Origin: Halomonas socia
Lineage (GTDB): Bacteria; Pseudomonadota; Gammaproteobacteria; Pseudomonadales; Halomonadaceae
Assembly: GCF_010977575.1 (NCBI RefSeq)
Contig: NZ_CP048812.1
Span: 3,224,001-3,288,000 of the forward strand
DNA: 64,000 bases
Reading direction: 5' to 3'
A model generated the notes under the pieces. That model searched no databases. It was not told where the DNA came from and saw only the letters and a list, made by a program, of their open reading frames with translations. A program made the translations under genes and the position numbers. How positions within the stretch are numbered: position 1 is the first letter of the stretch; each line of letters starts with the position of its first letter. Shown here piece after piece: positions 1 to 64,000 of the stretch.

Positions 1-1343
1 AACAGCGCAAACACGGCGGCGCGACGGAACTGCTGGTCGATCACCGACACCGTCATGGCGCCGAGCAGGATGGCGGTGAACATCGCCCCCTGGCCCAGCG
101 CCACGATGGCGGTGGAGATATCGGTGACCACTTCGCCGGCGGCGTTGTTGAAACGGGTCATCACATAGTTGGCGAAGTAGGGCAGCATCGCCAGTGCCAC
201 CGCCGGGTAGTAGCGGGTGTCGTTGGTCTGGAAGGCGGTGGCGATCATCGACATGCCGACGAACACCAGGATCGGCGCTACCACCGAGACCGGAATGATC
301 GCCGCCAGCATGGCGATCAGGCCGAACATGGTGGCCACGGCGTAGACCGCGCCGTTGAGGATGCTGTAGCCGCGGCCGGCGCCCATCCACTTGGCGCCGA
401 CGGTGGCGATGTAGACCGTGGTCGGGAAGACGCCGCCGAACAGCGCGCCGATCATGGTGCCGGCGCCGTCCACCGCCTGGCACTCGCGGACGTCGTACTT
501 GTCGCCGGCGGCTTCCATGGCCTCGACGTTGTTCATGGTCTCGATGGCGTTGTAGAGAGTGATCGGTAGCACCACGGTGAGTACCGCCAGCATGCTGGTG
601 AACAGCAGCCCCAGGCCCTCGAACCAGGCCAGGGTCGGCAGCAGCGGGTAGAAGCCGAGATGGGTGAAGGCGTCGCTGAACTGGCCGTCCTCGGTGGCGC
701 CGATCAGGTAGGCAAGCGCGGTGCCGATGACGATGGCGAACAGCGAGGTGGGAATCCGAAACGGCATGCTGATCCGGCCGATCAGGCCGACAATGATGAT
801 CGCCAGCACCAGCAGGCCGATCACCGGGATCTCCAGGGTCTTGAACAGCATCTCGCCGGCGATGAAGGTCAGCGCCACGCCGGCCACGGCGCCGAGCATG
901 GCGGCGCGCGGCAGATGGCGCTGCACCCAGCGGCCGATCAGGCTGACCAGCGCCTCGATGGCACCGCTGATGAAACACGCCGCCACGGCGATCTTCCAGG
1001 CCATGTCGGCGTCGCCGGTGAGCTGCATGGCGGGCAGCAGTACGCCGAACAGGAACACGAACATCACCGGCGTGGAGATGCCGTAGGAGAGCGCGGTGAC
1101 GTCGGCGCGGTTCTCCTTGCGTGCCAGGCGTGCCGCGCTCCAGGCGTAGTAGAAGTTGCCTACCATCACCGCCACGGCGGCACCGGGCAGCACCTGGCCG
1201 AACACGATGCCGGCAGGAAAGCCCATGCCGAGCATGGTCAGGGCGATGATCACGAAGTTGGCGATATTGTTCTGGAACAGCGCGAAGAAGGCGTCGGTAT
1301 CCTCCTTCTTGTACCAGGGGTAGTGCACAGCGGTGGTGGCCAT
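1..1343 (-). CDS. NCS2/AzgA-type purine permease (partial, C-terminus outside window)
   Basis: This is an integral membrane transporter of the nucleobase-cation symporter-2 type, probably moving purines such as xanthine, guanine or hypoxanthine. Reading leftward from an ATG at 1343, the protein starts MATTAVHYPWYKKEDTDAFF. It has an early segment with QNNIANFVIIALTMLGMG and then many hydrophobic helices rich in Gly and Ala. A central stretch, ITLYNAIETMNNVEAMEAAG, matches the conserved Asn/Glu-rich region of AzgA-like permeases. About 447 codons are visible, so little is missing. It faces away from phhC. A perfect palindrome, TTGTATACAA, lies 26 bp upstream and may be a regulator site. The family assignment is by recognition, and the substrate is inferred only. 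Confidence 0.75.
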   Translation of the reverse strand, partial: MATTAVHYPWYKKEDTDAFFALFQNNIANFVIIALTMLGMGFPAGIVFGQVLPGAAVAVMVGNFYYAWSAARLARKENRADVTALSYGISTPVMFVFLFGVLLPAMQLTGDADMAWKIAVAACFISGAIEALVSLIGRWVQRHLPRAAMLGAVAGVALTFIAGEMLFKTLEIPVIGLLVLAIIIVGLIGRISMPFRIPTSLFAIVIGTALAYLIGATEDGQFSDAFTHLGFYPLLPTLAWFEGLGLLFTSMLAVLTVVLPITLYNAIETMNNVEAMEAAGDKYDVRECQAVDGAGTMIGALFGGVFPTTVYIATVGAKWMGAGRGYSILNGAVYAVATMFGLIAMLAAIIPVSVVAPILVFVGMSMIATAFQTNDTRYYPAVALAMLPYFANYVMTRFNNAAGEVVTDISTAIVALGQGAMFTAILLGAMTVSVIDQQFRRAAVFAL

Positions 1344-1368
1344 GGTGGCGCCTCACGGGTTGTTTAAT

Positions 1369-1378
1369 TTGTATACAA
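1369..1378. promoter_or_regulatory. Palindrome TTGTATACAA upstream of the purine-type permease
   Basis: A perfect 10-bp palindrome lies 26 bp ahead of the permease start. Sequences of this shape are common operators of GntR-family regulators. No regulator gene is visible here, so the assignment is inference. Confidence 0.35.
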
Positions 1379-1447
1379 GGCTGACGGCAGTGTCGCTTTG
1401 TCTGACTGAATGGTCAAGTAATGCCGTCAACGCAGATGCCACACGGC

Positions 1448-1474
1448 AAAGCGCCCGGGGTGATCCCGGGCGCT
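1448..1474 (-). terminator. Terminator of the phhABC operon
   Basis: A perfect 10-bp stem (AGCGCCCGGG with CCCGGGCGCT, loop of 5) lies 26 bp past the phhC stop. On the minus strand it is followed by a short TTT, so it is a plausible but U-poor intrinsic terminator. Confidence 0.55.
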
Positions 1475-1500
1475 GGCTGGAGCGGTGGCGAAGGGCTGAC

Positions 1501-2688
1501 TCAGTTGACCGCGGCGATCGCCTTGGCCAGGTAGTCGAGGTTCTCGGTGGAGAAGCCGGCCACGTTGGCGCGCCCGGAGCGCACCATGTAGATGCCGAAC
1601 TCATCGCGCAGGCGGTCGACCTGGGTGGGTGTCAGGCCGGTGTAGGAGAACATGCCGCGCTGCTCGGCGATGCAGGCGTACTTGGCGTCGAGGCCGTAAG
1701 GCTTGAGGGCGGCGACGAAGTCCTGGCGCAGGCCGTTGATGCGGTTGCGCATCTCGGTGAGTTCCTCGCGCCAGACGGCGGCGAGCTCTGCCGACTCGAG
1801 AATCTCGGTGACCACCGCACCGCCGTGGGAGGGCGGGTTGGAGTAGTTCTCGCGGGCCACGATGGCCATCTGCGAGCGCACGTTTTCCATCTGCTCGGTG
1901 TTCTTGGCCACTGCGATCAGCGCGCCGGTACGCTCGCTGTAGATGCCGAAGTTCTTCGAGCAGGAGCTGGTGATCAGCAGCTCGTCGAGGTTCTCGGCAA
2001 ACAGCCGCACGCCGAAGGCGTCCTCGTCGAGGCCGTCGCCAAAGCCCTGATAGGCGAAGTCGATCAGTGGCAGCAGCTCACGCTCCTTCACTACTTCGAG
2101 CACCTCGCGCCACTGAGCCTGGGAGAGATCGAAGCCGGACGGGTTGTGGCAGCAGGCGTGCAGCACCACCACGTCGCCCACCGGGATCTGCTTGATCGCC
2201 GCCAGCATGCCGTCGAAGTCGAGGCGGTTGTCGGCGTCCACGTAGGGATACTTGCTGAGCGTGAGGCCGGCGGCCTGGAAGATGCCCAGATGGTTGGGCC
2301 AGGTCGGGTCGCTGACCCAGATGCCCTTGCCGGGCAGCTGGGTGTTGATGAAGTCGGCGGCCAGGCGCAGTGCGCCGGTGCCGCCCGGCGACTGGGTGAC
2401 GCTGGCGCGGCGTGCCTCGAGCACCGGTGAGTCGGCGCCGAAGATCAGCGGCTGGATCACCTGGCCGTAGCGCGGATCACCGTGAGAGCCGATATAGGTC
2501 TTGGTGGTCTGGTTGTCGAGCAGCAGCGCCTCGGCTTGCTTGACGGCCCGCATCACCGGCGTGTTGCCCTGGGCATCACGATAGACCCCGACCCCGAGAT
2601 CGACCTTGTTGGGGTTGGTGTCCTGGTTGAAGGCCTCGATCAACCCGAGGATGGCATCCCCGGGGACCCGCTGAATCGGCTCGAACAT
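1501..2688 (-). CDS. phhC: Aromatic amino acid aminotransferase
   Basis: This is a 395-residue, PLP-dependent class I aminotransferase of the TyrB/AspC family. It converts tyrosine to 4-hydroxyphenylpyruvate, the substrate of Hpd at 23026. The PLP-lysine region reads SCSKNFGIYSERTGAL, and the cofactor loop CCHNPSGFD is present. The arginine motif near the C-terminus (MVRSGRANVAGF) is also seen. Its ATG directly abuts the phhB stop (TAAATG), so the two are translationally coupled. Position as the third gene after phhA and phhB matches the pseudomonad phhABC operon, which favours an aromatic over an aspartate substrate. The length is normal for the family. Confidence 0.92.
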   Translation of the reverse strand: MFEPIQRVPGDAILGLIEAFNQDTNPNKVDLGVGVYRDAQGNTPVMRAVKQAEALLLDNQTTKTYIGSHGDPRYGQVIQPLIFGADSPVLEARRASVTQSPGGTGALRLAADFINTQLPGKGIWVSDPTWPNHLGIFQAAGLTLSKYPYVDADNRLDFDGMLAAIKQIPVGDVVVLHACCHNPSGFDLSQAQWREVLEVVKERELLPLIDFAYQGFGDGLDEDAFGVRLFAENLDELLITSSCSKNFGIYSERTGALIAVAKNTEQMENVRSQMAIVARENYSNPPSHGGAVVTEILESAELAAVWREELTEMRNRINGLRQDFVAALKPYGLDAKYACIAEQRGMFSYTGLTPTQVDRLRDEFGIYMVRSGRANVAGFSTENLDYLAKAIAAVN

Positions 2689-3027
2689 TTACTCGGCTAC
2701 CTCGTCGGTTCTGGCGGCAAGAATGAAATCGTTCTTGTGCAGGCCCTTCATCTCATGCGACCACCAGGTCACCGTGACCTTGCCCCACTCGGTCAGTAGC
2801 GCCGGGTGGTGGCCGGCTTCCTCGGCGATGTCGCCTACGCGATTGGTAAACGCCAGGGCCTGCTTGAAGTTGCGGAACGTGAACACGCGCTCCAACTGCA
2901 TGATGCCATCGCGCTGCATGATCTGCCACTCGGGAATGGCCTGGCGATACTCGCTGATTTCGGCCTCGGTGGCGTGGGGGGCGTCCCAACTGCAGGCTTC
3001 GCACTGCTGTTGTGATAGATCGCTCAT
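2689..3027 (-). CDS. phhB: Pterin-4a-carbinolamine dehydratase
   Basis: PhhB (112 aa) dehydrates 4a-hydroxytetrahydropterin made by PhhA, so that the pterin cofactor can be reduced again. The family signature is visible as [30 protein letters not shown] followed by [13 protein letters not shown], including the catalytic His pair of the EAGHHP motif. A good ribosome binding site (AGGAG) precedes the ATG. It lies between phhA and phhC in one leftward operon. The length is usual for the family. Confidence is high from both motif and context. Confidence 0.95.
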
Positions 3028-3105
3028 GGGGTCTCCTGATTGGCTGAATAGTGATAGATGGGACCGTAACGGTCTGAAAAGGTCTCGCGCGGCACGCCGT
3101 GCGCC

Positions 3106-3909
3106 TCAGGCCGCCTTGGGCGGAAACTTGGGCTCGAACAGGCCGAGCGTCATGGCCTGTTCGACCAGCGCCATGATGTCCTGACGTGAAAGGTCGTGCA
3201 GGGTGTGCAGATCGTCAAGCACGTAGTAGAGCGGCTGCAGGATATCGATGCGGTAGGGCGTACGCAGCGCATCCACGGGATCGAAGGGATGGTGCTCGGG
3301 TGCCTCGGAGAGGGCGTGGAAGGTCTCCTTGGGCGAAGAGATGATGCCGCCGCCGTAGATGCGCCGTCCCTGGGGCGTATCGACCAGGCCGAACTCCACG
3401 GTCAGCCAGTAGAGGCGTGCCAGGTAGACCCGCTGCTTGGGCGTGGCGGCCAGGCCCAGCTTGCCATAGGTGGCGGTGAACTCGGCGAAGTCGGGATTTG
3501 TAAGCATCGGGCAGTGGCCGAAGATCTCGTGGAAGATGTCCGGCTCTTGCAGGTAGTCGAGCTCCTCCGGGGAGCGGATGAAGGTCGCCACCGGGAAGCG
3601 GCGGCTGGCGAGCAGCTCGAAGAAGGTGTCGAAGGGAATCAACGCCGGGACCTGGGCGGTGCGCCAGCCGGTGGCGGCTTCCAGCACCCGATCCACTTCG
3701 GCCAGCTGGGGGATGCGATCATGGGGCAGTGCCAGGCGCTCGAGGCCGTCGAGGTAGGCCTGGCAGACGCGGCCGTCGATGATCGCCGTCTGGCGCTCGA
3801 CCAGCGTCTGCCAGGTGGCGTGATCCTGGTCGCTGTAGCGGATATGGCCGCGCTCATCGGGCATGCGGGCCTGGTACTTGCTCGCCTTGGCGGTCTTGTG
3901 TGCGGTCAT
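3106..3909 (-). CDS. phhA: Phenylalanine 4-monooxygenase
   Basis: This iron- and pterin-dependent hydroxylase turns L-phenylalanine into L-tyrosine, the entry step of the catabolic pathway encoded in this window. The 267-residue protein has the catalytic-domain motif HEIFGHCPMLTNPDFAEF, whose two His are iron ligands. The third ligand, Glu, is in YWLTVEFGLV. It is a bacterial single-domain form without the regulatory ACT domain of the animal enzyme. The start is preceded by a purine-rich AGGGAGAG. It is the first gene of phhABC and diverges from phhR. A TyrR-like box (4034-4051) in the shared spacer probably mediates control by PhhR. Confidence 0.96.
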   Translation of the reverse strand: MTAHKTAKASKYQARMPDERGHIRYSDQDHATWQTLVERQTAIIDGRVCQAYLDGLERLALPHDRIPQLAEVDRVLEAATGWRTAQVPALIPFDTFFELLASRRFPVATFIRSPEELDYLQEPDIFHEIFGHCPMLTNPDFAEFTATYGKLGLAATPKQRVYLARLYWLTVEFGLVDTPQGRRIYGGGIISSPKETFHALSEAPEHHPFDPVDALRTPYRIDILQPLYYVLDDLHTLHDLSRQDIMALVEQAMTLGLFEPKFPPKAA

Positions 3910-4033
3910 GGGCAGGCTCTCCCTGAAGCTTGTGGTTATTGTCGAGCATGGGGGAATTCACTTCAGTGTCGGCGCCGCACTGTCGCGCGGGTAGGGGGTT
4001 CTGGACGAAATAGGCTGATCGCGCTGCCGGAAT

Positions 4034-4051
4034 TGGCAAGAAAACGTTACG
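4034..4051. promoter_or_regulatory. Candidate PhhR (TyrR-type) box, phhA-phhR spacer
   Basis: The site is TGGCA-N8-TTACG and fits the TyrR box layout TGTAA-N8-TTACA at 7 of 10 positions. It lies in the spacer between phhA and phhR. Three further sites of the same form occur ahead of hpd and the SLC6-type transporter. Confidence 0.6.
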
Positions 4052-4199
4052 GAAAGTCGCATTCGACCGATGAGCAAGCACAGAATAACGACCTTAGCGC
4101 CTTGAGTGGTGGCCGGCTGTCACGCTAGGTTGACAGTGCAGTCACGGCCGCTTGACGCTAACGTCAGCGGCATTCCGCAATGGCGCTCGAGGAACCAGC

Positions 4200-5762
4200 A
4201 TGCGTCTCAAGATTCACTGCCAGAACCGTATCGGTATCCTGCGCGATATCGTCTCTCGCTTCGCCGACTATGGCGTCAACGTGGCGCGCGGCGAGGTCGG
4301 CGGTGATCACGGCAATACCATCTACCTTTTCCTGCCGCGGCTGCTCAATGCCCAGTTGGCCACCCTCAGGCCGACCCTGGAAACCATCCCCGGGGTGTTC
4401 AGCGTCAAGCGCGTCAACCTGATGCCCAGCGAGCGGCGCCATCTGGAGCTCGATGCGCTGCTGTCGTCGCTCTCCGATCCGGTGATGTCGATCGACATGG
4501 AGGGGCGCATCGTCGCCGCCAACCGCGCCGCGGGGCAGATGCTCGGGGTGCGCGTCGACGAGGTGCCGGGGCTGTCGCTGGACCGCTACCTGCCCGATTT
4601 CGACCTGCCCGAGCTGATCCGCCGTAACAACGCCCGCGTCAACGGCCTGCGCCTCAAGCTCAAGGAGGCCACCTACCTGGCCGACATCGCGCCGCTGCAC
4701 AGCGAGAACGACGATGACGTGGCGTCGCTGGCCGGCGCGGTGGTGACCCTGCATCGCGCCGATCGCATCGGTGAGCGCATCTATCAGGTACAGCGCCAGG
4801 AACTGCGCGGCTTCGAGGCGATCTTCCAGGCCAGCCCGCGGCTCGCCGAGCTGATTCGTGAGGCGCGGCGCATGGCGCCGCTGGACGCGCCGCTGCTGAT
4901 CGAGGGCGAAACCGGTACCGGCAAGGAGCTGCTGGCGCGGGCTTGCCACCTGACCAGCCCGCGCGGCCAGGCGCCGTTCATGGCGCTGAACTGTGCCGGC
5001 CTGCCGGAGTCGATGGCCGAGACCGAGCTGTTCGGCTACGCCCCGGGCGCCTTCGAGGGCGCGCGCCCCGAGGGCAAGCTGGGGCTGCTCGAGCTCACCG
5101 CCGGCGGCACCATTTTCCTCGACGAAGTGGGCGAGATGAGCCCACGCCTGCAGGTCAAGCTGCTGCGCTTCCTGCAGGACGGCGGTTTTCGCCGCGTCGG
5201 CAGCGACGAGGAGACCTACCTCGACGTGCGGGTGATCTGCGCCACCCAGCAGGATCTGCCGCAGCTATGCGCCGAGGGCCTGTTCCGCCACGACCTCTAC
5301 CACCGGCTCAACGTGCTGTCGCTGCAGGTGCCGCCGCTGCGCGACTGCCTCGACGGTATCGACGAGCTAGCAAGCCACTTCCTCGACCGCGCCGCGCGCC
5401 AGATCGGTTGCCCGCTGCCGCAGCTGACGCCGGCGGCGCTGGCCAGGCTCTCCAGCTACCACTGGCCGGGTAACGTGCGTCAGCTCGAGAACGTGCTGTT
5501 CCAGGCGGTGTCGCTGTGCGAGCAGGCGACCATTGAGCCGCAGCATTTGCGCCTGCCCGACGTCGGCCAGGCGCCAGGCTTGGCTGGCATCGACCTCGAC
5601 GGCGGGCTGGGCGAGATTCTCGGCGATGTGGAGAAACGCGTGCTGGCCGCGCTATATCCGCAGTACCCCTCGAGTCGCCAGCTTGGCAAGCGGCTCGGTG
5701 TATCGCACACCACCATCGCCAACAAGCTCAAGCGCCACGGCATCGGAGGGGAGTCGCCCTGA
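4200..5762 (+). CDS. phhR: TyrR/PhhR-family transcriptional regulator
   Basis: PhhR (520 aa) controls aromatic amino-acid genes in response to phenylalanine or tyrosine. The domains in order are an N-terminal ACT-like domain (about 1-75), a PAS domain (about 80-190), an AAA+ domain (about 200-435) with Walker A GETGTGKE and Walker B GGTIFLDEVGEM, and a C-terminal Fis-like helix-turn-helix ending at SVSHTTIANKLKRHG-type residues. The ATG at 4200 (MRLKIHCQNRIG) follows GAGGA and matches the family N-terminus; an upstream in-frame ATG would add 16 unlikely residues. The sigma-54 contact loop reads GAFEGA in place of GAFTGA, so it may act on sigma-70 promoters like TyrR. It diverges from phhABC. 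Confidence 0.92.
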   Translation: MRLKIHCQNRIGILRDIVSRFADYGVNVARGEVGGDHGNTIYLFLPRLLNAQLATLRPTLETIPGVFSVKRVNLMPSERRHLELDALLSSLSDPVMSIDMEGRIVAANRAAGQMLGVRVDEVPGLSLDRYLPDFDLPELIRRNNARVNGLRLKLKEATYLADIAPLHSENDDDVASLAGAVVTLHRADRIGERIYQVQRQELRGFEAIFQASPRLAELIREARRMAPLDAPLLIEGETGTGKELLARACHLTSPRGQAPFMALNCAGLPESMAETELFGYAPGAFEGARPEGKLGLLELTAGGTIFLDEVGEMSPRLQVKLLRFLQDGGFRRVGSDEETYLDVRVICATQQDLPQLCAEGLFRHDLYHRLNVLSLQVPPLRDCLDGIDELASHFLDRAARQIGCPLPQLTPAALARLSSYHWPGNVRQLENVLFQAVSLCEQATIEPQHLRLPDVGQAPGLAGIDLDGGLGEILGDVEKRVLAALYPQYPSSRQLGKRLGVSHTTIANKLKRHGIGGESP

Positions 5763-5802
5763 GCTGCTAGAGTGATGGCAGTGCACCGACAAGGAGACGG
5801 TC

Positions 5803-6414
5803 ATGGTCGATTTTCCACCGGCAGTGGTGCCGCGCTGGCTCAAGCTGGCCTTTACGCTATGGATTCTGATCTGGGCGCCGAGCTACGTGGTGCTATTGGG
5901 TGCGCAGAACTTCTTCTGGCTGTGCAACGTGGCGAGCTTCCTGCTGCTGGTGGCGCTGTGGGTCGAGCATCGCACCCTGATGTCGATGCAGTGGCTGGCG
6001 GTGGCGCTGGTCGGCGGACTATGGAGCTTCGACGTCGCCGTGGCGGCGCTCACTGGCGTACATCCCATCGGCGGCACCGAGTACATGTTCGACCCCGAGC
6101 ACCCGCCCATGGCCCGCGCCATGTCGCTCTACCACGTGGTGCTGCCGCTGGTGGCGGGTATCGGCGTGGCCAAGCTCGGCTACGCGCGCCGCGCCTTACT
6201 GTGGCAGACCCTGCTGACCTGGGTCGTGGTGCCCTTGACCTACCTGTTCACCGAGGCCGAGCGCAATATCAACTGGGTGCACGGCCCCTTCGGCCAGACC
6301 CAGGAGACCCTCGACCCACTGCTTTATCTGGTGGGTTTGACGCTGCTGTGGCCAGTGGCGGTCTATCTGCCGGTGCACCTGCTGATGATCGGCTGGCAGC
6401 GCTGGCGACGCTGA
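5803..6414 (+). CDS. Membrane protein of unknown function
   Basis: I do not recognise this 203-residue protein as a named family. It has about five or six hydrophobic segments, for example near residues 15-33, 35-52, 60-80, 105-125 and 175-198. Conserved-looking polar patches with His, Pro and Glu lie between them (GGTEYMFDPEHPPMARAMSLYH). A clear ribosome binding site (AAGGAG) precedes the ATG. It follows phhR by 40 bp and runs tail to tail with recQ (6 bp gap). It may be co-transcribed with phhR, but nothing ties its role to aromatic metabolism. Confidence 0.75.
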   Translation: MVDFPPAVVPRWLKLAFTLWILIWAPSYVVLLGAQNFFWLCNVASFLLLVALWVEHRTLMSMQWLAVALVGGLWSFDVAVAALTGVHPIGGTEYMFDPEHPPMARAMSLYHVVLPLVAGIGVAKLGYARRALLWQTLLTWVVVPLTYLFTEAERNINWVHGPFGQTQETLDPLLYLVGLTLLWPVAVYLPVHLLMIGWQRWRR

Positions 6415-6420
6415 CCGGCG

Positions 6421-8400
6421 TCAGCCATCGAACTTCTGGCCAAGCGCCTCGCGCACCTCGGCGTAAGGCCACGCCTCCAGGGCGGCGAAGCCGTCGAACT
6501 GGCGTGCCTTGAGTTTGGTCAGCAGTGGCGTGGTCAGGCCGGTCAGGAAGCGGGTCAGCAGGTCGACGCTGGGTGCCGGTGCATCGGCGCTCTCGGCGAT
6601 GCGGTTGAGCAGCGGCTGGCACAGCGTCGCCACCTGCTGGGCGTCCAGCGGTGCTGGCGCCTCGCCGCCGGGCAACCGTGCGACCTGGCCGCGACACGCC
6701 GAGCAATGGCCGCACTGCTGCGGCGCATGAGCATCGCCGAAGTACTCGGCCAGGCGCCGGCTCAGGCACTGCTCGGACTCGAACAGCGCCAGCATCGCCT
6801 CGAGCCGGGCGATCTCGGCGCGCTCCTTGTCGCGGAAGTAGTCGAACAGCGCGTCGGCCAGGGATTCCACATCGAGATCCGGCTGGGTGATCGCATAGAC
6901 CTCGGTCATCTGCTTGCTCTCCAGCGCGATCCAGCCCTGGTCGTTGAAGTACTCCAGTGCCCGGATCACCCGCGGCCGGGCCACATCGAGGCCGCGCTCG
7001 GCGCCCAGTCGGTTGAGCGCGTCGAGGTCCAGGCTGCACCAGGTCTTGGCGCGCGGCGCCGCCTCGACGATGGCGGCGACGAAGTCGCGCCGCTCGCCGC
7101 TGAAGCGCTCGATCAGCGCCTCGGGCTCGAGCCGGTACTGAAAGCGGTACTCGGCGAAGTAGGCGTAGCGCGGCGCAATCACCCCGCGCAGCTCGAGCTG
7201 CACCAGCAGCGTCTTGAGCGGCAGCGGGCGGATATTGCTGTGCTGCGAGAGGGCATTCAGGGTGAGCTCCCACTGGCCCTGTGGGGCCGCCTCGCGAATC
7301 ACTTCCAGCACCCGCAGGATGCCGTCGCGCTCTGGGGTGTCGCCGTAGACGAAGTTCTCGAGTGCGGCCAGGGCGTCGCGACCGCCCAGCATCAGGCAGT
7401 CGGAGGGCTGGCCGTCGCGCCCGGCACGACCGATCTCTTGGCTGTAGTTCTCGATCGACTTGGGCAGGTCGACGTGCACCACGTTGCGGATATTGGCCTT
7501 GTCGATGCCCATGCCGAAAGCGATGGTGGCAACGATGCAGTTGACCTCGCCGGCCATGAACGCCTGTTGCAGGGCGTCGCGGGCCTCGCTCTGCATGCCA
7601 GCGTGGTAGGCGCGGGCGTCGATGCCGGCCTTGCTGAGGTAGGCGGCGAGCTGTTCGGCGCGTTTCTGCAGGGTGACGTAGACGATGCTCGGCTGCGGCG
7701 AGGGGCCTTCCAGGCGCGGGCGCAGCCAGTCGCGCAGGGCGCGGGCGCGCTGCTCGGCAGCCACCGGCTCGACCAGCAAATTGAGATTGGGGCGATAGAA
7801 GCCGGTCAGGGTAACGTCCTCGGCGTCGATGGCGAAGTTGGCGCGCATGTCCTCGATCACCCGCGGCGTGGCGGTGGCAGTGAGCAGCAGCGCCTGGGGA
7901 ATGCCGAACTCGCGCTGGTAGTCGGGCAGCTTGAGGTAGTCGGGGCGGAAGTTGTGGCCCCATTCCGAGAGGCAGTGGGCCTCGTCGACCACCAGCAGCG
8001 ACACCGGCACCTGGCGCAGGAAGCCGCGGAAGCGCTCGTTCTTGAGGCGCTCCACCGAGATCATCAGCACGCGAATCTCGCCGCGGCGCACGCCTTCCAT
8101 CACCGCGCTGGCCTCCTCGCGGCTCTGGCGCGAGTCGATGCTGGCGGCGGCGATGCCGTGGCGGGCCAAGAAGTCGAGCTGGTCCTGCATCAGCGCCAGC
8201 AGCGGCGACACCACCAGCGTCAGGTGCGGCAGGTGCAGCGCCGGCAGCTGGTAGCACAGCGACTTGCCGGAGCCGGTGGGGAAGATCGCCGCCGCCGAGC
8301 GGCCCGCCACCAGCGCCTCGACCACCTGGCGCTGGCCGGGACGAAAGTCGTCGTAGCCGAAGACCTGCTTGAGCGTGGTGTCGAGTGAATCGCGGGGCAT
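6421..8400 (-). CDS. recQ: RecQ-type ATP-dependent DNA helicase
   Basis: This is a 3'-5' superfamily-2 DNA helicase acting in recombination and repair. The 659-residue protein begins with DTTLKQVFGYDDFRPGQRQVV, the aromatic-rich RecQ motif 0. Walker A is FPTGSGKSLCYQLPA, and the DEAH box is LLVVDEAHCLSEWGHNFRPDY. Motif VI (YSQEIGRAGRDG) is intact. A C-terminal zinc-type cluster, QQCGHCSACRG, follows the winged-helix region. The short tail after it suggests a reduced or absent HRDC domain compared with E. coli RecQ. It is transcribed away from the Wadjet locus, with a repeat-bearing spacer of 411 bp between them. It could belong to a RecQ-like subfamily rather than be the orthologue of E. coli recQ. 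Confidence 0.88.
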   Translation of the reverse strand: MPRDSLDTTLKQVFGYDDFRPGQRQVVEALVAGRSAAAIFPTGSGKSLCYQLPALHLPHLTLVVSPLLALMQDQLDFLARHGIAAASIDSRQSREEASAVMEGVRRGEIRVLMISVERLKNERFRGFLRQVPVSLLVVDEAHCLSEWGHNFRPDYLKLPDYQREFGIPQALLLTATATPRVIEDMRANFAIDAEDVTLTGFYRPNLNLLVEPVAAEQRARALRDWLRPRLEGPSPQPSIVYVTLQKRAEQLAAYLSKAGIDARAYHAGMQSEARDALQQAFMAGEVNCIVATIAFGMGIDKANIRNVVHVDLPKSIENYSQEIGRAGRDGQPSDCLMLGGRDALAALENFVYGDTPERDGILRVLEVIREAAPQGQWELTLNALSQHSNIRPLPLKTLLVQLELRGVIAPRYAYFAEYRFQYRLEPEALIERFSGERRDFVAAIVEAAPRAKTWCSLDLDALNRLGAERGLDVARPRVIRALEYFNDQGWIALESKQMTEVYAITQPDLDVESLADALFDYFRDKERAEIARLEAMLALFESEQCLSRRLAEYFGDAHAPQQCGHCSACRGQVARLPGGEAPAPLDAQQVATLCQPLLNRIAESADAPAPSVDLLTRFLTGLTTPLLTKLKARQFDGFAALEAWPYAEVREALGQKFDG

Positions 8401-8479
8401 GGCGAGCCTCCCTGTCTGGCCAAAGCCTCTATCCTACACCGCTGGGCGCGCCTCGGCTTTGCACAACTCGGCTGGTCGT

Positions 8480-8611
8480 GGTGACCAGCCCGGGGCTGAT
8501 CCGGCGACAGCTCTGCGAGGAGGCGCTGCAAGCCGTCCCTGTGGCGGTGACCAACTCGGGGCTGATCCGGCGGCAAGCCTATTGAGGAGGCGCTGTAAAC
8601 CCATCCCTGGG
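8480..8611. repeat. Two tandem copies of a 66-bp intergenic repeat
   Basis: Copy 1 (8480-8545) and copy 2 (from 8546) share GGTGACCA, the core CGGGGCTGATCCGGCG, GAGGAGGCGCTG and a final TCCCTG in register, at an exact 66-bp period. No open frame with coding character covers it. It lies in the 411-bp spacer between recQ and jetA. The rest of the spacer holds the hairpin at 8619-8638 and no other recognised element. Confidence 0.75.
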
Positions 8612-8618
8612 CGCTACC

Positions 8619-8638
8619 TTGCGCCATCCATGGCGCAA
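8619..8638. repeat. Hairpin following the 66-bp repeats
   Basis: A perfect 8-bp stem, TTGCGCCA with TGGCGCAA, encloses a TCCA loop. It follows the end of the second 66-bp copy. No U-tract follows on either strand, so it is more likely a mobile palindrome than a terminator. Confidence 0.5.
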
Positions 8639-8811
8639 ACCTCCTCATCGGCTTACCCCCGGCGCCCCTCATGTCGCGGTGAGTAGTCGCTTATGGGAAT
8701 AGCGGCAGCACCGGCGTTGGGTAACCTTGATTGCGCCAGCTTGTCATAATCATCCATGACCCGGAGGGGTACTCCTTGGCATAATGGCGGCTTTGCCCTC
8801 AGGGAAGACCC

Positions 8812-10203
8812 ATGACCGCCTGGAGCAAGCTACTCGTCGCCACCACGCGGCTAATCGACCTGCACGACAGCGGCCACGAGCCCGGCTCGCCGTTCGTGCA
8901 GGTCAGCCAGGAGAGCCGCCGCGGACTGCGCGACGGCTACTGGCTGGACCTCGGTTGCCTGCTGCTCGACTACCTGCTCGATGTCGACTTTGCCACTAAC
9001 AGCGCCTTCGTCTCGCAGAGCCGCTGCCTGGCGCAGCTGCGCGAGACCTACCCGGACCTGCCCCACGATGACCTGAGCTTCGTCATCAACCTGCTGGCCA
9101 CCCCCAGCGAGCTGCACTTTCGCCAACTCGGCGTCGAGGATAGCGCCGCGCGCGCCTCGCGCAGCACCAAGCGCACCGCGCTGATCGAGAAGCAGGGCCA
9201 GACCGGCCAGGTGCGGCTGACCGCCAGCGGCCGCCAGGCGGTGACCCTGGCCAGCCAGGTCGAGGACCTGCTGTACTCCGAATACGATGCCGCCAAGGTG
9301 CTGGCGGCGCTGGCCCGCGGCGATTTCGCCCGGGTGCCGGATATCACCAACCAGATCCTGCTGGCGATCCGCGGGCTGACCCAGGAGCTGCGCCGGGTGC
9401 GCGAGAACCCCACCCGCGAAGGCAAGCTGGCGGCACTGCTCGACAACCAGCGCCACTATCACAACGCGCTGTCCAGCATTCAGCGCACCCTGCTCGACGC
9501 CCGCGCCCAGCTCACCGCGCCGCGGCTGATGGAGCGCTTCGCCGAGTGGCGCGAGGCCGAGCAGGCGGCCAGCGGCGAGGAGTGGGACCTGCGCATGCTG
9601 TCCAGCGCCATCGGCCGGGTGCTGACCGCCATCGAAAACCTCTCGCGGCGTCTCGCCGAGCTGCTCGCCGATATCGCCGAGGGGCGCATCCAGTCGATGG
9701 GGGTGGTCGACTTCGCCGACCTGGCTCGCGGACTGCTCAATAGCGCCCCGGCGGCGGCACTGCAGCAGGCGCTAGTGGCGCGGCTGATGCCACTGCACGT
9801 GCAGGTGGCCGTGCCACGCATGGCGCCGCTGATCCCGCTGCTGGAAACGCGACGCGCCGAGACCAGCCACGCCGCCCTGGTGTTCGACGAGCAGCACGAT
9901 GCGGCCCCCGAGGATCCGCTGCTGGCGCGCTTCCTCGAGGCCCGTGGCCCGGCGCTGCGCCAGCGCATCCAGCGCGAGCCGCTGTCGTTGCCGGCGGCGC
10001 TGGCCGAGGGCTGGCACCGCTTCGAAGAGGGCGACTGCCTGGCCCAACTGCTCAACACCTTCGTCGATACCCAATTGCTCGATGACCGCCTGGCGGTGGG
10101 CATCGACGCCACGCCGTTCGAGCTGACCCTCGATGACGGCCGATGTGTCCGCGGCGCGGTGACACCGTCACTGCGCCTCTCCGATCAGGAAGATTCGCGA
10201 TGA
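8812..10203 (+). CDS. jetA: Wadjet/Mks kleisin subunit JetA (MksF-like)
   Basis: I identify this 463-residue protein as the kleisin subunit of a Wadjet/MksBEFG complex, mainly from locus order. In the family it bridges the JetC ATPase heads and takes part in recognising closed circular DNA. The sequence begins with a winged-helix-like region and continues as long, charged helices (about 180-400) rich in Arg and Glu, as expected for a MukF-type kleisin. An AGGGAAG stands before the ATG. Its stop overlaps the jetB start by 4 bp, and all four genes overlap in the same way. It could be called mksF. The family link is weaker from sequence alone than for JetC or JetD. Confidence 0.78.
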   Translation: MTAWSKLLVATTRLIDLHDSGHEPGSPFVQVSQESRRGLRDGYWLDLGCLLLDYLLDVDFATNSAFVSQSRCLAQLRETYPDLPHDDLSFVINLLATPSELHFRQLGVEDSAARASRSTKRTALIEKQGQTGQVRLTASGRQAVTLASQVEDLLYSEYDAAKVLAALARGDFARVPDITNQILLAIRGLTQELRRVRENPTREGKLAALLDNQRHYHNALSSIQRTLLDARAQLTAPRLMERFAEWREAEQAASGEEWDLRMLSSAIGRVLTAIENLSRRLAELLADIAEGRIQSMGVVDFADLARGLLNSAPAAALQQALVARLMPLHVQVAVPRMAPLIPLLETRRAETSHAALVFDEQHDAAPEDPLLARFLEARGPALRQRIQREPLSLPAALAEGWHRFEEGDCLAQLLNTFVDTQLLDDRLAVGIDATPFELTLDDGRCVRGAVTPSLRLSDQEDSR

Positions 10204-11024
10204 ACATGAGTGAAATGGGCGAAGTGGTCGCCTACCTGCTGCGCTACCGCAGCGCCGAACGCGCCCCGGGCAGCGGTCGCAAGCGCCGTGCCGCCCGTGA
10301 GGGGCAGCTCTCCGAGCGCGATGTCTGCGCGCTGATCGATGACGCCAGCGACCTCGAGCGCGAGGCCCTGCGCGACTTCCTGGCCGGCCAGGGGCTGCGC
10401 CTCAAGGCCTTCGAGTCCGGCGACTATCCGGGCATTGCACCGGGGTCGCGCTACTACGCGCTGCTGCCCGACCCGGACCTCGAGCAGCCGCCGCTGTATA
10501 CCCGCGAGCCGGTGTTCGAGGCCCTCAAGCTGCGCCAGGAGAGCCGCGCCGAGCTGGCCCAGTGGTACCTGCAGCTGTGGCTGCTGATGCATACCCTGCT
10601 CTATACCCGCTACAACCGCGCGCTGTCGGACGTCAGCCGCTACCAGGAGGCGACCTTCGCCAGCAACGAGCTGCTCGACCTGCTGCGCGAGCAGCTCGAG
10701 GCGCTGCGCAGCTTGGGCGAGGCGGCGCCGGAGGCCAGCCGCGCGCTGCTCGACGAGCGCGGCGAAGACCTCAACCGCCGGGTGCGCGCCTTCATCGACC
10801 TGCAGGCCCGTGCCGGGCTGCTCGAGTCGCCGCGGGAAACGCTGGCCGAGGAGGGCGGCGAGGCCGGCGGCGACATCTGGCAGCAGACGCTGCTGGGCGC
10901 CCTGGAGAGCGAGCAGATCGGCCTGCACCAGCTCGGCCACCTGCAGTCGCTGGCCGAAGGGCGCCTGGCCGACGAGGCGTCACCGGAAATGGCGTCAACC
11001 GCCCACCAGGAGGCCGACGCATGA
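10200..11024 (+). CDS. jetB: Wadjet/Mks KITE subunit JetB (MksE-like)
   Basis: This 274-residue protein sits where the KITE (MukE/MksE-type) subunit is encoded in Wadjet operons. Such subunits bind the kleisin and DNA as winged-helix dimers. The protein starts MNMSEMGEVVAYLLRYRS and has helical segments. Two stretches around residues 40-140 could form winged helices (for example RDFLAGQGLRLKAFESGDYPG and YALLPDPDLEQPPLY). The ATG at 10200 overlaps the jetA stop, and its own TGA overlaps the jetC ATG, so translation is coupled on both sides. The assignment rests on size, position and general fold signs, not on a motif I can quote. Confidence 0.74.
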   Translation: MNMSEMGEVVAYLLRYRSAERAPGSGRKRRAAREGQLSERDVCALIDDASDLEREALRDFLAGQGLRLKAFESGDYPGIAPGSRYYALLPDPDLEQPPLYTREPVFEALKLRQESRAELAQWYLQLWLLMHTLLYTRYNRALSDVSRYQEATFASNELLDLLREQLEALRSLGEAAPEASRALLDERGEDLNRRVRAFIDLQARAGLLESPRETLAEEGGEAGGDIWQQTLLGALESEQIGLHQLGHLQSLAEGRLADEASPEMASTAHQEADA

Positions 11025-14000
11025 GTGTGATCAACCGTATCGAGGTCGCCAACCTGCTCAACAAGCACGGCGACATCGCCTCGCCGTGGGACGCCAAGAT
11101 GCGCCACCTGCTGCTCGACCTGCGCGGCCAGTCCAGCGCCATCAGCATGGAGAACGGCTTCGGCAAGACCACCCTGGCCGAGGCACTGATCGGCCTGCTG
11201 TCGCGGGACCGCACGCTGATCTCGCGCACCCGCCGCAAGTGCTCGCCGTCGACGGTGGCCGGCCAGGGGCGAAGCTGGAGCCATCTGCGCGTCGAGTTTC
11301 GCTCGCGCAGTGGCGGCGAGCGCCAGGAGGACATGCTCGCCGCCGCCGGCGAAGAGGTCGCCGGCGAGACCTTCGTGTTCGGCTTCTATGGCTACAGCGA
11401 CGGCAGCGGCCTGTCGTTCTACCACTACCCCGGGCGGCTCGAGGACATTCCGGTTCACCACCTGACCGCTGACGGCATGCTGGCGCTGTACGCCAACAGC
11501 GACATCAAGACCGCCATGGCCCATCGCAACGTGCGCCTGACCCACAACCGCGAGGAGTGGCTGGACGCGGTGGGTGCCCACGTGTCGCGTCGCGAGCTGG
11601 CGCAACTGGCCGCCTTCCAGAAGGAGGGCGGCGCCGACAAGAGCCAGATCTTCAACGCCATCAAGCCGCGCGGCGGCGAGAAGGCCGACCAGGCGTTCTT
11701 CTTCGAGGTGCTGGCGCCGGAGATTCTCTCTGGCGCGACCCGCGGCGAGACCGACGAGAGCGAGGAACTGATCGAGGAGGTGATCCTCAACTCCGGCACC
11801 CATATCACCGAGCTGCGCCATCGCCTCGACGAAGCCGAGAGCGACCAGCGCCGCACCGCCGACAAGGTGGCCAACCTGGCGACGCTGAGTGCCGACGGCG
11901 CTGCGCTGCTCGAGGCCCGCGAGGCCCGTGAGCGCCTCGACGATGGGCTGGCCAGCCTCGAGCGCCTGCTCGGCGGCCAGGCCTTGGCCGGTCTGCCGGG
12001 GCTGCCTCGGCAGCCGTCCGGCGACGACGTTGATGCCGCGACCCTGGCCGGCTTGGCCTGGGCGGTGGGTGACACCGGTCGGCCGCGGGTCTCGACCTGG
12101 CTGCTGGCACGGCTCAGCGGCGCCAGCGAGCGCAGCGTGCGCCAGGCGCTTTCCGAGCGTGGCGCACGGGTCGATGCCCACCGTCGGTTGATTCACCTGC
12201 CCGGCGCCGAGTGGCTGAGCGCCCGCGACCTGGGCCACGTGACCTTTGCCGCTGCCCGCGACTGGCTGGCCGAGACGCTGAGTTTCAACGACGACAGCGC
12301 GCGCCACCGCGCCTTGGAGACGCTGGACAGTACGGCCGACGCCTTCGAAGCGCTGGACGGCAACCGCTTCCGCGAAGAGGTGATCGCCGACCGCACCTAT
12401 CTCGATGAGCTGGGCCAGGACCTCGACGGCCTCGAGCAGCGGCTCGAGGGCCTCGAGCATGATCGTGAGCGCCTCGAGGGGCAGCAGCGCGAGTTCGTCG
12501 ACAACCAGAGTTTCTATACCCAGGCGCTCGCCGACGGCCTGTTCAGCGAGGCCGAGCTGGAGGCGCCGGAGCACACCGCCGAGGCCAGCCGCCGCGAGGC
12601 CGAGGAGTCGCGCCGTGCCCTCAATGCGCATCTTGGCCGCAGCGGCGAACTCAAGCAGGTGGCCGCCTGGCACGCCGAGTTCCGCCAGCGTTACCCCCAT
12701 GAAGTGCCCGCCGAGCGCCTGGCCGAGAAGCGCGAGCGCGAGGCGCTGATCGAGGAGGCCCGCGATGCCGCTGAACAGCAGCGCCAGCCGCTGGTTGAGC
12801 AGTGTCGCGCGCTGCGCAACGAGGCTGCCACCCTGCGCGACGAGCAGCAGCGCCTGGCCGGTGAGCAGGGCCTGCTCAGCCAGGGGCAGGGGCCGTGGCA
12901 GGCCTTCGTCGAGGGCTGGCCGGAGGAGGAGCCGCGCGGCTTCTGGTCGCGGCGCAAGACCCAACTGGCCGAGCTCGAGACTCGCTGCCGCGAGGCCGAG
13001 CAGCGCCAGCAGGATGCCCGGCGCGAGCAGGCGCGGCTGGCACCGCTGGCCGAGGCCGCGCGGCGCTACGCCGAGCTGCACGGCGACGACGAGCCGGTGC
13101 ACTTGCGTAGCCGCCTGCGCGAGCAGGAGCGCGAGCTGGCCGATATCGAGCACCGCCTCGCCCAGCGCGAGGCCGAGCTGCGTGAGCTGCATCAGGCACG
13201 GCTGAGCTTCGCCGAACGCAGCGAGCTGGCCCCGGCGGACTGGCTGCGCGATGCCCAGCGCCGCTACCCGCGGCTACTCAGCGAGTCGGAGTCGCTGGAT
13301 AGCGCCATCACCGAGCGCCAGCGCTACCTGGAGAGTCTGAGCGGCGACCCGCTCGAGCGCCGCGCGGTAGAAGCCGAGGCCGAGCGCCTGCTGCAACGCG
13401 AGGAGATCGCCTGGCAGCCGCTGCACGAAGTGCTCAACGCCGCGCATTGGCCCGAAGCCCAGCGCCGCGAGTGGCTGGCGCAGGCCGCCGGGGTGCTGTT
13501 CGCGCCGGTGGTCGAGGGTGAATCCCATGCCGAAGACGTCGCCGGCCTGCTGGTCGACGCCGGCCTGGCGCTGCCGGTACTCGAAGCCGGGGCGCTGACG
13601 ACGCGGCTGGAGGCCGGTCGCTCGCCGCTTGGCGCGGTACAGGGCGTCGAGACGCTGGCGGTCAAGGCGGCCCTCGACCCGCGCTATCTGGACGAGCTGC
13701 GTCAGGCCACCGAGCGGCGCCTGGCCGCCGATCGCGAGCGCCAGGTGGCACTCGAGGTCGAATGCCGGCGTCTCGATCCCCACGGCGAGGCCTACGCACT
13801 GGCGGTACGTGCGCGCCAGGCCGACGAGGCCGGGGTGGTCGCGGCGCTGGAGGCACTGGGTGCCGAGCAAGCGACGCTTGCCGAGCGCCAGGTGGCGCTG
13901 GCACCGCGCCTCAGCGATGCCGCGCTGAGCTGCATCGACGACTACCAGCGCTACCTGGAAGCCGGCGGTGAACTGGCTCTGGAGGCCGCTGCCGAGGCGG

Positions 14001-15895
14001 CACTGGCTGCCGAGAGCGAACTGGCCGAGCAACGCCCGCAGCAGGTTGATGCGCAGCAGGCGCTGGCGCGCCACGGCGAGACCTGGCTGGCGGCGGAACA
14101 GTTTGCCAACGCCGGTGGCGTCGAGCGCCTCGAGTCACTGGAGGCGCGTCTCGACGCCCTGGCCGAGGACCAGGCCGAGATCGGCGTGCGGCTGCATGAC
14201 GCCGAGGCCCAGCGTGAGACCCTCGAGCGCCGACTCAGCGAGCTCGACGCCGAGCAGCGCGGGCTATTCGCCGACGGCGAACGCGACCGGCTGCGCGCCC
14301 TGGCCGAGTTCGAGGCCGAGGGCGGCGTGGCCTTTATCGAGACCGCCGCCGAGGTGCAGGAGCAGCTCGAGACGCAGCTGGCCACTGCCAACCGTCGCGC
14401 CGACTTTTCGTTCACGCGGATCCGCGCCTACCTCGATGTACGCGATGCCGGCGGCGGCGGGCAGAAACTCGAGCGCGAGATCGCTCGGGTCAAGCGCGAG
14501 CGCGGCGAGTGCCGTGAGCAGCTCAAGGCCAAGCGCGACGAGCGTGACAGCGTCAGCGAGCGGCTGGCCGTCCAGCGCCGGGCCATGGAGTGGGTCGACC
14601 AGCTCGCCCTGGCGTGGCTGGCGGTGGTCCGCGAGCTGCCCAGCGGCTGGGAGCAGCGGCTGGCGGAGGCCGAGCCGCAGCGCGCCTGGCCCCCCGACGA
14701 CCCCGACCAGGCGACGCGTCAGGCAGCGCTGGACGACTGGTGGCGGCTGGCAGGTGACGAGGCGGCGCTGCCCGATCCGGCGGCGCTGGAGGCCTGCCAG
14801 CAGACCCTGATCGACGCGCTCCACGCGCTCAACCTCGGTGAGCGGGCACGCAACCGCGAGCGCCAGGACAAAGCGGTGCGTGCCCTCGAGCGACGCCTGG
14901 CCGAGGCGCTGGAGGGGGCCGCCCAGAGTCGTGCCTTCAGCGACACCGAGCGCGCGCGGCTGGCAGCATTGAAAGGCGTCAGCGCAGCGGCCTTGGCCGA
15001 TCTGGCGGCGCTGCACGACCAGCTCGACGCCCAGCTCGGCGAGCATCGCCAGCGCGTCGAGCGGCTGCATGCCTCCCGCGAGCAGATCGAAGGCACCCTG
15101 GTCGAGCGGCTGAGTTCGATCATTGCCGACGCCGCCGGCAATCTGGATATCCTCAAGCGCGTGGCGCGCAGCCACGGTGAGGGCGGCGCCTATTTCGAGG
15201 TCAAGGCGTCGCTGATCGACGGCGAGCCGCTGCGCGAGCTGATCACCACCCTGCTGGCGGATATCGACGAGCACCAGTTGGCACAGAAGCGCCGCGCCGA
15301 GCGCGACGGTGGCATGCCCGACGGCGATGCGCGGCGCCGCGACGATGACCTGCTGTGCCAGATTCGCCGGCGCATCTACCGCGGGCTGTTCCACGAGGTG
15401 GCGATTCGCCTCAAGCACGACGCCATCCGCCCCCACGGGCGGCTGTTCTCGCTCAATGAGGACATGTCCGAGGGCCAGCGCGAGGCGGTCTCGCTGATGT
15501 GGCTGGTCAAGCTCTCGGAGTTCGCCATCGAGCGTGAGCTGCGCGAACTGCCTGGCCACCACAAGCGCCGCGCGCGCAACAGCCGCGAGAGCGTGATCCT
15601 GCTCGACGGCCTGTTCTCCAAGCTCTCCCACCGGCGCCTGATCCAGGACTCGCTGGAGTCGCTGCGCAATACCCGCGGGCGCTTCCAGATGATCGGCCTG
15701 ATCCACAACCCCAACTACGAGAATGATCCGGCGATCTTCCCCACCTACCTGGTGGGCAGCGTGATCGGCGGCGTTCAGGGCCAGGGCGGCCACGTGATGG
15801 TACGCGACGGCCGCAGCGTGGAACCCGAGCAGCTCGGTCGCAGCGTCGGCGAAGCCAGCCTGTTCGGCATCCATGTCAGCGAGCCAGCGCAGTGA
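11021..15895 (+). CDS. jetC: Wadjet/Mks SMC-like ATPase JetC (MksB-like)
   Basis: JetC is the SMC-type motor of the complex. The 1624-residue protein has an N-terminal Walker A, MENGFGKTTL (Gly48-Lys49). About 1,200 residues of coiled coil follow, broken near the middle by a hinge-like region (about 810-900, with GVLFAPVVEGESHAEDVAG). The C-terminal head has the ABC signature MSEGQ (1482-1486) and Walker B VILLDGLF (Asp1529). Two oddities: the residue after the Walker B Asp is Gly where Glu is usual, and the protein is longer than the roughly 1,100-residue JetC I know from E. coli. The ATG at 11021 overlaps the jetB stop. A cellular MukB is unlikely because a JetD gene follows. Confidence 0.86.
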   Translation: MSVINRIEVANLLNKHGDIASPWDAKMRHLLLDLRGQSSAISMENGFGKTTLAEALIGLLSRDRTLISRTRRKCSPSTVAGQGRSWSHLRVEFRSRSGGERQEDMLAAAGEEVAGETFVFGFYGYSDGSGLSFYHYPGRLEDIPVHHLTADGMLALYANSDIKTAMAHRNVRLTHNREEWLDAVGAHVSRRELAQLAAFQKEGGADKSQIFNAIKPRGGEKADQAFFFEVLAPEILSGATRGETDESEELIEEVILNSGTHITELRHRLDEAESDQRRTADKVANLATLSADGAALLEAREARERLDDGLASLERLLGGQALAGLPGLPRQPSGDDVDAATLAGLAWAVGDTGRPRVSTWLLARLSGASERSVRQALSERGARVDAHRRLIHLPGAEWLSARDLGHVTFAAARDWLAETLSFNDDSARHRALETLDSTADAFEALDGNRFREEVIADRTYLDELGQDLDGLEQRLEGLEHDRERLEGQQREFVDNQSFYTQALADGLFSEAELEAPEHTAEASRREAEESRRALNAHLGRSGELKQVAAWHAEFRQRYPHEVPAERLAEKREREALIEEARDAAEQQRQPLVEQCRALRNEAATLRDEQQRLAGEQGLLSQGQGPWQAFVEGWPEEEPRGFWSRRKTQLAELETRCREAEQRQQDARREQARLAPLAEAARRYAELHGDDEPVHLRSRLREQERELADIEHRLAQREAELRELHQARLSFAERSELAPADWLRDAQRRYPRLLSESESLDSAITERQRYLESLSGDPLERRAVEAEAERLLQREEIAWQPLHEVLNAAHWPEAQRREWLAQAAGVLFAPVVEGESHAEDVAGLLVDAGLALPVLEAGALTTRLEAGRSPLGAVQGVETLAVKAALDPRYLDELRQATERRLAADRERQVALEVECRRLDPHGEAYALAVRARQADEAGVVAALEALGAEQATLAERQVALAPRLSDAALSCIDDYQRYLEAGGELALEAAAEAALAAESELAEQRPQQVDAQQALARHGETWLAAEQFANAGGVERLESLEARLDALAEDQAEIGVRLHDAEAQRETLERRLSELDAEQRGLFADGERDRLRALAEFEAEGGVAFIETAAEVQEQLETQLATANRRADFSFTRIRAYLDVRDAGGGGQKLEREIARVKRERGECREQLKAKRDERDSVSERLAVQRRAMEWVDQLALAWLAVVRELPSGWEQRLAEAEPQRAWPPDDPDQATRQAALDDWWRLAGDEAALPDPAALEACQQTLIDALHALNLGERARNRERQDKAVRALERRLAEALEGAAQSRAFSDTERARLAALKGVSAAALADLAALHDQLDAQLGEHRQRVERLHASREQIEGTLVERLSSIIADAAGNLDILKRVARSHGEGGAYFEVKASLIDGEPLRELITTLLADIDEHQLAQKRRAERDGGMPDGDARRRDDDLLCQIRRRIYRGLFHEVAIRLKHDAIRPHGRLFSLNEDMSEGQREAVSLMWLVKLSEFAIERELRELPGHHKRRARNSRESVILLDGLFSKLSHRRLIQDSLESLRNTRGRFQMIGLIHNPNYENDPAIFPTYLVGSVIGGVQGQGGHVMVRDGRSVEPEQLGRSVGEASLFGIHVSEPAQ

Positions 15896-17019
15896 CCGGA
15901 GTCGGCCAGGGCCAGCCGCCGGGACTGAGTGAGCCAGCGCGCAGGGTGCTGGCGGAACTCGAGTCCCAGTGGTGTCAGCATTTCCTCAAAGGGCGGCATC
16001 GACGCTGGCAGGTCCGGCCGCTGGTGACGCGTATCGTGGCGTTGGGCATCTGCGCCACACAGCTCGAGGCGCGTCAGTGCCTCGAAGAACTGGATCGTGC
16101 CGAAATGCTGGAGGTAGCGCAGGGGGTCAGTCTTTCGCCGCTGCTCCAGCTCAACCCGCGCATCGGCCTAGCGGAGCAGCGCTGCGTGCAGCTTGCCGAG
16201 TCGCTGCCGGTGGCGAACCCCGATCTGGCCTTGACGCCTCAGCAGACGGCCTGCTGGAATCGTGCCCTGGCAGGGGGCTTGGATGGCTGGTCGCTGGTCG
16301 ATCAGCATCGTCTGGTGGCAGGGTTGCGAGCGCTCTCCAGGGCACTGCCCGAAGGCTATCGCCTCAGTCGTTACGCGGCCAGTGCGCGCTATCTCCTTGC
16401 TAGCAGCAAGCTCTTGGATCGCCTGCCCAATGACCTGCTGCATGCATTTGACATCGAACCTAAGCTGTTCTGCCAGCCGGATGCCTGGCTGTTGGCGAGC
16501 ATGCCCAAGGCGCCAGACAGCGTGTTGCTGATTGAGAACCCTCAGAGCTACATGCAGGCCATGCGAGTCGGATTGGACCGACGAATAGCCTTGATATGCA
16601 GCTTTGGCTATGGGCTCTCGCTGGGGGAAGCTTTGGCTGGCGTCGAGCGGGTGAGGCTGGTAGGGGAGTGCGAGCTACCGCTGACACTCAGTGAGTTGCT
16701 TGCCTTGCCCCATCTGACGTATTGGGGTGATCTAGACCCCGAAGGCTTGCGGATATTCCGACGTTTGGCAGGCCGCCTGCCGCACTTGAGAATGTCGGCG
16801 CTTTACGCGCCTATGATCGATACCCTCGAGCGGTCTGGCGGTCATCCCCTGCATAAGGTCACCGGCAAGGCGGGCCAGTCGGCCGGCGTTGGCTGGGCGC
16901 GAGGCGTGGACCAGGAGTGTCTGGATGACGCCACGTTGCAGACGCTGGCAGGAGTCCCCCTCGATAGCCAACGGCAACGCCGCTGGCTCGGGTATATCGA
17001 ACCGTCGGGAGGTACATGA
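15892..17019 (+). CDS. jetD: Wadjet TOPRIM-type nuclease subunit JetD (DUF2220)
   Basis: JetD is the effector nuclease that cleaves plasmid DNA held by JetABC in known Wadjet systems. The 375-residue protein has an N-terminal helical part (about 1-180) and a C-terminal TOPRIM-like DUF2220 domain. The catalytic acids are visible as Glu215 in LLIENPQSY and as Asp280 and Asp282 in YWGDLDPEGLRIF. The start is GTG at 15892, overlapping the jetC stop by 4 bp. The second half (about 16380-16750) looks less GC-biased than jetA-C, which may reflect separate ancestry. Its presence is the main evidence that the locus is a defence system and not a housekeeping condensin. Confidence 0.88.
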   Translation: MTGVGQGQPPGLSEPARRVLAELESQWCQHFLKGRHRRWQVRPLVTRIVALGICATQLEARQCLEELDRAEMLEVAQGVSLSPLLQLNPRIGLAEQRCVQLAESLPVANPDLALTPQQTACWNRALAGGLDGWSLVDQHRLVAGLRALSRALPEGYRLSRYAASARYLLASSKLLDRLPNDLLHAFDIEPKLFCQPDAWLLASMPKAPDSVLLIENPQSYMQAMRVGLDRRIALICSFGYGLSLGEALAGVERVRLVGECELPLTLSELLALPHLTYWGDLDPEGLRIFRRLAGRLPHLRMSALYAPMIDTLERSGGHPLHKVTGKAGQSAGVGWARGVDQECLDDATLQTLAGVPLDSQRQRRWLGYIEPSGGT

Positions 17020-17411
17020 TGGCGATCTACGGCGTTGGCGACAGCACCTTGCAGGCGCTGGGCGACGAGGCGGCGGTGGCCGCACTCGTCGAGCGCTTCT
17101 ATGCGGCGATGCAGCGGTTGCCAGAGGCGCAGAGGATTCGTGCCATGCATCCCGCCGATCTCGGCGAGGCGCAAGACAAGCTAACTACCTTCCTGATCGG
17201 CTGGATGGGCGGCCCCAAGCGCTACCGCGAGCGCTTCGGGCCGATCAGCATCCCCGGGGCGCATCGCCACCTGGATATTGGCCCCGAGGAGCGCGATGCT
17301 TGGCTTCTATGCATGGCAACGGCGCTCGACGAGCAGGGCGTCGACGCCGAGCTCAAGACCTACCTGCTGGCCCAGCTGCGCCACCCGGCGGAGATGTGTC
17401 GACAGCACTGA
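17019..17411 (+). CDS. Group II truncated haemoglobin
   Basis: This 130-residue protein resembles group II truncated haemoglobins (YjbI/GlbO type), which bind haem and O2 or NO. Seen: the N-terminal GDEAAVAALVERFYAAM helix, the middle KLTTFLIGWMGGPKRYRERFG, and the proximal-His segment GAHRHLDIGPEERDAWLLCM with the conserved Trp. The ATG at 17016 overlaps the jetD stop; the second ATG at 17019 has better spacing from GGGAGG (6 nt) and is preferred here. The overlap couples it to the Wadjet operon, which is unusual. Whether it works with the defence system or is only a passenger is not known. Confidence 0.82.
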   Translation: MAIYGVGDSTLQALGDEAAVAALVERFYAAMQRLPEAQRIRAMHPADLGEAQDKLTTFLIGWMGGPKRYRERFGPISIPGAHRHLDIGPEERDAWLLCMATALDEQGVDAELKTYLLAQLRHPAEMCRQH

Positions 17412-17420
17412 AAGGGTGGG

Positions 17421-18335
17421 TCAGGGCTGGCTCAGGACTTGGTTGCGGCCCTGATGCTTGGCGCGATAGAGCCGGCGGTCGGCGCGTTCGATAAAGGCCT
17501 CGCGGGGCTCGCCCAGGCGGTACTCGGCGATGCCAATGCTGGCCGTGACGCGCCCCGCTCCAAAGCCGAAGTCGTGGTGGGCAATCGCCTCGCGCAGGCG
17601 CTCGGCAAGCGGTAGGCAGTGCGATAGGGGCGTCAGCGGCAGGATCACGGCGAACTCCTCGCCACCCAGCCGTGCTGGAATGTCCTCCTCGCGTAGCTGC
17701 TGCTCACAGAGTCTTGCCAGGTCCTCGAGCACCTGGTCGCCCTGCAGGTGTCCCCAGGTGTCGTTGATACCCTTGAAGTGGTCGAGGTCGATCAGCATCA
17801 GCGACAGCGGCGAGCCGTGGCGGCGTGCGGAGGAGATCTCCTCGTCCAGGCGGCACATCAACTTACGGCGATTGGCTAGGCCGGTGAGTTCGTCGGTATC
17901 GGAGAGTTCGCGCAGATGCGCCTCATGGGCGACCTGCTCGCTGACATCCATCATCAGGCCGTGCCATAGCGTGCCGTCACAGCGCCATTCGGGCTGGGCG
18001 CGCACTGAGATCCAGCGAATCTCGCCACACGGCTGATAGAGCCGAAACTGATTGGCCAACGGCGTCAGCGACTTGGCCGAGCGCTCGATGGCGGCCATCA
18101 GACGTGGAAAATCCTCGGCGTGAATACGTACGAATGCATAGCTGGCATCGTCGGCAAGCAGGCGGCGCTCACCTGCGCGGACCAGAGTGGCGTTACCGGC
18201 CAGATAGGGAAAGCGCAGCTGGCCGCTGGTGCTGCGAAAGAGTTGGAAGATCATGCCGGGGATACGTTCGGTCATGGCCTTGAGCTGCGCGAGACTCTCC
18301 ATGGCCTCGGGCAGCACGCTGTCATCGGCAGGCAT
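17421..18335 (-). CDS. PAS-GGDEF diguanylate cyclase
   Basis: This protein probably makes the second messenger cyclic di-GMP. Of 304 residues, the first 130 or so look like a PAS sensor (MTERIPGMIFQLFRSTSG through IRWISVRAQPEW). The GGDEF domain follows, with ARLGGEEFAVILPLTP as the active site and an inhibitory RxxD site (REED) five residues before it. The start at 18335 follows AGGAGG; a longer reading to 18437 has no such signal. No membrane segment is seen, so it is likely cytoplasmic. It runs tail to tail with the haemoglobin gene (9 bp gap). A link to haemoglobin-based gas sensing is possible but not shown. Confidence 0.88.
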   Translation of the reverse strand: MPADDSVLPEAMESLAQLKAMTERIPGMIFQLFRSTSGQLRFPYLAGNATLVRAGERRLLADDASYAFVRIHAEDFPRLMAAIERSAKSLTPLANQFRLYQPCGEIRWISVRAQPEWRCDGTLWHGLMMDVSEQVAHEAHLRELSDTDELTGLANRRKLMCRLDEEISSARRHGSPLSLMLIDLDHFKGINDTWGHLQGDQVLEDLARLCEQQLREEDIPARLGGEEFAVILPLTPLSHCLPLAERLREAIAHHDFGFGAGRVTASIGIAEYRLGEPREAFIERADRRLYRAKHQGRNQVLSQP

Positions 18336-18505
18336 GGGTGGCCTCCTGGCTAGGCGTTCCGCTGCGTTGGTGTTTCTTGTTGTTCGTCGGGTGCTGGGCA
18401 CCTCGTTATATAAGCAGGCAAATATACGCCTAAGCATGGGGAGGCGTCACCCTGCAAAGGATGTAAGCGATTGACTACAAGGTGTGACGCTTTGTCATGG
18501 CTCGG

Positions 18506-19657
18506 TTAGCGCGGGGCGTCGTAGCGCCCGGCACGCCCGCGCGAGAAGACCAGCTGCCAGAGCTGCAGGTCGCGGGCGCGGAAGGCGCCGGCACACACCG
18601 AGAGATAGTAGCGGAACATGCGCCTGATGCGCTCGCTGTAGGAGTCGGTGATCTGGTGCCAGTTGGCATCGATATTGGCCAACCAGGCCATCAGGGTGGG
18701 GTCGTAGTCGGCGCCAAAATTCTGCCAGTCCTCGAGCAGCAGGTGCCCTTCGGCGGCCTGTGCGATATGCATCGCCGAGGGCAGCACGCCGTTGGGGAAG
18801 ATGTACTTGTTGACCCAGGGGTCGGCGGTGATATCGGAATTGTTGGAACCGATGGTATGCAGCAGGAACAGGCCGTCGGCCTCGAGCAGGCGCTCCACCG
18901 TCCTGAAGTAGGTGGCATAGTTGCGGTGGCCGACATGCTCGAACATGCCGATCGAGACGATACGATCGAAGCGGCCGTCGAGGTCGCGGTAGTCCTGCAG
19001 CAGGATCTCCACTGGCAAGCCGTCACAGCGTTCGCGGGCCAGCGCTGCCTGCTCGCGGGAGATGGTAATGCCGGTGACCTCGGCGCGGTAGTGGTGGGCA
19101 GCGTATTCGGCAAAGCTACCCCAGCCGCAGCCGATGTCGAGCACCCGCATGCCGGGCTCTAGCTTGAGCTTGCGCGCCACCAGGTCGAGCTTGTCGAGCT
19201 GGGCCTGGTGTAGCGAGTCGGCGCGCTTCCAGTAGCCGCAGGAGTAGCACATGGTGGGGTCGAGCATGCGCTCGAACAGGTCATTGCCGAGGTCGTAGTG
19301 CGCTTCGCCGACGATATACGCTCGCGCCTTGCTCTGCAGATTGAAGAAGCCGGTCTGCAGGCGGTACATCAGCCGTTCGGAGGGCGTATGGGCGCGTTCG
19401 CCGAGCCCGTGCATCAGCAGCTGGCAGGCCATCTCGTCGATGCGCGGGCACTCCCACCAGCCGTCCATGTAGGCCTCGCCGAGCCCCAGGGTGCCCTGGT
19501 GGAGAACTCGCGGGAAGAGATCGGGATGGTGCACCTGAATGTCCCAGTCGGCGCTGCCGTTGAGGGTCACGCCGGAGCCCTCCAGCAACTGCTCGACGAC
19601 GCGACGGGCGCGGGTGTCGGGGAGCGGGACGGGGCCGATGCGGGGGTCGCTGGTCAT
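18506..19657 (-). CDS. cfa: Cyclopropane-fatty-acyl-phospholipid synthase
   Basis: Cfa transfers a methylene group from S-adenosylmethionine to unsaturated acyl chains of membrane phospholipids, a common stress response. The 383-residue protein has the SAM-binding motif VLDIGCGWGSFAEYAA and the preceding HYDLGNDLFERMLDPTMCYSCGYW, both family hallmarks. The catalytic-region segment SIGMFEHVGHRNYATYF is intact. The start at 19657 follows AGGAG and gives the same length as the E. coli protein; a longer reading adds 13 residues with poorer support. It stands alone between the GGDEF gene and fdhA. The 263-bp spacer beyond its start (19658-19920) shows nothing I can name. Confidence 0.95.
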   Translation of the reverse strand: MTSDPRIGPVPLPDTRARRVVEQLLEGSGVTLNGSADWDIQVHHPDLFPRVLHQGTLGLGEAYMDGWWECPRIDEMACQLLMHGLGERAHTPSERLMYRLQTGFFNLQSKARAYIVGEAHYDLGNDLFERMLDPTMCYSCGYWKRADSLHQAQLDKLDLVARKLKLEPGMRVLDIGCGWGSFAEYAAHHYRAEVTGITISREQAALARERCDGLPVEILLQDYRDLDGRFDRIVSIGMFEHVGHRNYATYFRTVERLLEADGLFLLHTIGSNNSDITADPWVNKYIFPNGVLPSAMHIAQAAEGHLLLEDWQNFGADYDPTLMAWLANIDANWHQITDSYSERIRRMFRYYLSVCAGAFRARDLQLWQLVFSRGRAGRYDAPR

Positions 19658-19920
19658 GGCAGTCTCCTGTTCCGTTAGCGTGGGCTCTCCGGGCATTGGC
19701 TAGAGTGACGGCAGGGCGTGCGGCGACATCTTGTTATGGTTGCGACGACGTGTGTTAGTGAGCATAGACGATCGACAACTGGCGTGGTAACTCCGCCGAC
19801 GGGCAGTGAATCTGGCGCATGTCTCTTTCAGGCATGCCGATGCCTCACCTGAGATGTTCGACGAGGCTGGCTCGACTAGGCTGTAGGCGCCAACAACACC
19901 ACAAGTGAAGGACGCCAGCC

Positions 19921-21113
19921 ATGAGTCAAGCCAATCGCGGGGTGGTCTACATGGGCCCCGGCAAGGTCGAGGTCCAGGCCATTCCCTTTCCCGAACTGGC
20001 GCTGGGCAAGCGCAAGTGCGAGCACGGGGTGATCCTCAAGGTAATCACCACCAATATCTGCGGCAGTGACCAGCATATGGTGCGCGGCCGCACCACCGCA
20101 CCACAGGGACTGGTGCTGGGCCATGAGATCACCGGCGAGGTGATCGAGTGTGGCCGTGACGTGGAGTTCGTCGCGGTCGGCGATATCGTCTCGGTGCCGT
20201 TCAATATTGCCTGCGGCCGTTGCCGCAACTGCAAGGAGGGCAAGACCGGCATCTGTCTCAACGTCAATCCGGCGCGCCCCGGGGCGGCCTATGGCTACGT
20301 CGACATGGGCGGCTGGGTCGGCGGCCAGACCGAGTACGTGATGGTGCCCTACGCCGACTTCAATCTGCTCAAGTTCCCCGATCGCGAACTTGCCATGGAC
20401 AAGATCGGCGACCTGACGCTGCTTTCTGATATCTTCCCCACCGGTTTCCACGGCTGCGTTACCGCCGGGGTAGGGCCGGGCAGCACCGTCTATATTGCCG
20501 GTGCCGGCCCGGTAGGCCTGGCCGCGGCGGTCTCGGCGCAGCTGTTGGGGCGGCCTGCGTGGTGGTCGGTGATATGAACCCTGAGCGTCTCACCCAGGCC
20601 GAAAGCTTCGGCTGTGAGACCCTCGACCTGCGCCAGGATACGCCGATGGCGGACATGCTCGAACCGATCCTCGGTGATCGCGAGGTCGACTGCGCGGTGG
20701 ATGCGGTGGGCTTCGAGGCGCGCTGCCACGGTCACGACCACTCCCACGAGCAGCCCGCTGCGGTACTCAACGCCTGCATGGACATCACCCGTGCCGGCGG
20801 CCAGATCGGCATTCCCGGGCTCTACGTCACCGAGGACCCCGGGGCCGAGAGCGCCGATGCGCAGCACGGCAACTTGTCGATGCGCCTCGGCCTGGGCTGG
20901 GCCAAGTCGCACTCCTTCCACACCGGCCAGTGCCCGGTGATGAAGTACCACCGTCAGTTGATGCAGGCGATCCTGTTCGAGCGGGTGCATATCGCCCGGG
21001 CGGTCAACGTTCAGGTGATATCGCTGGACGAGGCGCCGCGCGGCTATGCCGACTTCGATGGCGGCGTGGCGAAGAAATTCGTCATTGATCCCCACGGCAG
21101 CGTAGCCGCCTGA
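19921..21113 (+). pseudogene. fdhA: Glutathione-independent formaldehyde dehydrogenase, frameshifted
   Basis: The two halves together encode a zinc-dependent alcohol dehydrogenase family member like Pseudomonas putida formaldehyde dehydrogenase. The first frame runs from the ATG at 19921 (after GAAGGA) through TTNICGSDQHMVRGRTTA, the zinc-binding GHEITGEV, the structural-zinc Cys cluster CGRCRNCKEGKTGIC, and AGAGPVGLAAA of the Rossmann fold. Near GGGG at 20547-20550 the frame breaks. The correct protein resumes one frame over as CVVVGDMNPERL and ends at 21113. Restoring one base gives 397 residues, the normal length. No other damage is visible, so either a sequencing error or a very recent mutation is likely. 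Confidence 0.88.
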
Positions 21114-21118
21114 GCGCG

Positions 21119-22066
21119 TCAGCCGCCGGGCATGGCGTCCGGGGGCACCAGCCAGGCATCGCTGAGCGATAGCAGGTGGGTGGTCAGGGCATCCAGTACC
21201 TGGCCGCCCTGTCGCCAGTGGTGCCAGTAGAGCGGCACGTCCACCGCCTGCCGAGGCGACAGGTCGACCAGGCGGCCATCGGCGAGGTGGCCGCTGGGGT
21301 CGATCTCCTCGAGCCGCCCGGCATCGAGTGCGCGTGCCGCCTGGCGCTCCGGCACCATGCCCCAGCCGAGCCCCGCCAGGGCCAGGCCGACGAAGCCCTG
21401 CGACGATGGGCAGAGGTGGTAGGGAAACGGCGGCTCGACGCCGTACATCGCCAGGAAGCGATGCTGGAGGCGATCATCGGGCCCAAATATCAGCGCCGGG
21501 GCCCGCTTCAGGGCGCTCGGCGTCACCCCATGGGGAAAGTAGCGGGCGATAAAGGCCGGGCTTGCCAGCGCCCGATAGCGCATGCCGCCCAGCGCGTGGC
21601 TGCGTGCCCCCTGCACCGGGCGCGGTGAGTCGCAGAGACACCCGGCGACCTCGCCGTCGCGCATACGCTTGAGCGCGACCTCCTGATCTTCCACCACCAG
21701 TTCGAACAGCACGCGATGCCGGTCGCTGAAGCGGCCCACGGCCTCCGGCCACCAGGTCGCCAGGCTATCGGCGTTGATGGCCAGTCGCAGCCGCGGCTCA
21801 TCGCCGCTGCCCAGAGCAGGGACCTCATCGAGCAGGTCGTGTTCGAGCAGCCGCACCTGTTGAACATGGTTGAGCAGGCGCTGGCCGAGTGGCGTCGGCG
21901 CCAGTCGCGGGCTGCGCATCAATACCGGCTGGCCGAGTCGGGTCTCGAGCAGCTTGATACGCTGGGATACCGCCGACTGGGTAAGGCCGAGCTGACGGGC
22001 GCCGCGCTCGAAACCGGCCTGGTCGACCACCGCGGCCAGCGCGGCGAGCAGCTTATAGTCGAGCAT
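21119..22066 (-). CDS. argP: LysR-family regulator ArgP
   Basis: ArgP (IciA) senses arginine and lysine and activates the exporter gene argO. The 315-residue protein starts MLDYKLLAALAAVVDQAGFE and has the LysR helix-turn-helix ARQLGLTQSAVSQRIKLLE. Both are very close to the E. coli ArgP N-terminus. The effector-binding domain fills the rest. It diverges from the LysE/ArgO-type gene across an AT-rich spacer, the classic argP-argO layout. It runs tail to tail with fdhA (5 bp). The context makes ArgP much more likely than another LysR type. Confidence 0.9.
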   Translation of the reverse strand: MLDYKLLAALAAVVDQAGFERGARQLGLTQSAVSQRIKLLETRLGQPVLMRSPRLAPTPLGQRLLNHVQQVRLLEHDLLDEVPALGSGDEPRLRLAINADSLATWWPEAVGRFSDRHRVLFELVVEDQEVALKRMRDGEVAGCLCDSPRPVQGARSHALGGMRYRALASPAFIARYFPHGVTPSALKRAPALIFGPDDRLQHRFLAMYGVEPPFPYHLCPSSQGFVGLALAGLGWGMVPERQAARALDAGRLEEIDPSGHLADGRLVDLSPRQAVDVPLYWHHWRQGGQVLDALTTHLLSLSDAWLVPPDAMPGG

Positions 22067-22080
22067 CGTGGCGGCCTCGC

Positions 22081-22140
22081 TTGATTATCATATTCTCTAA
22101 TCACTCAGTTGTTTTAGTAATTTCATTAATTAAAGCGCAC
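22081..22140. promoter_or_regulatory. AT-rich argP-argO regulatory spacer
   Basis: The 128-bp divergent spacer holds a strongly AT-rich block in otherwise GC-rich DNA (for example TTTCATTAATTAAAG). ArgP and other LysR regulators bind extended AT-rich sites in such spacers. I could not pick out one clear -35/-10 pair. Confidence 0.45.
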
Positions 22141-22194
22141 AGCGTAGCCTGCCCGGCACGATCTTCCAATCGATGCTGCCAAGAGGAGTTGCGC

Positions 22195-22803
22195 GTGCTG
22201 ATTTCCCTCACCCATGGACTACTGATCTGCGCCGGCCTGATCGTCGCCATCGGCGCCCAGAATGCCTTCGTGTTACAGCAAGGGTTGCGCCGCGAGCACG
22301 CCTGGCTGGTGGCCGGGGTGTGTGCAGTGTGTGACTGGCTATTGATTGGCCTGGGGGTGCTGGGGCTGGGGGCATTGATTGCCCAGCAGGCGCTGCTGAT
22401 GGAGGTGGCGCGCTGGGCGGGAGCGGCGTTTCTTGCCTGGCAGGCGTGGTTGGCACTGCGCCGCGCGATGCTGAGCAATGTGCTGGTGGCTGGCACTGGC
22501 TCCCAGGGTTCCTGGCGTGCTGCGCTGGCGGCGACCCTGGCGGTGACGCTGCTCAACCCACAGGTCTATCTGGAGACCCTGGTACTGCTGGGCGCCATCG
22601 GTGCGGTGCAGCCGAGTCCGCTGGGATTCTTCATCGGCGCCGCCCTGGCCTCGTTCGGCTGGTTCTTCGGGCTGGTGGCTGCCGCCGGCTGGCTGGCACC
22701 GCGCCTTGCCAGCCCCCGCGTATGGCAGATCATCGACGCGCTGATCGCCATGATCCTGGCATGGGTCGCATGGCGCCTCGCCAGCGGCGCCATGCTGCCA
22801 TGA
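22195..22803 (+). CDS. argO: LysE/ArgO-family amino acid exporter
   Basis: This 202-residue inner-membrane protein exports basic amino acids such as arginine. It begins LISLTHGLLICAGLIVAIGAQNAFVLQQGL, containing the family motif GAQNAFVL. The pore-region NPQVYLETLVLLGAIG near residue 125 is also typical. Six hydrophobic segments can be counted. The start is a GTG at 22195, six bases after AAGAGGAG; an upstream reading to 22081 lacks a signal. ArgP next door is its expected activator. A second, more distant LysE-type gene occurs at 61465. Confidence 0.92.
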   Translation: MLISLTHGLLICAGLIVAIGAQNAFVLQQGLRREHAWLVAGVCAVCDWLLIGLGVLGLGALIAQQALLMEVARWAGAAFLAWQAWLALRRAMLSNVLVAGTGSQGSWRAALAATLAVTLLNPQVYLETLVLLGAIGAVQPSPLGFFIGAALASFGWFFGLVAAAGWLAPRLASPRVWQIIDALIAMILAWVAWRLASGAMLP

Positions 22804-22805
22804 GG

Positions 22806-22823
22806 TGTAAGGTTTTCGTTACG
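22806..22823 (+). promoter_or_regulatory. Candidate PhhR box 1 upstream of hpd
   Basis: The site TGTAA-N8-TTACG matches the TyrR box layout at 9 of 10 conserved positions, the best in this window. It lies 202 bp ahead of the hpd ATG, just past the argO stop. It shares GTTTTCGTTACGG exactly with the box ahead of the SLC6 transporter. Confidence 0.7.
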
Positions 22824-22877
22824 GGGTGTCAGAGGTTTCGACCGCCGCGTTGGCGCACCATCACGGCTACTAGTGGC

Positions 22878-22895
22878 TGGCAAGTAATCGTTACA
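22878..22895 (+). promoter_or_regulatory. Candidate PhhR box 2 upstream of hpd
   Basis: The site TGGCA-N8-TTACA has one perfect half (TTACA) and one weaker half. It lies 72 bp after box 1, on nearly the same helix face (about seven turns), 130 bp ahead of hpd. Confidence 0.6.
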
Positions 22896-23025
22896 GTAGC
22901 GGCTGCTGCGCCACGAAAACATCCTGCCAGGGGCATGAAATAGCACTGCTCGCGGCGCGGCCGGGGCTCTAGGCTGGGGGCACGATATTCGTCACGACCC
23001 ACAACAACACCCTGAGGAGGTCTCC

Positions 23026-24126
23026 ATGAACGCACCGGCACAGGTTGCTTCACAGCAGAGCGCGCAAAATCCGATCGGCACCAACGGCTTCGAGTTCGTC
23101 GAATACACCGCTCCCAGCGCCGAGGGCCTCGAGGCGCTGCGCGCGCTATTCATCCGGATGGGCTTCACCGAGACCCGCAAGCACCGCTCCAAGCAGGTCT
23201 CGCTGTTCCAGCAGGAGGGCGTCAACTTCGTGCTCAACGCCGAGCCGAACAGTCACGCCGCCGAGTTTGGCAAGATCCACGGCCCCAGCGCCTGCGCCAT
23301 GGCCTGGAAGGTGGCCGACGCCAAGCAGGCCTTCGAGCATGCCGTAGCCAACGGCGCCGAGCCGGTGGAGAATCCGGTCGGCCCCGGCGAGGTCGGCATT
23401 CCGGCGGTACGCGGTATCGGCGGCTCGCTGCTCTACTTCGTCGATAGCAAGGTCGACGGCCAGGGCCGCACCATCTACGACATCGACTTCGAGAAGATTC
23501 CCGGCCGCAGCGCCAATGATCGCAGCGTGGGCCTGCAGGTGCTCGACCACCTGACCCACAACGTCGACCGCGGCCAGATGGATAAGTGGGCCGATTTCTA
23601 TACCGACATCGCCAACTTCCGCGAGAACCGCTATTTCGACATCAAGGGCAAAAAGACCGGGCTGCTGTCGCGGGCGATGACCGCGCCGTGCGGCAAGATG
23701 CACATCCCGATCAACGAGTCCGCCGACGACAACTCGCAGATCGCCGAATTCCTGCGCGAGTACAACGGCGAAGGCATCCAGCACCTGGCCATGGCCACCG
23801 ACGACATCTATGCCACGGTGCGCGCCCTGCGTGCCAACGGCGTGACCTTCCTCTCCACCCCGGACACCTACTACGAGAAGGTCGATGCGCGGGTGCCCAA
23901 CCATGAGGAGAGCGTCGACGAGCTGCGCGAGCTGAGCCTGCTGGTCGACGGTGCCGAAGGCGAGGGCGTGTTGCTGCAGATCTTCACCGAGACGGTTATC
24001 GGCCCGATCTTCTTCGAGATCATTCAGCGTAAAGGCAACGACGGCTTCGGCGAGGGCAACTTCAAGGCGCTGTTCGAATCCATCGAAGAAGACCAGATCC
24101 GCCGCGGCGTGCTCAAGGACGACTGA
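23026..24126 (+). CDS. hpd: 4-Hydroxyphenylpyruvate dioxygenase
   Basis: Hpd converts 4-hydroxyphenylpyruvate to homogentisate, using Fe(II) and O2. The 366-residue protein has two vicinal-oxygen-chelate domains. The first opens with NGFEFVEYTAPSAEGL. The iron ligands appear as His in VLDHLTHNV, His in EGIQHLAMATDDIY and Glu in LLQIFTETVIGPIFFEIIQR. The start follows GAGGAGG. It is transcribed alone, converges on the hmgA operon, and ends in a strong terminator. Two PhhR-like boxes lie upstream. With phhC and hmgA it completes the homogentisate route. Confidence 0.96.
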   Translation: MNAPAQVASQQSAQNPIGTNGFEFVEYTAPSAEGLEALRALFIRMGFTETRKHRSKQVSLFQQEGVNFVLNAEPNSHAAEFGKIHGPSACAMAWKVADAKQAFEHAVANGAEPVENPVGPGEVGIPAVRGIGGSLLYFVDSKVDGQGRTIYDIDFEKIPGRSANDRSVGLQVLDHLTHNVDRGQMDKWADFYTDIANFRENRYFDIKGKKTGLLSRAMTAPCGKMHIPINESADDNSQIAEFLREYNGEGIQHLAMATDDIYATVRALRANGVTFLSTPDTYYEKVDARVPNHEESVDELRELSLLVDGAEGEGVLLQIFTETVIGPIFFEIIQRKGNDGFGEGNFKALFESIEEDQIRRGVLKDD

Positions 24127-24155
24127 GTCCTTCGACATACCGTTCCTGACGCTTA

Positions 24156-24182
24156 CCCCGCGGCCCATGCCGCGGGGTTTTT
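24156..24182 (+). terminator. Rho-independent terminator of hpd
   Basis: A perfect 9-bp stem, CCCCGCGGC with GCCGCGGGG around CCAT, is followed by five T. It lies 30 bp after the hpd stop and just short of the end of the convergent Rieske gene. Confidence 0.85.
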
Positions 24183-24188
24183 GCATGG

Positions 24189-24563
24189 TTACCCGCCAAT
24201 CACCAGCCAGCCATCTGCATCTACCGCCAGCGGCACCGGATCCAAGGCGCAGCCCTCGCCGAGGCCGCCGCTGCCTTTGCCGCTGCGGGCCAAGAAACTG
24301 GCGTCGTGGTTGGTGCAGCGCAGGGTCTGGCCGTCCTGGCTGAGGATACGGCTGCCGCGCTGGTCCAGTGGCAGGTACTGATGGGGGCAGGCATTGACGT
24401 AGGCGCGGGGGCCGTCGGCGAGCCCGACCAGCAGCAGTGGGAAGCGGCCGTTTTCGCCGTCGAGCGTCAGGCTGCGGGTGGTGACGGCGGCCAGCTCGGC
24501 GGCGGGTAGCAGGCGCGTGCCGCTGGCGGGGGCCGAGCGGTAGGCTTTCCAGGCGTCGTGCAT
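24189..24563 (-). CDS. Small Rieske [2Fe-2S] protein of the homogentisate operon
   Basis: This is a single-domain Rieske protein of 124 residues. The two ligand motifs are visible as CPHQYLPLD (Cys-X-His) and CTNHDASF (Cys-X2-His), spaced as in ferredoxin-type Rieske domains. No membrane anchor or oxygenase domain is present. The start at 24563 follows AAGGAAC; a reading to 24602 is possible. It is the last gene after hmgA, fahA and maiA. It may be a ferredoxin serving an oxygenase such as Hpd or HmgA, or a redox chaperone, but neither role is established by the sequence. Confidence 0.85.
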   Translation of the reverse strand: MHDAWKAYRSAPASGTRLLPAAELAAVTTRSLTLDGENGRFPLLLVGLADGPRAYVNACPHQYLPLDQRGSRILSQDGQTLRCTNHDASFLARSGKGSGGLGEGCALDPVPLAVDADGWLVIGG

Positions 24564-24632
24564 GAAGGGTTCCTTGAACGCGCGGCGCCGTGCGTGTTGC
24601 ACGGCGCCGCATTGTGATGCTGGTGGGGTTAA

Positions 24633-25277
24633 TTAGCGTGCGTCGGGCTGCGCCGCCGGCGCGGCCTGGGCAAAGGCAGGCAGCGCACGGCAGTTGGCGG
24701 CGATATGCTGGATGCGCGGGTAGCCGCCGAGGTCGCAGTCGAAGCGTTCGGCATTGAACACCTGCGGCACCAGGCAGATATCGGCCAGGGTCGGGGAGTC
24801 GCCGTGGCAGAAGTCGCCGCTGCCTGCCTCGCGAGAGAACTGGGCCTCCAGTGCGGTAAAGCCCTCGGCGATCCAATGGCGGTACCAGGCCAGCTTGGGG
24901 CCTTCATCGGCGCCGAGCTCATCCACCAGGTACTTGAGCACGCGCAGGTTGTTGAGCGGGTGCATCTCGCAGGCGATCAGCTGCGCCAGGGCGCGGACCC
25001 GCGCTCGGCCGACGGGATCCGCCGGCAGCAGCGGCGGGGTGGGGTGGCACTCGTCGAGGTACTCGCAGATCGCCAGCGACTGGGTCAGCCGGACCCCGTC
25101 ATTGGTCTCCAGGCTGGGCACCAGCCCTTGGGGTTGACGGGCGAGGTGCGCTGCGCCGCGCTGTTCACCGGCCACCAGGTCAACGGAGACCTGGTCGTAG
25201 GCCAGGTCCTTGAGGTTGAGGACGATGCGCACCCGGTACGCTGCCGAGGAGCGGTAGTAGCCGTATAGCGTGGTCAT
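24633..25277 (-). CDS. maiA: Maleylacetoacetate isomerase
   Basis: MaiA, a zeta-class glutathione transferase, isomerises maleylacetoacetate to fumarylacetoacetate. The 214-residue protein opens LYGYYRSSAAYRVRIVLNLK, containing the SSAAYRVRI zeta-class signature with its catalytic Ser pair. It continues with the glutathione-site segment LTQSLAICEYLDE. The C-terminal helical domain includes SPTLADICLVPQVFNAERF. It sits 16 bp after fahA in the hmgA operon. The length is normal. Confidence 0.94.
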   Translation of the reverse strand: MTTLYGYYRSSAAYRVRIVLNLKDLAYDQVSVDLVAGEQRGAAHLARQPQGLVPSLETNDGVRLTQSLAICEYLDECHPTPPLLPADPVGRARVRALAQLIACEMHPLNNLRVLKYLVDELGADEGPKLAWYRHWIAEGFTALEAQFSREAGSGDFCHGDSPTLADICLVPQVFNAERFDCDLGGYPRIQHIAANCRALPAFAQAAPAAQPDAR

Positions 25278-25293
25278 GGATGGCTCCTCGCGC

Positions 25294-26334
25294 CTATTGG
25301 CCGCTGTTGGGCTGATACTTCACCACCTGCTGGTCGATGGCGCCGAAGATGCTCTGGCCCTGGCGGTCGAACATCTCGATGCGCACCCGGTCGCCGAAGC
25401 GCATGAAGGGCGTCTTGACCTCGTCATGCAGCACCTTCTCGACCATGCGCACTTCGGCCAGGCAGCTATACCCCACGCCGCCCTCACTGATCGGCTTGCC
25501 CGGGCCGCCGTCGGCATCCGGGTTGGACACGGTGCCGGAGCCGACGATGGCGCCGGCGCCGAGGTGGCGGGTTCTGGCGGCGTGAGCCACCAGCTCGGGG
25601 AAGCCGAAGATCATGTCCGGCCCGGCCTCGGGCTCGCCGAACTTCTCGCCGTTGAGGTGCACGATCAGGGGCAGGTGCACGCGGCCGTCCTGCCAGGCGT
25701 CGCCCAGCTCGTCGGGGGTCACGCACACCGGCGAGAAGCTCGAGGCCGGCTTGGCCTGGAAGAAGCCGAAGCCCTTGGCCAGCTCGCCGGGGATCAGCCC
25801 GCGCAGGCTGACGTCGTTGACCAGCATGACCAGCTTGATGTGGCCGGCGGCCTGCTGCGGCGTCACCGCCATGGGCACGTCGTCGGTGATCACCGCGATC
25901 TCGCCCTCGAAGTCGATGCCGTGCTCCTCGCTGAGCGCTTCGATGTCCTCATGCGGGGCGAGGAAGGCGTCGCCACCGCCCTGGTACATCAGCGGGTCGC
26001 TCCACAAGCTCTCGGGGAGTTCGGCGCCGCGCGCCTGGCGTACCAGCTTGACGTGGTTGAGATAGGCCGAGCCATCGGCCCAGTGATAGCTGCGCGGTAG
26101 CGGTGAGTGCAGCTCGCGTGTGTCGAGGTCGAAGGTGCCCATGGCGCTGCCGGCGTTGAGCTCGGCGTAGCGCTGCTCGAGCCGTGGGCTGACGGCGTCC
26201 CAGTGCTCCAGGGCCTGCTGCAGGGTATCAGCAATATCGCTGGCACTGACGGCCTGGCGCAGGTCGCGGGAGACGATCACCAGTTCGCCGTCGCGGCGCT
26301 GCTGTGGGTCGAGTTTGAGGGTGGCGAGTTTCAT
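25294..26334 (-). CDS. fahA: Fumarylacetoacetate hydrolase
   Basis: This enzyme splits fumarylacetoacetate into fumarate and acetoacetate, the last step of tyrosine breakdown. The 346-residue protein is the shorter bacterial form of the FAH family. Visible metal-site features are DFEGEIAVITDDVP and the Lys-rich ELAKGFGFFQAKPASSF. The conserved GAGAIVGSGTVSNPDADG is also present. The start at 26334 (MKLATLKLDPQQ) is 28 bp after the hmgA stop; a longer reading into hmgA is not supported. It lies between hmgA and maiA in one operon. Confidence 0.93.
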   Translation of the reverse strand: MKLATLKLDPQQRRDGELVIVSRDLRQAVSASDIADTLQQALEHWDAVSPRLEQRYAELNAGSAMGTFDLDTRELHSPLPRSYHWADGSAYLNHVKLVRQARGAELPESLWSDPLMYQGGGDAFLAPHEDIEALSEEHGIDFEGEIAVITDDVPMAVTPQQAAGHIKLVMLVNDVSLRGLIPGELAKGFGFFQAKPASSFSPVCVTPDELGDAWQDGRVHLPLIVHLNGEKFGEPEAGPDMIFGFPELVAHAARTRHLGAGAIVGSGTVSNPDADGGPGKPISEGGVGYSCLAEVRMVEKVLHDEVKTPFMRFGDRVRIEMFDRQGQSIFGAIDQQVVKYQPNSGQ

Positions 26335-26362
26335 CGTGTTGAAATCCTTGTCGTCAGGGGGA

Positions 26363-27675
26363 TCAGGGCCGCTCGGCGCGGAAATGCGAGCGCAGCGTCG
26401 ACCAGACGTCGACGTAGTCGCGCTGGCGGAAGTCGGCGTCGCGCGCGCCGGGCATGGTCTGGAACGGGTAGCGGCTCTCGAACATGAAGGCCAGGGTGGC
26501 AGCCTGATACTGGGGCGCGAGTTCGGCGTGGCTGGCCTTCTCGAACGTCTCGGCGTCCGGCCCATGGGGCGACATGCAGTTGTGCAGGCTGGCCCCGCCG
26601 GGCACGAAGCCCTCCGCCTTGGCGTCGTACTCGCCGTGGATCAGGCCCATGAACTCACTCATCAGGTTGCGATGGAAGTAGGGCGGGCGGAAGGTGTTCT
26701 CGGCCACCATCCAGCGCGGCGGGAAGATCACGAAGTCGATATTGGCCACGCCCGCGGTGTCCGAGGGTGAGGTCAGCACGGTGAAGATCGACGGGTCGGG
26801 ATGGTCGAAGCTTACCGTGTTGATGGTGTTGAAGTGGGCCAGGTCGTACTTGTAGGGGGCGTAGTTGCCGTGCCAGGCCACCACGTCAAGCGGCGAGTGG
26901 TCGAGATGGGTCACCCACAGCCGGCCGGCGAAGCGCGCCAGCAGCTCGAACTCGCCTGCCACGTCTTCATAGGCGGCGGCCGGTGCCAGGAAATCGCGGG
27001 GATTGGCCAGGCCGTTGGCGCCGATCGGGCCTAGCCCGGGTAGCTCGAAGGGCGCGCCGTAATTCTCGCAGACATAGCCGCGCGCCGCCTCAGTGCCCTC
27101 GGCCAACCGCACCTGGCACTTGATGCCACGCGGTATCACCGCGATCTCGCCGCTGGCGACCTCGAGCACGCCCATCTCGGTGCACACCACCAGGGCGCCG
27201 AGCTGCGGCACGATAAGCAGCTCACCGTCGGCATCGTAGAAGAAGCGCTGCATGCTGCGGTTGCAGGCATAGACGTGTACGCCGCAGCCGCCCTGGCCGG
27301 GGGCATCGCCGTTGATGCCGATGGTGGTCAGGCCGTCGATGAAGTCGGTGGGCTCGCTGGGCAGTGGCAGCGGGTCCCAGCGCATCTGGTTGGGATCGGC
27401 CAGCGCTGAGGCGTCGGGCGCGGTCACCCAGCGCGGATGGTCGAGCGGGCGATAGGCGCTCTGCACCACCGAGGGGCGAATACGGTACAGCCAGCTGCGC
27501 AGGTTTTGGCCGCGCGGCGCGGTGAAGGCCGAGCCTGTCAGCTGTTCGGCATACAGGCCGTAGGCGCAGCGCTGGGGTGAGTTCTGGCCCTCGGGAGGGC
27601 GCCGGGCAGCGCCTCGCTCGAGACGTGATTGCGAAAGCCGCTGTGGTACAACGGCACGGCATGCTGTGATGGCAT
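26363..27675 (-). pseudogene. hmgA: Homogentisate 1,2-dioxygenase, frameshifted near the N-terminus
   Basis: HmgA opens the ring of homogentisate with Fe(II) and O2. The reading from the ATG at 27675 (after AGGAG) gives a good N-terminus with [19 protein letters not shown]. The next family residues, [20 protein letters not shown], occur one frame over. One base is missing at about 27591-27597, in or beside CCC. Restoring one base gives 437 residues, the normal length. The rest is intact, including [20 protein letters not shown] and a His-rich C-terminal iron-site region. If real, the strain would accumulate homogentisate and form brown pigment. A sequencing error is equally possible. Confidence 0.9.
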
Positions 27676-27701
27676 GGCGAATCTCCTGGCTAGATTTGTT
27701 T

Positions 27702-27715
27702 GTTTCATTTGAAAC
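27702..27715. promoter_or_regulatory. Candidate MarR operator ahead of hmgA
   Basis: The perfect inverted repeat GTTTC-ATTT-GAAAC sits just downstream of the probable hmgA -10 element. It is nested in longer arms, CTAGATTT (27690-27697) and AAATCTAG (27717-27724). The same GTTTC-N4-GAAAC motif occurs ahead of the SLC6 transporter. The MarR gene next door is the likely binder. Confidence 0.65.
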
Positions 27716-27717
27716 TA

Positions 27718-27746
27718 AATCTAGCCGGAGGCCTTGGGTGGGTCAA
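27718..27746 (-). promoter_or_regulatory. Probable hmgA sigma-70 promoter
   Basis: On the minus strand TTGACC (27746-27741) and TAGATT (27723-27718) are separated by 17 bp. The -35 overlaps the marR stop codon. The transcript would start inside or beside the palindromic operator, which suits repression. Confidence 0.6.
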
Positions 27747-28213
27747 GCCTCGATCAACTGATCCAGGCGTGCGTCGAGCTTGTTGAGCAGCCGGAACAGG
27801 TCGCGATATTCGGCGCCGCTGAGGCCGTCGACCAGGCCTCCCTCCCACTCCAGGGCCAGCGGAATGGCCTCGGCCATCAGTACCCGGCCCGCCTCGGTGA
27901 GGCTCAGGCGCATGCTGCGCTGGTCGCGGCGAGTGCGCTGGCGGGCCAGCAGTTCGCGTTCGCCCAGCGACTTGACGGCCCGCGAGACCCGCGCCTTATC
28001 CATGTCGGTGAAGTCGCAGATCTGGCTGGCGGTGAGGCTGCGGCGCTGGTGCAGCCAGGCCAGGATGCGCCATTCGGCGATGCTGAGTTCGAACTCGCGG
28101 GCGTAGATCTGCGCCAGCGACTGGCTGATGCGCTCGGCGAGATGGGCCAGGCGATAGGGCAGAAACTGCTCCAGCTGCAGCTCGGGCGGCGGCGAAGAGG
28201 GGGCGTGGCTCAC
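27743..28213 (-). CDS. MarR-family transcriptional regulator
   Basis: This 156-residue protein is a winged-helix repressor of the MarR type. The DNA-binding region reads LTASQICDFTDMDKARVSRAVKSLGERELLARQRTRRDQRSMRLSLTEAGR in family order: helix, recognition helix, then an Arg/Asp-rich wing. It lies 67 bp upstream of hmgA in the same direction. That spacer contains a promoter and a GTTTC-N4-GAAAC palindrome. It probably represses the homogentisate operon and the SLC6 transporter until an intermediate binds it. The ligand is unknown. Pseudomonads use an IclR-type HmgR for this job, so it is functionally analogous but from a different family. Confidence 0.88.
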   Translation of the reverse strand: MSHAPSSPPPELQLEQFLPYRLAHLAERISQSLAQIYAREFELSIAEWRILAWLHQRRSLTASQICDFTDMDKARVSRAVKSLGERELLARQRTRRDQRSMRLSLTEAGRVLMAEAIPLALEWEGGLVDGLSGAEYRDLFRLLNKLDARLDQLIEA

Positions 28214-28292
28214 GGCGTGCGTCCTGTGTCGTAGCGTTCGAGTCGTGCCCCAGTGTAGCCGAGGGTGGTCACGGATGGTGATGGGTTGCAGC

Positions 28293-28310
28293 TGTCATGT
28301 TTTCGTTACG
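28293..28310 (+). promoter_or_regulatory. Candidate PhhR box upstream of the SLC6-type transporter
   Basis: The site TGTCA-N8-TTACG fits the TyrR box at 8 of 10 positions. It shares GTTTTCGTTACGG with hpd box 1. It lies about 40 bp ahead of the probable -35 of the transporter, a usual activator position. Confidence 0.62.
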
Positions 28311-28350
28311 GTTTTCTGGCGTGGCAATGGAGGCAGGCGTCTATCAGCGC

Positions 28351-28392
28351 TTGTCGAGGCCACTGCATGGGGCATATCGTTTCAAAAGAAAC
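28351..28392 (+). promoter_or_regulatory. Transporter promoter with candidate MarR operator
   Basis: A weak -35 (TTGTCG, 28351-28356) and -10 (TATCGT, 28375-28380) are spaced by 18 bp. The perfect palindrome GTTTC-AAAA-GAAAC (28379-28392) overlaps the end of the -10, the same arrangement as at hmgA. Confidence 0.55.
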
Positions 28393-28508
28393 ATTATTTT
28401 ATGCCGTTCATGACGTTTCATCTGGTCAATGACGATGATGCCCAGTGCTTCGGTAGCGAATCGCTCGGTAATCGCCGACAATAACAAGCTTCCTCGAAAG
28501 GTTTTGCA

Positions 28509-29969
28509 ATGACGACAAGACAACAACCCAAGAATCTCTGGCTCGGCCGCTGGGGGTTCGTGCTCGCCGCCACCGGTTCCGCGGTGGGCCTCGGCAATAT
28601 CTGGAAATTCCCCTATATCACCGGCGAATTTGGCGGCGGTGCCTTCGTGCTGGTGTACCTGGCCTGTATCCTGGCGGTGGGCGTGCCGATCATGATGGCC
28701 GAGATCGCCTTCGGGCGACGCGGACGCGGCAGTCCCATCGACGCCATCCGGCGCGTCACCCGCGAGTCGGGCCATGGGCGGCTGTGGTCGCTGGTGGGCT
28801 GGATGGCGATGCTGGCCGGCTTCATGATCCTCTCCTTCTACGTGGTGGTGGCCGGCTGGTCGTTCTCCTATCTGTGGAAGATGCTCAGCGGCTCGCTGGG
28901 CGGGTCGAGCGTCGATGACATGGTGGCGATCTTCGTCGCCAACAACGAGAACCCCTTCAACCTCGGCATGTGGAGCACTCTGGTGGTGGTGCTGACCATG
29001 CTGATCGTCGGCAAGGGGGTCCAGGCCGGCATCGAGCGCAGCGTCAGTTGGATGATGCCGGGCATGGTGATCATGCTGGCGATCCTGATCGGCTACGGCG
29101 TCTTCTCCGGCGGCTTCGGTGAGGCGGTCAGCTTCCTGTTCTCGTTCGATGCCAGCGGACTCTCCAGCGAAGGCATGCTGGCGGCCCTGGGCCACGCCTT
29201 CTTCACCCTATCGCTGGCGTCGGGGGCGATCCTCACCTACGGCGCCTATCTCCCCGATCGCAGTTCGATTGCCCGCACTACCTTCAGTGTGGCGGCCGCC
29301 GATACCGTGGTGGCACTGATGGCCGGTCTGGCAATCTTTCCGATTATCTTCGCCAACGGCATGGATCCCGGCGAGGGGCCGGGGTTGATCTTCATGAGCC
29401 TGCCGCTGGCTTTCCAGTCGATGCCGCTGGGCACGCTATTCGGCATCCTGTTTTTCGTGATGCTGTCGATGGCGGCGCTGACCTCGTCGATTTCGATGAT
29501 CGAGGCCACCGTGGCCTGGCTCAACGAGAGCAAGGGTATTGCTCGCAAGCACGCCGCCTGGGGCGTGGGAATCGTGCTGTGGCTGGTCAGCAGCCTGGCG
29601 ATGCTGTCGTTCAACTGGGGCGCCGACTGGACCCTGGCGGGGCGCAGCGCCTTCGACTGGCTCGACTACCTGACCTCGCGCTGGATGATGCCGCTGGGCG
29701 GCCTGGCGATGGCGCTGATGGCCGGCTTCCTGCTGCGCCACGAGATCTTCAAGGCCGAGCTCGGCCTGTCCGACACCCAGCACGCGCTGTGGCTGTTTAT
29801 GATCCGCTACGTCAGCCCGCTGGGGATCCTGCTGATCTTCGTCGATGCGCTGGGCATCGCGACCCTGCATCTGGCGTCGCAGTGGCCGTGGCTGCTGGCA
29901 CTGCTGGCGCTGGTGGTGGTCATCGGTGAGGTGGCAAGCCCGCGCCTGCGGCGTCCGCGCGACGCCTGA
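28509..29969 (+). CDS. Sodium-dependent SLC6/NSS-family transporter, probably for an aromatic amino acid
   Basis: This 486-residue membrane protein belongs to the neurotransmitter:sodium symporter family. It opens WGFVLAATGSAVGLGNIWKFPYITGEFGGG, the hallmark of helix 1 with its unwound substrate and sodium site. About 11 or 12 hydrophobic helices follow. Bacterial members carry tryptophan, tyrosine or leucine. The upstream region carries both a PhhR-like box and a MarR-type operator, which points to tyrosine or phenylalanine uptake. The ATG follows AAAGG. A hairpin lies 20 bp after the stop. The substrate is inferred from regulation and neighbours, not from the sequence itself. Confidence 0.9.
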   Translation: MTTRQQPKNLWLGRWGFVLAATGSAVGLGNIWKFPYITGEFGGGAFVLVYLACILAVGVPIMMAEIAFGRRGRGSPIDAIRRVTRESGHGRLWSLVGWMAMLAGFMILSFYVVVAGWSFSYLWKMLSGSLGGSSVDDMVAIFVANNENPFNLGMWSTLVVVLTMLIVGKGVQAGIERSVSWMMPGMVIMLAILIGYGVFSGGFGEAVSFLFSFDASGLSSEGMLAALGHAFFTLSLASGAILTYGAYLPDRSSIARTTFSVAAADTVVALMAGLAIFPIIFANGMDPGEGPGLIFMSLPLAFQSMPLGTLFGILFFVMLSMAALTSSISMIEATVAWLNESKGIARKHAAWGVGIVLWLVSSLAMLSFNWGADWTLAGRSAFDWLDYLTSRWMMPLGGLAMALMAGFLLRHEIFKAELGLSDTQHALWLFMIRYVSPLGILLIFVDALGIATLHLASQWPWLLALLALVVVIGEVASPRLRRPRDA

Positions 29970-29989
29970 CCTCGCCTGCAATGCTATTT

Positions 29990-30022
29990 ACTGCCCCGTC
30001 GGCCCGCGGCCGGCGGGGCAGT
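29990..30022. terminator. Hairpin after the SLC6-type transporter
   Basis: A 13-bp stem (with one G-T pair) encloses CCCGCGG; the arms begin ACTGCCCCG and end CGGGGCAGT. No U-tract follows, so it may stabilise the 3' end or work with Rho. Confidence 0.5.
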
Positions 30023-30111
30023 ATCGTGTGTGCGACAGGCTGGCAGCGCCTGCCATGATGCTCTAAACTTCGGCATATCTGCTGCCTTTTTTATTCCTTT
30101 TGGTTCTTGTG

Positions 30112-31428
30112 ATGGCCTCTTATCCCTCGCTAACCGCCGATGTCGGCCTGGCCAATCGCCGTGACTTTCCGCGCGGTCAGGTCGCCCTGGTGGGTGCCGG
30201 CCCGGGCGATCCCGAGCTGCTGACGCTCAAGGCGCTCAAGCGGCTGCAACTCGCCGAGGTAATCCTTCATGACCGGCTGGTCAGCGAGGAGATCCTGGCC
30301 ATGGCCAATCCCCAGGCACAGCGCTTCTATGTCGGCAAGGCCCGCTCCCACCACAGCGTGCCCCAGGAGGGCATCAACCAGGCGCTGGTGGACTGGGCGC
30401 ACCAGGGCAAGCGCGTGGTGCGCCTCAAGGGTGGCGATCCGTTCATCTTCGGCCGCGGCGGCGAAGAGCTCGAGACCCTGGCGGCGGCTGGCGTGGACTT
30501 CGAGGTGATCCCCGGGGTCACCGCGGCGGCGGGCTGTGGCGCCTATGCCGGTATTCCGCTGACTCACCGCGATCATGCCCAGTCGGTGCGCTTCATCACT
30601 GGCCACCTGCAGAACGGCAGCTGCGAGCTGGACTGGGCGACCCTGGCCCACCCCGGGCAGACCCTGGTGTTCTACATGGGCCTGGGTGGGCTGCCGATCA
30701 TCAGCGCGGCGCTGCGTTCCCACGGCCTGGCCGACGACACCCCGCTGGCGCTGATCGAGCAGGGCACCACGGCGCGCCAGCGGGTGCATGTCGGCACCCT
30801 GCGGCACTTGCCGGCGGGCGTTGCGGCGGGCACTATCAAGCCGCCGACGTTGATCATCGTCGGCCAGGTAGTGGCGCTGCATGCGCGCCTGGCGTGGTTC
30901 GACCCGCGCGAGGCCGGCAGCGGCGGCTGGCAGGAGGGTAAGCACCCCACCCCGAGGCCAACGCCGACAGCGCCTGAGTGCGATTCTGTTAGAGGTAGGC
31001 CGCTCGACATGCATGGACTCTCCAAGCCCCTTGCCGCCCGCGGGTCAGTGCGGTTCATGGCACTATGTGCGCTGCTGTCACTGGCCGTGGTGCTCGGCGG
31101 CTGCGCCAGTCGCGAGGCGCGTCAGCCGGGGGCTGGCGTAGCCACCGAGGAGGGCATCGCCTCCTACTACGCCGACCGCTACCATGGTCGCCAGACCGCC
31201 AGCGGCGAGCGTTTCGATCAGCGCGCGCTGACCGCGGCGCATCCCAGCCTGCCGTTTGGTACTCGTGTACGCGTCACCCATCTCGACAATGGCCGCGAAA
31301 CGGTGGTGCGCATCAACGATCGTGGCCCCTTCGTGCGCGGCCGTATCATCGACCTGTCGCGGCGCGCCGCCGAGGAGCTCGACATGCTAAGCAGCGGTGT
31401 CGCGCCGGTGCGCGTCAGCGCCGAGTGA
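30112..31428 (+). CDS. cobA: Uroporphyrinogen-III C-methyltransferase (SUMT) in frame with an RlpA-like lipoprotein
   Basis: The first 285 or so residues form a SUMT, which methylates uroporphyrinogen III on the way to sirohaem or cobalamin. Motifs are [52 protein letters not shown] and [15 protein letters not shown]. No stop codon follows. The frame continues without break into an RlpA-like protein at about residue 300. A stop (TGA at 30974-30976) exists one frame over, so a one-base indel near the C-rich stretch 30946-30958 would restore separate genes. The start is taken as the ATG at 30112; its ribosome binding site is weak. A real fusion would put a lipoprotein signal mid-protein, so two genes are more likely. 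Confidence 0.85.
31009..31428 (+). CDS. rlpA: RlpA-like double-psi beta-barrel lipoprotein
   Basis: Translated from its own ATG at 31009 (after AGAGGTAGG), this 139-residue protein has a lipoprotein signal with lipobox LGGCAS. The double-psi beta-barrel follows: [20 protein letters not shown], then [17 protein letters not shown], then [20 protein letters not shown], all RlpA hallmarks. RlpA proteins are outer-membrane lipoproteins that bind or cleave septal peptidoglycan. The C-terminal SPOR domain of full-length RlpA is missing, so this is the short form. It shares frame with cobA without an intervening stop, as described there. Confidence 0.85.
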
Positions 31429-31436
31429 GGCCCCGC

Positions 31437-33164
31437 ATGCCCGCCACCCGTCCCGAATTCATATCCGAAGTCGCACGCTGGCGGCGCCGTGGCCGCAGCC
31501 GCCGCGGGCTCAAGCTGCGCAGCTTCAGGCTGCAGGTAATGCTGCTGGTGGGGGCGCTGCTGGCCGGCATGCTGCTTGCCCAGGGCGCCTATCTCAATCA
31601 TCGCAAGGCCGAGATCATCGCCGACCAGATCGGCCAGCGGGCACTGTCGGTGGCGCTCTCGGTGGCCAGCATCCCGGCCTTGATCGAGGCCTTCGACGAC
31701 GACGATCCCAGCGCCACCATCCAGCCTATCGCCGAGCGCATTCGCCGCGAGACCGGCGCCCGCTACGTGGTGGTCGGCGACGAGGAGGGCATCCGCTATT
31801 CCCACCCGCTGGAAGAGCGGCTCGGCCTGTCGATGGTCGGTGGCGACAACGATCGCGCGCTGATCCACGGCGAGTCCTACGTCTCCGAGGCAACCGGCTC
31901 GCTGGGTGAAGCGATGCGCGGCAAGACCCCGGTGTTCGACGCCGAGGGCAATATCGTCGGCATCGTCTCGGTGGGCTTCATGCTCGATCGCGTGGAGCTG
32001 GATGTCATCGAGCATACCAGCCTCGGCTGGCTGCTGGTGGCACTCATGATCGTGTTCGGTTTCGCCGGCGCCTACGGCCTGTCGCGCCACCTGAAGCGCG
32101 TTATCCTGGGCCTCGAACCTCACGAGATCGCGCGCCTGGCGATGGAGAAGGAAGCCATCCTGCAGTCGATCCACGAGGGCATCCTGGCGGTCAACCACGA
32201 GGGCCAGATCACCCTGCTCAACCAGCAGGGGCGACGCTTTCTCGACCTGCCCAGCGAGCGTGAGGTGCTCGGTCAGCCGGTCCAGGAGGTGGTGCCCAAC
32301 TCGCGGCTGATGGAGGTGCTCGACAGCGGCGAACGCCAGTTCGACCAGGAGATGTGGCTGGGCGATCATCCGGTGGTGGTCAACCGCGTGCCGGTGATGC
32401 ACGAAGGTGAGGTCGAAGGGGCGGTGGCGACCTTCCGCAGCCGGCGCGAGATCGTCGACCTGTCCCAGGCGCTGAGCGCGGTGACCCGCGACGTCGACAT
32501 GCTGCGCGCCCAGGCCCATGAGTTTTCCAATAAGCTGTATACCATCTCCGGCCTGCTGCAGCTCGACCGGGTCAAGGAAGCGCTGGCGCTGATTCATCAG
32601 GAGAGCGAGCGAGCCCAGGCGCAGATGGCGTTTCTGATGGCCCACGTCGCCGACCCGGTGCTCAGTGGTACCCTGATGGGCAAGCTGACCCGCGCCCGGG
32701 AGCTGGGCGTGCAGCTCGAGATCGACGAACAGAGCTCGCTCGGCGTGCCGCTGACCTTGCACGGCCAGGAGGTGCTGATGACGGTGATCGGCAATTTGCT
32801 CGACAACGCCTGCTATGCCGCGGTGCAGGGCATCGGCACACCCAGTGCCGCCGGCCTCGACGCTGACGCTGGCCCGCGCCAACCGCGGGTACGGCTGTTC
32901 TTCACCGATCTTGGCGACCAGTTGCTGATCGAGGTCGAGGACAACGGCCCCGGCGTGCCGCCCGAGCAGGTCGAGTCGATCTTCAGCGAGGGCTTCTCGA
33001 CCAAGCCCGGCAAGCATCGCGGTATCGGCCTGGTGCTGGTCAGCCGGCTGTGCCAGGAGAACGGCGGTGCCATCACCCTGGAGGACAGCGAGCTGGGCGG
33101 CGCCGGCTTTACCGTGGTGCTCGACAAGACGCTGTGCCGCGAGACCAGTGCCAGCGACGCCTGA
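31437..33164 (+). CDS. CitA/DcuS-type sensor histidine kinase
   Basis: This 575-residue inner-membrane kinase senses an extracellular carboxylate and phosphorylates the regulator encoded next. There is a transmembrane helix near residues 33-52 and a periplasmic CitA-type PAS domain (about 55-190; ARYVVVGDEEGIRYSHP). A second helix lies near 198-218, then a cytoplasmic PAS (about 235-330). The dimerisation segment has the phospho-acceptor His in RAQAHEFSNKLYTISGLLQ. The ATPase shows N-box NLLDNACYA, G1 EDNGPGVP and G2 HRGIGLVLV. The start at 31437 is chosen as the first ATG after rlpA. Neighbouring tctCBA suggests tricarboxylate sensing. Confidence 0.92.
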   Translation: MPATRPEFISEVARWRRRGRSRRGLKLRSFRLQVMLLVGALLAGMLLAQGAYLNHRKAEIIADQIGQRALSVALSVASIPALIEAFDDDDPSATIQPIAERIRRETGARYVVVGDEEGIRYSHPLEERLGLSMVGGDNDRALIHGESYVSEATGSLGEAMRGKTPVFDAEGNIVGIVSVGFMLDRVELDVIEHTSLGWLLVALMIVFGFAGAYGLSRHLKRVILGLEPHEIARLAMEKEAILQSIHEGILAVNHEGQITLLNQQGRRFLDLPSEREVLGQPVQEVVPNSRLMEVLDSGERQFDQEMWLGDHPVVVNRVPVMHEGEVEGAVATFRSRREIVDLSQALSAVTRDVDMLRAQAHEFSNKLYTISGLLQLDRVKEALALIHQESERAQAQMAFLMAHVADPVLSGTLMGKLTRARELGVQLEIDEQSSLGVPLTLHGQEVLMTVIGNLLDNACYAAVQGIGTPSAAGLDADAGPRQPRVRLFFTDLGDQLLIEVEDNGPGVPPEQVESIFSEGFSTKPGKHRGIGLVLVSRLCQENGGAITLEDSELGGAGFTVVLDKTLCRETSASDA

Positions 33165-33210
33165 GCACGCCAACAACACGCCAGTAACGCATACAACAAT
33201 AGGGAAACAG

Positions 33211-33951
33211 ATGAGCGAACCCGTGTATGGGATCCTGATTGTCGAGGACGATTTTCGTATCGCCGATATCAACCGCGCCTTCATCGAGCAGAGCGATGGT
33301 TTCGAGGTGGTCGGCATGGCCAAGACCGGCGCCGAGGCGATGGCGATTCTCGCCCGCGACGCGAGCAGCATTCATCTGGTGTTGCTGGATGCCTATATCC
33401 CCGACGTCGAGGGCCTCGAGCTGCTATGGGAGATGCGCCGCCGTCACGCACATCTCGACATCGTCATGATCACCGCCGCCAAGGAGGTCGAGACCATCGC
33501 CGAGGCGCTGCGTGGCGGCGTCTTCGACTATCTGATAAAGCCCACCGAGGGTGCGCGCATGGCGCAGATGCTGCACCGTTTTCGCCAGGAGCGCGCGGCG
33601 CTGGACCACAAGGCCGAGATGAGCCAGGAGGAGCTCGACCGCACCCTGGGACGCATGCGTGGGAGTACCGAAAAGGCATCAGCTGCCAGGCGCACGGCGC
33701 TGCCCAAGGGCATCGACCGGCTGACACTGGGGGCGGTAGTTGGTGCGCTGCGCGAGGAGGTCGGTCCGCTAACCGCCATGCAACTGGCGACCCTGATCGG
33801 CGCCAGTCGCTCCACCGCGCGTCGCTACCTGGAATTTCTGGTATCGGTGGACGTGGCTCGCGCCGAACTGGGCTATGGTGATGTAGGCAGGCCGGAGCGC
33901 CGCTACCGGTTGGTGGGTAGTGCCGATGAGTGGCTGGGTGAGGGCGCCTGA
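33211..33951 (+). CDS. CitB/DcuR-type response regulator
   Basis: This 246-residue partner of the kinase has an N-terminal receiver domain with the acidic pair in ILIVEDDFRIADINR, the phospho-acceptor Asp in LVLLDAYIPDVEGLELL and the conserved Lys in DYLIKPTEGARM. The C-terminal DNA-binding part contains LTAMQLATLIGASRSTARRYLEFLV, typical of the CitB class. The ATG at 33211 follows AGGGAAA. It lies 46 bp after the kinase gene and 173 bp ahead of tctC, its probable target. Confidence 0.92.
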   Translation: MSEPVYGILIVEDDFRIADINRAFIEQSDGFEVVGMAKTGAEAMAILARDASSIHLVLLDAYIPDVEGLELLWEMRRRHAHLDIVMITAAKEVETIAEALRGGVFDYLIKPTEGARMAQMLHRFRQERAALDHKAEMSQEELDRTLGRMRGSTEKASAARRTALPKGIDRLTLGAVVGALREEVGPLTAMQLATLIGASRSTARRYLEFLVSVDVARAELGYGDVGRPERRYRLVGSADEWLGEGA

Positions 33952-34043
33952 TGGCCGGGTTTACGGCGTGATCACAATGAGCAAAATGCCGCTAATGCGC
34001 TTTTTATCGTTTATCGTCACAAGCTTGTCGGCCTGAATCACCT

Positions 34044-34057
34044 TGCACTAGGGTGCA
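34044..34057. promoter_or_regulatory. Palindrome upstream of tctC
   Basis: The inverted repeat TGCAC-TAGG-GTGCA lies 67 bp ahead of the tctC start. It is the only clear dyad in the 173-bp spacer and could bind the CitB-type regulator. This is inference. Confidence 0.3.
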
Positions 34058-34124
34058 GGGCGAGACCTATCGAGGCACCGCAAGCGTGCCGATAACAACC
34101 AAAGCAATTGAAGTGGAGAACGCC

Positions 34125-35123
34125 ATGACCGCCAAGCTTACCCGTCTATCCTTCCTGGCCCTGCCGCTGGCCGCCACCATGGCCTTCGGCGCCGCCACGG
34201 CCCAGGCCGACGACTGGCAGCCGACCAGCTCGGTAGAGTTCATCGCCCCGGCCAATCCGGGTGGCGGCTGGGATACCCTGGTGCGCACCACCTCGCGGGT
34301 GATCCAGGAAGAGGGTCTGGCCGAGCGCAACTTCGCCGCGATCAACACCCCGGGCGGCGGCGGTGCCGTGGCCTGGGCGCAGATCGCCCGTGACGACGGC
34401 AACCCGCACAAGATCTTCGCCACCAGCCCGCCGATCATCCTGGTGCCGCTGGCCGGCACCTCGCGCTATGATCATAATGACTTCACGCCGATCGCGCGTC
34501 TGATCACCGACTACTCTATCGTGCTGGTTCCGGCCGACTCCGAGTACCAGAGCCTCAACGACCTGATGGAAGCGATGGCGGCTGATACCAGCCTCAGCGT
34601 AGGCGGCGGCAGCGCCCCGGGCTCCATGGACCACATCTCCATTGCCGGCCTGGCCTCGGCCGCGGGTCTCAATGCCTCGGACGTCAACTACATCCCGTTC
34701 TCGGGCGGCGGCGAGGCCATGACCAACCTGATGGGTGGTCACGTCGAAGCGGTCATCACCGGTGCCGGCGAAGCCGCAGGCCAGCTGGGCGAAGGCAGCG
34801 ATATTCGCGCGCTGGGCGTCTCGGCGCCTGAGCGCCTGAGCGGTTCACTGGCCGACGTGCCGACCTACCTCGAGCAGGACATCGACTACACCTTCGACAT
34901 CTGGCGTGGCGTGATGGGCACCCCGGACATGCCGGAAGAGGCGGTGGCCTACTACGAGAACCTCTTCGCCGAGATGCTCGAGACCGACGGCTGGGCCGAC
35001 GCCCGTGACCAGCTGGGCTGGCTGGATGCCTATCAGGATAGCGAAGAGTTCGGCGACTTCCTCGACGCGCAGAAAGAGCAGTTCAGCGAAGTGCTGAGCG
35101 AGCTGGGCCTGCTCGGCGACTGA
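34125..35123 (+). CDS. tctC: Tripartite tricarboxylate transporter substrate-binding protein
   Basis: TctC is the periplasmic receptor of a secondary tripartite transporter for citrate-like acids. The 332-residue protein has a Sec signal ending ATAQADDW. The mature part opens SVEFIAPANPGGGWDTLVRT, the family PGGGWD motif for carboxylate binding. The family segment GGGSAPGSMDHISIAGLA follows. The ATG at 34125 follows GTGGAG. It is the first gene of tctCBA. A strong hairpin after it may keep its mRNA level above that of the two membrane genes. Confidence 0.93.
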   Translation: MTAKLTRLSFLALPLAATMAFGAATAQADDWQPTSSVEFIAPANPGGGWDTLVRTTSRVIQEEGLAERNFAAINTPGGGGAVAWAQIARDDGNPHKIFATSPPIILVPLAGTSRYDHNDFTPIARLITDYSIVLVPADSEYQSLNDLMEAMAADTSLSVGGGSAPGSMDHISIAGLASAAGLNASDVNYIPFSGGGEAMTNLMGGHVEAVITGAGEAAGQLGEGSDIRALGVSAPERLSGSLADVPTYLEQDIDYTFDIWRGVMGTPDMPEEAVAYYENLFAEMLETDGWADARDQLGWLDAYQDSEEFGDFLDAQKEQFSEVLSELGLLGD

Positions 35124-35146
35124 GCCGACCACTCAGTGCTGTTACG

Positions 35147-35174
35147 GCGTGGGCCTCGCTAGCGAGGCCCACGC
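35147..35174 (+). terminator. Intercistronic hairpin between tctC and tctB
   Basis: A perfect 13-bp stem beginning GCGTGGGCCTCGC has only TA at its tip. It lies 24 bp after the tctC stop. No U-tract follows. It is more likely an mRNA-stabilising or attenuating element than a full terminator. Confidence 0.6.
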
Positions 35175-35228
35175 GTTCTCGAATGCGACACTTGAACCCG
35201 CCTTCACAGGGTTCGGGGCAGACTCCTC

Positions 35229-35711
35229 ATGACACGACTCAACGTAAACCAGGTTCTGGCGCTGTGCCTGGCACTGGTGGCCGTAGGCTACCTGGCCATG
35301 GCCTGGCAAATACCCAACTTCCCGCTGCCGCGCCCGGTCGACTCTGACCTGTTCCCCAAGGTGCTGGGCTTCACGCTGCTTGGCCTCTCACTGCTGCTGT
35401 TCCTTGAAAAACCCAAGGCACAGGACATCCCCGACGAGCTGGACCCCGATGAACAGGCCCAACCGCTGCTGCTGCGTCCCTGGTCGCGGGTGGTGATCAC
35501 CTCGCTGGCCATCGTTCTCTACGCGGTGCTGTTGGCGCCCATCGGGTTCGTTGTCGCTTCCACCACGCTCTCCTTCGGGTTGGCCTGGTATTACGGCTAC
35601 CGTCGCCACGGGGTCAACCTGGCGGTATCGCTTGGCGTCGTGCTGGCGCTGTATCTGACCATGACCAAGGTCATGGATGTCTATCTGCCGACGGGCATTC
35701 TGCCGCTCTGA
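35229..35711 (+). CDS. tctB: Tripartite tricarboxylate transporter small membrane subunit
   Basis: TctB is the small, four-helix membrane subunit. The 160-residue protein has hydrophobic segments near 9-27, 43-60, 82-120 (a pair) and 130-150, with a short acidic loop (DIPDELDPDEQAQ). The conserved early segment ends in PRPVDSDLFPKVLG, common in the family. It lies between tctC and tctA in the canonical order. Sequence conservation in TctB is low, so context carries much of the call. Confidence 0.9.
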   Translation: MTRLNVNQVLALCLALVAVGYLAMAWQIPNFPLPRPVDSDLFPKVLGFTLLGLSLLLFLEKPKAQDIPDELDPDEQAQPLLLRPWSRVVITSLAIVLYAVLLAPIGFVVASTTLSFGLAWYYGYRRHGVNLAVSLGVVLALYLTMTKVMDVYLPTGILPL

Positions 35712-35745
35712 GCCGACGTCAACGTCACGTGAGAGAGATACTTCC

Positions 35746-37242
35746 ATGGAAGCCTTCAATAACCTGATGTACGGCTTTGGCATTGCGCTGGAGCCCATGA
35801 ACATCGCCTACGTCTTCTTCGGGGTGTTTGCGGGTACCATCATCGGCATGCTGCCCGGCCTGGGGCCGATCAGTGCGCTGGCGCTGATGATCCCGATCAC
35901 CTTCGCCATGGAGCCGGCATCAGGCCTGATCCTGATGGCCGGCGTCTACTATGGCGCGATTTTCGGCGGCTCGACCTCGTCGATCCTGCTCAACGCGCCG
36001 GGCGTCGCCGGCACCGTGGCCACCTCCTTCGACGGCTACCCGCTGGCCAAGCAGGGCATGGCCGGCAAGGCCCTGGCAATCGCGGCCTACTCCTCTTTCA
36101 TCGGCGGCACGGTGTCGATCATCTTCCTGATGCTGGTGGCGCCGCTGCTCGGCAAGGTGGCGGTGAGCTTCGGTCCCGCCGAATATTTCGCGCTGATGGT
36201 GCTGGGCCTCACCGCGGTGGTCTCACTGTCCGACAAGTCGCTGGTCAAGGGCCTGATTGCCGCGGTGGTCGGGGTGATGATCTCGATCATCGGCATCGAC
36301 CTGCAGACCGGCACCGAGCGCTACACCTTCGGTGCCGCCCATCTGCTCGACGGCATCGACTTCCTGGTCGTGGCGCTGGGTATCTTCGCCCTGGCCGAGG
36401 TCTTCTATATGCTGCTGCGCGGCGGCGGGGGCAAGGAGCAGCCGCGTAACGCCATCGGCTCGCTCAAGCTCACCGGCCGCGAGTGTCGCGACATCGCCGC
36501 GCCGATCGGGCGTAGCTCGATCCTGGGCTTCTTCACCGGCGTGTTGCCGGGTGCCGGCGCCACGATCGGTTCGTTCCTGGGCTACAGCATGGAGAAGCGC
36601 CTGGCCAAGGATGGTGATACCTTCGGCAAGGGCAACATCAAGGGCGTGGCGGCGCCGGAAGCGGCCAACAACGCCGCCTGTACCGGCTCCTTCGTGCCGC
36701 TGCTGACCCTCGGCGTACCCGGCTCGGGCACCACCGCGGTGCTGCTGGGCGCGCTGCTGGTGATGGGCGTGACCCCGGGGCCGGCGATGATCGAGAGCCG
36801 CCCGGACGTGTTCTGGGGCGTGATTGCCAGTATGTACATCGGCAACCTCTTCCTGCTGGTGCTCAACCTGCCGCTGATTCCGCTGATCGCCAAGATCCTC
36901 GATATGCCGCGTCCGCTGCTGCTGGCACTGATCCTGATCTTCTGCATGATCGGCGTCTACGGCATGAGCTTCAGCGTGTTCGACCTGCTGCTGCTGCTGG
37001 GTTTCGGCCTGCTGGGTCTCGGCATGCGGCTGTTCGGCTTCCCGGCGGCGCCGCTGATCCTGGCGCTGATCCTGGGCGCCATCATGGAGGAGTCGATGCG
37101 TCGCGCGCTGCAGATCTCCGGCGGTGACTGGTCGATCTTCATCGACAAGCCGATCTCGATGTGGCTGCTGATCATTGCGGTGCTGTCGCTGGTCCTGCCG
37201 CTGGCCAAGAAGGCCATTGCTGGAGTACGCGCCCGCGCCTAA
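35746..37242 (+). CDS. tctA: Tripartite tricarboxylate transporter large membrane subunit
   Basis: TctA is the main transport subunit with about 12 helices. The 498-residue protein shows the two family motifs GMLPGLGPISALALMIPITF and the symmetric second copy TGVLPGAGATIGSFLGYSMEK. The segment KGVAAPEAANNAACTGSFVPLL is also typical. The start at 35746 (MEAFNNLMYGF) follows GAGAGAG; an in-frame reading further upstream overlaps tctB and is not supported. It ends the tctCBA operon ahead of a strong hairpin. Confidence 0.94.
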   Translation: MEAFNNLMYGFGIALEPMNIAYVFFGVFAGTIIGMLPGLGPISALALMIPITFAMEPASGLILMAGVYYGAIFGGSTSSILLNAPGVAGTVATSFDGYPLAKQGMAGKALAIAAYSSFIGGTVSIIFLMLVAPLLGKVAVSFGPAEYFALMVLGLTAVVSLSDKSLVKGLIAAVVGVMISIIGIDLQTGTERYTFGAAHLLDGIDFLVVALGIFALAEVFYMLLRGGGGKEQPRNAIGSLKLTGRECRDIAAPIGRSSILGFFTGVLPGAGATIGSFLGYSMEKRLAKDGDTFGKGNIKGVAAPEAANNAACTGSFVPLLTLGVPGSGTTAVLLGALLVMGVTPGPAMIESRPDVFWGVIASMYIGNLFLLVLNLPLIPLIAKILDMPRPLLLALILIFCMIGVYGMSFSVFDLLLLLGFGLLGLGMRLFGFPAAPLILALILGAIMEESMRRALQISGGDWSIFIDKPISMWLLIIAVLSLVLPLAKKAIAGVRARA

Positions 37243-37264
37243 GGCGTGGTCCTCCAGGAGCTCC

Positions 37265-37295
37265 GCGGGGGCGTCGGCAAAGCCGGCGCCCCCGC
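37265..37295 (+). terminator. Terminator of the tctCBA operon
   Basis: A 14-bp stem (one G-T pair) beginning GCGGGGGCG encloses an AAA loop. It lies 22 bp after the tctA stop. The following sequence, GCTGTTATTGG, is only weakly T-rich. Confidence 0.6.
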
Positions 37296-37426
37296 GCTGT
37301 TATTGGCGATCTACACCCAAGGTCGCTATGACAGCCGGCGCCGGCTTGGGCTAGTATTCAATCAATCGTTTGAATTCTGCCGAGTGCCGCCGCGGGCGGC
37401 CACCGCCGATGACCAGGAGAGACACC

Positions 37427-39229
37427 ATGGCCTTTTACCGGGCACCACTGACCGACATGCGTTTCGTCCTCAACGAGGTGCTGGAGGCCCCTGCCATGTG
37501 GACGGCGATGCCGGCTACCGCCGAGTTTGGCGCCGAGCTCGCCGATGCCATCCTCGAGGAGGGGGCACGGGTCACCGAGGCCGAGTTGTTCCCGCTCAAC
37601 CAGACGGGCGATGCCGAGGGCTGCCATCTCAAGGACGGCGAGGTGACCACGCCTGCCGGTTTCAAGGCGGCCTGCAAGACCCTCGGCGAGGGCGGCTGGC
37701 TGGGGCTTGGCGGCAATCCCGACTACGACGGCCAGGGCCTGCCCAAGATGCTCACGGTGGCCTTCGAGGAGATGCTCTACGCCACCAACGCCAGCTTCGC
37801 GCTCTATCCGGCGCTCAACAACGGCGCCACTCTGCTGCTCGACCAGTACGCCCCGGACCCCATCAAGCAGGCCTATCTGCCGCCCATGCACCGCGGCGAG
37901 TGGCTGGGCACCATGTGCCTTACCGAGCCCCACTGCGGCACCGATCTGGGGCTGATCAGGACCCGCGCTGAGCCGCTTGGAGACGACCGCTACGCCATTA
38001 CCGGCAGCAAAATCTGGATCACCGGCGGCGAGCACGACATGGTCGACAACATCGTCCACCTGGTGCTGGCCAAGCTGCCCGACTCCCCGGCCGGCTCGCG
38101 GGGCATCTCGGTGTTTCTGGTGCCCAAGTTCAAGGTCCATGCCGATGGCTCGCTGGGCGAGCGCAATGCGCTGAGCTGTGGCGGCCTGGAGCACAAGATG
38201 GGCATCAAGGGCAGTGCCACCTGCGTGATGAACTTCGACGGTGCCGAGGGCATCCTGATCGGCGAGCCGCACCAGGGCCTGGCGACCATGTTCACCATGA
38301 TGAACTACGAGCGGCTGTCGATCGGTATTCAGGGCCTGGGGCTCGGTGAAGTGGCCTACCAGAGCGCCATGGACTTCGCTCGTGAACGTCTGCAGAGCCG
38401 TGCCCCGAGCGGCCCGGTGGCCCCCGACAAGCCTGCGGACCCCATTTTGGTGCATCCCGACGTACGGCGCATGGCGCTCAATACCCGCGCCTGGAACGAG
38501 GGCGGCCGCGCCTTCGCCGCCTTCGTCGGCAGTCAACTGGACTGTGTCAAGTTCCACCCCGATGCCGCGGCACGTGAGCAGGCCGCAGACCTGGTGGCAC
38601 TGCTGACCCCGGTGGCCAAGGCATTTCTCACCGACCGCGGTTTCGCGGCCACCGTCGAGGCCCAGCAGCTCTATGGCGGCAACGGCTACTGCGTGGAGTG
38701 GGGCGCCGAGCAGTACGTGCGCGATGCGCGCATTGCGATGATCTACGAGGGCACCAACGGTATTCAGGCCATGGACCTGGTGGGGCGCAAGCTGTTTCGC
38801 AACCGCGGTGCCTACGTCGAGCGCTTTGCCGAGGCGATGCGCGCCGACCTGGCCACGGACGCCAGCGCCACCCTGGCACCATTCCTGCGTGCCTGTGAGC
38901 AGGAGCTGGCACGCCTCGAAGCGGTCACCGCCGCACTATTGGCGCGCGCCGAAGGCCACCCCGAGGAGCTCGGCGCCGCCGCCCACGACTACCTGCAGCT
39001 GTTCGGCCACGTCACTTATGCCTGGATGTGGTGGAAGATGGCGCGCGCCGCCGAGCGTGGCCTGCGCCAGGATGGCCCGGCCGGGGCGGCGTTCTACCAG
39101 GCCAAGCTCAGCGTGGGACGCCACTTCATCACCCGTATGCTGCCGCATACGTTGGCCCTCGAGCAGCAGATCCGTGCCGGGGCCGAGCCATTGATGGCCC
39201 TCGACGAGGCCGCCTTCTACCCGGCGTAA
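37427..39229 (+). CDS. Acyl-CoA dehydrogenase (600-residue, DmdC/AcdA-like class)
   Basis: This FAD-dependent enzyme introduces a double bond into an acyl-CoA. It opens YRAPLTDMRFVLNEVLEAP, typical of the long class often annotated as 3-methylmercaptopropionyl-CoA dehydrogenase. The flavin segment MCLTEPHCGTDLGLIRTRAE is intact, as is KIWITGGEHDM. The catalytic-base region reads YEGTNGIQAMDLVGRK. The extra C-terminal domain (about 460-600) fits the class. The ATG at 37427 follows AGGAGAG. It is a single gene with hairpins on both sides. The true substrate is unknown; annotation as DmdC from similarity alone would be over-precise. Confidence 0.88.
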   Translation: MAFYRAPLTDMRFVLNEVLEAPAMWTAMPATAEFGAELADAILEEGARVTEAELFPLNQTGDAEGCHLKDGEVTTPAGFKAACKTLGEGGWLGLGGNPDYDGQGLPKMLTVAFEEMLYATNASFALYPALNNGATLLLDQYAPDPIKQAYLPPMHRGEWLGTMCLTEPHCGTDLGLIRTRAEPLGDDRYAITGSKIWITGGEHDMVDNIVHLVLAKLPDSPAGSRGISVFLVPKFKVHADGSLGERNALSCGGLEHKMGIKGSATCVMNFDGAEGILIGEPHQGLATMFTMMNYERLSIGIQGLGLGEVAYQSAMDFARERLQSRAPSGPVAPDKPADPILVHPDVRRMALNTRAWNEGGRAFAAFVGSQLDCVKFHPDAAAREQAADLVALLTPVAKAFLTDRGFAATVEAQQLYGGNGYCVEWGAEQYVRDARIAMIYEGTNGIQAMDLVGRKLFRNRGAYVERFAEAMRADLATDASATLAPFLRACEQELARLEAVTAALLARAEGHPEELGAAAHDYLQLFGHVTYAWMWWKMARAAERGLRQDGPAGAAFYQAKLSVGRHFITRMLPHTLALEQQIRAGAEPLMALDEAAFYPA

Positions 39230-39253
39230 GCCTGGATGTCGTGCGATCTGCAT

Positions 39254-39279
39254 ATGCCGCTCTCTCGGGGCGGCATTTT
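39254..39279 (+). terminator. Terminator after the acyl-CoA dehydrogenase gene
   Basis: A 7-bp stem, ATGCCGC with GCGGCAT around a 9-nt loop, is followed by TTTC. It lies 24 bp past the stop. Confidence 0.6.
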
Positions 39280-39296
39280 CATGTGCTGCCGTTTCG

Positions 39297-39378
39297 TGCA
39301 CCGCTCAAGTGCGTGGCGATTCCCTGTTCTGGCGCATTGTGCTGGTGCGGTGCTCGTCAACTGCACGGAAATGGTGCG
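39297..39378 (+). promoter_or_regulatory. NtrC-like enhancer sites upstream of urtA
   Basis: Two 17-bp sites of NtrC layout (TGCAC-N7-GTGCA) occur: TGCAC-N7-GTGCG at 39297-39313 and again at 39362-39378. The second contains ATGGTGC as in strong enterobacterial sites. A weaker third may lie at 39333-39349 (CGCAT-N7-GTGCG). They lie about 85-160 bp upstream of the sigma-54 promoter. Confidence 0.68.
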
Positions 39379-39455
39379 ATAGGGGCTGGCGGCACCTGTG
39401 GCAATCATTCTCAACCGATTGAAATGGCGAAGAAACCAGGGGGTCAGACAGGTGC

Positions 39456-39470
39456 TGGCACAACCCTTGC
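39456..39470 (+). promoter_or_regulatory. Sigma-54 promoter of the urt operon
   Basis: TGGCAC-AACCC-TTGC matches the sigma-54 -24/-12 consensus in every conserved base with correct spacing. It lies 127 bp ahead of the urtA start. With the NtrC-like sites it indicates nitrogen-limited expression of urea uptake. Confidence 0.85.
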
Positions 39471-39597
39471 GATATCTCCTGTGCGATAGCCACGCGTGTT
39501 GCCCGCAGCGGGCTGACGCGACGCTGGACACAACGCTGCCGCGCGGGCCAGGCCCTCGCGACGGCGTATAACAATCAGGTTCCGCAAGGAGAATCTC

Positions 39598-40935
39598 GTG
39601 AACGCACCCAAGGCATCCTTTACTCCCCGTCGTCTCGTCGCCGCCATGCTGACGGCGGGCACCCTGGCAGGTGCCGGCCAGGCGCTGGCCGACGATCCGA
39701 TCAAGGTCGGTATCCTCCACTCGCTGTCGGGCACCATGGCGATCAGCGAAACGGTGCTCAAGGACACCGTCGAAATGCTCATCGAGCAGCAGAACGAGCA
39801 GGGTGGCCTGCTGGGTCGCGAGCTCGAGGCGGTGGTGGTCGACCCCGCCTCCAACTGGCCGCTGTTCGCCGAACGCGCCCGCGAGCTGCTGGCTCAGGAA
39901 GAGGTCGACGTGGTCTTCGGCAACTGGACATCTGTCTCGCGCAAGGCGGTGCTGCCGGTGTTCGAGGAGCTCAATGGCCTGCTGTTCTATCCGGTGCAGT
40001 ACGAAGGCGAGGAGTCCTCCGAGAACGTCTTCTACACCGGCGCGGCACCCAACCAGCAATCGATTCCCGCCGTCAACTACCTGCATGATCAGGTCGGCGT
40101 GGAGCGCTGGGTGCTGGCGGGGACCGACTATGTCTTTCCGCGCACCACCAATCGCATTCTCGAGGCCTACCTGCAGGATGAGTTCGGGGTGGCCGACGAG
40201 GACATCATGGTCAACTACACCCCCTTCGGGCACTCCGACTGGCAGAACATCGTCTCCGACATCCGCCGCTTCGGCAGCGAAGGCAAGAAGACCGCGGTGG
40301 TCTCCACCATCAACGGCGACGCCAACGTGCCGTTCTACACCGAGCTCGCCAACCAGGGCGTTGACGCTGCGGATATCCCGGTGGTGGCCTTCTCGGTGGG
40401 CGAGCAGGAGCTGACCGGGATCGACACCGCTCCGCTGGTCGGTCACCTGGCGGCCTGGAACTACTTCATGAGCGTCGATACCGATGAGAACTACGACTTC
40501 ATCGACGCCTGGATCGACTACACCGGCGACGAGGAGGCGGTGACCAACGACCCCATGGAGGCCCACTACATCGGCTTCAACATGTGGGCCGAGGCGGTAC
40601 GCAAGGCCGGCACCACCGATGTCGACGCGGTCAAGGACGCCATCATCGGCGTGACGGTGCCCAATCTTACCGGCGGCTATGCGGCGATGATGCCCAACCA
40701 CCACATCACCAAACCGGTATTGATCGGCGAGATCCAGGACAACGGCCAGTTCGATATCGTCTGGCAGACGCCCTCCACCGTGGCCGGCGATGCATGGTCC
40801 GACTACCTGCCGGGCTCGCGCGACCTGATCGCCGACTGGCGCGCGCCGATGCGCTGCGGCAACTTCAACGTGTCCACCGGTTCCTGTGGTGGCAGCACCG
40901 CGGCCGAAGAAGCCGAGGCTGCCCTGGCCGAGTAA
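39598..40935 (+). CDS. urtA: Urea ABC transporter substrate-binding protein
   Basis: UrtA is the periplasmic urea receptor. The 445-residue protein has a signal peptide (MNAPKASFTPRRLVAAM... with cleavage after GQALA). The mature start DDPIKVGILHSLSGTMAISE is diagnostic for UrtA among branched-chain-type receptors. It also has GLLFYPVQYEGEESS, another family mark. The start is GTG at 39598, six bases after AAGGAG. It opens the five-gene urt operon under a sigma-54 promoter. The urtB gene follows after 80 bp. Confidence 0.96.
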   Translation: MNAPKASFTPRRLVAAMLTAGTLAGAGQALADDPIKVGILHSLSGTMAISETVLKDTVEMLIEQQNEQGGLLGRELEAVVVDPASNWPLFAERARELLAQEEVDVVFGNWTSVSRKAVLPVFEELNGLLFYPVQYEGEESSENVFYTGAAPNQQSIPAVNYLHDQVGVERWVLAGTDYVFPRTTNRILEAYLQDEFGVADEDIMVNYTPFGHSDWQNIVSDIRRFGSEGKKTAVVSTINGDANVPFYTELANQGVDAADIPVVAFSVGEQELTGIDTAPLVGHLAAWNYFMSVDTDENYDFIDAWIDYTGDEEAVTNDPMEAHYIGFNMWAEAVRKAGTTDVDAVKDAIIGVTVPNLTGGYAAMMPNHHITKPVLIGEIQDNGQFDIVWQTPSTVAGDAWSDYLPGSRDLIADWRAPMRCGNFNVSTGSCGGSTAAEEAEAALAE

Positions 40936-41015
40936 GTCCCTACGCTCTCCGCCGCCCCTCGGGGCGGCGGAACGGTACGCCATCTCCTTTGACTTCATTC
41001 CAGAGGAAAAGCCCG

Positions 41016-42686
41016 ATGAGGAATTTCCCATGGCCCTGGCCGACGCTGGCCGAGGCCGGCCGTTGCCATGCCCAGTGGCGGGCGCGGCGCTGGCCCCAGA
41101 CGTTGCTGCTGGCCCTGCTGATGCTGATCCTGCCCCCCGCCATTGCCCATGCCCAGGACGCCGAGCGCGACACCGCGGCCCTCGAACTGCTCGAAGCACT
41201 GGACGTCGACAGCTTCCCGGCCAAGGGCGAAGCCATCGATGCCATCGTCGCCAGCGAAGATGACCGGGCTCGCTACTGGCTGCAGTCGCTGCTCGACGGT
41301 CGCCTGCAGCGCGCCGATGACGGTCGCTTCGTGGTGGTACTCGACAACACGGGCCGCGACTGGCCGGTGGAAGATGCCTTGAGCGGTGAGGCGCTCGGTG
41401 AGATGTCGCGCCGCGAGCTGGATCGTATCGGTATCAACAATGCGCTGCGCAACCAGCTGCGCATCGCCATCGCGGTAGTCGACCTTTACGCGGCCGACCT
41501 CGAGCTGCGTCGCGCCTCGGCGGAGCGTCTGCTCGGCGAGGTCGATGCAGAGCTTGCCGAGCCCATCGCGGCTGTGATCGAAGAGGAATCGGATTCCCGG
41601 GTGCGCCAGCGCCTGACCCTGGCGCTGGCCATTCATCGTCTCGAGCAGGGCGAGGTAGAAGCGGTCGAGACCCTGCAGGGCAGCCTGCACTCTCGGGTGC
41701 GAGTGGCGCTTAATCGCGCGGCCAGCAGCGACGACCCGCTGCTGGCTGCCGCCGCCCAGGAGGCCGTCAACAGCATCGAACAGAACCTGCGCATCAACCG
41801 TGGCCTCGAGACGCTCTATTTCGGGCTGAGTCTCGGCTCGGTGCTGGTGCTGGCGGCGATTGGCCTGGCCATCACCTTCGGCGTGATGGGGGTCATCAAC
41901 ATGGCCCACGGCGAACTGATCATGCTCGGCGCCTACACCACCTGGGCGATGCAGCAGCTGCTGCCGGGCCAGCCGGGGCTGGCGCTGATCCTGGCGATAC
42001 CCGCCGGCTTCATGGTCGCAGCCCTGGCCGGCATCGCCATCGAGCGCGGCGTGATCCAGTTCCTCAAGGGGCGTCCGCTGGAAACGCTGCTGGCGACCTT
42101 CGGCATCAGTCTGATTCTCCAGCAGCTGGTGCGCACCGCGATTTCTCCACAGAACCGCACCGTGGTGACGCCGGAGTGGATGAGCGGCTCGCTGGTCGTC
42201 AACGATGCCCTGTCGCTGACCCTCAATCGCATGTATGTGCTGGGCTTTACCCTGGTGGTATTCGCCGCCCTGATGTTGATCATGCGCCGCACCCGGCTCG
42301 GCCTGGAGGTGCGCGCAGTGACTCAGAATCGAGCCATGGCGCGCTCCATGGGCATCCGCGCGACCCGCGTCGACATCATGACCTTCGCGCTGGGCTCCGG
42401 CGTCGCCGGACTCGCCGGCGTGGCGCTGTCGCAGCTCACCAATGTGGGCCCCAACCTGGGTCAGAACTACATCATCGACTCCTTCATGGTGGTGGTGTTC
42501 GGCGGCGTGGGTAACCTCTGGGGCACCCTGGTTGCCGGCCTGTCGCTGGGTGTGATCAACCAGATTCTCGAGCCCTGGGCGGGCGCCGTGCTGGCCAAGA
42601 TCATCGTGCTGGTGTTCATCATCCTGTTCATTCAGAAACGCCCCCGCGGACTCTTTCCGCAAAAGGGCCGTGCGGCGGAGGGCTGA
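41016..42686 (+). CDS. urtB: Urea ABC transporter permease UrtB
   Basis: UrtB is one of two membrane permeases. Of 556 residues, the first 40 include a signal-like helix (TLLLALLMLILPPAIAHAQ). Residues 40-265 form a soluble, probably periplasmic, helical-repeat region that is typical of long UrtB proteins. The LivH-like permease domain begins at about 270 with LYFGLSLGSVLVLAAIGLAI and includes FGVMGVINMAHGELIMLGAY. The start at 41016 follows AGAGGAA. It ends 5 bp before urtC. Confidence 0.95.
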   Translation: MRNFPWPWPTLAEAGRCHAQWRARRWPQTLLLALLMLILPPAIAHAQDAERDTAALELLEALDVDSFPAKGEAIDAIVASEDDRARYWLQSLLDGRLQRADDGRFVVVLDNTGRDWPVEDALSGEALGEMSRRELDRIGINNALRNQLRIAIAVVDLYAADLELRRASAERLLGEVDAELAEPIAAVIEEESDSRVRQRLTLALAIHRLEQGEVEAVETLQGSLHSRVRVALNRAASSDDPLLAAAAQEAVNSIEQNLRINRGLETLYFGLSLGSVLVLAAIGLAITFGVMGVINMAHGELIMLGAYTTWAMQQLLPGQPGLALILAIPAGFMVAALAGIAIERGVIQFLKGRPLETLLATFGISLILQQLVRTAISPQNRTVVTPEWMSGSLVVNDALSLTLNRMYVLGFTLVVFAALMLIMRRTRLGLEVRAVTQNRAMARSMGIRATRVDIMTFALGSGVAGLAGVALSQLTNVGPNLGQNYIIDSFMVVVFGGVGNLWGTLVAGLSLGVINQILEPWAGAVLAKIIVLVFIILFIQKRPRGLFPQKGRAAEG

Positions 42687-42691
42687 TCGCG

Positions 42692-43816
42692 ATGTGGTTA
42701 ACGCAACCGTTCAATGAGCGCTCGACCCAGCTATTCATCGGTGTACTGCTGGCGGCGATGACGCTGGTCACGCTGCTGCATTTGGTGGTGCCGGCGGGGC
42801 ATCCGCTCCACGTCAACGCCTATACCGTCAACCTGTTCGGCAAGTACCTCAGCTATGCACTGCTGGCGGTGGCGGTGGATCTGGTGTGGGGCTATCTGGG
42901 GATCCTCAGCCTGGGCCACGGCGCCTTCTTCGCCCTCGGCGGCTATGCCATGGGCATGTACCTGATGCGTCAGATCGGCGATCGCGGAGTCTACGGGCAT
43001 CCCGAACTGCCGGATTTCATGGTCTTCCTCAACTGGGAGAGCCTGCCGTGGTACTGGCAGGGGTTCGACATGGCCTGGTTCGCTTTCATCATGGTGCTGC
43101 TGGCACCGGGGGCGCTGGCGCTGGTGTTCGGTTTCCTGGCCTTTCGCTCGCGGGTCACCGGGGTCTATCTGTCGATCATCACCCAGGCGCTGACCTTCGC
43201 CCTGATGCTAGCCTTCTTCCGCAACGAGATGGGCTTCGGCGGTAATAATGGACTGACCGACTTCCGCGATATTCTCGGCTACAACCTGAGAAGCGATGCC
43301 ACGCGGCTGGGACTGTTCCTGGCCACCGGGGTGGCCCTGGCCGTGGGCTATGTGGTGTGTCGCGCCATCGTCGGCAGCAAGCTCGGCCGCGTCTGCGTGG
43401 CGACCCGCGACGCCGAGGCGCGCACGCGTTTCATCGGTTACCGGGTCGAACGCTTCCAGCTGTTCGTATTCGTGGTCTCGGCGATGCTTGCCGGCCTTGC
43501 CGGCGCGCTGTATGTGCCTCAGGTGGGCATCATCAACCCCAGCGAGTTCTCGCCGATCTTCTCCATCGAGATCGTGCTGTGGGTCGCGCTGGGTGGCCGT
43601 GCCACGCTTTACGGCGCGGTGATCGGGGCGATCCTGGTCAACTACGCCAAGACGGTATTCACCGGCGTCATGCCGGATGCCTGGCTGTTCGCCCTTGGCG
43701 CGATGTTCGTGCTGGTCACGGTGTTCCTGCCCAAGGGCGTGGCCGGACTGCTCGCCTATCGTCTCAAGCGGCGTCGCAATGACGCCGACGCCCACGGCCA
43801 GGAGGTGACCCCATGA
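42692..43816 (+). CDS. urtC: Urea ABC transporter permease UrtC
   Basis: UrtC (374 aa) is the LivM-like second permease. It has the motif DLVWGYLGILSLGHGAFFALGGYAMG and the later VATRDAEARTRFIGYRVERF loop that contacts the ATPases. About nine or ten hydrophobic helices are visible. It begins 5 bp after urtB and its stop overlaps the urtD ATG by 4 bp, so translation is coupled. Length and order are canonical. Confidence 0.95.
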   Translation: MWLTQPFNERSTQLFIGVLLAAMTLVTLLHLVVPAGHPLHVNAYTVNLFGKYLSYALLAVAVDLVWGYLGILSLGHGAFFALGGYAMGMYLMRQIGDRGVYGHPELPDFMVFLNWESLPWYWQGFDMAWFAFIMVLLAPGALALVFGFLAFRSRVTGVYLSIITQALTFALMLAFFRNEMGFGGNNGLTDFRDILGYNLRSDATRLGLFLATGVALAVGYVVCRAIVGSKLGRVCVATRDAEARTRFIGYRVERFQLFVFVVSAMLAGLAGALYVPQVGIINPSEFSPIFSIEIVLWVALGGRATLYGAVIGAILVNYAKTVFTGVMPDAWLFALGAMFVLVTVFLPKGVAGLLAYRLKRRRNDADAHGQEVTP

Positions 43817-44646
43817 GCCTGATCAAGTCGCTATCCCAGCGCGATCGCGTATTCGACTTCATGGCCCCCGCCGAATCGCCAGTCGACGTACGTCACGGGC
43901 CGATCCTCTACATGGAGGACGTCACGGTCAGCTTCGATGGCTTCAAGGCCATCAACGACCTCAGCCTGACCGTCGACGATGGCGAACTGCGCTGCATCAT
44001 CGGCCCCAACGGTGCCGGCAAGACCACCATGATGGATATCATCACCGGCAAGACTCGTCCCGATCAGGGCCAGGTGTGGTTCGGTACCCGCCACAACCTG
44101 CTGACCATGAACGAGCCCGAGATCGCCACCCTGGGCATCGGTCGCAAGTTCCAGAAGCCCACGGTGTTCGAGGCGCTGTCGGTGTTCGAGAATCTGGAGC
44201 TTGCCATGACCGCCGACAAGCGCGTGCTGCCGACCCTGTTTGCGCGCCTCGATGGCCCGGCGCGGGAGCGTATCGACGAAGTGCTGGAGATGACCGGCCT
44301 CAGCGAGCAGCGCCGCCGGCCGGCCGGGGTCCTCTCCCATGGTCAGAAGCAGTGGCTGGAGATCGGCATGCTGCTGATGCAGCGCCCGCGGCTGCTGCTG
44401 GTCGACGAGCCGGTGGCGGGCATGACCGAGCAGGAGATGGAGCGCACCGCCGAGCTGCTCACCGGGCTCGCGGGAAAACAGTCCGTGGTCGTCGTCGAGC
44501 ATGATATGGGTTTCGTGCGCTCGATTGCGCGCAAGGTCACGGTGCTGCACCAGGGCAGCGTGCTGGCCGAGGGCAGCATGGACGAGGTGCAGAACGACCC
44601 GCGGGTGATCGAAGTTTACCTCGGTGAAAGCGAGGAGGCCGCCTGA
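43813..44646 (+). CDS. urtD: Urea ABC transporter ATPase UrtD
   Basis: UrtD (277 aa) is a LivG-type ATPase powering urea import. Visible motifs are Walker A GPNGAGKTTMMD, the UrtD-typical GIGRKFQKPTVFEALSVFEN, the signature LSHGQKQWLE and Walker B LLLVDEPVAGM. In the signature the usual LSGGQ reads LSHGQ, which is normal for this family. An N-terminal extension of about 25 residues precedes the nucleotide-binding domain. It overlaps both neighbours by 4 bp or 1 bp. Confidence 0.95.
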   Translation: MSLIKSLSQRDRVFDFMAPAESPVDVRHGPILYMEDVTVSFDGFKAINDLSLTVDDGELRCIIGPNGAGKTTMMDIITGKTRPDQGQVWFGTRHNLLTMNEPEIATLGIGRKFQKPTVFEALSVFENLELAMTADKRVLPTLFARLDGPARERIDEVLEMTGLSEQRRRPAGVLSHGQKQWLEIGMLLMQRPRLLLVDEPVAGMTEQEMERTAELLTGLAGKQSVVVVEHDMGFVRSIARKVTVLHQGSVLAEGSMDEVQNDPRVIEVYLGESEEAA

Positions 44647-45344
44647 TGCTCAAGGTCGACAAGCTCAATCAGTACTACGGTGAGAGCCATACCCTGTGGG
44701 ACCTGGCCCTCGAGGTGCCGGCCGGTGAGTGCACCTGCGTGATGGGCCGCAACGGGGTGGGCAAGACCACCCTGCTCAAGTGCGTAATGGGCGAGGAGCG
44801 GGTGGCCGACGGCAGCCTGCGCTTCGCCGATGACATTGAGCTGACCCGCAAACGGGTCGAGGAGCGCTCGCGGCTGGGCATCGGCTACGTGCCTCAGGGG
44901 CGGCAGATCTTTCCGCTGCTGAGCGTCGAGGAGAACCTGCGTACCGGGCTTGCCGCGCGCAGCGACGGCCGGCGCAGCATTCCCGAACGTATCTATGAGC
45001 TGTTCCCGGTGCTCAAGGAGATGCGTCACCGCCGCGGCGGCGATCTCTCCGGCGGCCAGCAGCAGCAGTTGGCCATCGGCCGAGCGCTGGTGATCGAGCC
45101 CAGGATGTTGATCCTCGACGAGCCGGGGGAGGGCATCCAGCCCAATATCGTCGCCCAGATCGGCGAGGTGATCCGTACCCTGATCGATGAGGACGGCCTG
45201 ACCGTGCTGCTGGTGGAGCAGAAGCTGCCCTTCGCCCGCAAGTACGCCGACCGCTTCGTGATCATGGATCGCGGCAGGCACGTTGCCAAGGGGCCCATCG
45301 CCGAACTCTCCGACGAGCTGATCAAGCGGCATCTGACGGTCTAG
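44646..45344 (+). CDS. urtE: Urea ABC transporter ATPase UrtE
   Basis: UrtE (232 aa) is the LivF-type second ATPase. It starts MLKVDKLNQYYGESHTLWDL. It carries Walker A GRNGVGKTTLLK, signature LSGGQQQQLAIGRAL and Walker B MLILDEPGEGIQPNI, which is a UrtE mark. Its ATG shares a base with the urtD stop. It closes the urt operon, 274 bp ahead of ureD. Confidence 0.95.
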   Translation: MLKVDKLNQYYGESHTLWDLALEVPAGECTCVMGRNGVGKTTLLKCVMGEERVADGSLRFADDIELTRKRVEERSRLGIGYVPQGRQIFPLLSVEENLRTGLAARSDGRRSIPERIYELFPVLKEMRHRRGGDLSGGQQQQLAIGRALVIEPRMLILDEPGEGIQPNIVAQIGEVIRTLIDEDGLTVLLVEQKLPFARKYADRFVIMDRGRHVAKGPIAELSDELIKRHLTV

Positions 45345-45531
45345 GCACTGCAGCGCCCAGCGCCCAGCTAAGAGCGGCTGCCGTGGAAACGCCGCGGCGG
45401 GCGCTTTGCTTCATGTTGGTGCAGGGTTGAAGGCGGCGTGCCAACGAGGTGCATGAATGTCCCGCTCAGGCGCCTGCATGGTGCATGAAAGCGCCGGCCT
45501 GGGCTTGTGTATTCGATATAAGTGTTTGATT

Positions 45532-45558
45532 TATAATGCCAATGGTGATCATTCACCA
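45532..45558 (+). promoter_or_regulatory. Promoter -10 and overlapping palindrome ahead of ureD
   Basis: A perfect TATAAT (45532-45537) is followed at once by the inverted repeat TGGTGA-TCAT-TCACCA (45543-45558), which would cover the transcription start. No good -35 is spaced at 17 bp, so an activator may be needed. It lies 60 bp ahead of ureD. The rest of the 274-bp urtE-ureD spacer shows GGTGCA-type half sites only. Confidence 0.6.
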
Positions 45559-45618
45559 AAATGGTACGTTGCTTGCTCCGTGTTGTGCATCGCACACCCT
45601 ATTGATGGAATTCGCCTC

Positions 45619-46512
45619 ATGACGGCCATCCCGTACGCCCTGCCATCCGCTCACGATTCGGGGCATCGCTTCGATACCGAGCGTCGCTGGGCGGCCTCGC
45701 TGGCGCTGGGGTTCGAGCACCGCGACGGCGTCACCCGCATGGTCCAGGCACGCCACCAGGGCCCACTGCGCGTGCAGCGCCCCTTTTATCCTGAAGGCCG
45801 CGAAGGGGCCTGCCATGTCTATCTGCTGCATCCCCCCGGCGGCCTGGTCAGCGGCGATGCGCTGAATATCTCGGCGCGCCTGGCGGGCGGCAGTCATGCG
45901 CTGCTGACCACGCCGGCGGCCAACAAGCTCTACAAGGCCGACAGCCAAGGGGTGGCCTGGTGCCAGCAGACCCGGCTCAGCATCGACGACGGTGCCAGCC
46001 TCGAGTGGCTGCCCCAGGAGACCATCGCCTTCGACGGCTCGCGCGGCGCACAGCTGACCGACATTGCCCTGCACGGCAGCGCGCGCTGCTTGGGTTGGGA
46101 GGTGCTGGCACTGGGCCGCCCGGCTAGCCGCTTGCCGTACGTTTCCGGGCACATCGAGCAGCGCTTCCGCCTGACCCTTGACGGCAAGCCGCTGTGGCTG
46201 GAGCGCCAGCCGCTGGATCCGCAGCACCGGCGTTTTCGCGGTCGCTGGGGGCAGGGCGGGGCCAGCGTGCAGGCCACGCTGTGGGCGGTGGGGCTTTCCG
46301 ATACTGACGCCCGGTCGGCCATCGAGGCGCTGCGCGAGACACTGCCGGACAATACCCGCTGGGCGGTGACGCTGCGTCACGGCGTGCTGCTGCTGCGCTA
46401 CCTGGGCACCGAACGTAATGAAGCCTGGGTGCTCTGCCAGCAGGCTTGGGAACTGCTCAGGCCGGCGCTGCTGGGCCGCCAGGCGCATACGCCGCGGATC
46501 TGGCTGACATGA
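45619..46512 (+). CDS. ureD: Urease accessory protein UreD
   Basis: UreD (297 aa) is the scaffold that binds apo-urease with UreF and UreG during nickel insertion. Family features are RHQGPLRVQRPFYPEG, LLHPPGGLVSGDALNI, LTTPAANKLYKAD and the segment LEWLPQETIAFDGSR. The start at 45619 (MTAIPYALPSAHDS) agrees with the usual N-terminus. The ribosome binding site is weak (GGAA). It opens the ure cluster; a 73-bp spacer with a REP palindrome separates it from ureA. Confidence 0.95.
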   Translation: MTAIPYALPSAHDSGHRFDTERRWAASLALGFEHRDGVTRMVQARHQGPLRVQRPFYPEGREGACHVYLLHPPGGLVSGDALNISARLAGGSHALLTTPAANKLYKADSQGVAWCQQTRLSIDDGASLEWLPQETIAFDGSRGAQLTDIALHGSARCLGWEVLALGRPASRLPYVSGHIEQRFRLTLDGKPLWLERQPLDPQHRRFRGRWGQGGASVQATLWAVGLSDTDARSAIEALRETLPDNTRWAVTLRHGVLLLRYLGTERNEAWVLCQQAWELLRPALLGRQAHTPRIWLT

Positions 46513-46533
46513 TGAGGAAAGCCCAAGCCACAT

Positions 46534-46556
46534 CATCGCGAATGAATTCGCTCCCA
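46534..46556 (-). repeat. REP-like palindrome copy 1 (ureD-ureA spacer)
   Basis: This 23-bp element is centred on the palindrome GCGAATGAATTCGC. It is the exact reverse complement of 60480-60502. It fills much of the 73-bp ureD-ureA gap. Confidence 0.75.
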
Positions 46557-46585
46557 GCAAACATCAATGATATGAGGGACGCGCT

Positions 46586-46888
46586 ATGGAATTGACGCCG
46601 AGAGACAAGGACAAGCTGCTGCTGTTCTCTGCCGCACAGCTTGCCGAACGCAGGAAGGCCCGCGGCCTCAAGCTCAACTATCCGGAATCAGTGGCGCTGA
46701 TCAGCTTCGAGATCATGGAGGGGGCCCGAGATGGGCGCAGCGTGGCCGAGCTGATGAGTTTCGGCCGCGAGATCCTCGGCCGTGACGACGTCATGGAGGG
46801 CGTGGCCGAGATGGTCGACGAGGTGCAGGTCGAGGCCACCTTCCCCGACGGGACGAAACTGGTAACGGTGCACGACCCCATCGTCTAA
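46586..46888 (+). CDS. ureA: Urease gamma subunit
   Basis: UreA (100 aa) is the small structural subunit. It opens [34 protein letters not shown] and includes [14 protein letters not shown], both strongly conserved. It ends [18 protein letters not shown], the family C-terminus. Urease here has separate gamma, beta and alpha chains, as in most bacteria. It is 26 bp ahead of ureB. Confidence 0.97.
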
Positions 46889-46914
46889 CACTGGCTGCTA
46901 GAGGGGAGAACGCC

Positions 46915-47237
46915 ATGATTCCCGGTGAGTATCAATTGCAGGATGGTGAGATCGCGCTCTGCGAAGGCCGCGAACGTATCACCGTCGAGGTTGCCAACAC
47001 CGGCGACCGACCGATCCAGATCGGCTCCCACTACCACTTCGCCGAGGCCAACCCGGCGCTGGTCTTTGATCGCGACAAGACGCGGGGCTATCGCCTCGAC
47101 GTGGCCGCCGGCACGGCGATCCGCTTCGAGCCTGGCCAGACCCGCGAGGTCACGTTGATTCCCTACGCCGGCACGCGGCATATCTACGGCTTCCGCGGCA
47201 ATGTCATGGGTGCGCTGGATGGCAAAGGAGGTACGTC

Positions 47238-47241
<4 letters not shown>
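46915..47241 (+). CDS. ureB: Urease beta subunit
   Basis: UreB (108 aa) is the second structural chain. It opens [20 protein letters not shown] and includes the conserved [24 protein letters not shown]. The motif [20 protein letters not shown] is also typical. The stop overlaps the ureC ATG by 4 bp. The length is normal. Confidence 0.97.
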
Positions 47242-48941
<1,700 letters not shown>

Positions 48942-49031
48942 ATCATGGCTGTCACTGACAGCGGCATAGTAAGCCAGCTTGTCATCGCGAAACCTCGCGT
49001 GGCCGCTGACATCCCGGGCGAGGCGACGCGG

Positions 49032-49085
49032 TCGATCTTCATGGATGAAGATCGAGGAAAGCCGGCACAGGGAGGTGCCGTCTTT
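49032..49085 (+). other. Two hairpins in the ureC-ureE spacer
   Basis: The first is an 11-bp perfect inverted repeat (49032-49055, arms TCGATCTTCAT and ATGAAGATCGA). The second, CGGCAC-N6-GTGCCG (49063-49080), is followed by TCTTT and looks like a weak terminator. They may lower expression of ureEFG relative to ureABC. Confidence 0.6.
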
Positions 49086-49087
49086 CC

Positions 49088-49135
49088 GACCGCGAGAGCC
49101 CGTCCGGGGTGTCAGGGTTTCGGTCACGTGGTGTT
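49088..49135 (+). repeat. Intercistronic repeat copy 1 (ureC-ureE)
   Basis: This stretch of about 48 bp, with core TCAGGGTTTCGG, is about 80% identical to 50404-50451 in the ureF-ureG spacer. It contains GACCG/CGGTC arms able to pair. The function is unknown. Confidence 0.6.
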
Positions 49136-49177
49136 GAGAGAGGGCAAGGCTGGCTTGCCTCGAGGAGTTTTGTACCA

Positions 49178-49693
49178 ATGCTAAAACTGACCGAACGCCT
49201 GGGTCCCATCGCGCATGGCCAGGCCAGCGACACCCTGACGCTGCCCTTCGAGTCGCGCACCAAGGGCCGGCTCAAGGCGGTGAGCGATAGCGGCCGCGAA
49301 CTGGGCCTGTTCCTCGATCGTGGCCCGGTGCTGCGCGCCGGTGACGGCCTGCGCGCCGAGAGCGGCGAGGTGATCCGCATCGAGGCCGCCGATGAACCGG
49401 TGGTCACCGCCCGGGTGGCCGCCGGCCTGCCACTGGCGCGGCTGGCCTATCACCTCGGCAACCGCCACGTGCAGCTGGCGCTGGGCAGCGACGATGCAAG
49501 GCCCGACCAGGGCTGGGTGCGCTTTCCGCCGGATCACGTGCTCGAAGAGTTGGCCGAGCTGCTGGGGGCGGCCCTCGAGCACCACCAGGCACCCTTCGAT
49601 CCCGAGCCGGGTGCCTACCAGCAGACCGGCGGGCATTCACATAGCCATTCCCATGAACACGCACACGACCATGAGCACCCCCATGCCCACTGA
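49178..49693 (+). CDS. ureE: Urease accessory protein UreE (nickel metallochaperone)
   Basis: UreE (171 aa) delivers nickel to the urease assembly complex. It begins MLKLTERLGPIAHGQASDTL. The middle contains the metal-site region ARLAYHLGNRHVQLAL, with the conserved His. It ends in a His-rich tail (GGHSHSHSHEHAHDHEHPHA) of the nickel-storage type. The ATG at 49178 follows GAGGAG at good spacing; a longer reading has no support. It overlaps the start of ureF. Confidence 0.95.
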   Translation: MLKLTERLGPIAHGQASDTLTLPFESRTKGRLKAVSDSGRELGLFLDRGPVLRAGDGLRAESGEVIRIEAADEPVVTARVAAGLPLARLAYHLGNRHVQLALGSDDARPDQGWVRFPPDHVLEELAELLGAALEHHQAPFDPEPGAYQQTGGHSHSHSHEHAHDHEHPHAH

Positions 49694-50375
49694 GTCGTCA
49701 GCACAGGGCGACGACCTGGCGCTGCTGGGTCTGCTGCAGCTGGTCAGCCCGGCGCTGCCGATCGGCGCCTTCGCTTGGTCCCAGGGCCTGGAGAGCGCGT
49801 TCGAGCTGGGCTGGGTGAGCGACGAGGCGAGCCTCGGTGAATGGCTCGAGGGCGTGCTTGATGACGGCCTGGCCCACTGCGAGCTGCCGGCACTGGCGCG
49901 CTTGTACATGGCCTGGCGTCAGGAAAAGGGTGATGCCGTTGCGGAGTGGGATGCCTGGCTTGCCGCCAACCGGGAGACCGCCGAGCTGGCCGCCGAAGAC
50001 AGCCGCCTCGGCGCCTCCCTGGCGCGGCTGCTGGGCAGCCTCGAGCTGCTCCCCGAACAGCGACTGCTGCCCGCCGGTGTCGGCTATGTCACGCTGTTCG
50101 CCTGGACAGCCCAGGCGCGTGGGGTGACGCAGCGCGAGGCGCTGCTCGGCTTCGCCTGGGCGTGGCTCGAGAACCAGTTGACGGTGGCCTGCAAGGCGCT
50201 ACCGCTGGGCCACACAGCCGCCCAGCGGCTGGTCGAGCGGCTGCGCCCGGCGCTGGTCGTGGCCGTCGATCTGGCTCTGGGCCTGGACGACGACGAACTC
50301 GGTCCGGCGCTGCCCGGCCTGGCGCTGGCCAGCGCGCTGCATGAAACTCAGTATTCGCGACTGTTTCGCAGCTAG
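49671..50375 (+). CDS. ureF: Urease accessory protein UreF
   Basis: UreF (about 234 aa) acts with UreD as the platform for UreG-driven nickel insertion. The conserved N-terminal run LLGLLQLVSPALPIGAFAWSQGLE is followed by DDGLAHCELPALARLY. The C-terminal region CKALPLGHTAAQRLVERL is typical. Three in-frame ATGs (49653, 49671, 49683) all lie inside the His-tail of ureE; 49671 is a compromise. The overlap with ureE couples translation. The length fits any of them. Confidence 0.92.
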   Translation: MSTPMPTESSAQGDDLALLGLLQLVSPALPIGAFAWSQGLESAFELGWVSDEASLGEWLEGVLDDGLAHCELPALARLYMAWRQEKGDAVAEWDAWLAANRETAELAAEDSRLGASLARLLGSLELLPEQRLLPAGVGYVTLFAWTAQARGVTQREALLGFAWAWLENQLTVACKALPLGHTAAQRLVERLRPALVVAVDLALGLDDDELGPALPGLALASALHETQYSRLFRS

Positions 50376-50403
50376 GGTTGAGCGCCTAGCGCCTAGCAAG
50401 GCC

Positions 50404-50451
50404 GACCGCGGGAGTCCGGCCGGGGTGCCAGGGTTTCGGACGCGTGGCGTG
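50404..50451 (+). repeat. Intercistronic repeat copy 2 (ureF-ureG)
   Basis: The second copy of the element at 49088-49135, again with core CAGGGTTTCGG. Its possible paired arms are GTCCG and CGGAC. It fills much of the 140-bp ureF-ureG spacer. Confidence 0.6.
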
Positions 50452-50515
50452 GTGAGTCCAGTGAGTCGCCCGTGCCGACAGGATGATGACGAAAGAGTAC
50501 AAGAGGAGACACGAC

Positions 50516-51154
50516 ATGACCCATTGTTTACGCGTTGGCGTCGGCGGCCCGGTGGGCTCCGGCAAGACCGCGCTGCTCAAGCAGCTGTGCCTGGCGCTGC
50601 GCGACCACTACGATATCGCCGTGGTCACCAACGATATCTATACTCGCGAGGATGCCGACTTCCTGCTCAAGCACGACGCGCTGCCGGCGGACCGCATTCT
50701 CGGCGTCGAGACCGGCGGCTGCCCGCATACCGCGATCCGTGAAGATGCCTCGATGAACCTGGCTGCCATCGACGACCTGCAGGCGCGCCATCCCAAGCTC
50801 GAATTGGTGCTGGTAGAGTCGGGCGGCGACAATCTCTCGGCGACCTTCAGTCCCGAACTCTCGGACCTCACCCTCTACGTGATCGACGTCTCTGCTGGCG
50901 ACAAGATCCCGCGCAAGGGTGGACCGGGCATCACCAAGTCGGACCTGCTGATCATCAACAAGATCGATATTGCCGAACAGGTGCATGCGTCGCTCGAGGT
51001 CATGGAGCGGGACTCGAAGAAGATGCGCGGCGAGCGACCTTTCGTGTTCACCAACCTCTACGACGGAGTGGGGCTCGAGGAGATCATCCGCTTCATTCTC
51101 GACCGCGGCATGCTGCCGGAGCGCAGAACGCAGGCGGGTGTCGCCGCCAGTTGA
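50516..51154 (+). CDS. ureG: Urease accessory GTPase UreG
   Basis: UreG (212 aa) hydrolyses GTP to drive nickel transfer to UreC. It shows the P-loop [13 protein letters not shown], the metal-binding Cys-Pro-His motif in [17 protein letters not shown], the switch segment [19 protein letters not shown] and the guanine motif [10 protein letters not shown]. The start at 50516 follows AGAGGAGA. It ends the urease cluster. No nickel importer gene is present in this window. Confidence 0.97.
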
Positions 51155-51170
51155 CAGGATGCACGGCGCG

Positions 51171-51213
51171 TAAAAAAGATTGCCCTGATCGCGGCTGGGC
51201 ACGATCAGGGCAA
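51171..51213 (-). terminator. Rho-independent terminator of the leftward GGDEF gene
   Basis: A perfect 12-bp stem, TTGCCCTGATCG with its complement around a 10-nt loop, is followed on the minus strand by TC and six T. It lies 130 bp past the GGDEF stop and 17 bp past ureG. It may also stop ureG transcripts from the other side. Confidence 0.75.
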
Positions 51214-51345
51214 GGCAGGGGGTGTGAGCGGCATCCTGGCCGCAATGAGTCGTCCTTGACCCCACTCCCTCACAGTGGACCCCTCGATTGGCTGTTACCT
51301 TAACCCAGGTTATGCAATGTAAATTAGTTGCATGCAGGGCGCCAG

Positions 51346-53025
51346 CTAGTTGCTGGTCGCGTAGCCGGCGGCGCCGAAATAGCGATCACGGCCCTGGTGC
51401 TTGGCCTGATAGAGCCGCTCGTCGGCACGCCTGACCAGATCGTGCGGATCCTGGTCTCGCTCGTCGAGGCTGGCCACCCCCAGGCTCAGGCTATAGCAGA
51501 TGAGGCCTACCTCGCTGGTCACGCGGTGGTCGCGGTTGACCTGCCAGATGCGCTTGGCGACTCGCAGCGCCTCAGCGTGGTCGGTGCCCGGCAGCAGCAC
51601 GGCGAACTCCTCGCCGCCGTAGCGCGCGAAGTGGTCGTCGGTGCGCAGCAGCGGGCGGGTGACCTGAGCAATTTCCACTAGCACCTGGTCGCCGGCGAGG
51701 TGGCCATGGCAGTCGTTGACCTGCTTGAAGTGGTCGACATCGAACAGGATCAGCGTCAGTGGTCGATGGTGGCGCCGGGCATGGGCCACACACTGCTGCA
51801 GGCGCTCCTCGAACAGCCGGCGGTTGTCGATGCCGGTCAAGCCATCCTTCTCGGCTAGCTCGCGTAGTGAATCTTCGGCTTTCTGGCGGCGCGCGACCTC
51901 GTGGCGCAGTTGGCGGTTGATCATCAGCAGGTAGCTGGCCAGGCCGATGACCAGCAGCAGCAGGATCCCGCCACCTAGCGCCCAGCGCACCAGGCGCTTG
52001 AAGTCGGTGCTGGCGGGTGTCGGCGGCTGATAGAGAAACCCTTCCAGGTCGTAGCGCTCGATCATGCCGAGCTCCACATACACTTCGGCGATGTTTTCCC
52101 AGCGGATGGGGTTGATGTAGCCAATCTCGATCAACTCCGGCTGCATCAAGCCGCGCAGCTTCTCGGCCTCGTGGCGCAGGAAGTGGATGTCGTAGAGGGC
52201 GCTGCGCGTCGGGTAGTACTGAGTGATCAGTTCGGCCACCTCCTCGACGTTGTCCAGCGCATAGGCCCAGCCGCGCAGGGCGGCATCACGGAACGCCTCG
52301 ACTCGCTCCGGCCGGCCTTCGAGCAGCGCCGCGCGGGTAAACAGCAGGTCACCGTAGAAGTCGATGCCATACGACGCCGGGGTGATCGTGACCGGCTCGG
52401 CGCCGAAGGCCTCGAGAAAGTAGGGGGCGTCGGTGAGGTAGCCGGGCATCAACTGGGTGGTGCCGTCGAGCAAGTCATCCAGCACCCAGCTTGGTGCACG
52501 GTTGTTGAGCCGCTCGAGGTCGAGGCCGGCACGGTGGAAACTGGCCAGGGTCTCGGCGCTGAGTCGTGCATCGACATCGGGCAGGGTGACGCTGATCGGC
52601 CGCTCGCCGACCTCCTCCAGACGCGAGAAGCCGTGGCGCTCTAGGGTCAGGAACACCAGCGGCGAGCGCTGCATGATATTGGCCAGCACCACCACCGGCA
52701 GGCCCTGGCTGTGGTAGAGCAGCAGGTCGGAGCGCGATACGCCGAAGTCGGCGCGGCCGAACATCACGTCCTCCACCGGGTCGATGGGGCGGCCGTAGTC
52801 GTCGTGGCCGCCGTGGCGAATCTCCACATCGAAACCGGCCTCTTGGAAGTAGCCCTGCTGCTTGGCGGCGTAGTAGCCGGCGAACTGGAACTGGTGATAC
52901 CAGGCCAACTGCAGGGTGACACGCTCGAGCTCAGGCTCATTCGCCGCGCTCAAGGGAGCGGTGATCAGTAGCGCACTGAGCAGCAGCCACCGCAGCGGCG
53001 AGCGGTGGCCCAAGAGATATGGCAT
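51346..53025 (-). CDS. NMT1/THI5-like periplasmic sensor with GGDEF domain
   Basis: This 559-residue protein probably couples a periplasmic ligand to cyclic di-GMP synthesis. A signal peptide (LRWLLLSALLITAPLSA) leads into an NMT1/THI5-type substrate-binding domain (about 30-330; LQLAWYHQFQFAGYYAAKQQGYFQEAGF). A transmembrane helix (about 345-370) and a coiled linker follow. The GGDEF domain has FARYGGEEFAVLLPG and an upstream inhibitory RTDD. The sensor domain resembles thiamine-precursor binding proteins, so a pyrimidine or similar small molecule may be the signal. It faces the urease cluster tail to tail, with a shared hairpin. A role in urea sensing cannot be shown. Confidence 0.88.
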   Translation of the reverse strand: MPYLLGHRSPLRWLLLSALLITAPLSAANEPELERVTLQLAWYHQFQFAGYYAAKQQGYFQEAGFDVEIRHGGHDDYGRPIDPVEDVMFGRADFGVSRSDLLLYHSQGLPVVVLANIMQRSPLVFLTLERHGFSRLEEVGERPISVTLPDVDARLSAETLASFHRAGLDLERLNNRAPSWVLDDLLDGTTQLMPGYLTDAPYFLEAFGAEPVTITPASYGIDFYGDLLFTRAALLEGRPERVEAFRDAALRGWAYALDNVEEVAELITQYYPTRSALYDIHFLRHEAEKLRGLMQPELIEIGYINPIRWENIAEVYVELGMIERYDLEGFLYQPPTPASTDFKRLVRWALGGGILLLLVIGLASYLLMINRQLRHEVARRQKAEDSLRELAEKDGLTGIDNRRLFEERLQQCVAHARRHHRPLTLILFDVDHFKQVNDCHGHLAGDQVLVEIAQVTRPLLRTDDHFARYGGEEFAVLLPGTDHAEALRVAKRIWQVNRDHRVTSEVGLICYSLSLGVASLDERDQDPHDLVRRADERLYQAKHQGRDRYFGAAGYATSN

Positions 53026-53103
53026 GGGCGCGTCCGAAGGGAAACTGTCGTCGATTAGAGACTAGCCCAACGACCGGCAAAGTCGAGTTGGTGGTTTAAA
53101 CGC

Positions 53104-53343
53104 TCAGCGTCGCGGCAGTGGCTCGATGGACGCGAACTTGCCCGCCGCGGTGAAGTGCAGCCGAAACACGCCGTCGATGCCGTGGCGGCCGACGATGCGC
53201 GTTAGCGCACTGGTGGGAAAGATCACCTTGCGGCCATCCAGGCTGCGGGTATGTACGCTCTGGGCGCGGCCCTCGTAGTGGGCCAGGCACTCGTCGCGGG
53301 TCAGGCGGATCACCACATCGATACTGGGCATGGCGCGGGTCAT
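53104..53343 (-). CDS. DUF2835 family protein
   Basis: This 79-residue protein has the DUF2835 layout: an N-terminal CLAHYEGRAQSVHTRSLDGRK, then VIFPTSALTRIVGRHGIDGVFRLHF and a short tail FASIEPL. The family is found in marine and halophilic gammaproteobacteria and has no known function. The start may be the ATG at 53343 or at 53331; neither has a strong ribosome binding site. It lies between the GGDEF gene and the solute-binding protein gene. Confidence 0.75.
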   Translation of the reverse strand: MTRAMPSIDVVIRLTRDECLAHYEGRAQSVHTRSLDGRKVIFPTSALTRIVGRHGIDGVFRLHFTAAGKFASIEPLPRR

Positions 53344-53397
53344 GGCTGCGAGTCGCTGGTCATGATACCCCAGCCGCCGTTGCCTTGGCAGTCGCCA

Positions 53398-54489
53398 TCA
53401 GGGCCGCGACGCCAGCCAGTCGGCGAAGAGGGCGTCGATGCGTTGCTGGGTGCGCGCATACCACTGCTCGTCCTTCTCGATGGCGCCGGCGCTGTTCAGC
53501 GGGTGCGTGGGGATATGCAGGCGCATGTCCTGGCCGCTCTGCGGATGGGTGGTGACCTGCAGGCTGGCCGAATGGCGCGCCGGGCCGTAGGGGATGCGTC
53601 GCGCCAGCTCGGCGAGACGCTCGCTGGTGGTGGCAAAGCGGATGAAATCGTGGGCGGCATCCCGGTTCGAGGCGCCGCGCGGCATCGTCCAGGTCTCATG
53701 CTCCTGCACCTGGCCGTCCCAGAGAATCTCGATAGGGGTCTCCTGATCCAGCATGGCATCGAAGAAACGGCCGTTATAGCCCGAGGCCATCACTGCCTCG
53801 CCATCGGCAAGCAGTTGCGGCGGGGTATCGCCGGCCTCCCACCAGCGGATCTCATCGAGCGTGTCGAGCCGCTCCAGTGCCAGGCTCAGACCGCGACGGG
53901 TACTGAGCAGGTCGTACAGCTCCTCGCGGGGCACCCGATAGGAGAGCAGCGCCCACTCCAGGTTGACCGCCGGGGTGCGTTGCAGCGCGCGCGGGCCGGG
54001 GAAGCGCTGCTGGTCGAACAGATCGCCAATATGGGTGGGACGTTGCCCGGGGAAGGCGTCGCGGCGGTAAGCCACCACGGTAGCGAAGACGCTGTGGGTG
54101 AGGGCGCACTCGCCGATCGCCCCAGGCAGGAAATCGCGACTGGCCGGCGTGCCATCCGGTGCCGGGGCGGGCAGGTCGGCCGGCAAGCGCTCCAGTAGCT
54201 CCGCGTCGCAGGCCGCCATGGCCTGGCTGCGGGTCATGTCAATGACGTCCCAGGGCACACTGCCCTCGGCCACCGCACGGCGCAGCGGCGCCAGGTCGCC
54301 GTCGTAGCGGTGCACCTCCACCGTGATGCCGGTTGCCTCGGTAAAGGGGGTGAAGAGGGCTTCCTGCTGGGCGCGCTCGTAGGCACCTCCCCAGCTCAGG
54401 ACGTGTAGGGCGTCGTCATCGGCTGCATGCGCCAGCGCCGCGCAGCCGACCAGCATCAGGGCCAGCGAGCCTGGCTTAACCGGTGCCAT
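53398..54489 (-). CDS. Extracellular solute-binding protein (PotD/PotF-like), orphan
   Basis: This 363-residue protein looks like a periplasmic receptor of polyamine- or iron-type ABC importers. A signal peptide (LALMLVGCAALAHA) precedes DDDALHVLSWGGAYERAQQ, the family opening. The motif VPWDVIDMTRSQAMAACDAELLERL is typical of PotD/PotF-like receptors. The ATG at 54489 follows AAGGAGG and overlaps the end of the CLC gene by 14 bp. No permease or ATPase gene is next to it. It may serve a transporter elsewhere, or be a sensor subunit. The substrate is not assigned. Confidence 0.85.
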   Translation of the reverse strand: MAPVKPGSLALMLVGCAALAHAADDDALHVLSWGGAYERAQQEALFTPFTEATGITVEVHRYDGDLAPLRRAVAEGSVPWDVIDMTRSQAMAACDAELLERLPADLPAPAPDGTPASRDFLPGAIGECALTHSVFATVVAYRRDAFPGQRPTHIGDLFDQQRFPGPRALQRTPAVNLEWALLSYRVPREELYDLLSTRRGLSLALERLDTLDEIRWWEAGDTPPQLLADGEAVMASGYNGRFFDAMLDQETPIEILWDGQVQEHETWTMPRGASNRDAAHDFIRFATTSERLAELARRIPYGPARHSASLQVTTHPQSGQDMRLHIPTHPLNSAGAIEKDEQWYARTQQRIDALFADWLASRP

Positions 54490-56239
54490 GTTCCTCCTTG
54501 CGTAACGCGTCGTTGTGGCGCAGGTAGGCGCGGGCGATGCGCGCCTCGTAGACCACGCCGAGGAAGGTGTCGTCGCGCTCCGCGTCGACCACCGCCAGGG
54601 CCTCGCCAGTGACCTCCTCGAGCTGTGCCATGGCGTCCCATAGCGAGCTGTCGGGATGCAGCACCGGACGTGCCGTGACGATGAAATCGGCAACGTGGCT
54701 GTCTGCCTGGCCTGCCTGCTGCGCCGCTTCCAGCTCGGGAAGCGTCACGCAGCCGCAGTAGCGGCCCCGGGCATCGACCAGGTAGGCCTCGGCATGGCGC
54801 GCTTCACCCAGCGCGCGGATGGCCTCGTGAACCGGCGTGCGGGGAGCCAGGGTCACGCAGTCGCGGGTCAGCTGCTCGGCTACCTGGGTGGCCTGCAGCA
54901 GCGCGCGGCCGCGCCCGGCGGAGAGATCCAGGCCGCGGTTCAAGAGTTGGATATCGAATAGCGAGCGGCCGAACAACTGGGCGGCAATGGGGCTGGCCAG
55001 GGTTACGCTGGCCAGCGCCGCGGTGGTCAGCGCATAGCTGCCGGTGAGCTCGAAGACGATCAGCAGGCTGGTCAGGGGAGCACCGATCACCGGCGCGGTG
55101 ACCGCCACCATGCCGCATACGGCGTAGAACACGAAGGTTGCCTGCGGTGCATCGCTGAATTCGCCCACCAGGGTGCCGCACAGGGCACCGAACAGGGTGC
55201 CGATCACCAGTGCCGGGCTGAACACGCCGCCGCTGAAGCCCATGCCCAGGCACAGCGCGGTCGCCGCCAGCTTGAGCACCAGCACCAGCAATAGCTCGCC
55301 GCTGCCGAAGGCCCCGGCGATGGTGGCGAAGCGCAGCGTCTCCTGGCCCATGCCGAGGATGTCCGGCACCCAGAGGGCGGCCACCCCAAGCAGGGCGCCG
55401 GCCAGGGCTGGGCGCAACGGCGCGGCCAGCGGCACACGCCCGGCCATCCGCCCGACGCCGAGGATGGCCCGCATATAGCCGCCGGCGACCAGTGCCCCCA
55501 TGCCGCCGATGATCACGAACAGGGCGAACTCCCAGGGGCGTGGCACGGCGGTGTCGGTGACATGGAACAGGGCGCCGCGCTCGAGCACGTTGGTGGCGAT
55601 GACATAGCCGACGATGGCCGCCGCGGCGACCGGGGCGAAGGCGCGCAGCGCATAGTGGCGCAGCACCACCTCATGGGCGAACACGATCCCCGCCAGCGGG
55701 GCATTGAACGCGGTAGCAATGGCCGCCGCCACGCCACAGGCAATGGTAATGTTGTCGTCCGAGCGACTCATGCGCAGCAGGCGTGCGCCCAGTGACCCCA
55801 GGGTCGCGCCAAGATGAACCAAGGGGCCGTACTGGCCCACCGAGGCGCCGGCGCCGAGTGAGATCATCGCGCTAAGCGCCGACATCCCGCCGGCACGGCC
55901 CGGCAAGCGGCCGCGGCGGGTCTGCACGGCGGCGATCACGTCGGCGGGGGAGTGCGCCCGTCCCTCGGGGATATAGCGGTGTAGCAGGCCGACGATCAGT
56001 CCGCCGAGTGTCGGTACGGCGACGGTGGCGGCGACCAGCATGCCGCGCTGATCGAACATCATGCGGCTGCGGGGCGATATCAACAGCACCTCGTTGAGCC
56101 ACAGAACGATCGTCACGAAGCCGACCGCGGCCAGCGCGGCGATGCCGCCCACCAGGGCACCGAGCAGCACCAGGCCGAGAAAACGGATGACCGCCAGCGG
56201 CCCACGGCCGGCGGTAGGGGATGCCGGAAGCGTGTCCAT
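54476..56239 (-). CDS. CLC-family chloride channel/antiporter with CBS domains
   Basis: This 587-residue membrane protein is a CLC channel or antiporter. Its CLC core (about 15-430) has GAGASVGQYGPLVHL and GMGFSGGVFSPALVIG, two of the anion-site loops. A pair of CBS domains follows (about 445-580). In most CLC antiporters the first loop reads GREGP, with the gating glutamate. Here the residue is Tyr137 (GQYGP), which suggests channel-like or altered gating. The start at 56239 (MDTLPASP) is preferred over a longer reading. It overlaps the solute-binding protein gene by 14 bp. Confidence 0.9.
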   Translation of the reverse strand: MDTLPASPTAGRGPLAVIRFLGLVLLGALVGGIAALAAVGFVTIVLWLNEVLLISPRSRMMFDQRGMLVAATVAVPTLGGLIVGLLHRYIPEGRAHSPADVIAAVQTRRGRLPGRAGGMSALSAMISLGAGASVGQYGPLVHLGATLGSLGARLLRMSRSDDNITIACGVAAAIATAFNAPLAGIVFAHEVVLRHYALRAFAPVAAAAIVGYVIATNVLERGALFHVTDTAVPRPWEFALFVIIGGMGALVAGGYMRAILGVGRMAGRVPLAAPLRPALAGALLGVAALWVPDILGMGQETLRFATIAGAFGSGELLLVLVLKLAATALCLGMGFSGGVFSPALVIGTLFGALCGTLVGEFSDAPQATFVFYAVCGMVAVTAPVIGAPLTSLLIVFELTGSYALTTAALASVTLASPIAAQLFGRSLFDIQLLNRGLDLSAGRGRALLQATQVAEQLTRDCVTLAPRTPVHEAIRALGEARHAEAYLVDARGRYCGCVTLPELEAAQQAGQADSHVADFIVTARPVLHPDSSLWDAMAQLEEVTGEALAVVDAERDDTFLGVVYEARIARAYLRHNDALRKEEHGTG

Positions 56240-56329
56240 GTTCAAGGTGTAGGCACAGTGCGCGCTGCCGGCAAGCAACGCCGGCCGACAGCGCGGGGGA
56301 GGCGAGGCGCTGGCGGCCTCGGCGAGGGA

Positions 56330-56800
56330 TCAGCGATGGTGGCTGAAGCGACCGTGGGGAGCGCCGTCCATCAGGCGTTCGAATTCGCGACCACTCATGT
56401 GCAGCAGGGTTTCGTGGTCGCCCGCCTCGAAGTAGATGTCCGGCTGAAGGCGCAGCATGTCGTCGACATAGACCTTGAGGCCATAGGCCTGGCCCACTGG
56501 AGGTGCGGCGCCGGGATCGCAGTCGTCGAAGCTACTGGCGATCTCCGCTTCCGAAGCGAGCTCGAAACGCTCCTTGAACAGAGCGGTCAGGCTGTCGAGA
56601 TCGGTGTCGTGGGTGCTGGGCACGACCGCCAGGCCATAGCCGGATTCACCATGCAGCATGACGGCCTTGGCCAACTGGTCGCCGGGGACATGCGACGTCT
56701 GGGCGATACGGCTGGTGGTGACTTCGCGTGGGTGGGACACCTCCTCGTAGTCGATGTCGCAGGCGCGGAGGTACTCCCGTAGCGTCATCGGAATGGTCAT
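56330..56800 (-). CDS. YbaK/EbsC-type aminoacyl-tRNA deacylase
   Basis: This 156-residue protein belongs to the YbaK/ProX family, which clears misacylated tRNAs in trans. Seen: the opening LREYLRACDIDYEEVSHP and the segment GDQLAKAVMLHGESGYGLAVVPSTH, with the conserved Lys. The glycine/proline loop DPGAAPPVGQAYGLKVYVDD is also present. The ATG at 56800 follows AAGGAG. It stands alone between the CLC and DUF1428 genes. Sub-family (YbaK, ProX or other) is not resolved. Confidence 0.88.
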   Translation of the reverse strand: MTIPMTLREYLRACDIDYEEVSHPREVTTSRIAQTSHVPGDQLAKAVMLHGESGYGLAVVPSTHDTDLDSLTALFKERFELASEAEIASSFDDCDPGAAPPVGQAYGLKVYVDDMLRLQPDIYFEAGDHETLLHMSGREFERLMDGAPHGRFSHHR

Positions 56801-57027
56801 GGTAGTGCTCCTTCGGCCGCCTGGGCCGTCAATGACCTGTGCGTGCGTCTCCCTTCGCTCTGTGTATCTCTCCTATCGATCAGCATAGACGGGCAGCGCC
56901 TGGCATGCTTGAGGTCCAGCGGCTGTCGATTTCGCGGGGTGTCGTTCGATACTCGCTTGAAGAGACATCTCTGCCCGCCCCGGCAGCGCCGCTGCGGGCA
57001 CCACCCCAGAGACGAAGGAGAGTAGTC

Positions 57028-57381
57028 ATGACCTACGTAGACGGATTCGTAGCCGCGGTGCCCACCGCCAACCGCGACAAGTACATCCAGCATGCCCGCG
57101 ATGCCGCGGTGGTGTTCAAGGAGCACGGCGCCCTGCAGATGGTGGAGTGTTGGGGCGACGATGTGCCCGATGGCAAGCTCACCTCCTTCCCCCTGGCGGT
57201 GAAGCGCCAGGCGGACGAGACGGTGATCTTCTCGTGGATCCTATGGCCCTCCCGCGAGGTGCGCGACCGCGGCATGGCCAAGGTCATGGAAGACCCGCGC
57301 CTCCAGCCCGACGTCAATCCCATGCCGTTCGACGGCAAGCGGCTGATCTACGGCGGCTTCGAGGTGGTGGTAGACGAGTAG
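57028..57381 (+). CDS. DUF1428 family protein (YbaA-like)
   Basis: This 117-residue protein has the DUF1428 hallmarks: YVDGFVAAVPTANRDKYIQHA, VECWGDDVPDGKLTSFPLAV and NPMPFDGKRLIYGGFEVV. The fold is of the dimeric ferredoxin-like type. Its function is unknown; it is often annotated as RNA-signal-recognition-like YbaA. The ATG at 57028 follows GAAGGAG. It diverges from the YbaK gene. Confidence 0.9.
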   Translation: MTYVDGFVAAVPTANRDKYIQHARDAAVVFKEHGALQMVECWGDDVPDGKLTSFPLAVKRQADETVIFSWILWPSREVRDRGMAKVMEDPRLQPDVNPMPFDGKRLIYGGFEVVVDE

Positions 57382-57486
57382 CGTCCAGGTGTTATCCTTT
57401 GGTCGTAATCGATGCGTTTTTTCTCAACCTCTCCCCCCGCCTGCCGATGAAGTGTTGAATATCGCCATCGCAGGGGGACGAGGCAG

Positions 57487-59184
57487 ATGAAACACCTATC
57501 GATAAAGTGGAGCCTGACGGCGGCGCTGGCGGCGCTGGTGCTGATGATCGGGCTGATCAGTGGTCTGGGCTTCTACGCCAGTGCCACCAGCGAAGACGCC
57601 CTGCACGAGCTTGCCGAGACCAATGTAGAACTCGCCAACCTGGCCAACCGCACCCAGGTCAATGTGCTGCGTGCACAGATCATGCTGGACCGCTTCGCCA
57701 GCCTCAGCACCCAGGGTGACCCCGAGCGCGGCGAGCAGAGCCAACAGCAGGCCCTGGCGGCCCTGGCCGGGGCGCACGAGCGCTTTGACGAGTTCCGTGC
57801 CGTGCCCATCGACGCCGACGACTCGCGGGCGCCCTACGTAGCGGCGATCATCGCCGCCTTCGATGCCTACGTAGTGGAAGGGCTAGAGCCGCTGATGGAC
57901 GCCGCCCCCTTCCAGGTGCAGCGCAGCCAGGATCAGATGGCCGAGCTGGGTGCCGAGCTCGACGCCGCCATGGAGGACTTCGTCACCTACTCCGAGCGGC
58001 GCGGCAACGCCGTGATCGATCAGGTCGGCCGCCTCGGCGACATGGTCGGCATGATTGCCGTGACGCTGTTGGTGGTGGCGCTGCTCGCCGCGGTAGCGAT
58101 CCGCCTGGCGATGCTGCGGGTGGTGGTCACGCCGCTGCGCGAGGCCATCGATCACTTCGAGCGGATTGCCGATGGTGATCTCACCGAGCAGATCCGCGAC
58201 CGCGGCCGCAACGAGATCGGCCAGCTGTTCAGCGCCCTGGCGCGCATGCAGGACAAGCTCAAGACCCTGGTGGTGTCGCTACGCAGCAGCAGCGACAGCG
58301 TCTTCACCGGCGCCGGCGAAATCGCCCTGGGCAGCCAGGACCTCTCGTCGCGCACCGAGCAGCAGGCCTCGGCGCTGCAGCAGACCGCCTCGAGCATGGA
58401 AGAGATGGCTGCCACCGTGAGCAAGAACACCGAGACCGCCCAGGAGGCCGACGGCCTCTCGGCGTCCGCCTCGCAGCGCGCCGAGGCCGGCGGCCAGGAG
58501 GTCGAGTACACCGTGCAGCTGATGCGCGAGATATCCACCAGCGCCAGTCGCGTCAACGACATCATCGGCGTGATCGACTCGATCGCCTTCCAGACCAATA
58601 TCCTGGCGCTCAACGCCTCGGTAGAGGCGGCCCGCGCCGGCGAGCAGGGCCGCGGCTTCGCGGTGGTGGCCAGCGAAGTGCGCAATCTCGCCTCGCGCAG
58701 CGCCGAGTCTGCCAAGGAGATCCGCACGCTGATCGAAGAGACCACCGCCAAGATCACCAGCGGCGCCGAGCAGGCCGAACGCAGCGGCGCCACCATCGGC
58801 GAGACCGTCGAGTCGATCCGTCAGGTCACCGCCTTGATGGGCGAGATCTCCAGTGCCACCCGCGAGCAGAACAGCGGCATCGAGCAGATCAACAGCGCCA
58901 TCACCGAGATGGACTCGGTCACCCAGCAGAACGCCTCGCTGGTGCAGCAGACCAGCGTCGCCGCCACCTCGCTGGAAGACCAGGCCAAGCATCTCGCCGC
59001 CTTAATCGCCACCTTCCGCGTCGACGACCAGGCGGCGCCGGCTGAGTCGCACGCCACGCCGCTGACGCATCAGAAGAGTGAGCGCAGCCAACCGCCTGAG
59101 GCGCCGGCCAAGTCCGCTGCTGAAACGCCCAGGCAGGCCTACAAGAAACCCACTGAAGCTGTCGAGGACTGGTCCGAGTTCTAG
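57487..59184 (+). CDS. Methyl-accepting chemotaxis protein
   Basis: This 565-residue transmembrane chemoreceptor signals to CheA/CheW. It has helix 1 (about 9-32), a four-helix-bundle type periplasmic domain (about 33-190), helix 2 (about 191-212), a HAMP domain (about 213-268) and a long cytoplasmic coiled coil. The conserved tip reads [20 protein letters not shown] followed by [17 protein letters not shown]. The C-terminus DWSEF resembles the CheR-binding pentapeptide NWETF, so it may be a high-abundance, adaptation-competent receptor. The ligand is unknown. No che genes lie here. A hairpin follows 20 bp after the stop. Confidence 0.95.
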
Positions 59185-59191
59185 GCACCGC

Positions 59192-59237
59192 CAATTCAGC
59201 TCGCGACAGCCGCTCCCTTGGGGCGGCTGTCGAATTG
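59192..59237 (+). terminator. Hairpin after the chemoreceptor gene
   Basis: A 10-bp stem CGACAGCCGC (59204-59213) pairs with 59223-59232. Outer arms CAATTC and GAATTG extend it with a bulge. There is no U-tract. It directly abuts the DUF1801 remnant. Confidence 0.5.
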
Positions 59238-59470
59238 CTGCCTACAGCAAGCTCAAGCACTGCGTGCGGCTGCTGTTCTGGAGCGGACAATCCTTCGATG
59301 AGAGCGGGCCGCACAAGGAGGGCAGCTTCAAGGCCGCCGAGGCCCGCTATACCGCGGTGGCGCAGGTCGACGCAGAGGATCTACGTCGCTGGCTCGGCAA
59401 GGCGCGGGATATCCAGTGGGACTACAAGAACATCGTGCGCCGCAAGGGACGCCTGGAGCGACTAAAATGA
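59237..59470 (+). pseudogene. C-terminal fragment of a DUF1801 protein
   Basis: Reading from 59237 to the TGA at 59470 gives about 77 residues (AAYSKLKHCVRLLFWSGQSF, then KEGSFKAAEARYTAV and ARDIQWDYKNIVRRKGRLE). These closely fit the C-terminal half of DUF1801 proteins. The N-terminal half is absent; the sequence just upstream is the hairpin and end of the chemoreceptor gene. There is no start codon or ribosome binding site, so it is a 5'-truncated remnant. The junction suggests a deletion or insertion next to the hairpin. Confidence 0.72.
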
Positions 59471-59501
59471 CCTGACGACCGCGAAAACCGGAAACGTTGC
59501 C

Positions 59502-60347
59502 ATGTGGACTCCTCCACCAGGCTCGCCCGAGGAGCGAGCGCTTAGCTATGTAGCTGACCAGTGCACGGGAAGCCCTCTCGATGAGAGCCTGGCGGTAACC
59601 CTCAATTTCCATCCTGATAGAGAGCATCGAGGCGTGCCCATGCTTGGCGCACTCGCCGCAGCGGAGGAGTATCACTCGCAGTTCGAAACCGGTACCAGTA
59701 ATGGCGGTTTGACCGCCTATCCGGGCGGCGCGCGCTGGCAGTGGGAAAGCCGTATCTTCGGCTCAGCGTATGATGATGTGCTGCCAAGGGAGCGCCCCAA
59801 ATATGGCGCACTGAACTATGCTCGGCGTGGCGGCGGTGGTTCTTCGCGCTTCGGCTCTTGCTACCTGCGGCTGAGGCCCGAAGTACTGCAGCGCTGCACC
59901 TTCTGCTATCCCGACAGCGTCTTCGAGCCCTCGCACTTCGGCGTGGCATCGCGCATGGCCCTCATCCCCCTGGCCCAGGCCGCCCGGCGTGACCTGCTCG
60001 ACGACCATATCGAAGCGCATATTCATGGACCGCTGCGTCTCGCCACGGACGTTGAGGCGCTGGTGCTCGATCCTTGCTATCGCGGTACCCCGATCGAAAT
60101 GCAGGCGCGTCAGCTGCCCTGCTCGCTGGAGTGGCATGCCGGCTTCAGGCTCGAGGTGGCCGTGCTGCGCGAGTACCCCCACTATCGAGGGCCGTACTAT
60201 GTGAAACTTGGCGAGGCGCTAGCCAGGGATGGTGTGCTCACGTCCGCGGTGATTGGAGAGGCGGCCTGTAGCGGCCAGTACGACCCGCAGGATGTAAAAC
60301 GGGTATGGCACTACCTGGCGCGCTTCGGTGACCGAAACTCGCCGTGA
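59502..60347 (+). CDS. DUF3626 family protein
   Basis: This 281-residue protein matches DUF3626: SLAVTLNFHPDR near the start, then SQFETGTSNGGLTAYPGG, WQWESRIFGSAYDD and RPKYGALN. Further along are FGSCYLRLRPEVLQRCTFCYPDS and LVLDPCYRGTPIE. The conserved His, Arg and Glu residues suggest an enzyme, perhaps related to ADP-ribosyl or toxin-like folds, but no function is known. The ATG at 59502 has a poor ribosome binding site. It stands between the DUF1801 remnant and a REP-bearing spacer. Confidence 0.78.
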   Translation: MWTPPPGSPEERALSYVADQCTGSPLDESLAVTLNFHPDREHRGVPMLGALAAAEEYHSQFETGTSNGGLTAYPGGARWQWESRIFGSAYDDVLPRERPKYGALNYARRGGGGSSRFGSCYLRLRPEVLQRCTFCYPDSVFEPSHFGVASRMALIPLAQAARRDLLDDHIEAHIHGPLRLATDVEALVLDPCYRGTPIEMQARQLPCSLEWHAGFRLEVAVLREYPHYRGPYYVKLGEALARDGVLTSAVIGEAACSGQYDPQDVKRVWHYLARFGDRNSP

Positions 60348-60479
60348 GCGTGATGTGGTCATCGCGCCGCCTCCTGTCGGAGGAAACTGCCGGCCCAGTA
60401 GGAACGCTGCCCGGCCTGGCAAGGCGACCCCATCGTGACTAACGTCACTCCCACTTTTGCTTTGGCGTCACCTCCAGTG

Positions 60480-60561
60480 TGGGAGCGAATTCATTCGCGA
60501 TGCAGCGCGCAGCGCTGCCTGGCCCGAGGCCTCGAAGGGTGGGAGCCATTGTCTGCAATGC
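60480..60561 (+). repeat. REP-like palindrome copy 2 with a second variant
   Basis: At 60480-60502 lies the exact reverse complement of 46534-46556, centred on GCGAATTCATTCGC. A diverged relative starts at 60540 (TGGGAGCC, then CATTG-TCTG-CAATG). The pair lies in the 298-bp spacer 60348-60645, which otherwise shows nothing I recognise. Confidence 0.7.
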
Positions 60562-60645
60562 TGAGCGTCACGAGATGTCGTACAGTGATTGACTCTGCGG
60601 CGAGCGGGTCTTCTTCCTCCAGCTTAATAGCGAGGCAATCCGAGC

Positions 60646-61476
60646 ATGGCACAACCTTGTCACCCCTATTTCTGGCGTGATCCACGTATGCCCCATGTGG
60701 AGTTGCGCGTGGTCGAGGATGGCCGCCAGGTCGGCTACGCCCGTCACAGCCATACCCAGTGGTCGTTGGGGGCGGTGACTGCCGGAGAGAGCACCTTTCA
60801 TTACCTCGATGAAGAATATCGCATCCACGCGGGGCACCTGGTGTTGATGAATCCGGACTGGGTTCACGCCTGCAATCCTGTCGACGGCCAGCCCTGGGCC
60901 TACCGCATGCTCTATGTGGACGCCGAGTGGCTGACTCGGCTGCGCCATGCAGCGAGACTGATCGATACGCCGTACTGGCAGGATATTTCCGCCGCCGTAA
61001 TCGCCGTCCCTGGATGGTACGCCGGCTATCGCCGCATGACCGATGCCCTGCTGGACCCGCAGCGCGACCTTCTGAACAAGCAGAGCGAGTTGGTAGAATA
61101 TCTCTCGGCGCTGATGCATCACCTGGCGGGTCAGCCGGCCAGGCCGCGCTCGCTACCTCCGGCCACTCTGCGCGAGTTAGCCGCCTACCTCGACGAGCAC
61201 GTTGCTGAAGAAGTATCGCTGGATGCCCTCTGCCAGCGCTCCGGCTACAGCGCCGGCCACCTGATCCGTGCCTTCAAGCAGCACTTCGGCCTCACGCCTC
61301 ATGCCTACCTGATCAATCGCCGCATTCAGCTAGGACAACGCCAGCTCAAGCAGGGCAAGCCCATCGCTGAGGCAGCGCTGAATGCCGGCTTCAGCGACCA
61401 GCCGCATTTCCAGCGCACCTTCAAGCGTCTGGTGGCCGCTACACCTCACCAGTACCGAAGCCCGTTACTCGAATAA
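60646..61476 (+). CDS. AraC-family transcriptional regulator
   Basis: This 276-residue regulator has an N-terminal cupin-like sensor (about 15-150; RHSHTQWSLGAVTAGESTF and HAGHLVLMNPDWVHACNP). The C-terminal double helix-turn-helix follows (about 175-272; VSLDALCQRSGYSAGHLIRAFKQHFGLTPHAY and AEAALNAGFSDQPHFQRTFKRLV). This class often controls amino-acid exporters. It runs tail to tail with a LysE-type exporter gene, overlapping 12 bp, and is its likely regulator. The start at 60646 has a weak ribosome binding site. Confidence 0.92.
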   Translation: MAQPCHPYFWRDPRMPHVELRVVEDGRQVGYARHSHTQWSLGAVTAGESTFHYLDEEYRIHAGHLVLMNPDWVHACNPVDGQPWAYRMLYVDAEWLTRLRHAARLIDTPYWQDISAAVIAVPGWYAGYRRMTDALLDPQRDLLNKQSELVEYLSALMHHLAGQPARPRSLPPATLRELAAYLDEHVAEEVSLDALCQRSGYSAGHLIRAFKQHFGLTPHAYLINRRIQLGQRQLKQGKPIAEAALNAGFSDQPHFQRTFKRLVAATPHQYRSPLLE

Positions 61477-62055
61477 GAGATAGATGCAACTGATCGCTAG
61501 CAGCACCGCCAGCCCCCGATTGATGGCGACCAGGACGTCAGGGCGCTGAACGTAACGGCGTAGAAAGGCGCCGGCATAGACCCAGCTACCCAGCGAAAGC
61601 CAGCAGATGGGCAAATAGAGGGCGGCGAACAGCCACAGCAGACCGACATCGCCGCCGGTGTAGGCACCGATGCCCGAGGCCGACGCCAGCCAGGCCTTGG
61701 GGTTGAGCCACTGCATCAGTGCGCCTGCCATAAACCCCGGTGCCCGCGTGGCATCGCCCTCCGGCAGACGACCATCATCGCGGAACAGCCGCACGCTTAG
61801 ATAGAGCAGAAATGCCACGCCGGCCCAGCGTAGGGCGTCCTTCAGCCCTGGCACCATCGTCAGCAGTGAGTAAAGCCCGAGGCCCACGGCGAGGAACAGA
61901 ACAACGAAGCCCAGGGTGGCGCCGGTAACGAAGACCAGTCCACGTGAGATGGGGTAGCGAGTACCGCTGCTGAGGCACACCAGGTTCACCGGCCCCGGTG
62001 AAATGGACGCTGCCAGGGCAAAGGCCGACATCGGCAGGATCATGGCAAGGTTCAT
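61465..62055 (-). CDS. LysE/RhtB-family amino acid exporter
   Basis: This 196-residue membrane protein exports amino acids or their derivatives. It opens MNLAMILPMSAFALAASISPGPVNLVCLSSG, with the family SPGPVN motif. Later it has QWLNPKAWLASASGIGAY, the NPK motif of LysE/RhtB. About six helices are visible. The ATG at 62055 follows AGGAG; a longer reading is not supported. The convergent AraC gene is a likely partner. The substrate is unknown. Confidence 0.9.
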   Translation of the reverse strand: MNLAMILPMSAFALAASISPGPVNLVCLSSGTRYPISRGLVFVTGATLGFVVLFLAVGLGLYSLLTMVPGLKDALRWAGVAFLLYLSVRLFRDDGRLPEGDATRAPGFMAGALMQWLNPKAWLASASGIGAYTGGDVGLLWLFAALYLPICWLSLGSWVYAGAFLRRYVQRPDVLVAINRGLAVLLAISCIYLLFE

Positions 62056-62137
62056 CGTTCGTCTCCTGGAACACAGTGCCAGGAGTCTGCCGCGACGGCG
62101 CCGATCGATATTGAACGAAATTGAGGTATCCATCATA

Positions 62138-62162
62138 GCCAACGCCTATCGCAGGCGTTGGC
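62138..62162. other. Hairpin in the spacer ahead of the CDGSH-GltB fusion gene
   Basis: A perfect 10-bp stem, GCCAACGCCT with AGGCGTTGGC, encloses ATCGC. It lies between the divergent LysE-type and CDGSH-GltB genes. No U-tract follows. Confidence 0.4.
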
Positions 62163-62286
62163 TCGGCGGGATTGAACAAAACCCTCTAGGCTATCTCAAC
62201 GGATAGTGGCAACGACCGTTGACGAATAGCGCCACGCACCGGGCCTGACACCCGGCTTGCGCCAATAACCACGACACGGAGTCCCC

Positions 62287-63846
62287 ATGAGCCAACCCAT
62301 CATCGCGGCGAACAAGCCCACTAAAGTGAGCCTGAAAAAAGGTGGGGAGTATGCGTTCTGCATGTGCGGACGCTCCAGCGACCAGCCGTTCTGCGACGGC
62401 TCCCACAGCGGCACCGGCATCACCCCCAAGATGTTCAAGGCCGACAAGGATGGCGACGCCTTTCTCTGCCAGTGCAAGCACACCCAGGACGCCCCGTACT
62501 GCGATGGCACCCACAAACAGTTCAGCGACGATGACGTAGGCCAGGAGAGTCCCGAAAGCAAGGACGCCGCCGCCGAGCAGAAGAGTAGCGGTGGCCAGCC
62601 TGAGCCCAAGGCCAGTGAGGAAGAGCCCACCGTGGAGTTCATCCACCAGCTCGCCAAGGAGGGTACCAAGGGCGTTGGCCACCACGGCCCGATGACCGCC
62701 ATGGGCGTGCCGCGCCACACCCTGCCGCACTGGGACGACCTGCAGCTGATGGTGGCGCAGATGGCCACCAAGCCGCTGATGGAAGACGCCGCGGTGGCCA
62801 CCGAGCTGACCATCGGCCCCGAGGCCAAGAAGCCGCTGACCCTCAAGATCCCGCTGTTCGTTTCCGACATGAGCTTCGGTGCGCTCTCCCAGGAGGCCAA
62901 GGTCGCCCTGGCCAAGGGCGCCGAAATGGCCGGCACCGGCATCTGCTCCGGGGAGGGCGGCATGCTGCCGGAAGAGCAGGCCGAGAACTCGCGCTACTTC
63001 TACGAGCTGGCCAGCGCCAAGTTCGGCTACAGCGAAGCGCTGCTGGAGAAGATCCAAGCCTTCCACTTCAAGGGCGGCCAGGGTGCCAAGACCGGTACCG
63101 GCGGCCACCTGCCGGGCAACAAGAACACCGCCAAGATCGCCGAAGTGCGCCATATCATCGCAGGCGAACCGTCGGTTTCGCCGCCGACCTTCGAGGACCT
63201 TTCCAGCGTGGCCGATTTCAAGCGCTTCGCCGACCGCGTGCGCGAAGTGACCGGCGGCGTGCCGGTGGGCTTCAAGCTTAGCGCCAATCATATCGAGCGC
63301 GACATCCAGTTTGCGCTGGACGCCAGCGCCGACTACATCATCCTCGACGGCCGCGGTGGCGCCACCGGGGCCGCCCCGACGATGTTCCGCGACCATATCT
63401 CGGTGCCGACCATCCCCGCCCTGGCTCGTGCGCGGCGCTACCTGGACGAGCAGAAGGCCAGCGACCGGGTGACGCTGATCATCACCGGCGGCCTGCGCGT
63501 GCCGATCGACTTCGTCAAGGCCATGGCGCTGGGCGCTGACGGCATCGCTCTCTCCAACAGCGCCATCCAGGCCATCGGCTGCGTGGGCGCGCGGATCTGC
63601 AACACCAACAACTGCCCGGCGGGCATCGCCACCCAGCGCGAAGACCTGCGCCAGCGCCTCGACGTGGGCTCCTCGGCAGAGCGCCTCAAGACCTTCTTCG
63701 AAGCCTCCGTGGAGCTGATGCAGGTGATGGCCCGCGCCTGTGGCCACGATACCCTCCATCAGTTCAATCAGGAGGACCTCGCCACCTGGCAGCGCGAGAT
63801 GGCGCTGCTCAGCGGCGTGCGCTACGCAGGCGTTGGCCAGCCGTAA
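62287..63846 (+). CDS. CDGSH iron-sulfur - glutamate synthase-like FMN domain fusion
   Basis: This 519-residue protein joins two CDGSH-type iron-sulfur motifs to a glutamate synthase-like FMN domain. The motifs are CMCGRSSDQPFCDGSH (about 25-40) and CQCKHTQDAPYCDGTH (about 61-76), each with the 3Cys-1His pattern. An acidic linker (about 80-115) follows. The GltB-like barrel (about 150-515) includes SDMSFGALSQEAKVALAKGA, GTGICSGEGGM, KGGQGAKTGTGGHLPG and the Cys-containing RICNTNNCPAGIATQ. There is no amidotransferase or GltD domain, so it is not a standard glutamate synthase. The acceptor and substrate are unknown. A possible acetyltransferase gene follows by 14 bp. Confidence 0.92.
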   Translation: MSQPIIAANKPTKVSLKKGGEYAFCMCGRSSDQPFCDGSHSGTGITPKMFKADKDGDAFLCQCKHTQDAPYCDGTHKQFSDDDVGQESPESKDAAAEQKSSGGQPEPKASEEEPTVEFIHQLAKEGTKGVGHHGPMTAMGVPRHTLPHWDDLQLMVAQMATKPLMEDAAVATELTIGPEAKKPLTLKIPLFVSDMSFGALSQEAKVALAKGAEMAGTGICSGEGGMLPEEQAENSRYFYELASAKFGYSEALLEKIQAFHFKGGQGAKTGTGGHLPGNKNTAKIAEVRHIIAGEPSVSPPTFEDLSSVADFKRFADRVREVTGGVPVGFKLSANHIERDIQFALDASADYIILDGRGGATGAAPTMFRDHISVPTIPALARARRYLDEQKASDRVTLIITGGLRVPIDFVKAMALGADGIALSNSAIQAIGCVGARICNTNNCPAGIATQREDLRQRLDVGSSAERLKTFFEASVELMQVMARACGHDTLHQFNQEDLATWQREMALLSGVRYAGVGQP

Positions 63847-63860
63847 GCCGAGGTGCGCAC

Positions 63861-64000
63861 ATGGGCCATCGTATCCACCAACTCACTGCCGACGACTTGG
63901 TGCTGATGGACGGGCTCCTGACGACCTTCGGCGAGGTATTCGGCCAGCCCGAGACCTACACCGGCAACTCTCCCGATGCCGCCTATATGCGCCAGCTGCT
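63861..64000 (+). CDS. AAC(3)-I-like GNAT acetyltransferase (partial, cut by window end)
   Basis: Only 46 codons are visible. The start (MGHRIHQLTADDLVLMDGLL) leads into FGEVFGQPETYTG, which resembles the opening of AAC(3)-I aminoglycoside acetyltransferases of the GNAT superfamily. GAGGTG precedes the ATG. It lies 14 bp after the CDGSH-GltB gene, so the two may form an operon. The acetyl-CoA site is beyond the window, so the substrate is unproven. Confidence 0.65.
   Translation, partial: MGHRIHQLTADDLVLMDGLLTTFGEVFGQPETYTGNSPDAAYMRQL

Follow-up and report, generated by a model that had tools for sequence, protein, structure and literature searches.

The operon and its surroundings

The window, a stretch of 64,000 nucleotides from Halomonas socia, carries four genes in jetABCD order spanning positions 8812–17019 (Table 1). 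This order and the 4-bp overlap at each joint (A-B, B-C and C-D, 3/3) had been given in a preliminary description of the sequence and agree with the ORF coordinates. The "fixed stoichiometry" which that description deduced from the overlaps fares less well: the joint to D is variable, with a C-D spacing of -26 to +5 in the loci that carry D (start codons being script-chosen).

Table 1. Genes and other features of the locus, with their positions in the window
Feature	Positions	Strand	Basis
Gene A, MukF/JetA-like kleisin, 463 aa	8812..10203	+	ORF, AF2 model, relatives
Gene B, possible KITE (MukE/JetB-like), 274 aa	10200..11024	+	ORF, weak AF2 model match, relatives
Gene C, SMC-like ATPase, 1624 aa	11021..15895	+	ATPase motifs, N-head profile match
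Gene D, JetD/MksG-type TOPRIM nuclease, 375 aa, GTG start	15892..17019	+	PF09983, PADLOC JetD1, acidic residues
Flank, RecQ-family helicase, divergent neighbour that marks the site	6421..8400	-	PF16124 and RecQ family models
Flank, bacterial-like (truncated) globin gene	17016..17411	+	PF01152, 4.4e-28
Promoter-like hexamers ATGACC-18-CATAAT with extended -10, before gene A	8756..8785	+	Consensus match only

The A-B-C trio is repeated across related genomes, the aligned proteins being 39–99% identical to those of the window, a recurrence that places it beyond chance. A recQ gene stands upstream of A in 33/67 related loci, some of the fetched stretches ending at contig ends. The promoter-like element is the only one found by the consensus scan (mean of 0.0 in shuffles), and a similar stretch can be recognized by eye in the spacers preceding A in sister loci (L002, L003 and L023). 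In the window this spacer is repeat-rich and partly in the opposite orientation. A replacement of the promoter region was suspected from a global alignment and abandoned, as local alignment reveals a conserved end adjoining A. We also rejected an origin from a mobile element: no tRNA gene was found in the window and no phage record with A, and the plasmid records with a partial relative of C are two, both from P. aeruginosa.

The four gene products

Gene D exceeds the Pfam cut-off for JetD_C (PF09983, E 2.6e-7) and matches the PADLOC model JetD1 at 2.2e-12, which upholds the DUF2220/TOPRIM assignment made beforehand and supplies the similarity on which the preliminary description had made its reading depend. 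The Pfam match is confined to the C-terminal part of the protein, the N-terminal JetD domain not being reported by this search. Glu215, Asp280 and Asp282, correctly numbered in that description, are invariant in 22/22 aligned D proteins, that of the window included. Profile comparison places D nearest to JetD proteins from one subgroup of type I (98.4% probability). Its GC content is below that of C in 21/22 loci with D, so that a foreign origin of D may be suspected, but its tree, compared by eye, resembles that of C.

None of A, B and C passed a PADLOC, Pfam or NCBIfam cut-off, and the profile search against the Wadjet types, proposed in the preliminary description, recognized them as no type at all; judged by their sequences they are a separate, narrow lineage. 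Against solved structures, the sequences of C and D and the profiles of A to D gave no significant relevant match: with the D profile, MksG (8b7f) came up at no better than E 0.028 and JetD (8q72) at 0.52, and the one match of the C profile below 0.001, a myosin-fragment chimera aligned with the middle of C (4xa6, E 6.7e-4), was discounted as coiled coil.

The AF2 model of A (mean pLDDT 64.7, pTM 0.38) has MukF as best Foldseek match (7nz2, E 9e-4, probability 0.96) and JetA as second (8q72, E 2.7e-3). Since whole-chain TM-scores are low (0.13–0.18 by query length), the match to kleisins is carried by the local scores; the model thus supports a kleisin-like A. The model of B (pLDDT 74.1) matched nothing under 0.001: a replication terminator protein ranks first (E 0.17), followed by a chain of Wadjet-II JetABC (9qe0_D, E 0.35, TMq 0.40) and by MukE-MukF (3rpu, E 0.35). 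For B, a KITE-like fold is plausible only.

C displays ATPase motifs at both ends, a P-loop NGFGKTT at residues 45–51 and a signature MSEGQ at 1482–1486, and its N-head aligns with JetC of group Ia at 94% profile probability, over residues 31–73 only. Its Walker B reads LLDG (D1529-G1530): the position of the catalytic Glu is occupied by Gly in the window, in 67/67 related loci and in 2/2 distant relatives, against DE in all 18 comparators, i.e. E. coli MukB, another MukB (L101) and 16 proteins at the JetC position of loci grouped here as type I (for 7 of these the PADLOC type comes from JetA). By its motifs C is SMC-like, yet Gly replaces the catalytic Glu, which argues against an ordinary ATP-driven motor; ABC may be active without the canonical residue, either by acting as an ATP-locked clamp or by means of a substitute base. 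Of the kleisin, KITE and SMC roles proposed beforehand, the first is thus supported for A and the third for C, apart from its missing Glu, the second being no firmer than stated above. C does not match SMC_prok_B (TIGR02168); the ordinary SMC of the same genome is encoded elsewhere (1061.8 bits with this model), and an ordinary SMC was found in 22/22 genomes tested (12 C-positive, 10 MksB-positive).

Distribution of the nuclease and of MksBEF among related genomes

D is carried by 21/67 related loci and absent from 46/67, including the nearest relatives of the window. Among 80 C-positive genomes, 24 have a strong D, always directly beside C. Any match to the D profile, even weak, occurs in 30 genomes: these 24, one with a remnant beside C (G057), and five where it covers about 30 residues, C lying on a different contig in one of the five (G156). 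In the D-less sister L002, C is 97% identical to that of the window and the globin gene follows immediately. As this D-less C-globin junction is common to L002, L003 and L023, all from the genus of the window, the D of the window may have been regained instead of being kept from an ancestor. In L036 a decayed remnant of D, split over two frames, persists behind C, and two strains of Salinicola salarius (L064 and L058) differ in D on nearly identical ABC. On the C tree the presence of D changed at least 12–13 times. The distant relatives L081 and L082 possess all four genes, which indicates that the four-gene form is old.

A to C are under purifying selection in six pairs of D-less loci (dN/dS 0.05–0.16), and this selection is similar with and without D. 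C is full length in 45/46 D-less loci, L060 having a broken copy.

Among 275 genomes of the family, C was found in 80, MksB in 140, and both in 2 where 40.7 would be expected by a test ignoring kinship; PF12128 matches weaker than 1e-50 were not counted as MksB, which left 14 genomes, ten of which have C, on the MksB-negative side. The MksB of the two genomes with both is divergent and shares about 25% identity with the usual form. Neither C nor MksB is indispensable, since 57/275 genomes, some of them incomplete, have neither. Genomes of both kinds coexist inside five genera (g3, g5, g7, g14 and g15), which favours repeated switching. The comparison of the recQ-globin junction suggested by the preliminary description was run on some genomes, and the site proved to hold ABCD (window), ABC (e.g. 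L002), MksBEF (L114 and L117, Chromohalobacter-like) or nothing (L119); in L115 and L116, MksBEF adjoins recQ and the globin gene was not found there. That they are almost never found together suggests that ABC and MksBEF can stand in for each other. MksBEF contributes to chromosome organisation in P. aeruginosa, according to passages of two publications (PMC10586767; PMC7485682).

Interpretation and comparison with known systems

The reading we prefer, with a probability of roughly 60%, is that ABC serves the chromosome as an accessory condensin, is interchangeable with MksBEF, and becomes a Wadjet-like plasmid cutter where D is present. A, B and C would form a kleisin-KITE-SMC complex, a divergent member of the MukBEF/MksBEF/JetABC class, whose conserved task is most likely that of a second condensin working alongside the ordinary SMC; the near-exclusivity with MksB and the presence of SMC lend this role indirect support. 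D would be an add-on JetD nuclease: the ABC complex would capture DNA and hand any small closed circle it encounters to D for cutting, as Wadjet does. What is said here on assembly, capture of DNA, sensing of circles, cleavage and chromosome organisation is transposed, by analogy, from established work on Wadjet and MksBEF.

The operon might also be a plain defence system, a divergent Wadjet in which copies without D are either in decay or dependent on a nuclease gene located elsewhere. The genuine JetD, recognized by models and with its catalytic residues kept, the Wadjet gene order, the retention of D in distant relatives and the frequent loss of defence genes in general fit this view. We consider it unlikely: purifying selection on A to C is similar whether D is there or not, C is intact in all D-less loci except one, D stands beside C in 24 of the 30 genomes with a D match (G156 being a possible case of action in trans), and the exclusivity with MksBEF would be left unexplained. 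Less probable still, ABC would be a restriction factor compacting or silencing plasmid circles without cutting them, in the manner of Smc5/6, D only strengthening the effect; a precedent, Smc5/6 acting on extrachromosomal DNA, is given in a passage of a review (PMC10586767). Selection on ABC without D would be explained, and an ATP-locked clamp would suit the DG Walker B, but near-exclusivity with MksBEF, a reported chromosome organiser, is not predicted. As for orthology of A to C with MukBEF, which the preliminary description had itself named as contrary to its reading, the common gene order, the similar sizes and the MukF match of the A model speak for it; we nevertheless rejected it as highly improbable. 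PF04310, PF03882 and PF04288 are unmatched by A to C, PF04310 is absent from the whole genome, and the profiles gave 10% with MukB and below 5% with MukF and MukE, taken as single E. coli sequences, while the same method finds the other MukB, L101, at 99.9%.

Returning to the proposed condensin, a fuller history can be put forward more tentatively, at a little under even odds: an old four-gene Wadjet-like machine, its SMC functioning in spite of the missing Walker-B Glu, would have kept ABC as a stand-in for MksBEF, the nuclease coming and going. The operon family would then display in the act, and many times over, the switch that has been proposed between defence against plasmids and a condensin role on the chromosome. 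A passage of a 2023 review treats as unsettled where Wadjet came from and how it relates to the other SMC complexes (PMC10586767). Among close relatives, of which many are named isolates, D is present or absent on near-identical ABC, as between the window and L002, and ABC and MksBEF also alternate within one genus, so that the relation between Wadjet and condensins becomes directly testable. If ABC is active, the invariant loss of the catalytic Glu would also call into question the standard view of how the SMC ATPase cycles.

Of the "complete Wadjet" announced by the preliminary description, the order and JetD are thus retained; the types of A to C, the SMC Glu, the distribution of D and the near-exclusivity with MksBEF depart from it. 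With type I JetABCD the operon shares the gene order (kleisin-like, possible KITE, SMC-like, nuclease), the overlapping genes and a TOPRIM JetD with its E and DxD. It differs in that A to C are recognized by none of the PADLOC JetA, JetB and JetC models of types I–III (none at 1e-3) and cannot be aligned with three type I locus groups beyond the P-loop or coiled coil, that the SMC has 1624 aa against 1119–1231 aa in these groups and a DG instead of a DE Walker B, that D is missing in 46 of 67 relatives, and that B does not show, on inspection by eye, the IFDR motif which at the N-terminus of JetB contacts JetD in type I, as a passage of the same review reports (PMC10586767). The likeness to type II is a weak one, between the B model and a chain of the JetABC dimer of Neobacillus vireti; there is no profile signal against L128 (one locus, single sequences), where the Walker B of the SMC reads DE. 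Type III was compared through the PADLOC models only, and the weak JetC3 matches (at most 34.5 bits, in 20/209 genomes) were taken for coiled coil. MukBEF, whose domains are unmatched by A to C, has the same order (F-E-B), similar sizes (MukF 440, MukE 234 and MukB 1486 aa) and a kleisin resembling the A model. MksBEF (DUF3584; PF12128, PF21980) differs from the operon in its order, SMC-KITE-kleisin, in the open frame of MksB (about 1240 aa, DE Walker B), and in sequence, no relation being detectable (hhalign at most 3.8%; no match in B and C to PF12128, for the SMC, or PF21980, for MksE); no D match was found in the MksB loci read. On the other hand, like the D-less forms of the operon, it is a nuclease-less chromosomal kleisin-KITE-SMC operon beside an ordinary SMC, and in two relatives it occupies the very same recQ-globin interval.

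Gene layout and nuclease identity

The window comes from a 4.75-Mb genome held on a single contig, and most of the relatives found for its four genes belong to the Halomonadaceae. All three joints are 4-bp overlaps, as the preliminary description had them, and its assignment of D to the JetD-like nucleases holds, the JetD_C match being above the curated cut-off. The acidic residues which it listed, E215, D280 and D282, are invariant in 22/22 aligned D proteins, the window's counted; one of these is the frame-broken D of Halomonas beimenensis (L066:15245-16381), which towards its end, past the acidic residues, falls into two frames, so that the nuclease looks disrupted there.

Coordinates and assignments of the four genes in the window
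Gene	Position	Strand	Type	Family matches
A	8812-10203	+	ORF	
B	10200-11024	+	ORF	
C	11021-15895	+	ORF	
D	15892-17019	+	ORF	JetD_C (PF09983); PADLOC JetD1

Repeats occur around these genes. The spacer between recQ and A holds two near-copies of a repeat (8475-8712), with no more copies elsewhere in the window; about 164 bp of this spacer are inverted relative to the sister locus L002, and shorter pieces relative to L003 and L023. At the B/C junction of L019, L020, L022 and L066, all four carrying D, a segment of about 184-186 bp is repeated in tandem, giving one to about three additional copies: each unit comprises the last codons of B and the first roughly 50 of C, ending just past the P-loop, and has its own ATGA overlap, the copy number varying among species. 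An additional match to C residues 1-55 adjoins C in genomes G035, G072, G075 and G076.

A, B and C compared with Wadjet, Muk and Mks

Neither A nor B has a match in PADLOC, Pfam or NCBIfam; C has two weak ones there, to ATG16 and to a TrlF-family ATPase, far under curated cut-offs. The preliminary description had called A kleisin-like and B KITE-like. The predicted fold of A (mean pLDDT 64.7, pTM 0.38) comes closest to MukF in MukBEF (E 9e-4); JetA in JetABCD is second (2.7e-3), two further MukF matches follow (5.6e-3 and 0.016), and P. aeruginosa JetABC is fifth (0.042), whole-chain TM-scores being low. The predicted fold of B (pLDDT 74.1) finds nothing below E 0.001 in the structure search: a replication terminator protein ranks first (0.17), followed by a Wadjet-II JetABC chain and MukE-MukF (each 0.35). 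These matches support a kleisin for A and make a KITE protein plausible for B.

For the comparison of families, we took the neighbourhoods of JetD_C matches in Gammaproteobacteria. PADLOC typed seven of ten JetA-position proteins as JetA1 and gave no match for the other three (L101, L081 and L082); the remaining loci were sorted into three groups by gene layout, not typed singly. Against these groups, E. coli MukF/MukE and MksF/MksE, the profiles of A and B gave no signal, and the alignment of C was confined to the P-loop or the coiled coil; the comparison alignments are mostly shallow (1-6 sequences), and type III Wadjet was represented by PADLOC models only. Judged by sequence, A, B and C form a separate lineage. 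The three JetC groups detect one another at 96-99.9% by profile comparison, while the two head halves score against JetC group Ia 95% and 60% for E. coli MukB, 86% and 0.2% for MksB, and 94% and 0.3% for C. Since MukB and MksB are also remote from the JetC groups, C is no closer to type I JetC than MksB roughly is.

When 369 genomes from across the class were searched with the C profile, clear distant relatives came up, beside the window, in G623 and G580, and a weak match in G465. Both clear relatives (L081 and L082) carry A, B, C and D; the four-gene form is therefore old.

Two other associations were seen. In the gammaproteobacterial genome G584 (L101:6342-13739), a JetD-like gene (PF09983, E 1.6e-6) stands immediately behind MukF-MukE-MukB (PF17192, PF04288, PF04310), an arrangement that reads as MukBEF with a Wadjet-type nuclease. 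The P. aeruginosa plasmid pPUV-6 (L129:8031-10798) has a partial C relative (37% across residues 1390-1577) and, behind it, a gene annotated as a Wadjet JetD domain protein; a Tn3 transposase gene lies upstream.

Presence, absence and constraint of D

D stands behind C in 21 of the 67 loci of one public scan. Among 275 genomes from the window's GTDB family C occurs in 80, and a strong D match in 24, with C directly adjacent every time; six more have a D remnant or weak match only. A tree of 70 C proteins, quickly built and with flagged long branches at its base, implies 13 changes of D state (12 counting well-supported branches only). In L036 D has demonstrably been lost: what is left of its C-terminus follows C in two reading frames. 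The same remnant occurs in G057, whose contig is equally long. Within the window's genus, the other four genomes contain C and lack D. A gain or regain of D is likely here, as a single homologous D-less junction is common to L002, L003 and L023, and L002 is the window's sister. By eye the C and D trees are much alike, the placement of the window's D being poorly supported, and the GC content of D is below that of C in 21/22 loci.

A, B and C show dN/dS values of 0.05-0.16 in the D-less pairs L002/L003, L002/L023, L003/L023, L008/L027, L009/L031 and L032/L033, and C is full-length in 45/46 D-less loci, looking broken in L060 (Salinicola tamaricis). Statistically, ABC thus appears to be maintained in the absence of D. 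D is under weaker constraint than A-C (0.20-0.25 versus 0.05-0.16) in L006/L013, L013/L039, L015/L051 and L020/L022; L006/L025 is an exception (0.15 versus 0.14-0.21), and the near-identical L041 pairs are uninformative. Elsewhere, C lies in two pieces at G110:C1:2186281-2191184.

Relation to MksBEF and other known systems

In four C-less Chromohalobacter-like genomes (G007, G008, G011 and G012) the interval beside recQ contains a BCCT transporter gene together with a strong match to MksB; a globin gene closes the far side of this interval in L114 and L117, and none was found there in L115 and L116. Family models, run among these loci on L116 only, identified MksB (PF12128, E 2e-221) and MksE (PF21980, E 1.6e-9) in the order SMC-KITE-kleisin, the MksF position being held by a 419-aa third gene without clear family; a nuclease is absent among the five genes tested. 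In L119 recQ directly adjoins the globin gene, the interval being empty.

Among the 275 family genomes, 80 have C, 140 MksB, 57 neither and two both (G107 and G109), where 40.7 would be expected under independence (Fisher p 2e-28, ancestry not corrected for). The MksB threshold was E<1e-50; ten C-positive genomes were scored negative on it, their PF12128 matches being weak (E 1e-7 to 1e-3), and some of the MksB matches are untyped fragments. In the two exceptions the strong match is a divergent second MksBEF (L120:2694-8343 and L121:4750-10490), whose MksB is about 25% identical to the common kind; without them, C and MksB occur together in none of the set. On these statistics ABC and MksBEF appear to be mutually exclusive, both kinds of genome being found within five genera (g3, g5, g7, g14 and g15). 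The exclusion is more than competition for a single site, as MksBEF lies away from recQ in G003 and G030. SMC itself is present in 22/22 genomes tested (12 with C, 10 with MksB), as in the window's.

The simplest account of the whole analysis, to which we give a probability of roughly 0.6, is that ABC would act as an accessory condensin and be interchangeable with MksBEF; in some lineages, the window's included, a JetD nuclease would have become attached to it, making a Wadjet-like plasmid cutter wherever D is present. We found no description of the A-B-C family or of a Halomonas condensin among the open-licence PMC papers listed by our searches, which is no proof of absence.

The SMC-like ATPase proposed for C stands in part: the P-loop and an ABC-type signature are present, but the canonical Walker B glutamate is absent. 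The motif is LLDG, with glycine in place of the catalytic residue in 67/67 related loci, and also in the window, in L001, which is a partial copy of it, and in the two distant relatives. ABC ATPases need this glutamate to hydrolyse ATP efficiently; C may possess a substitute base instead, or else the complex would act mainly as an ATP-dependent clamp. DE is found in 18/18 comparators (16 JetC-position proteins, L101 and E. coli MukB). Unlike C with its DG, MksB of the MksBEF locus L116 has DE, and so does the SMC of the type II Wadjet locus L128.
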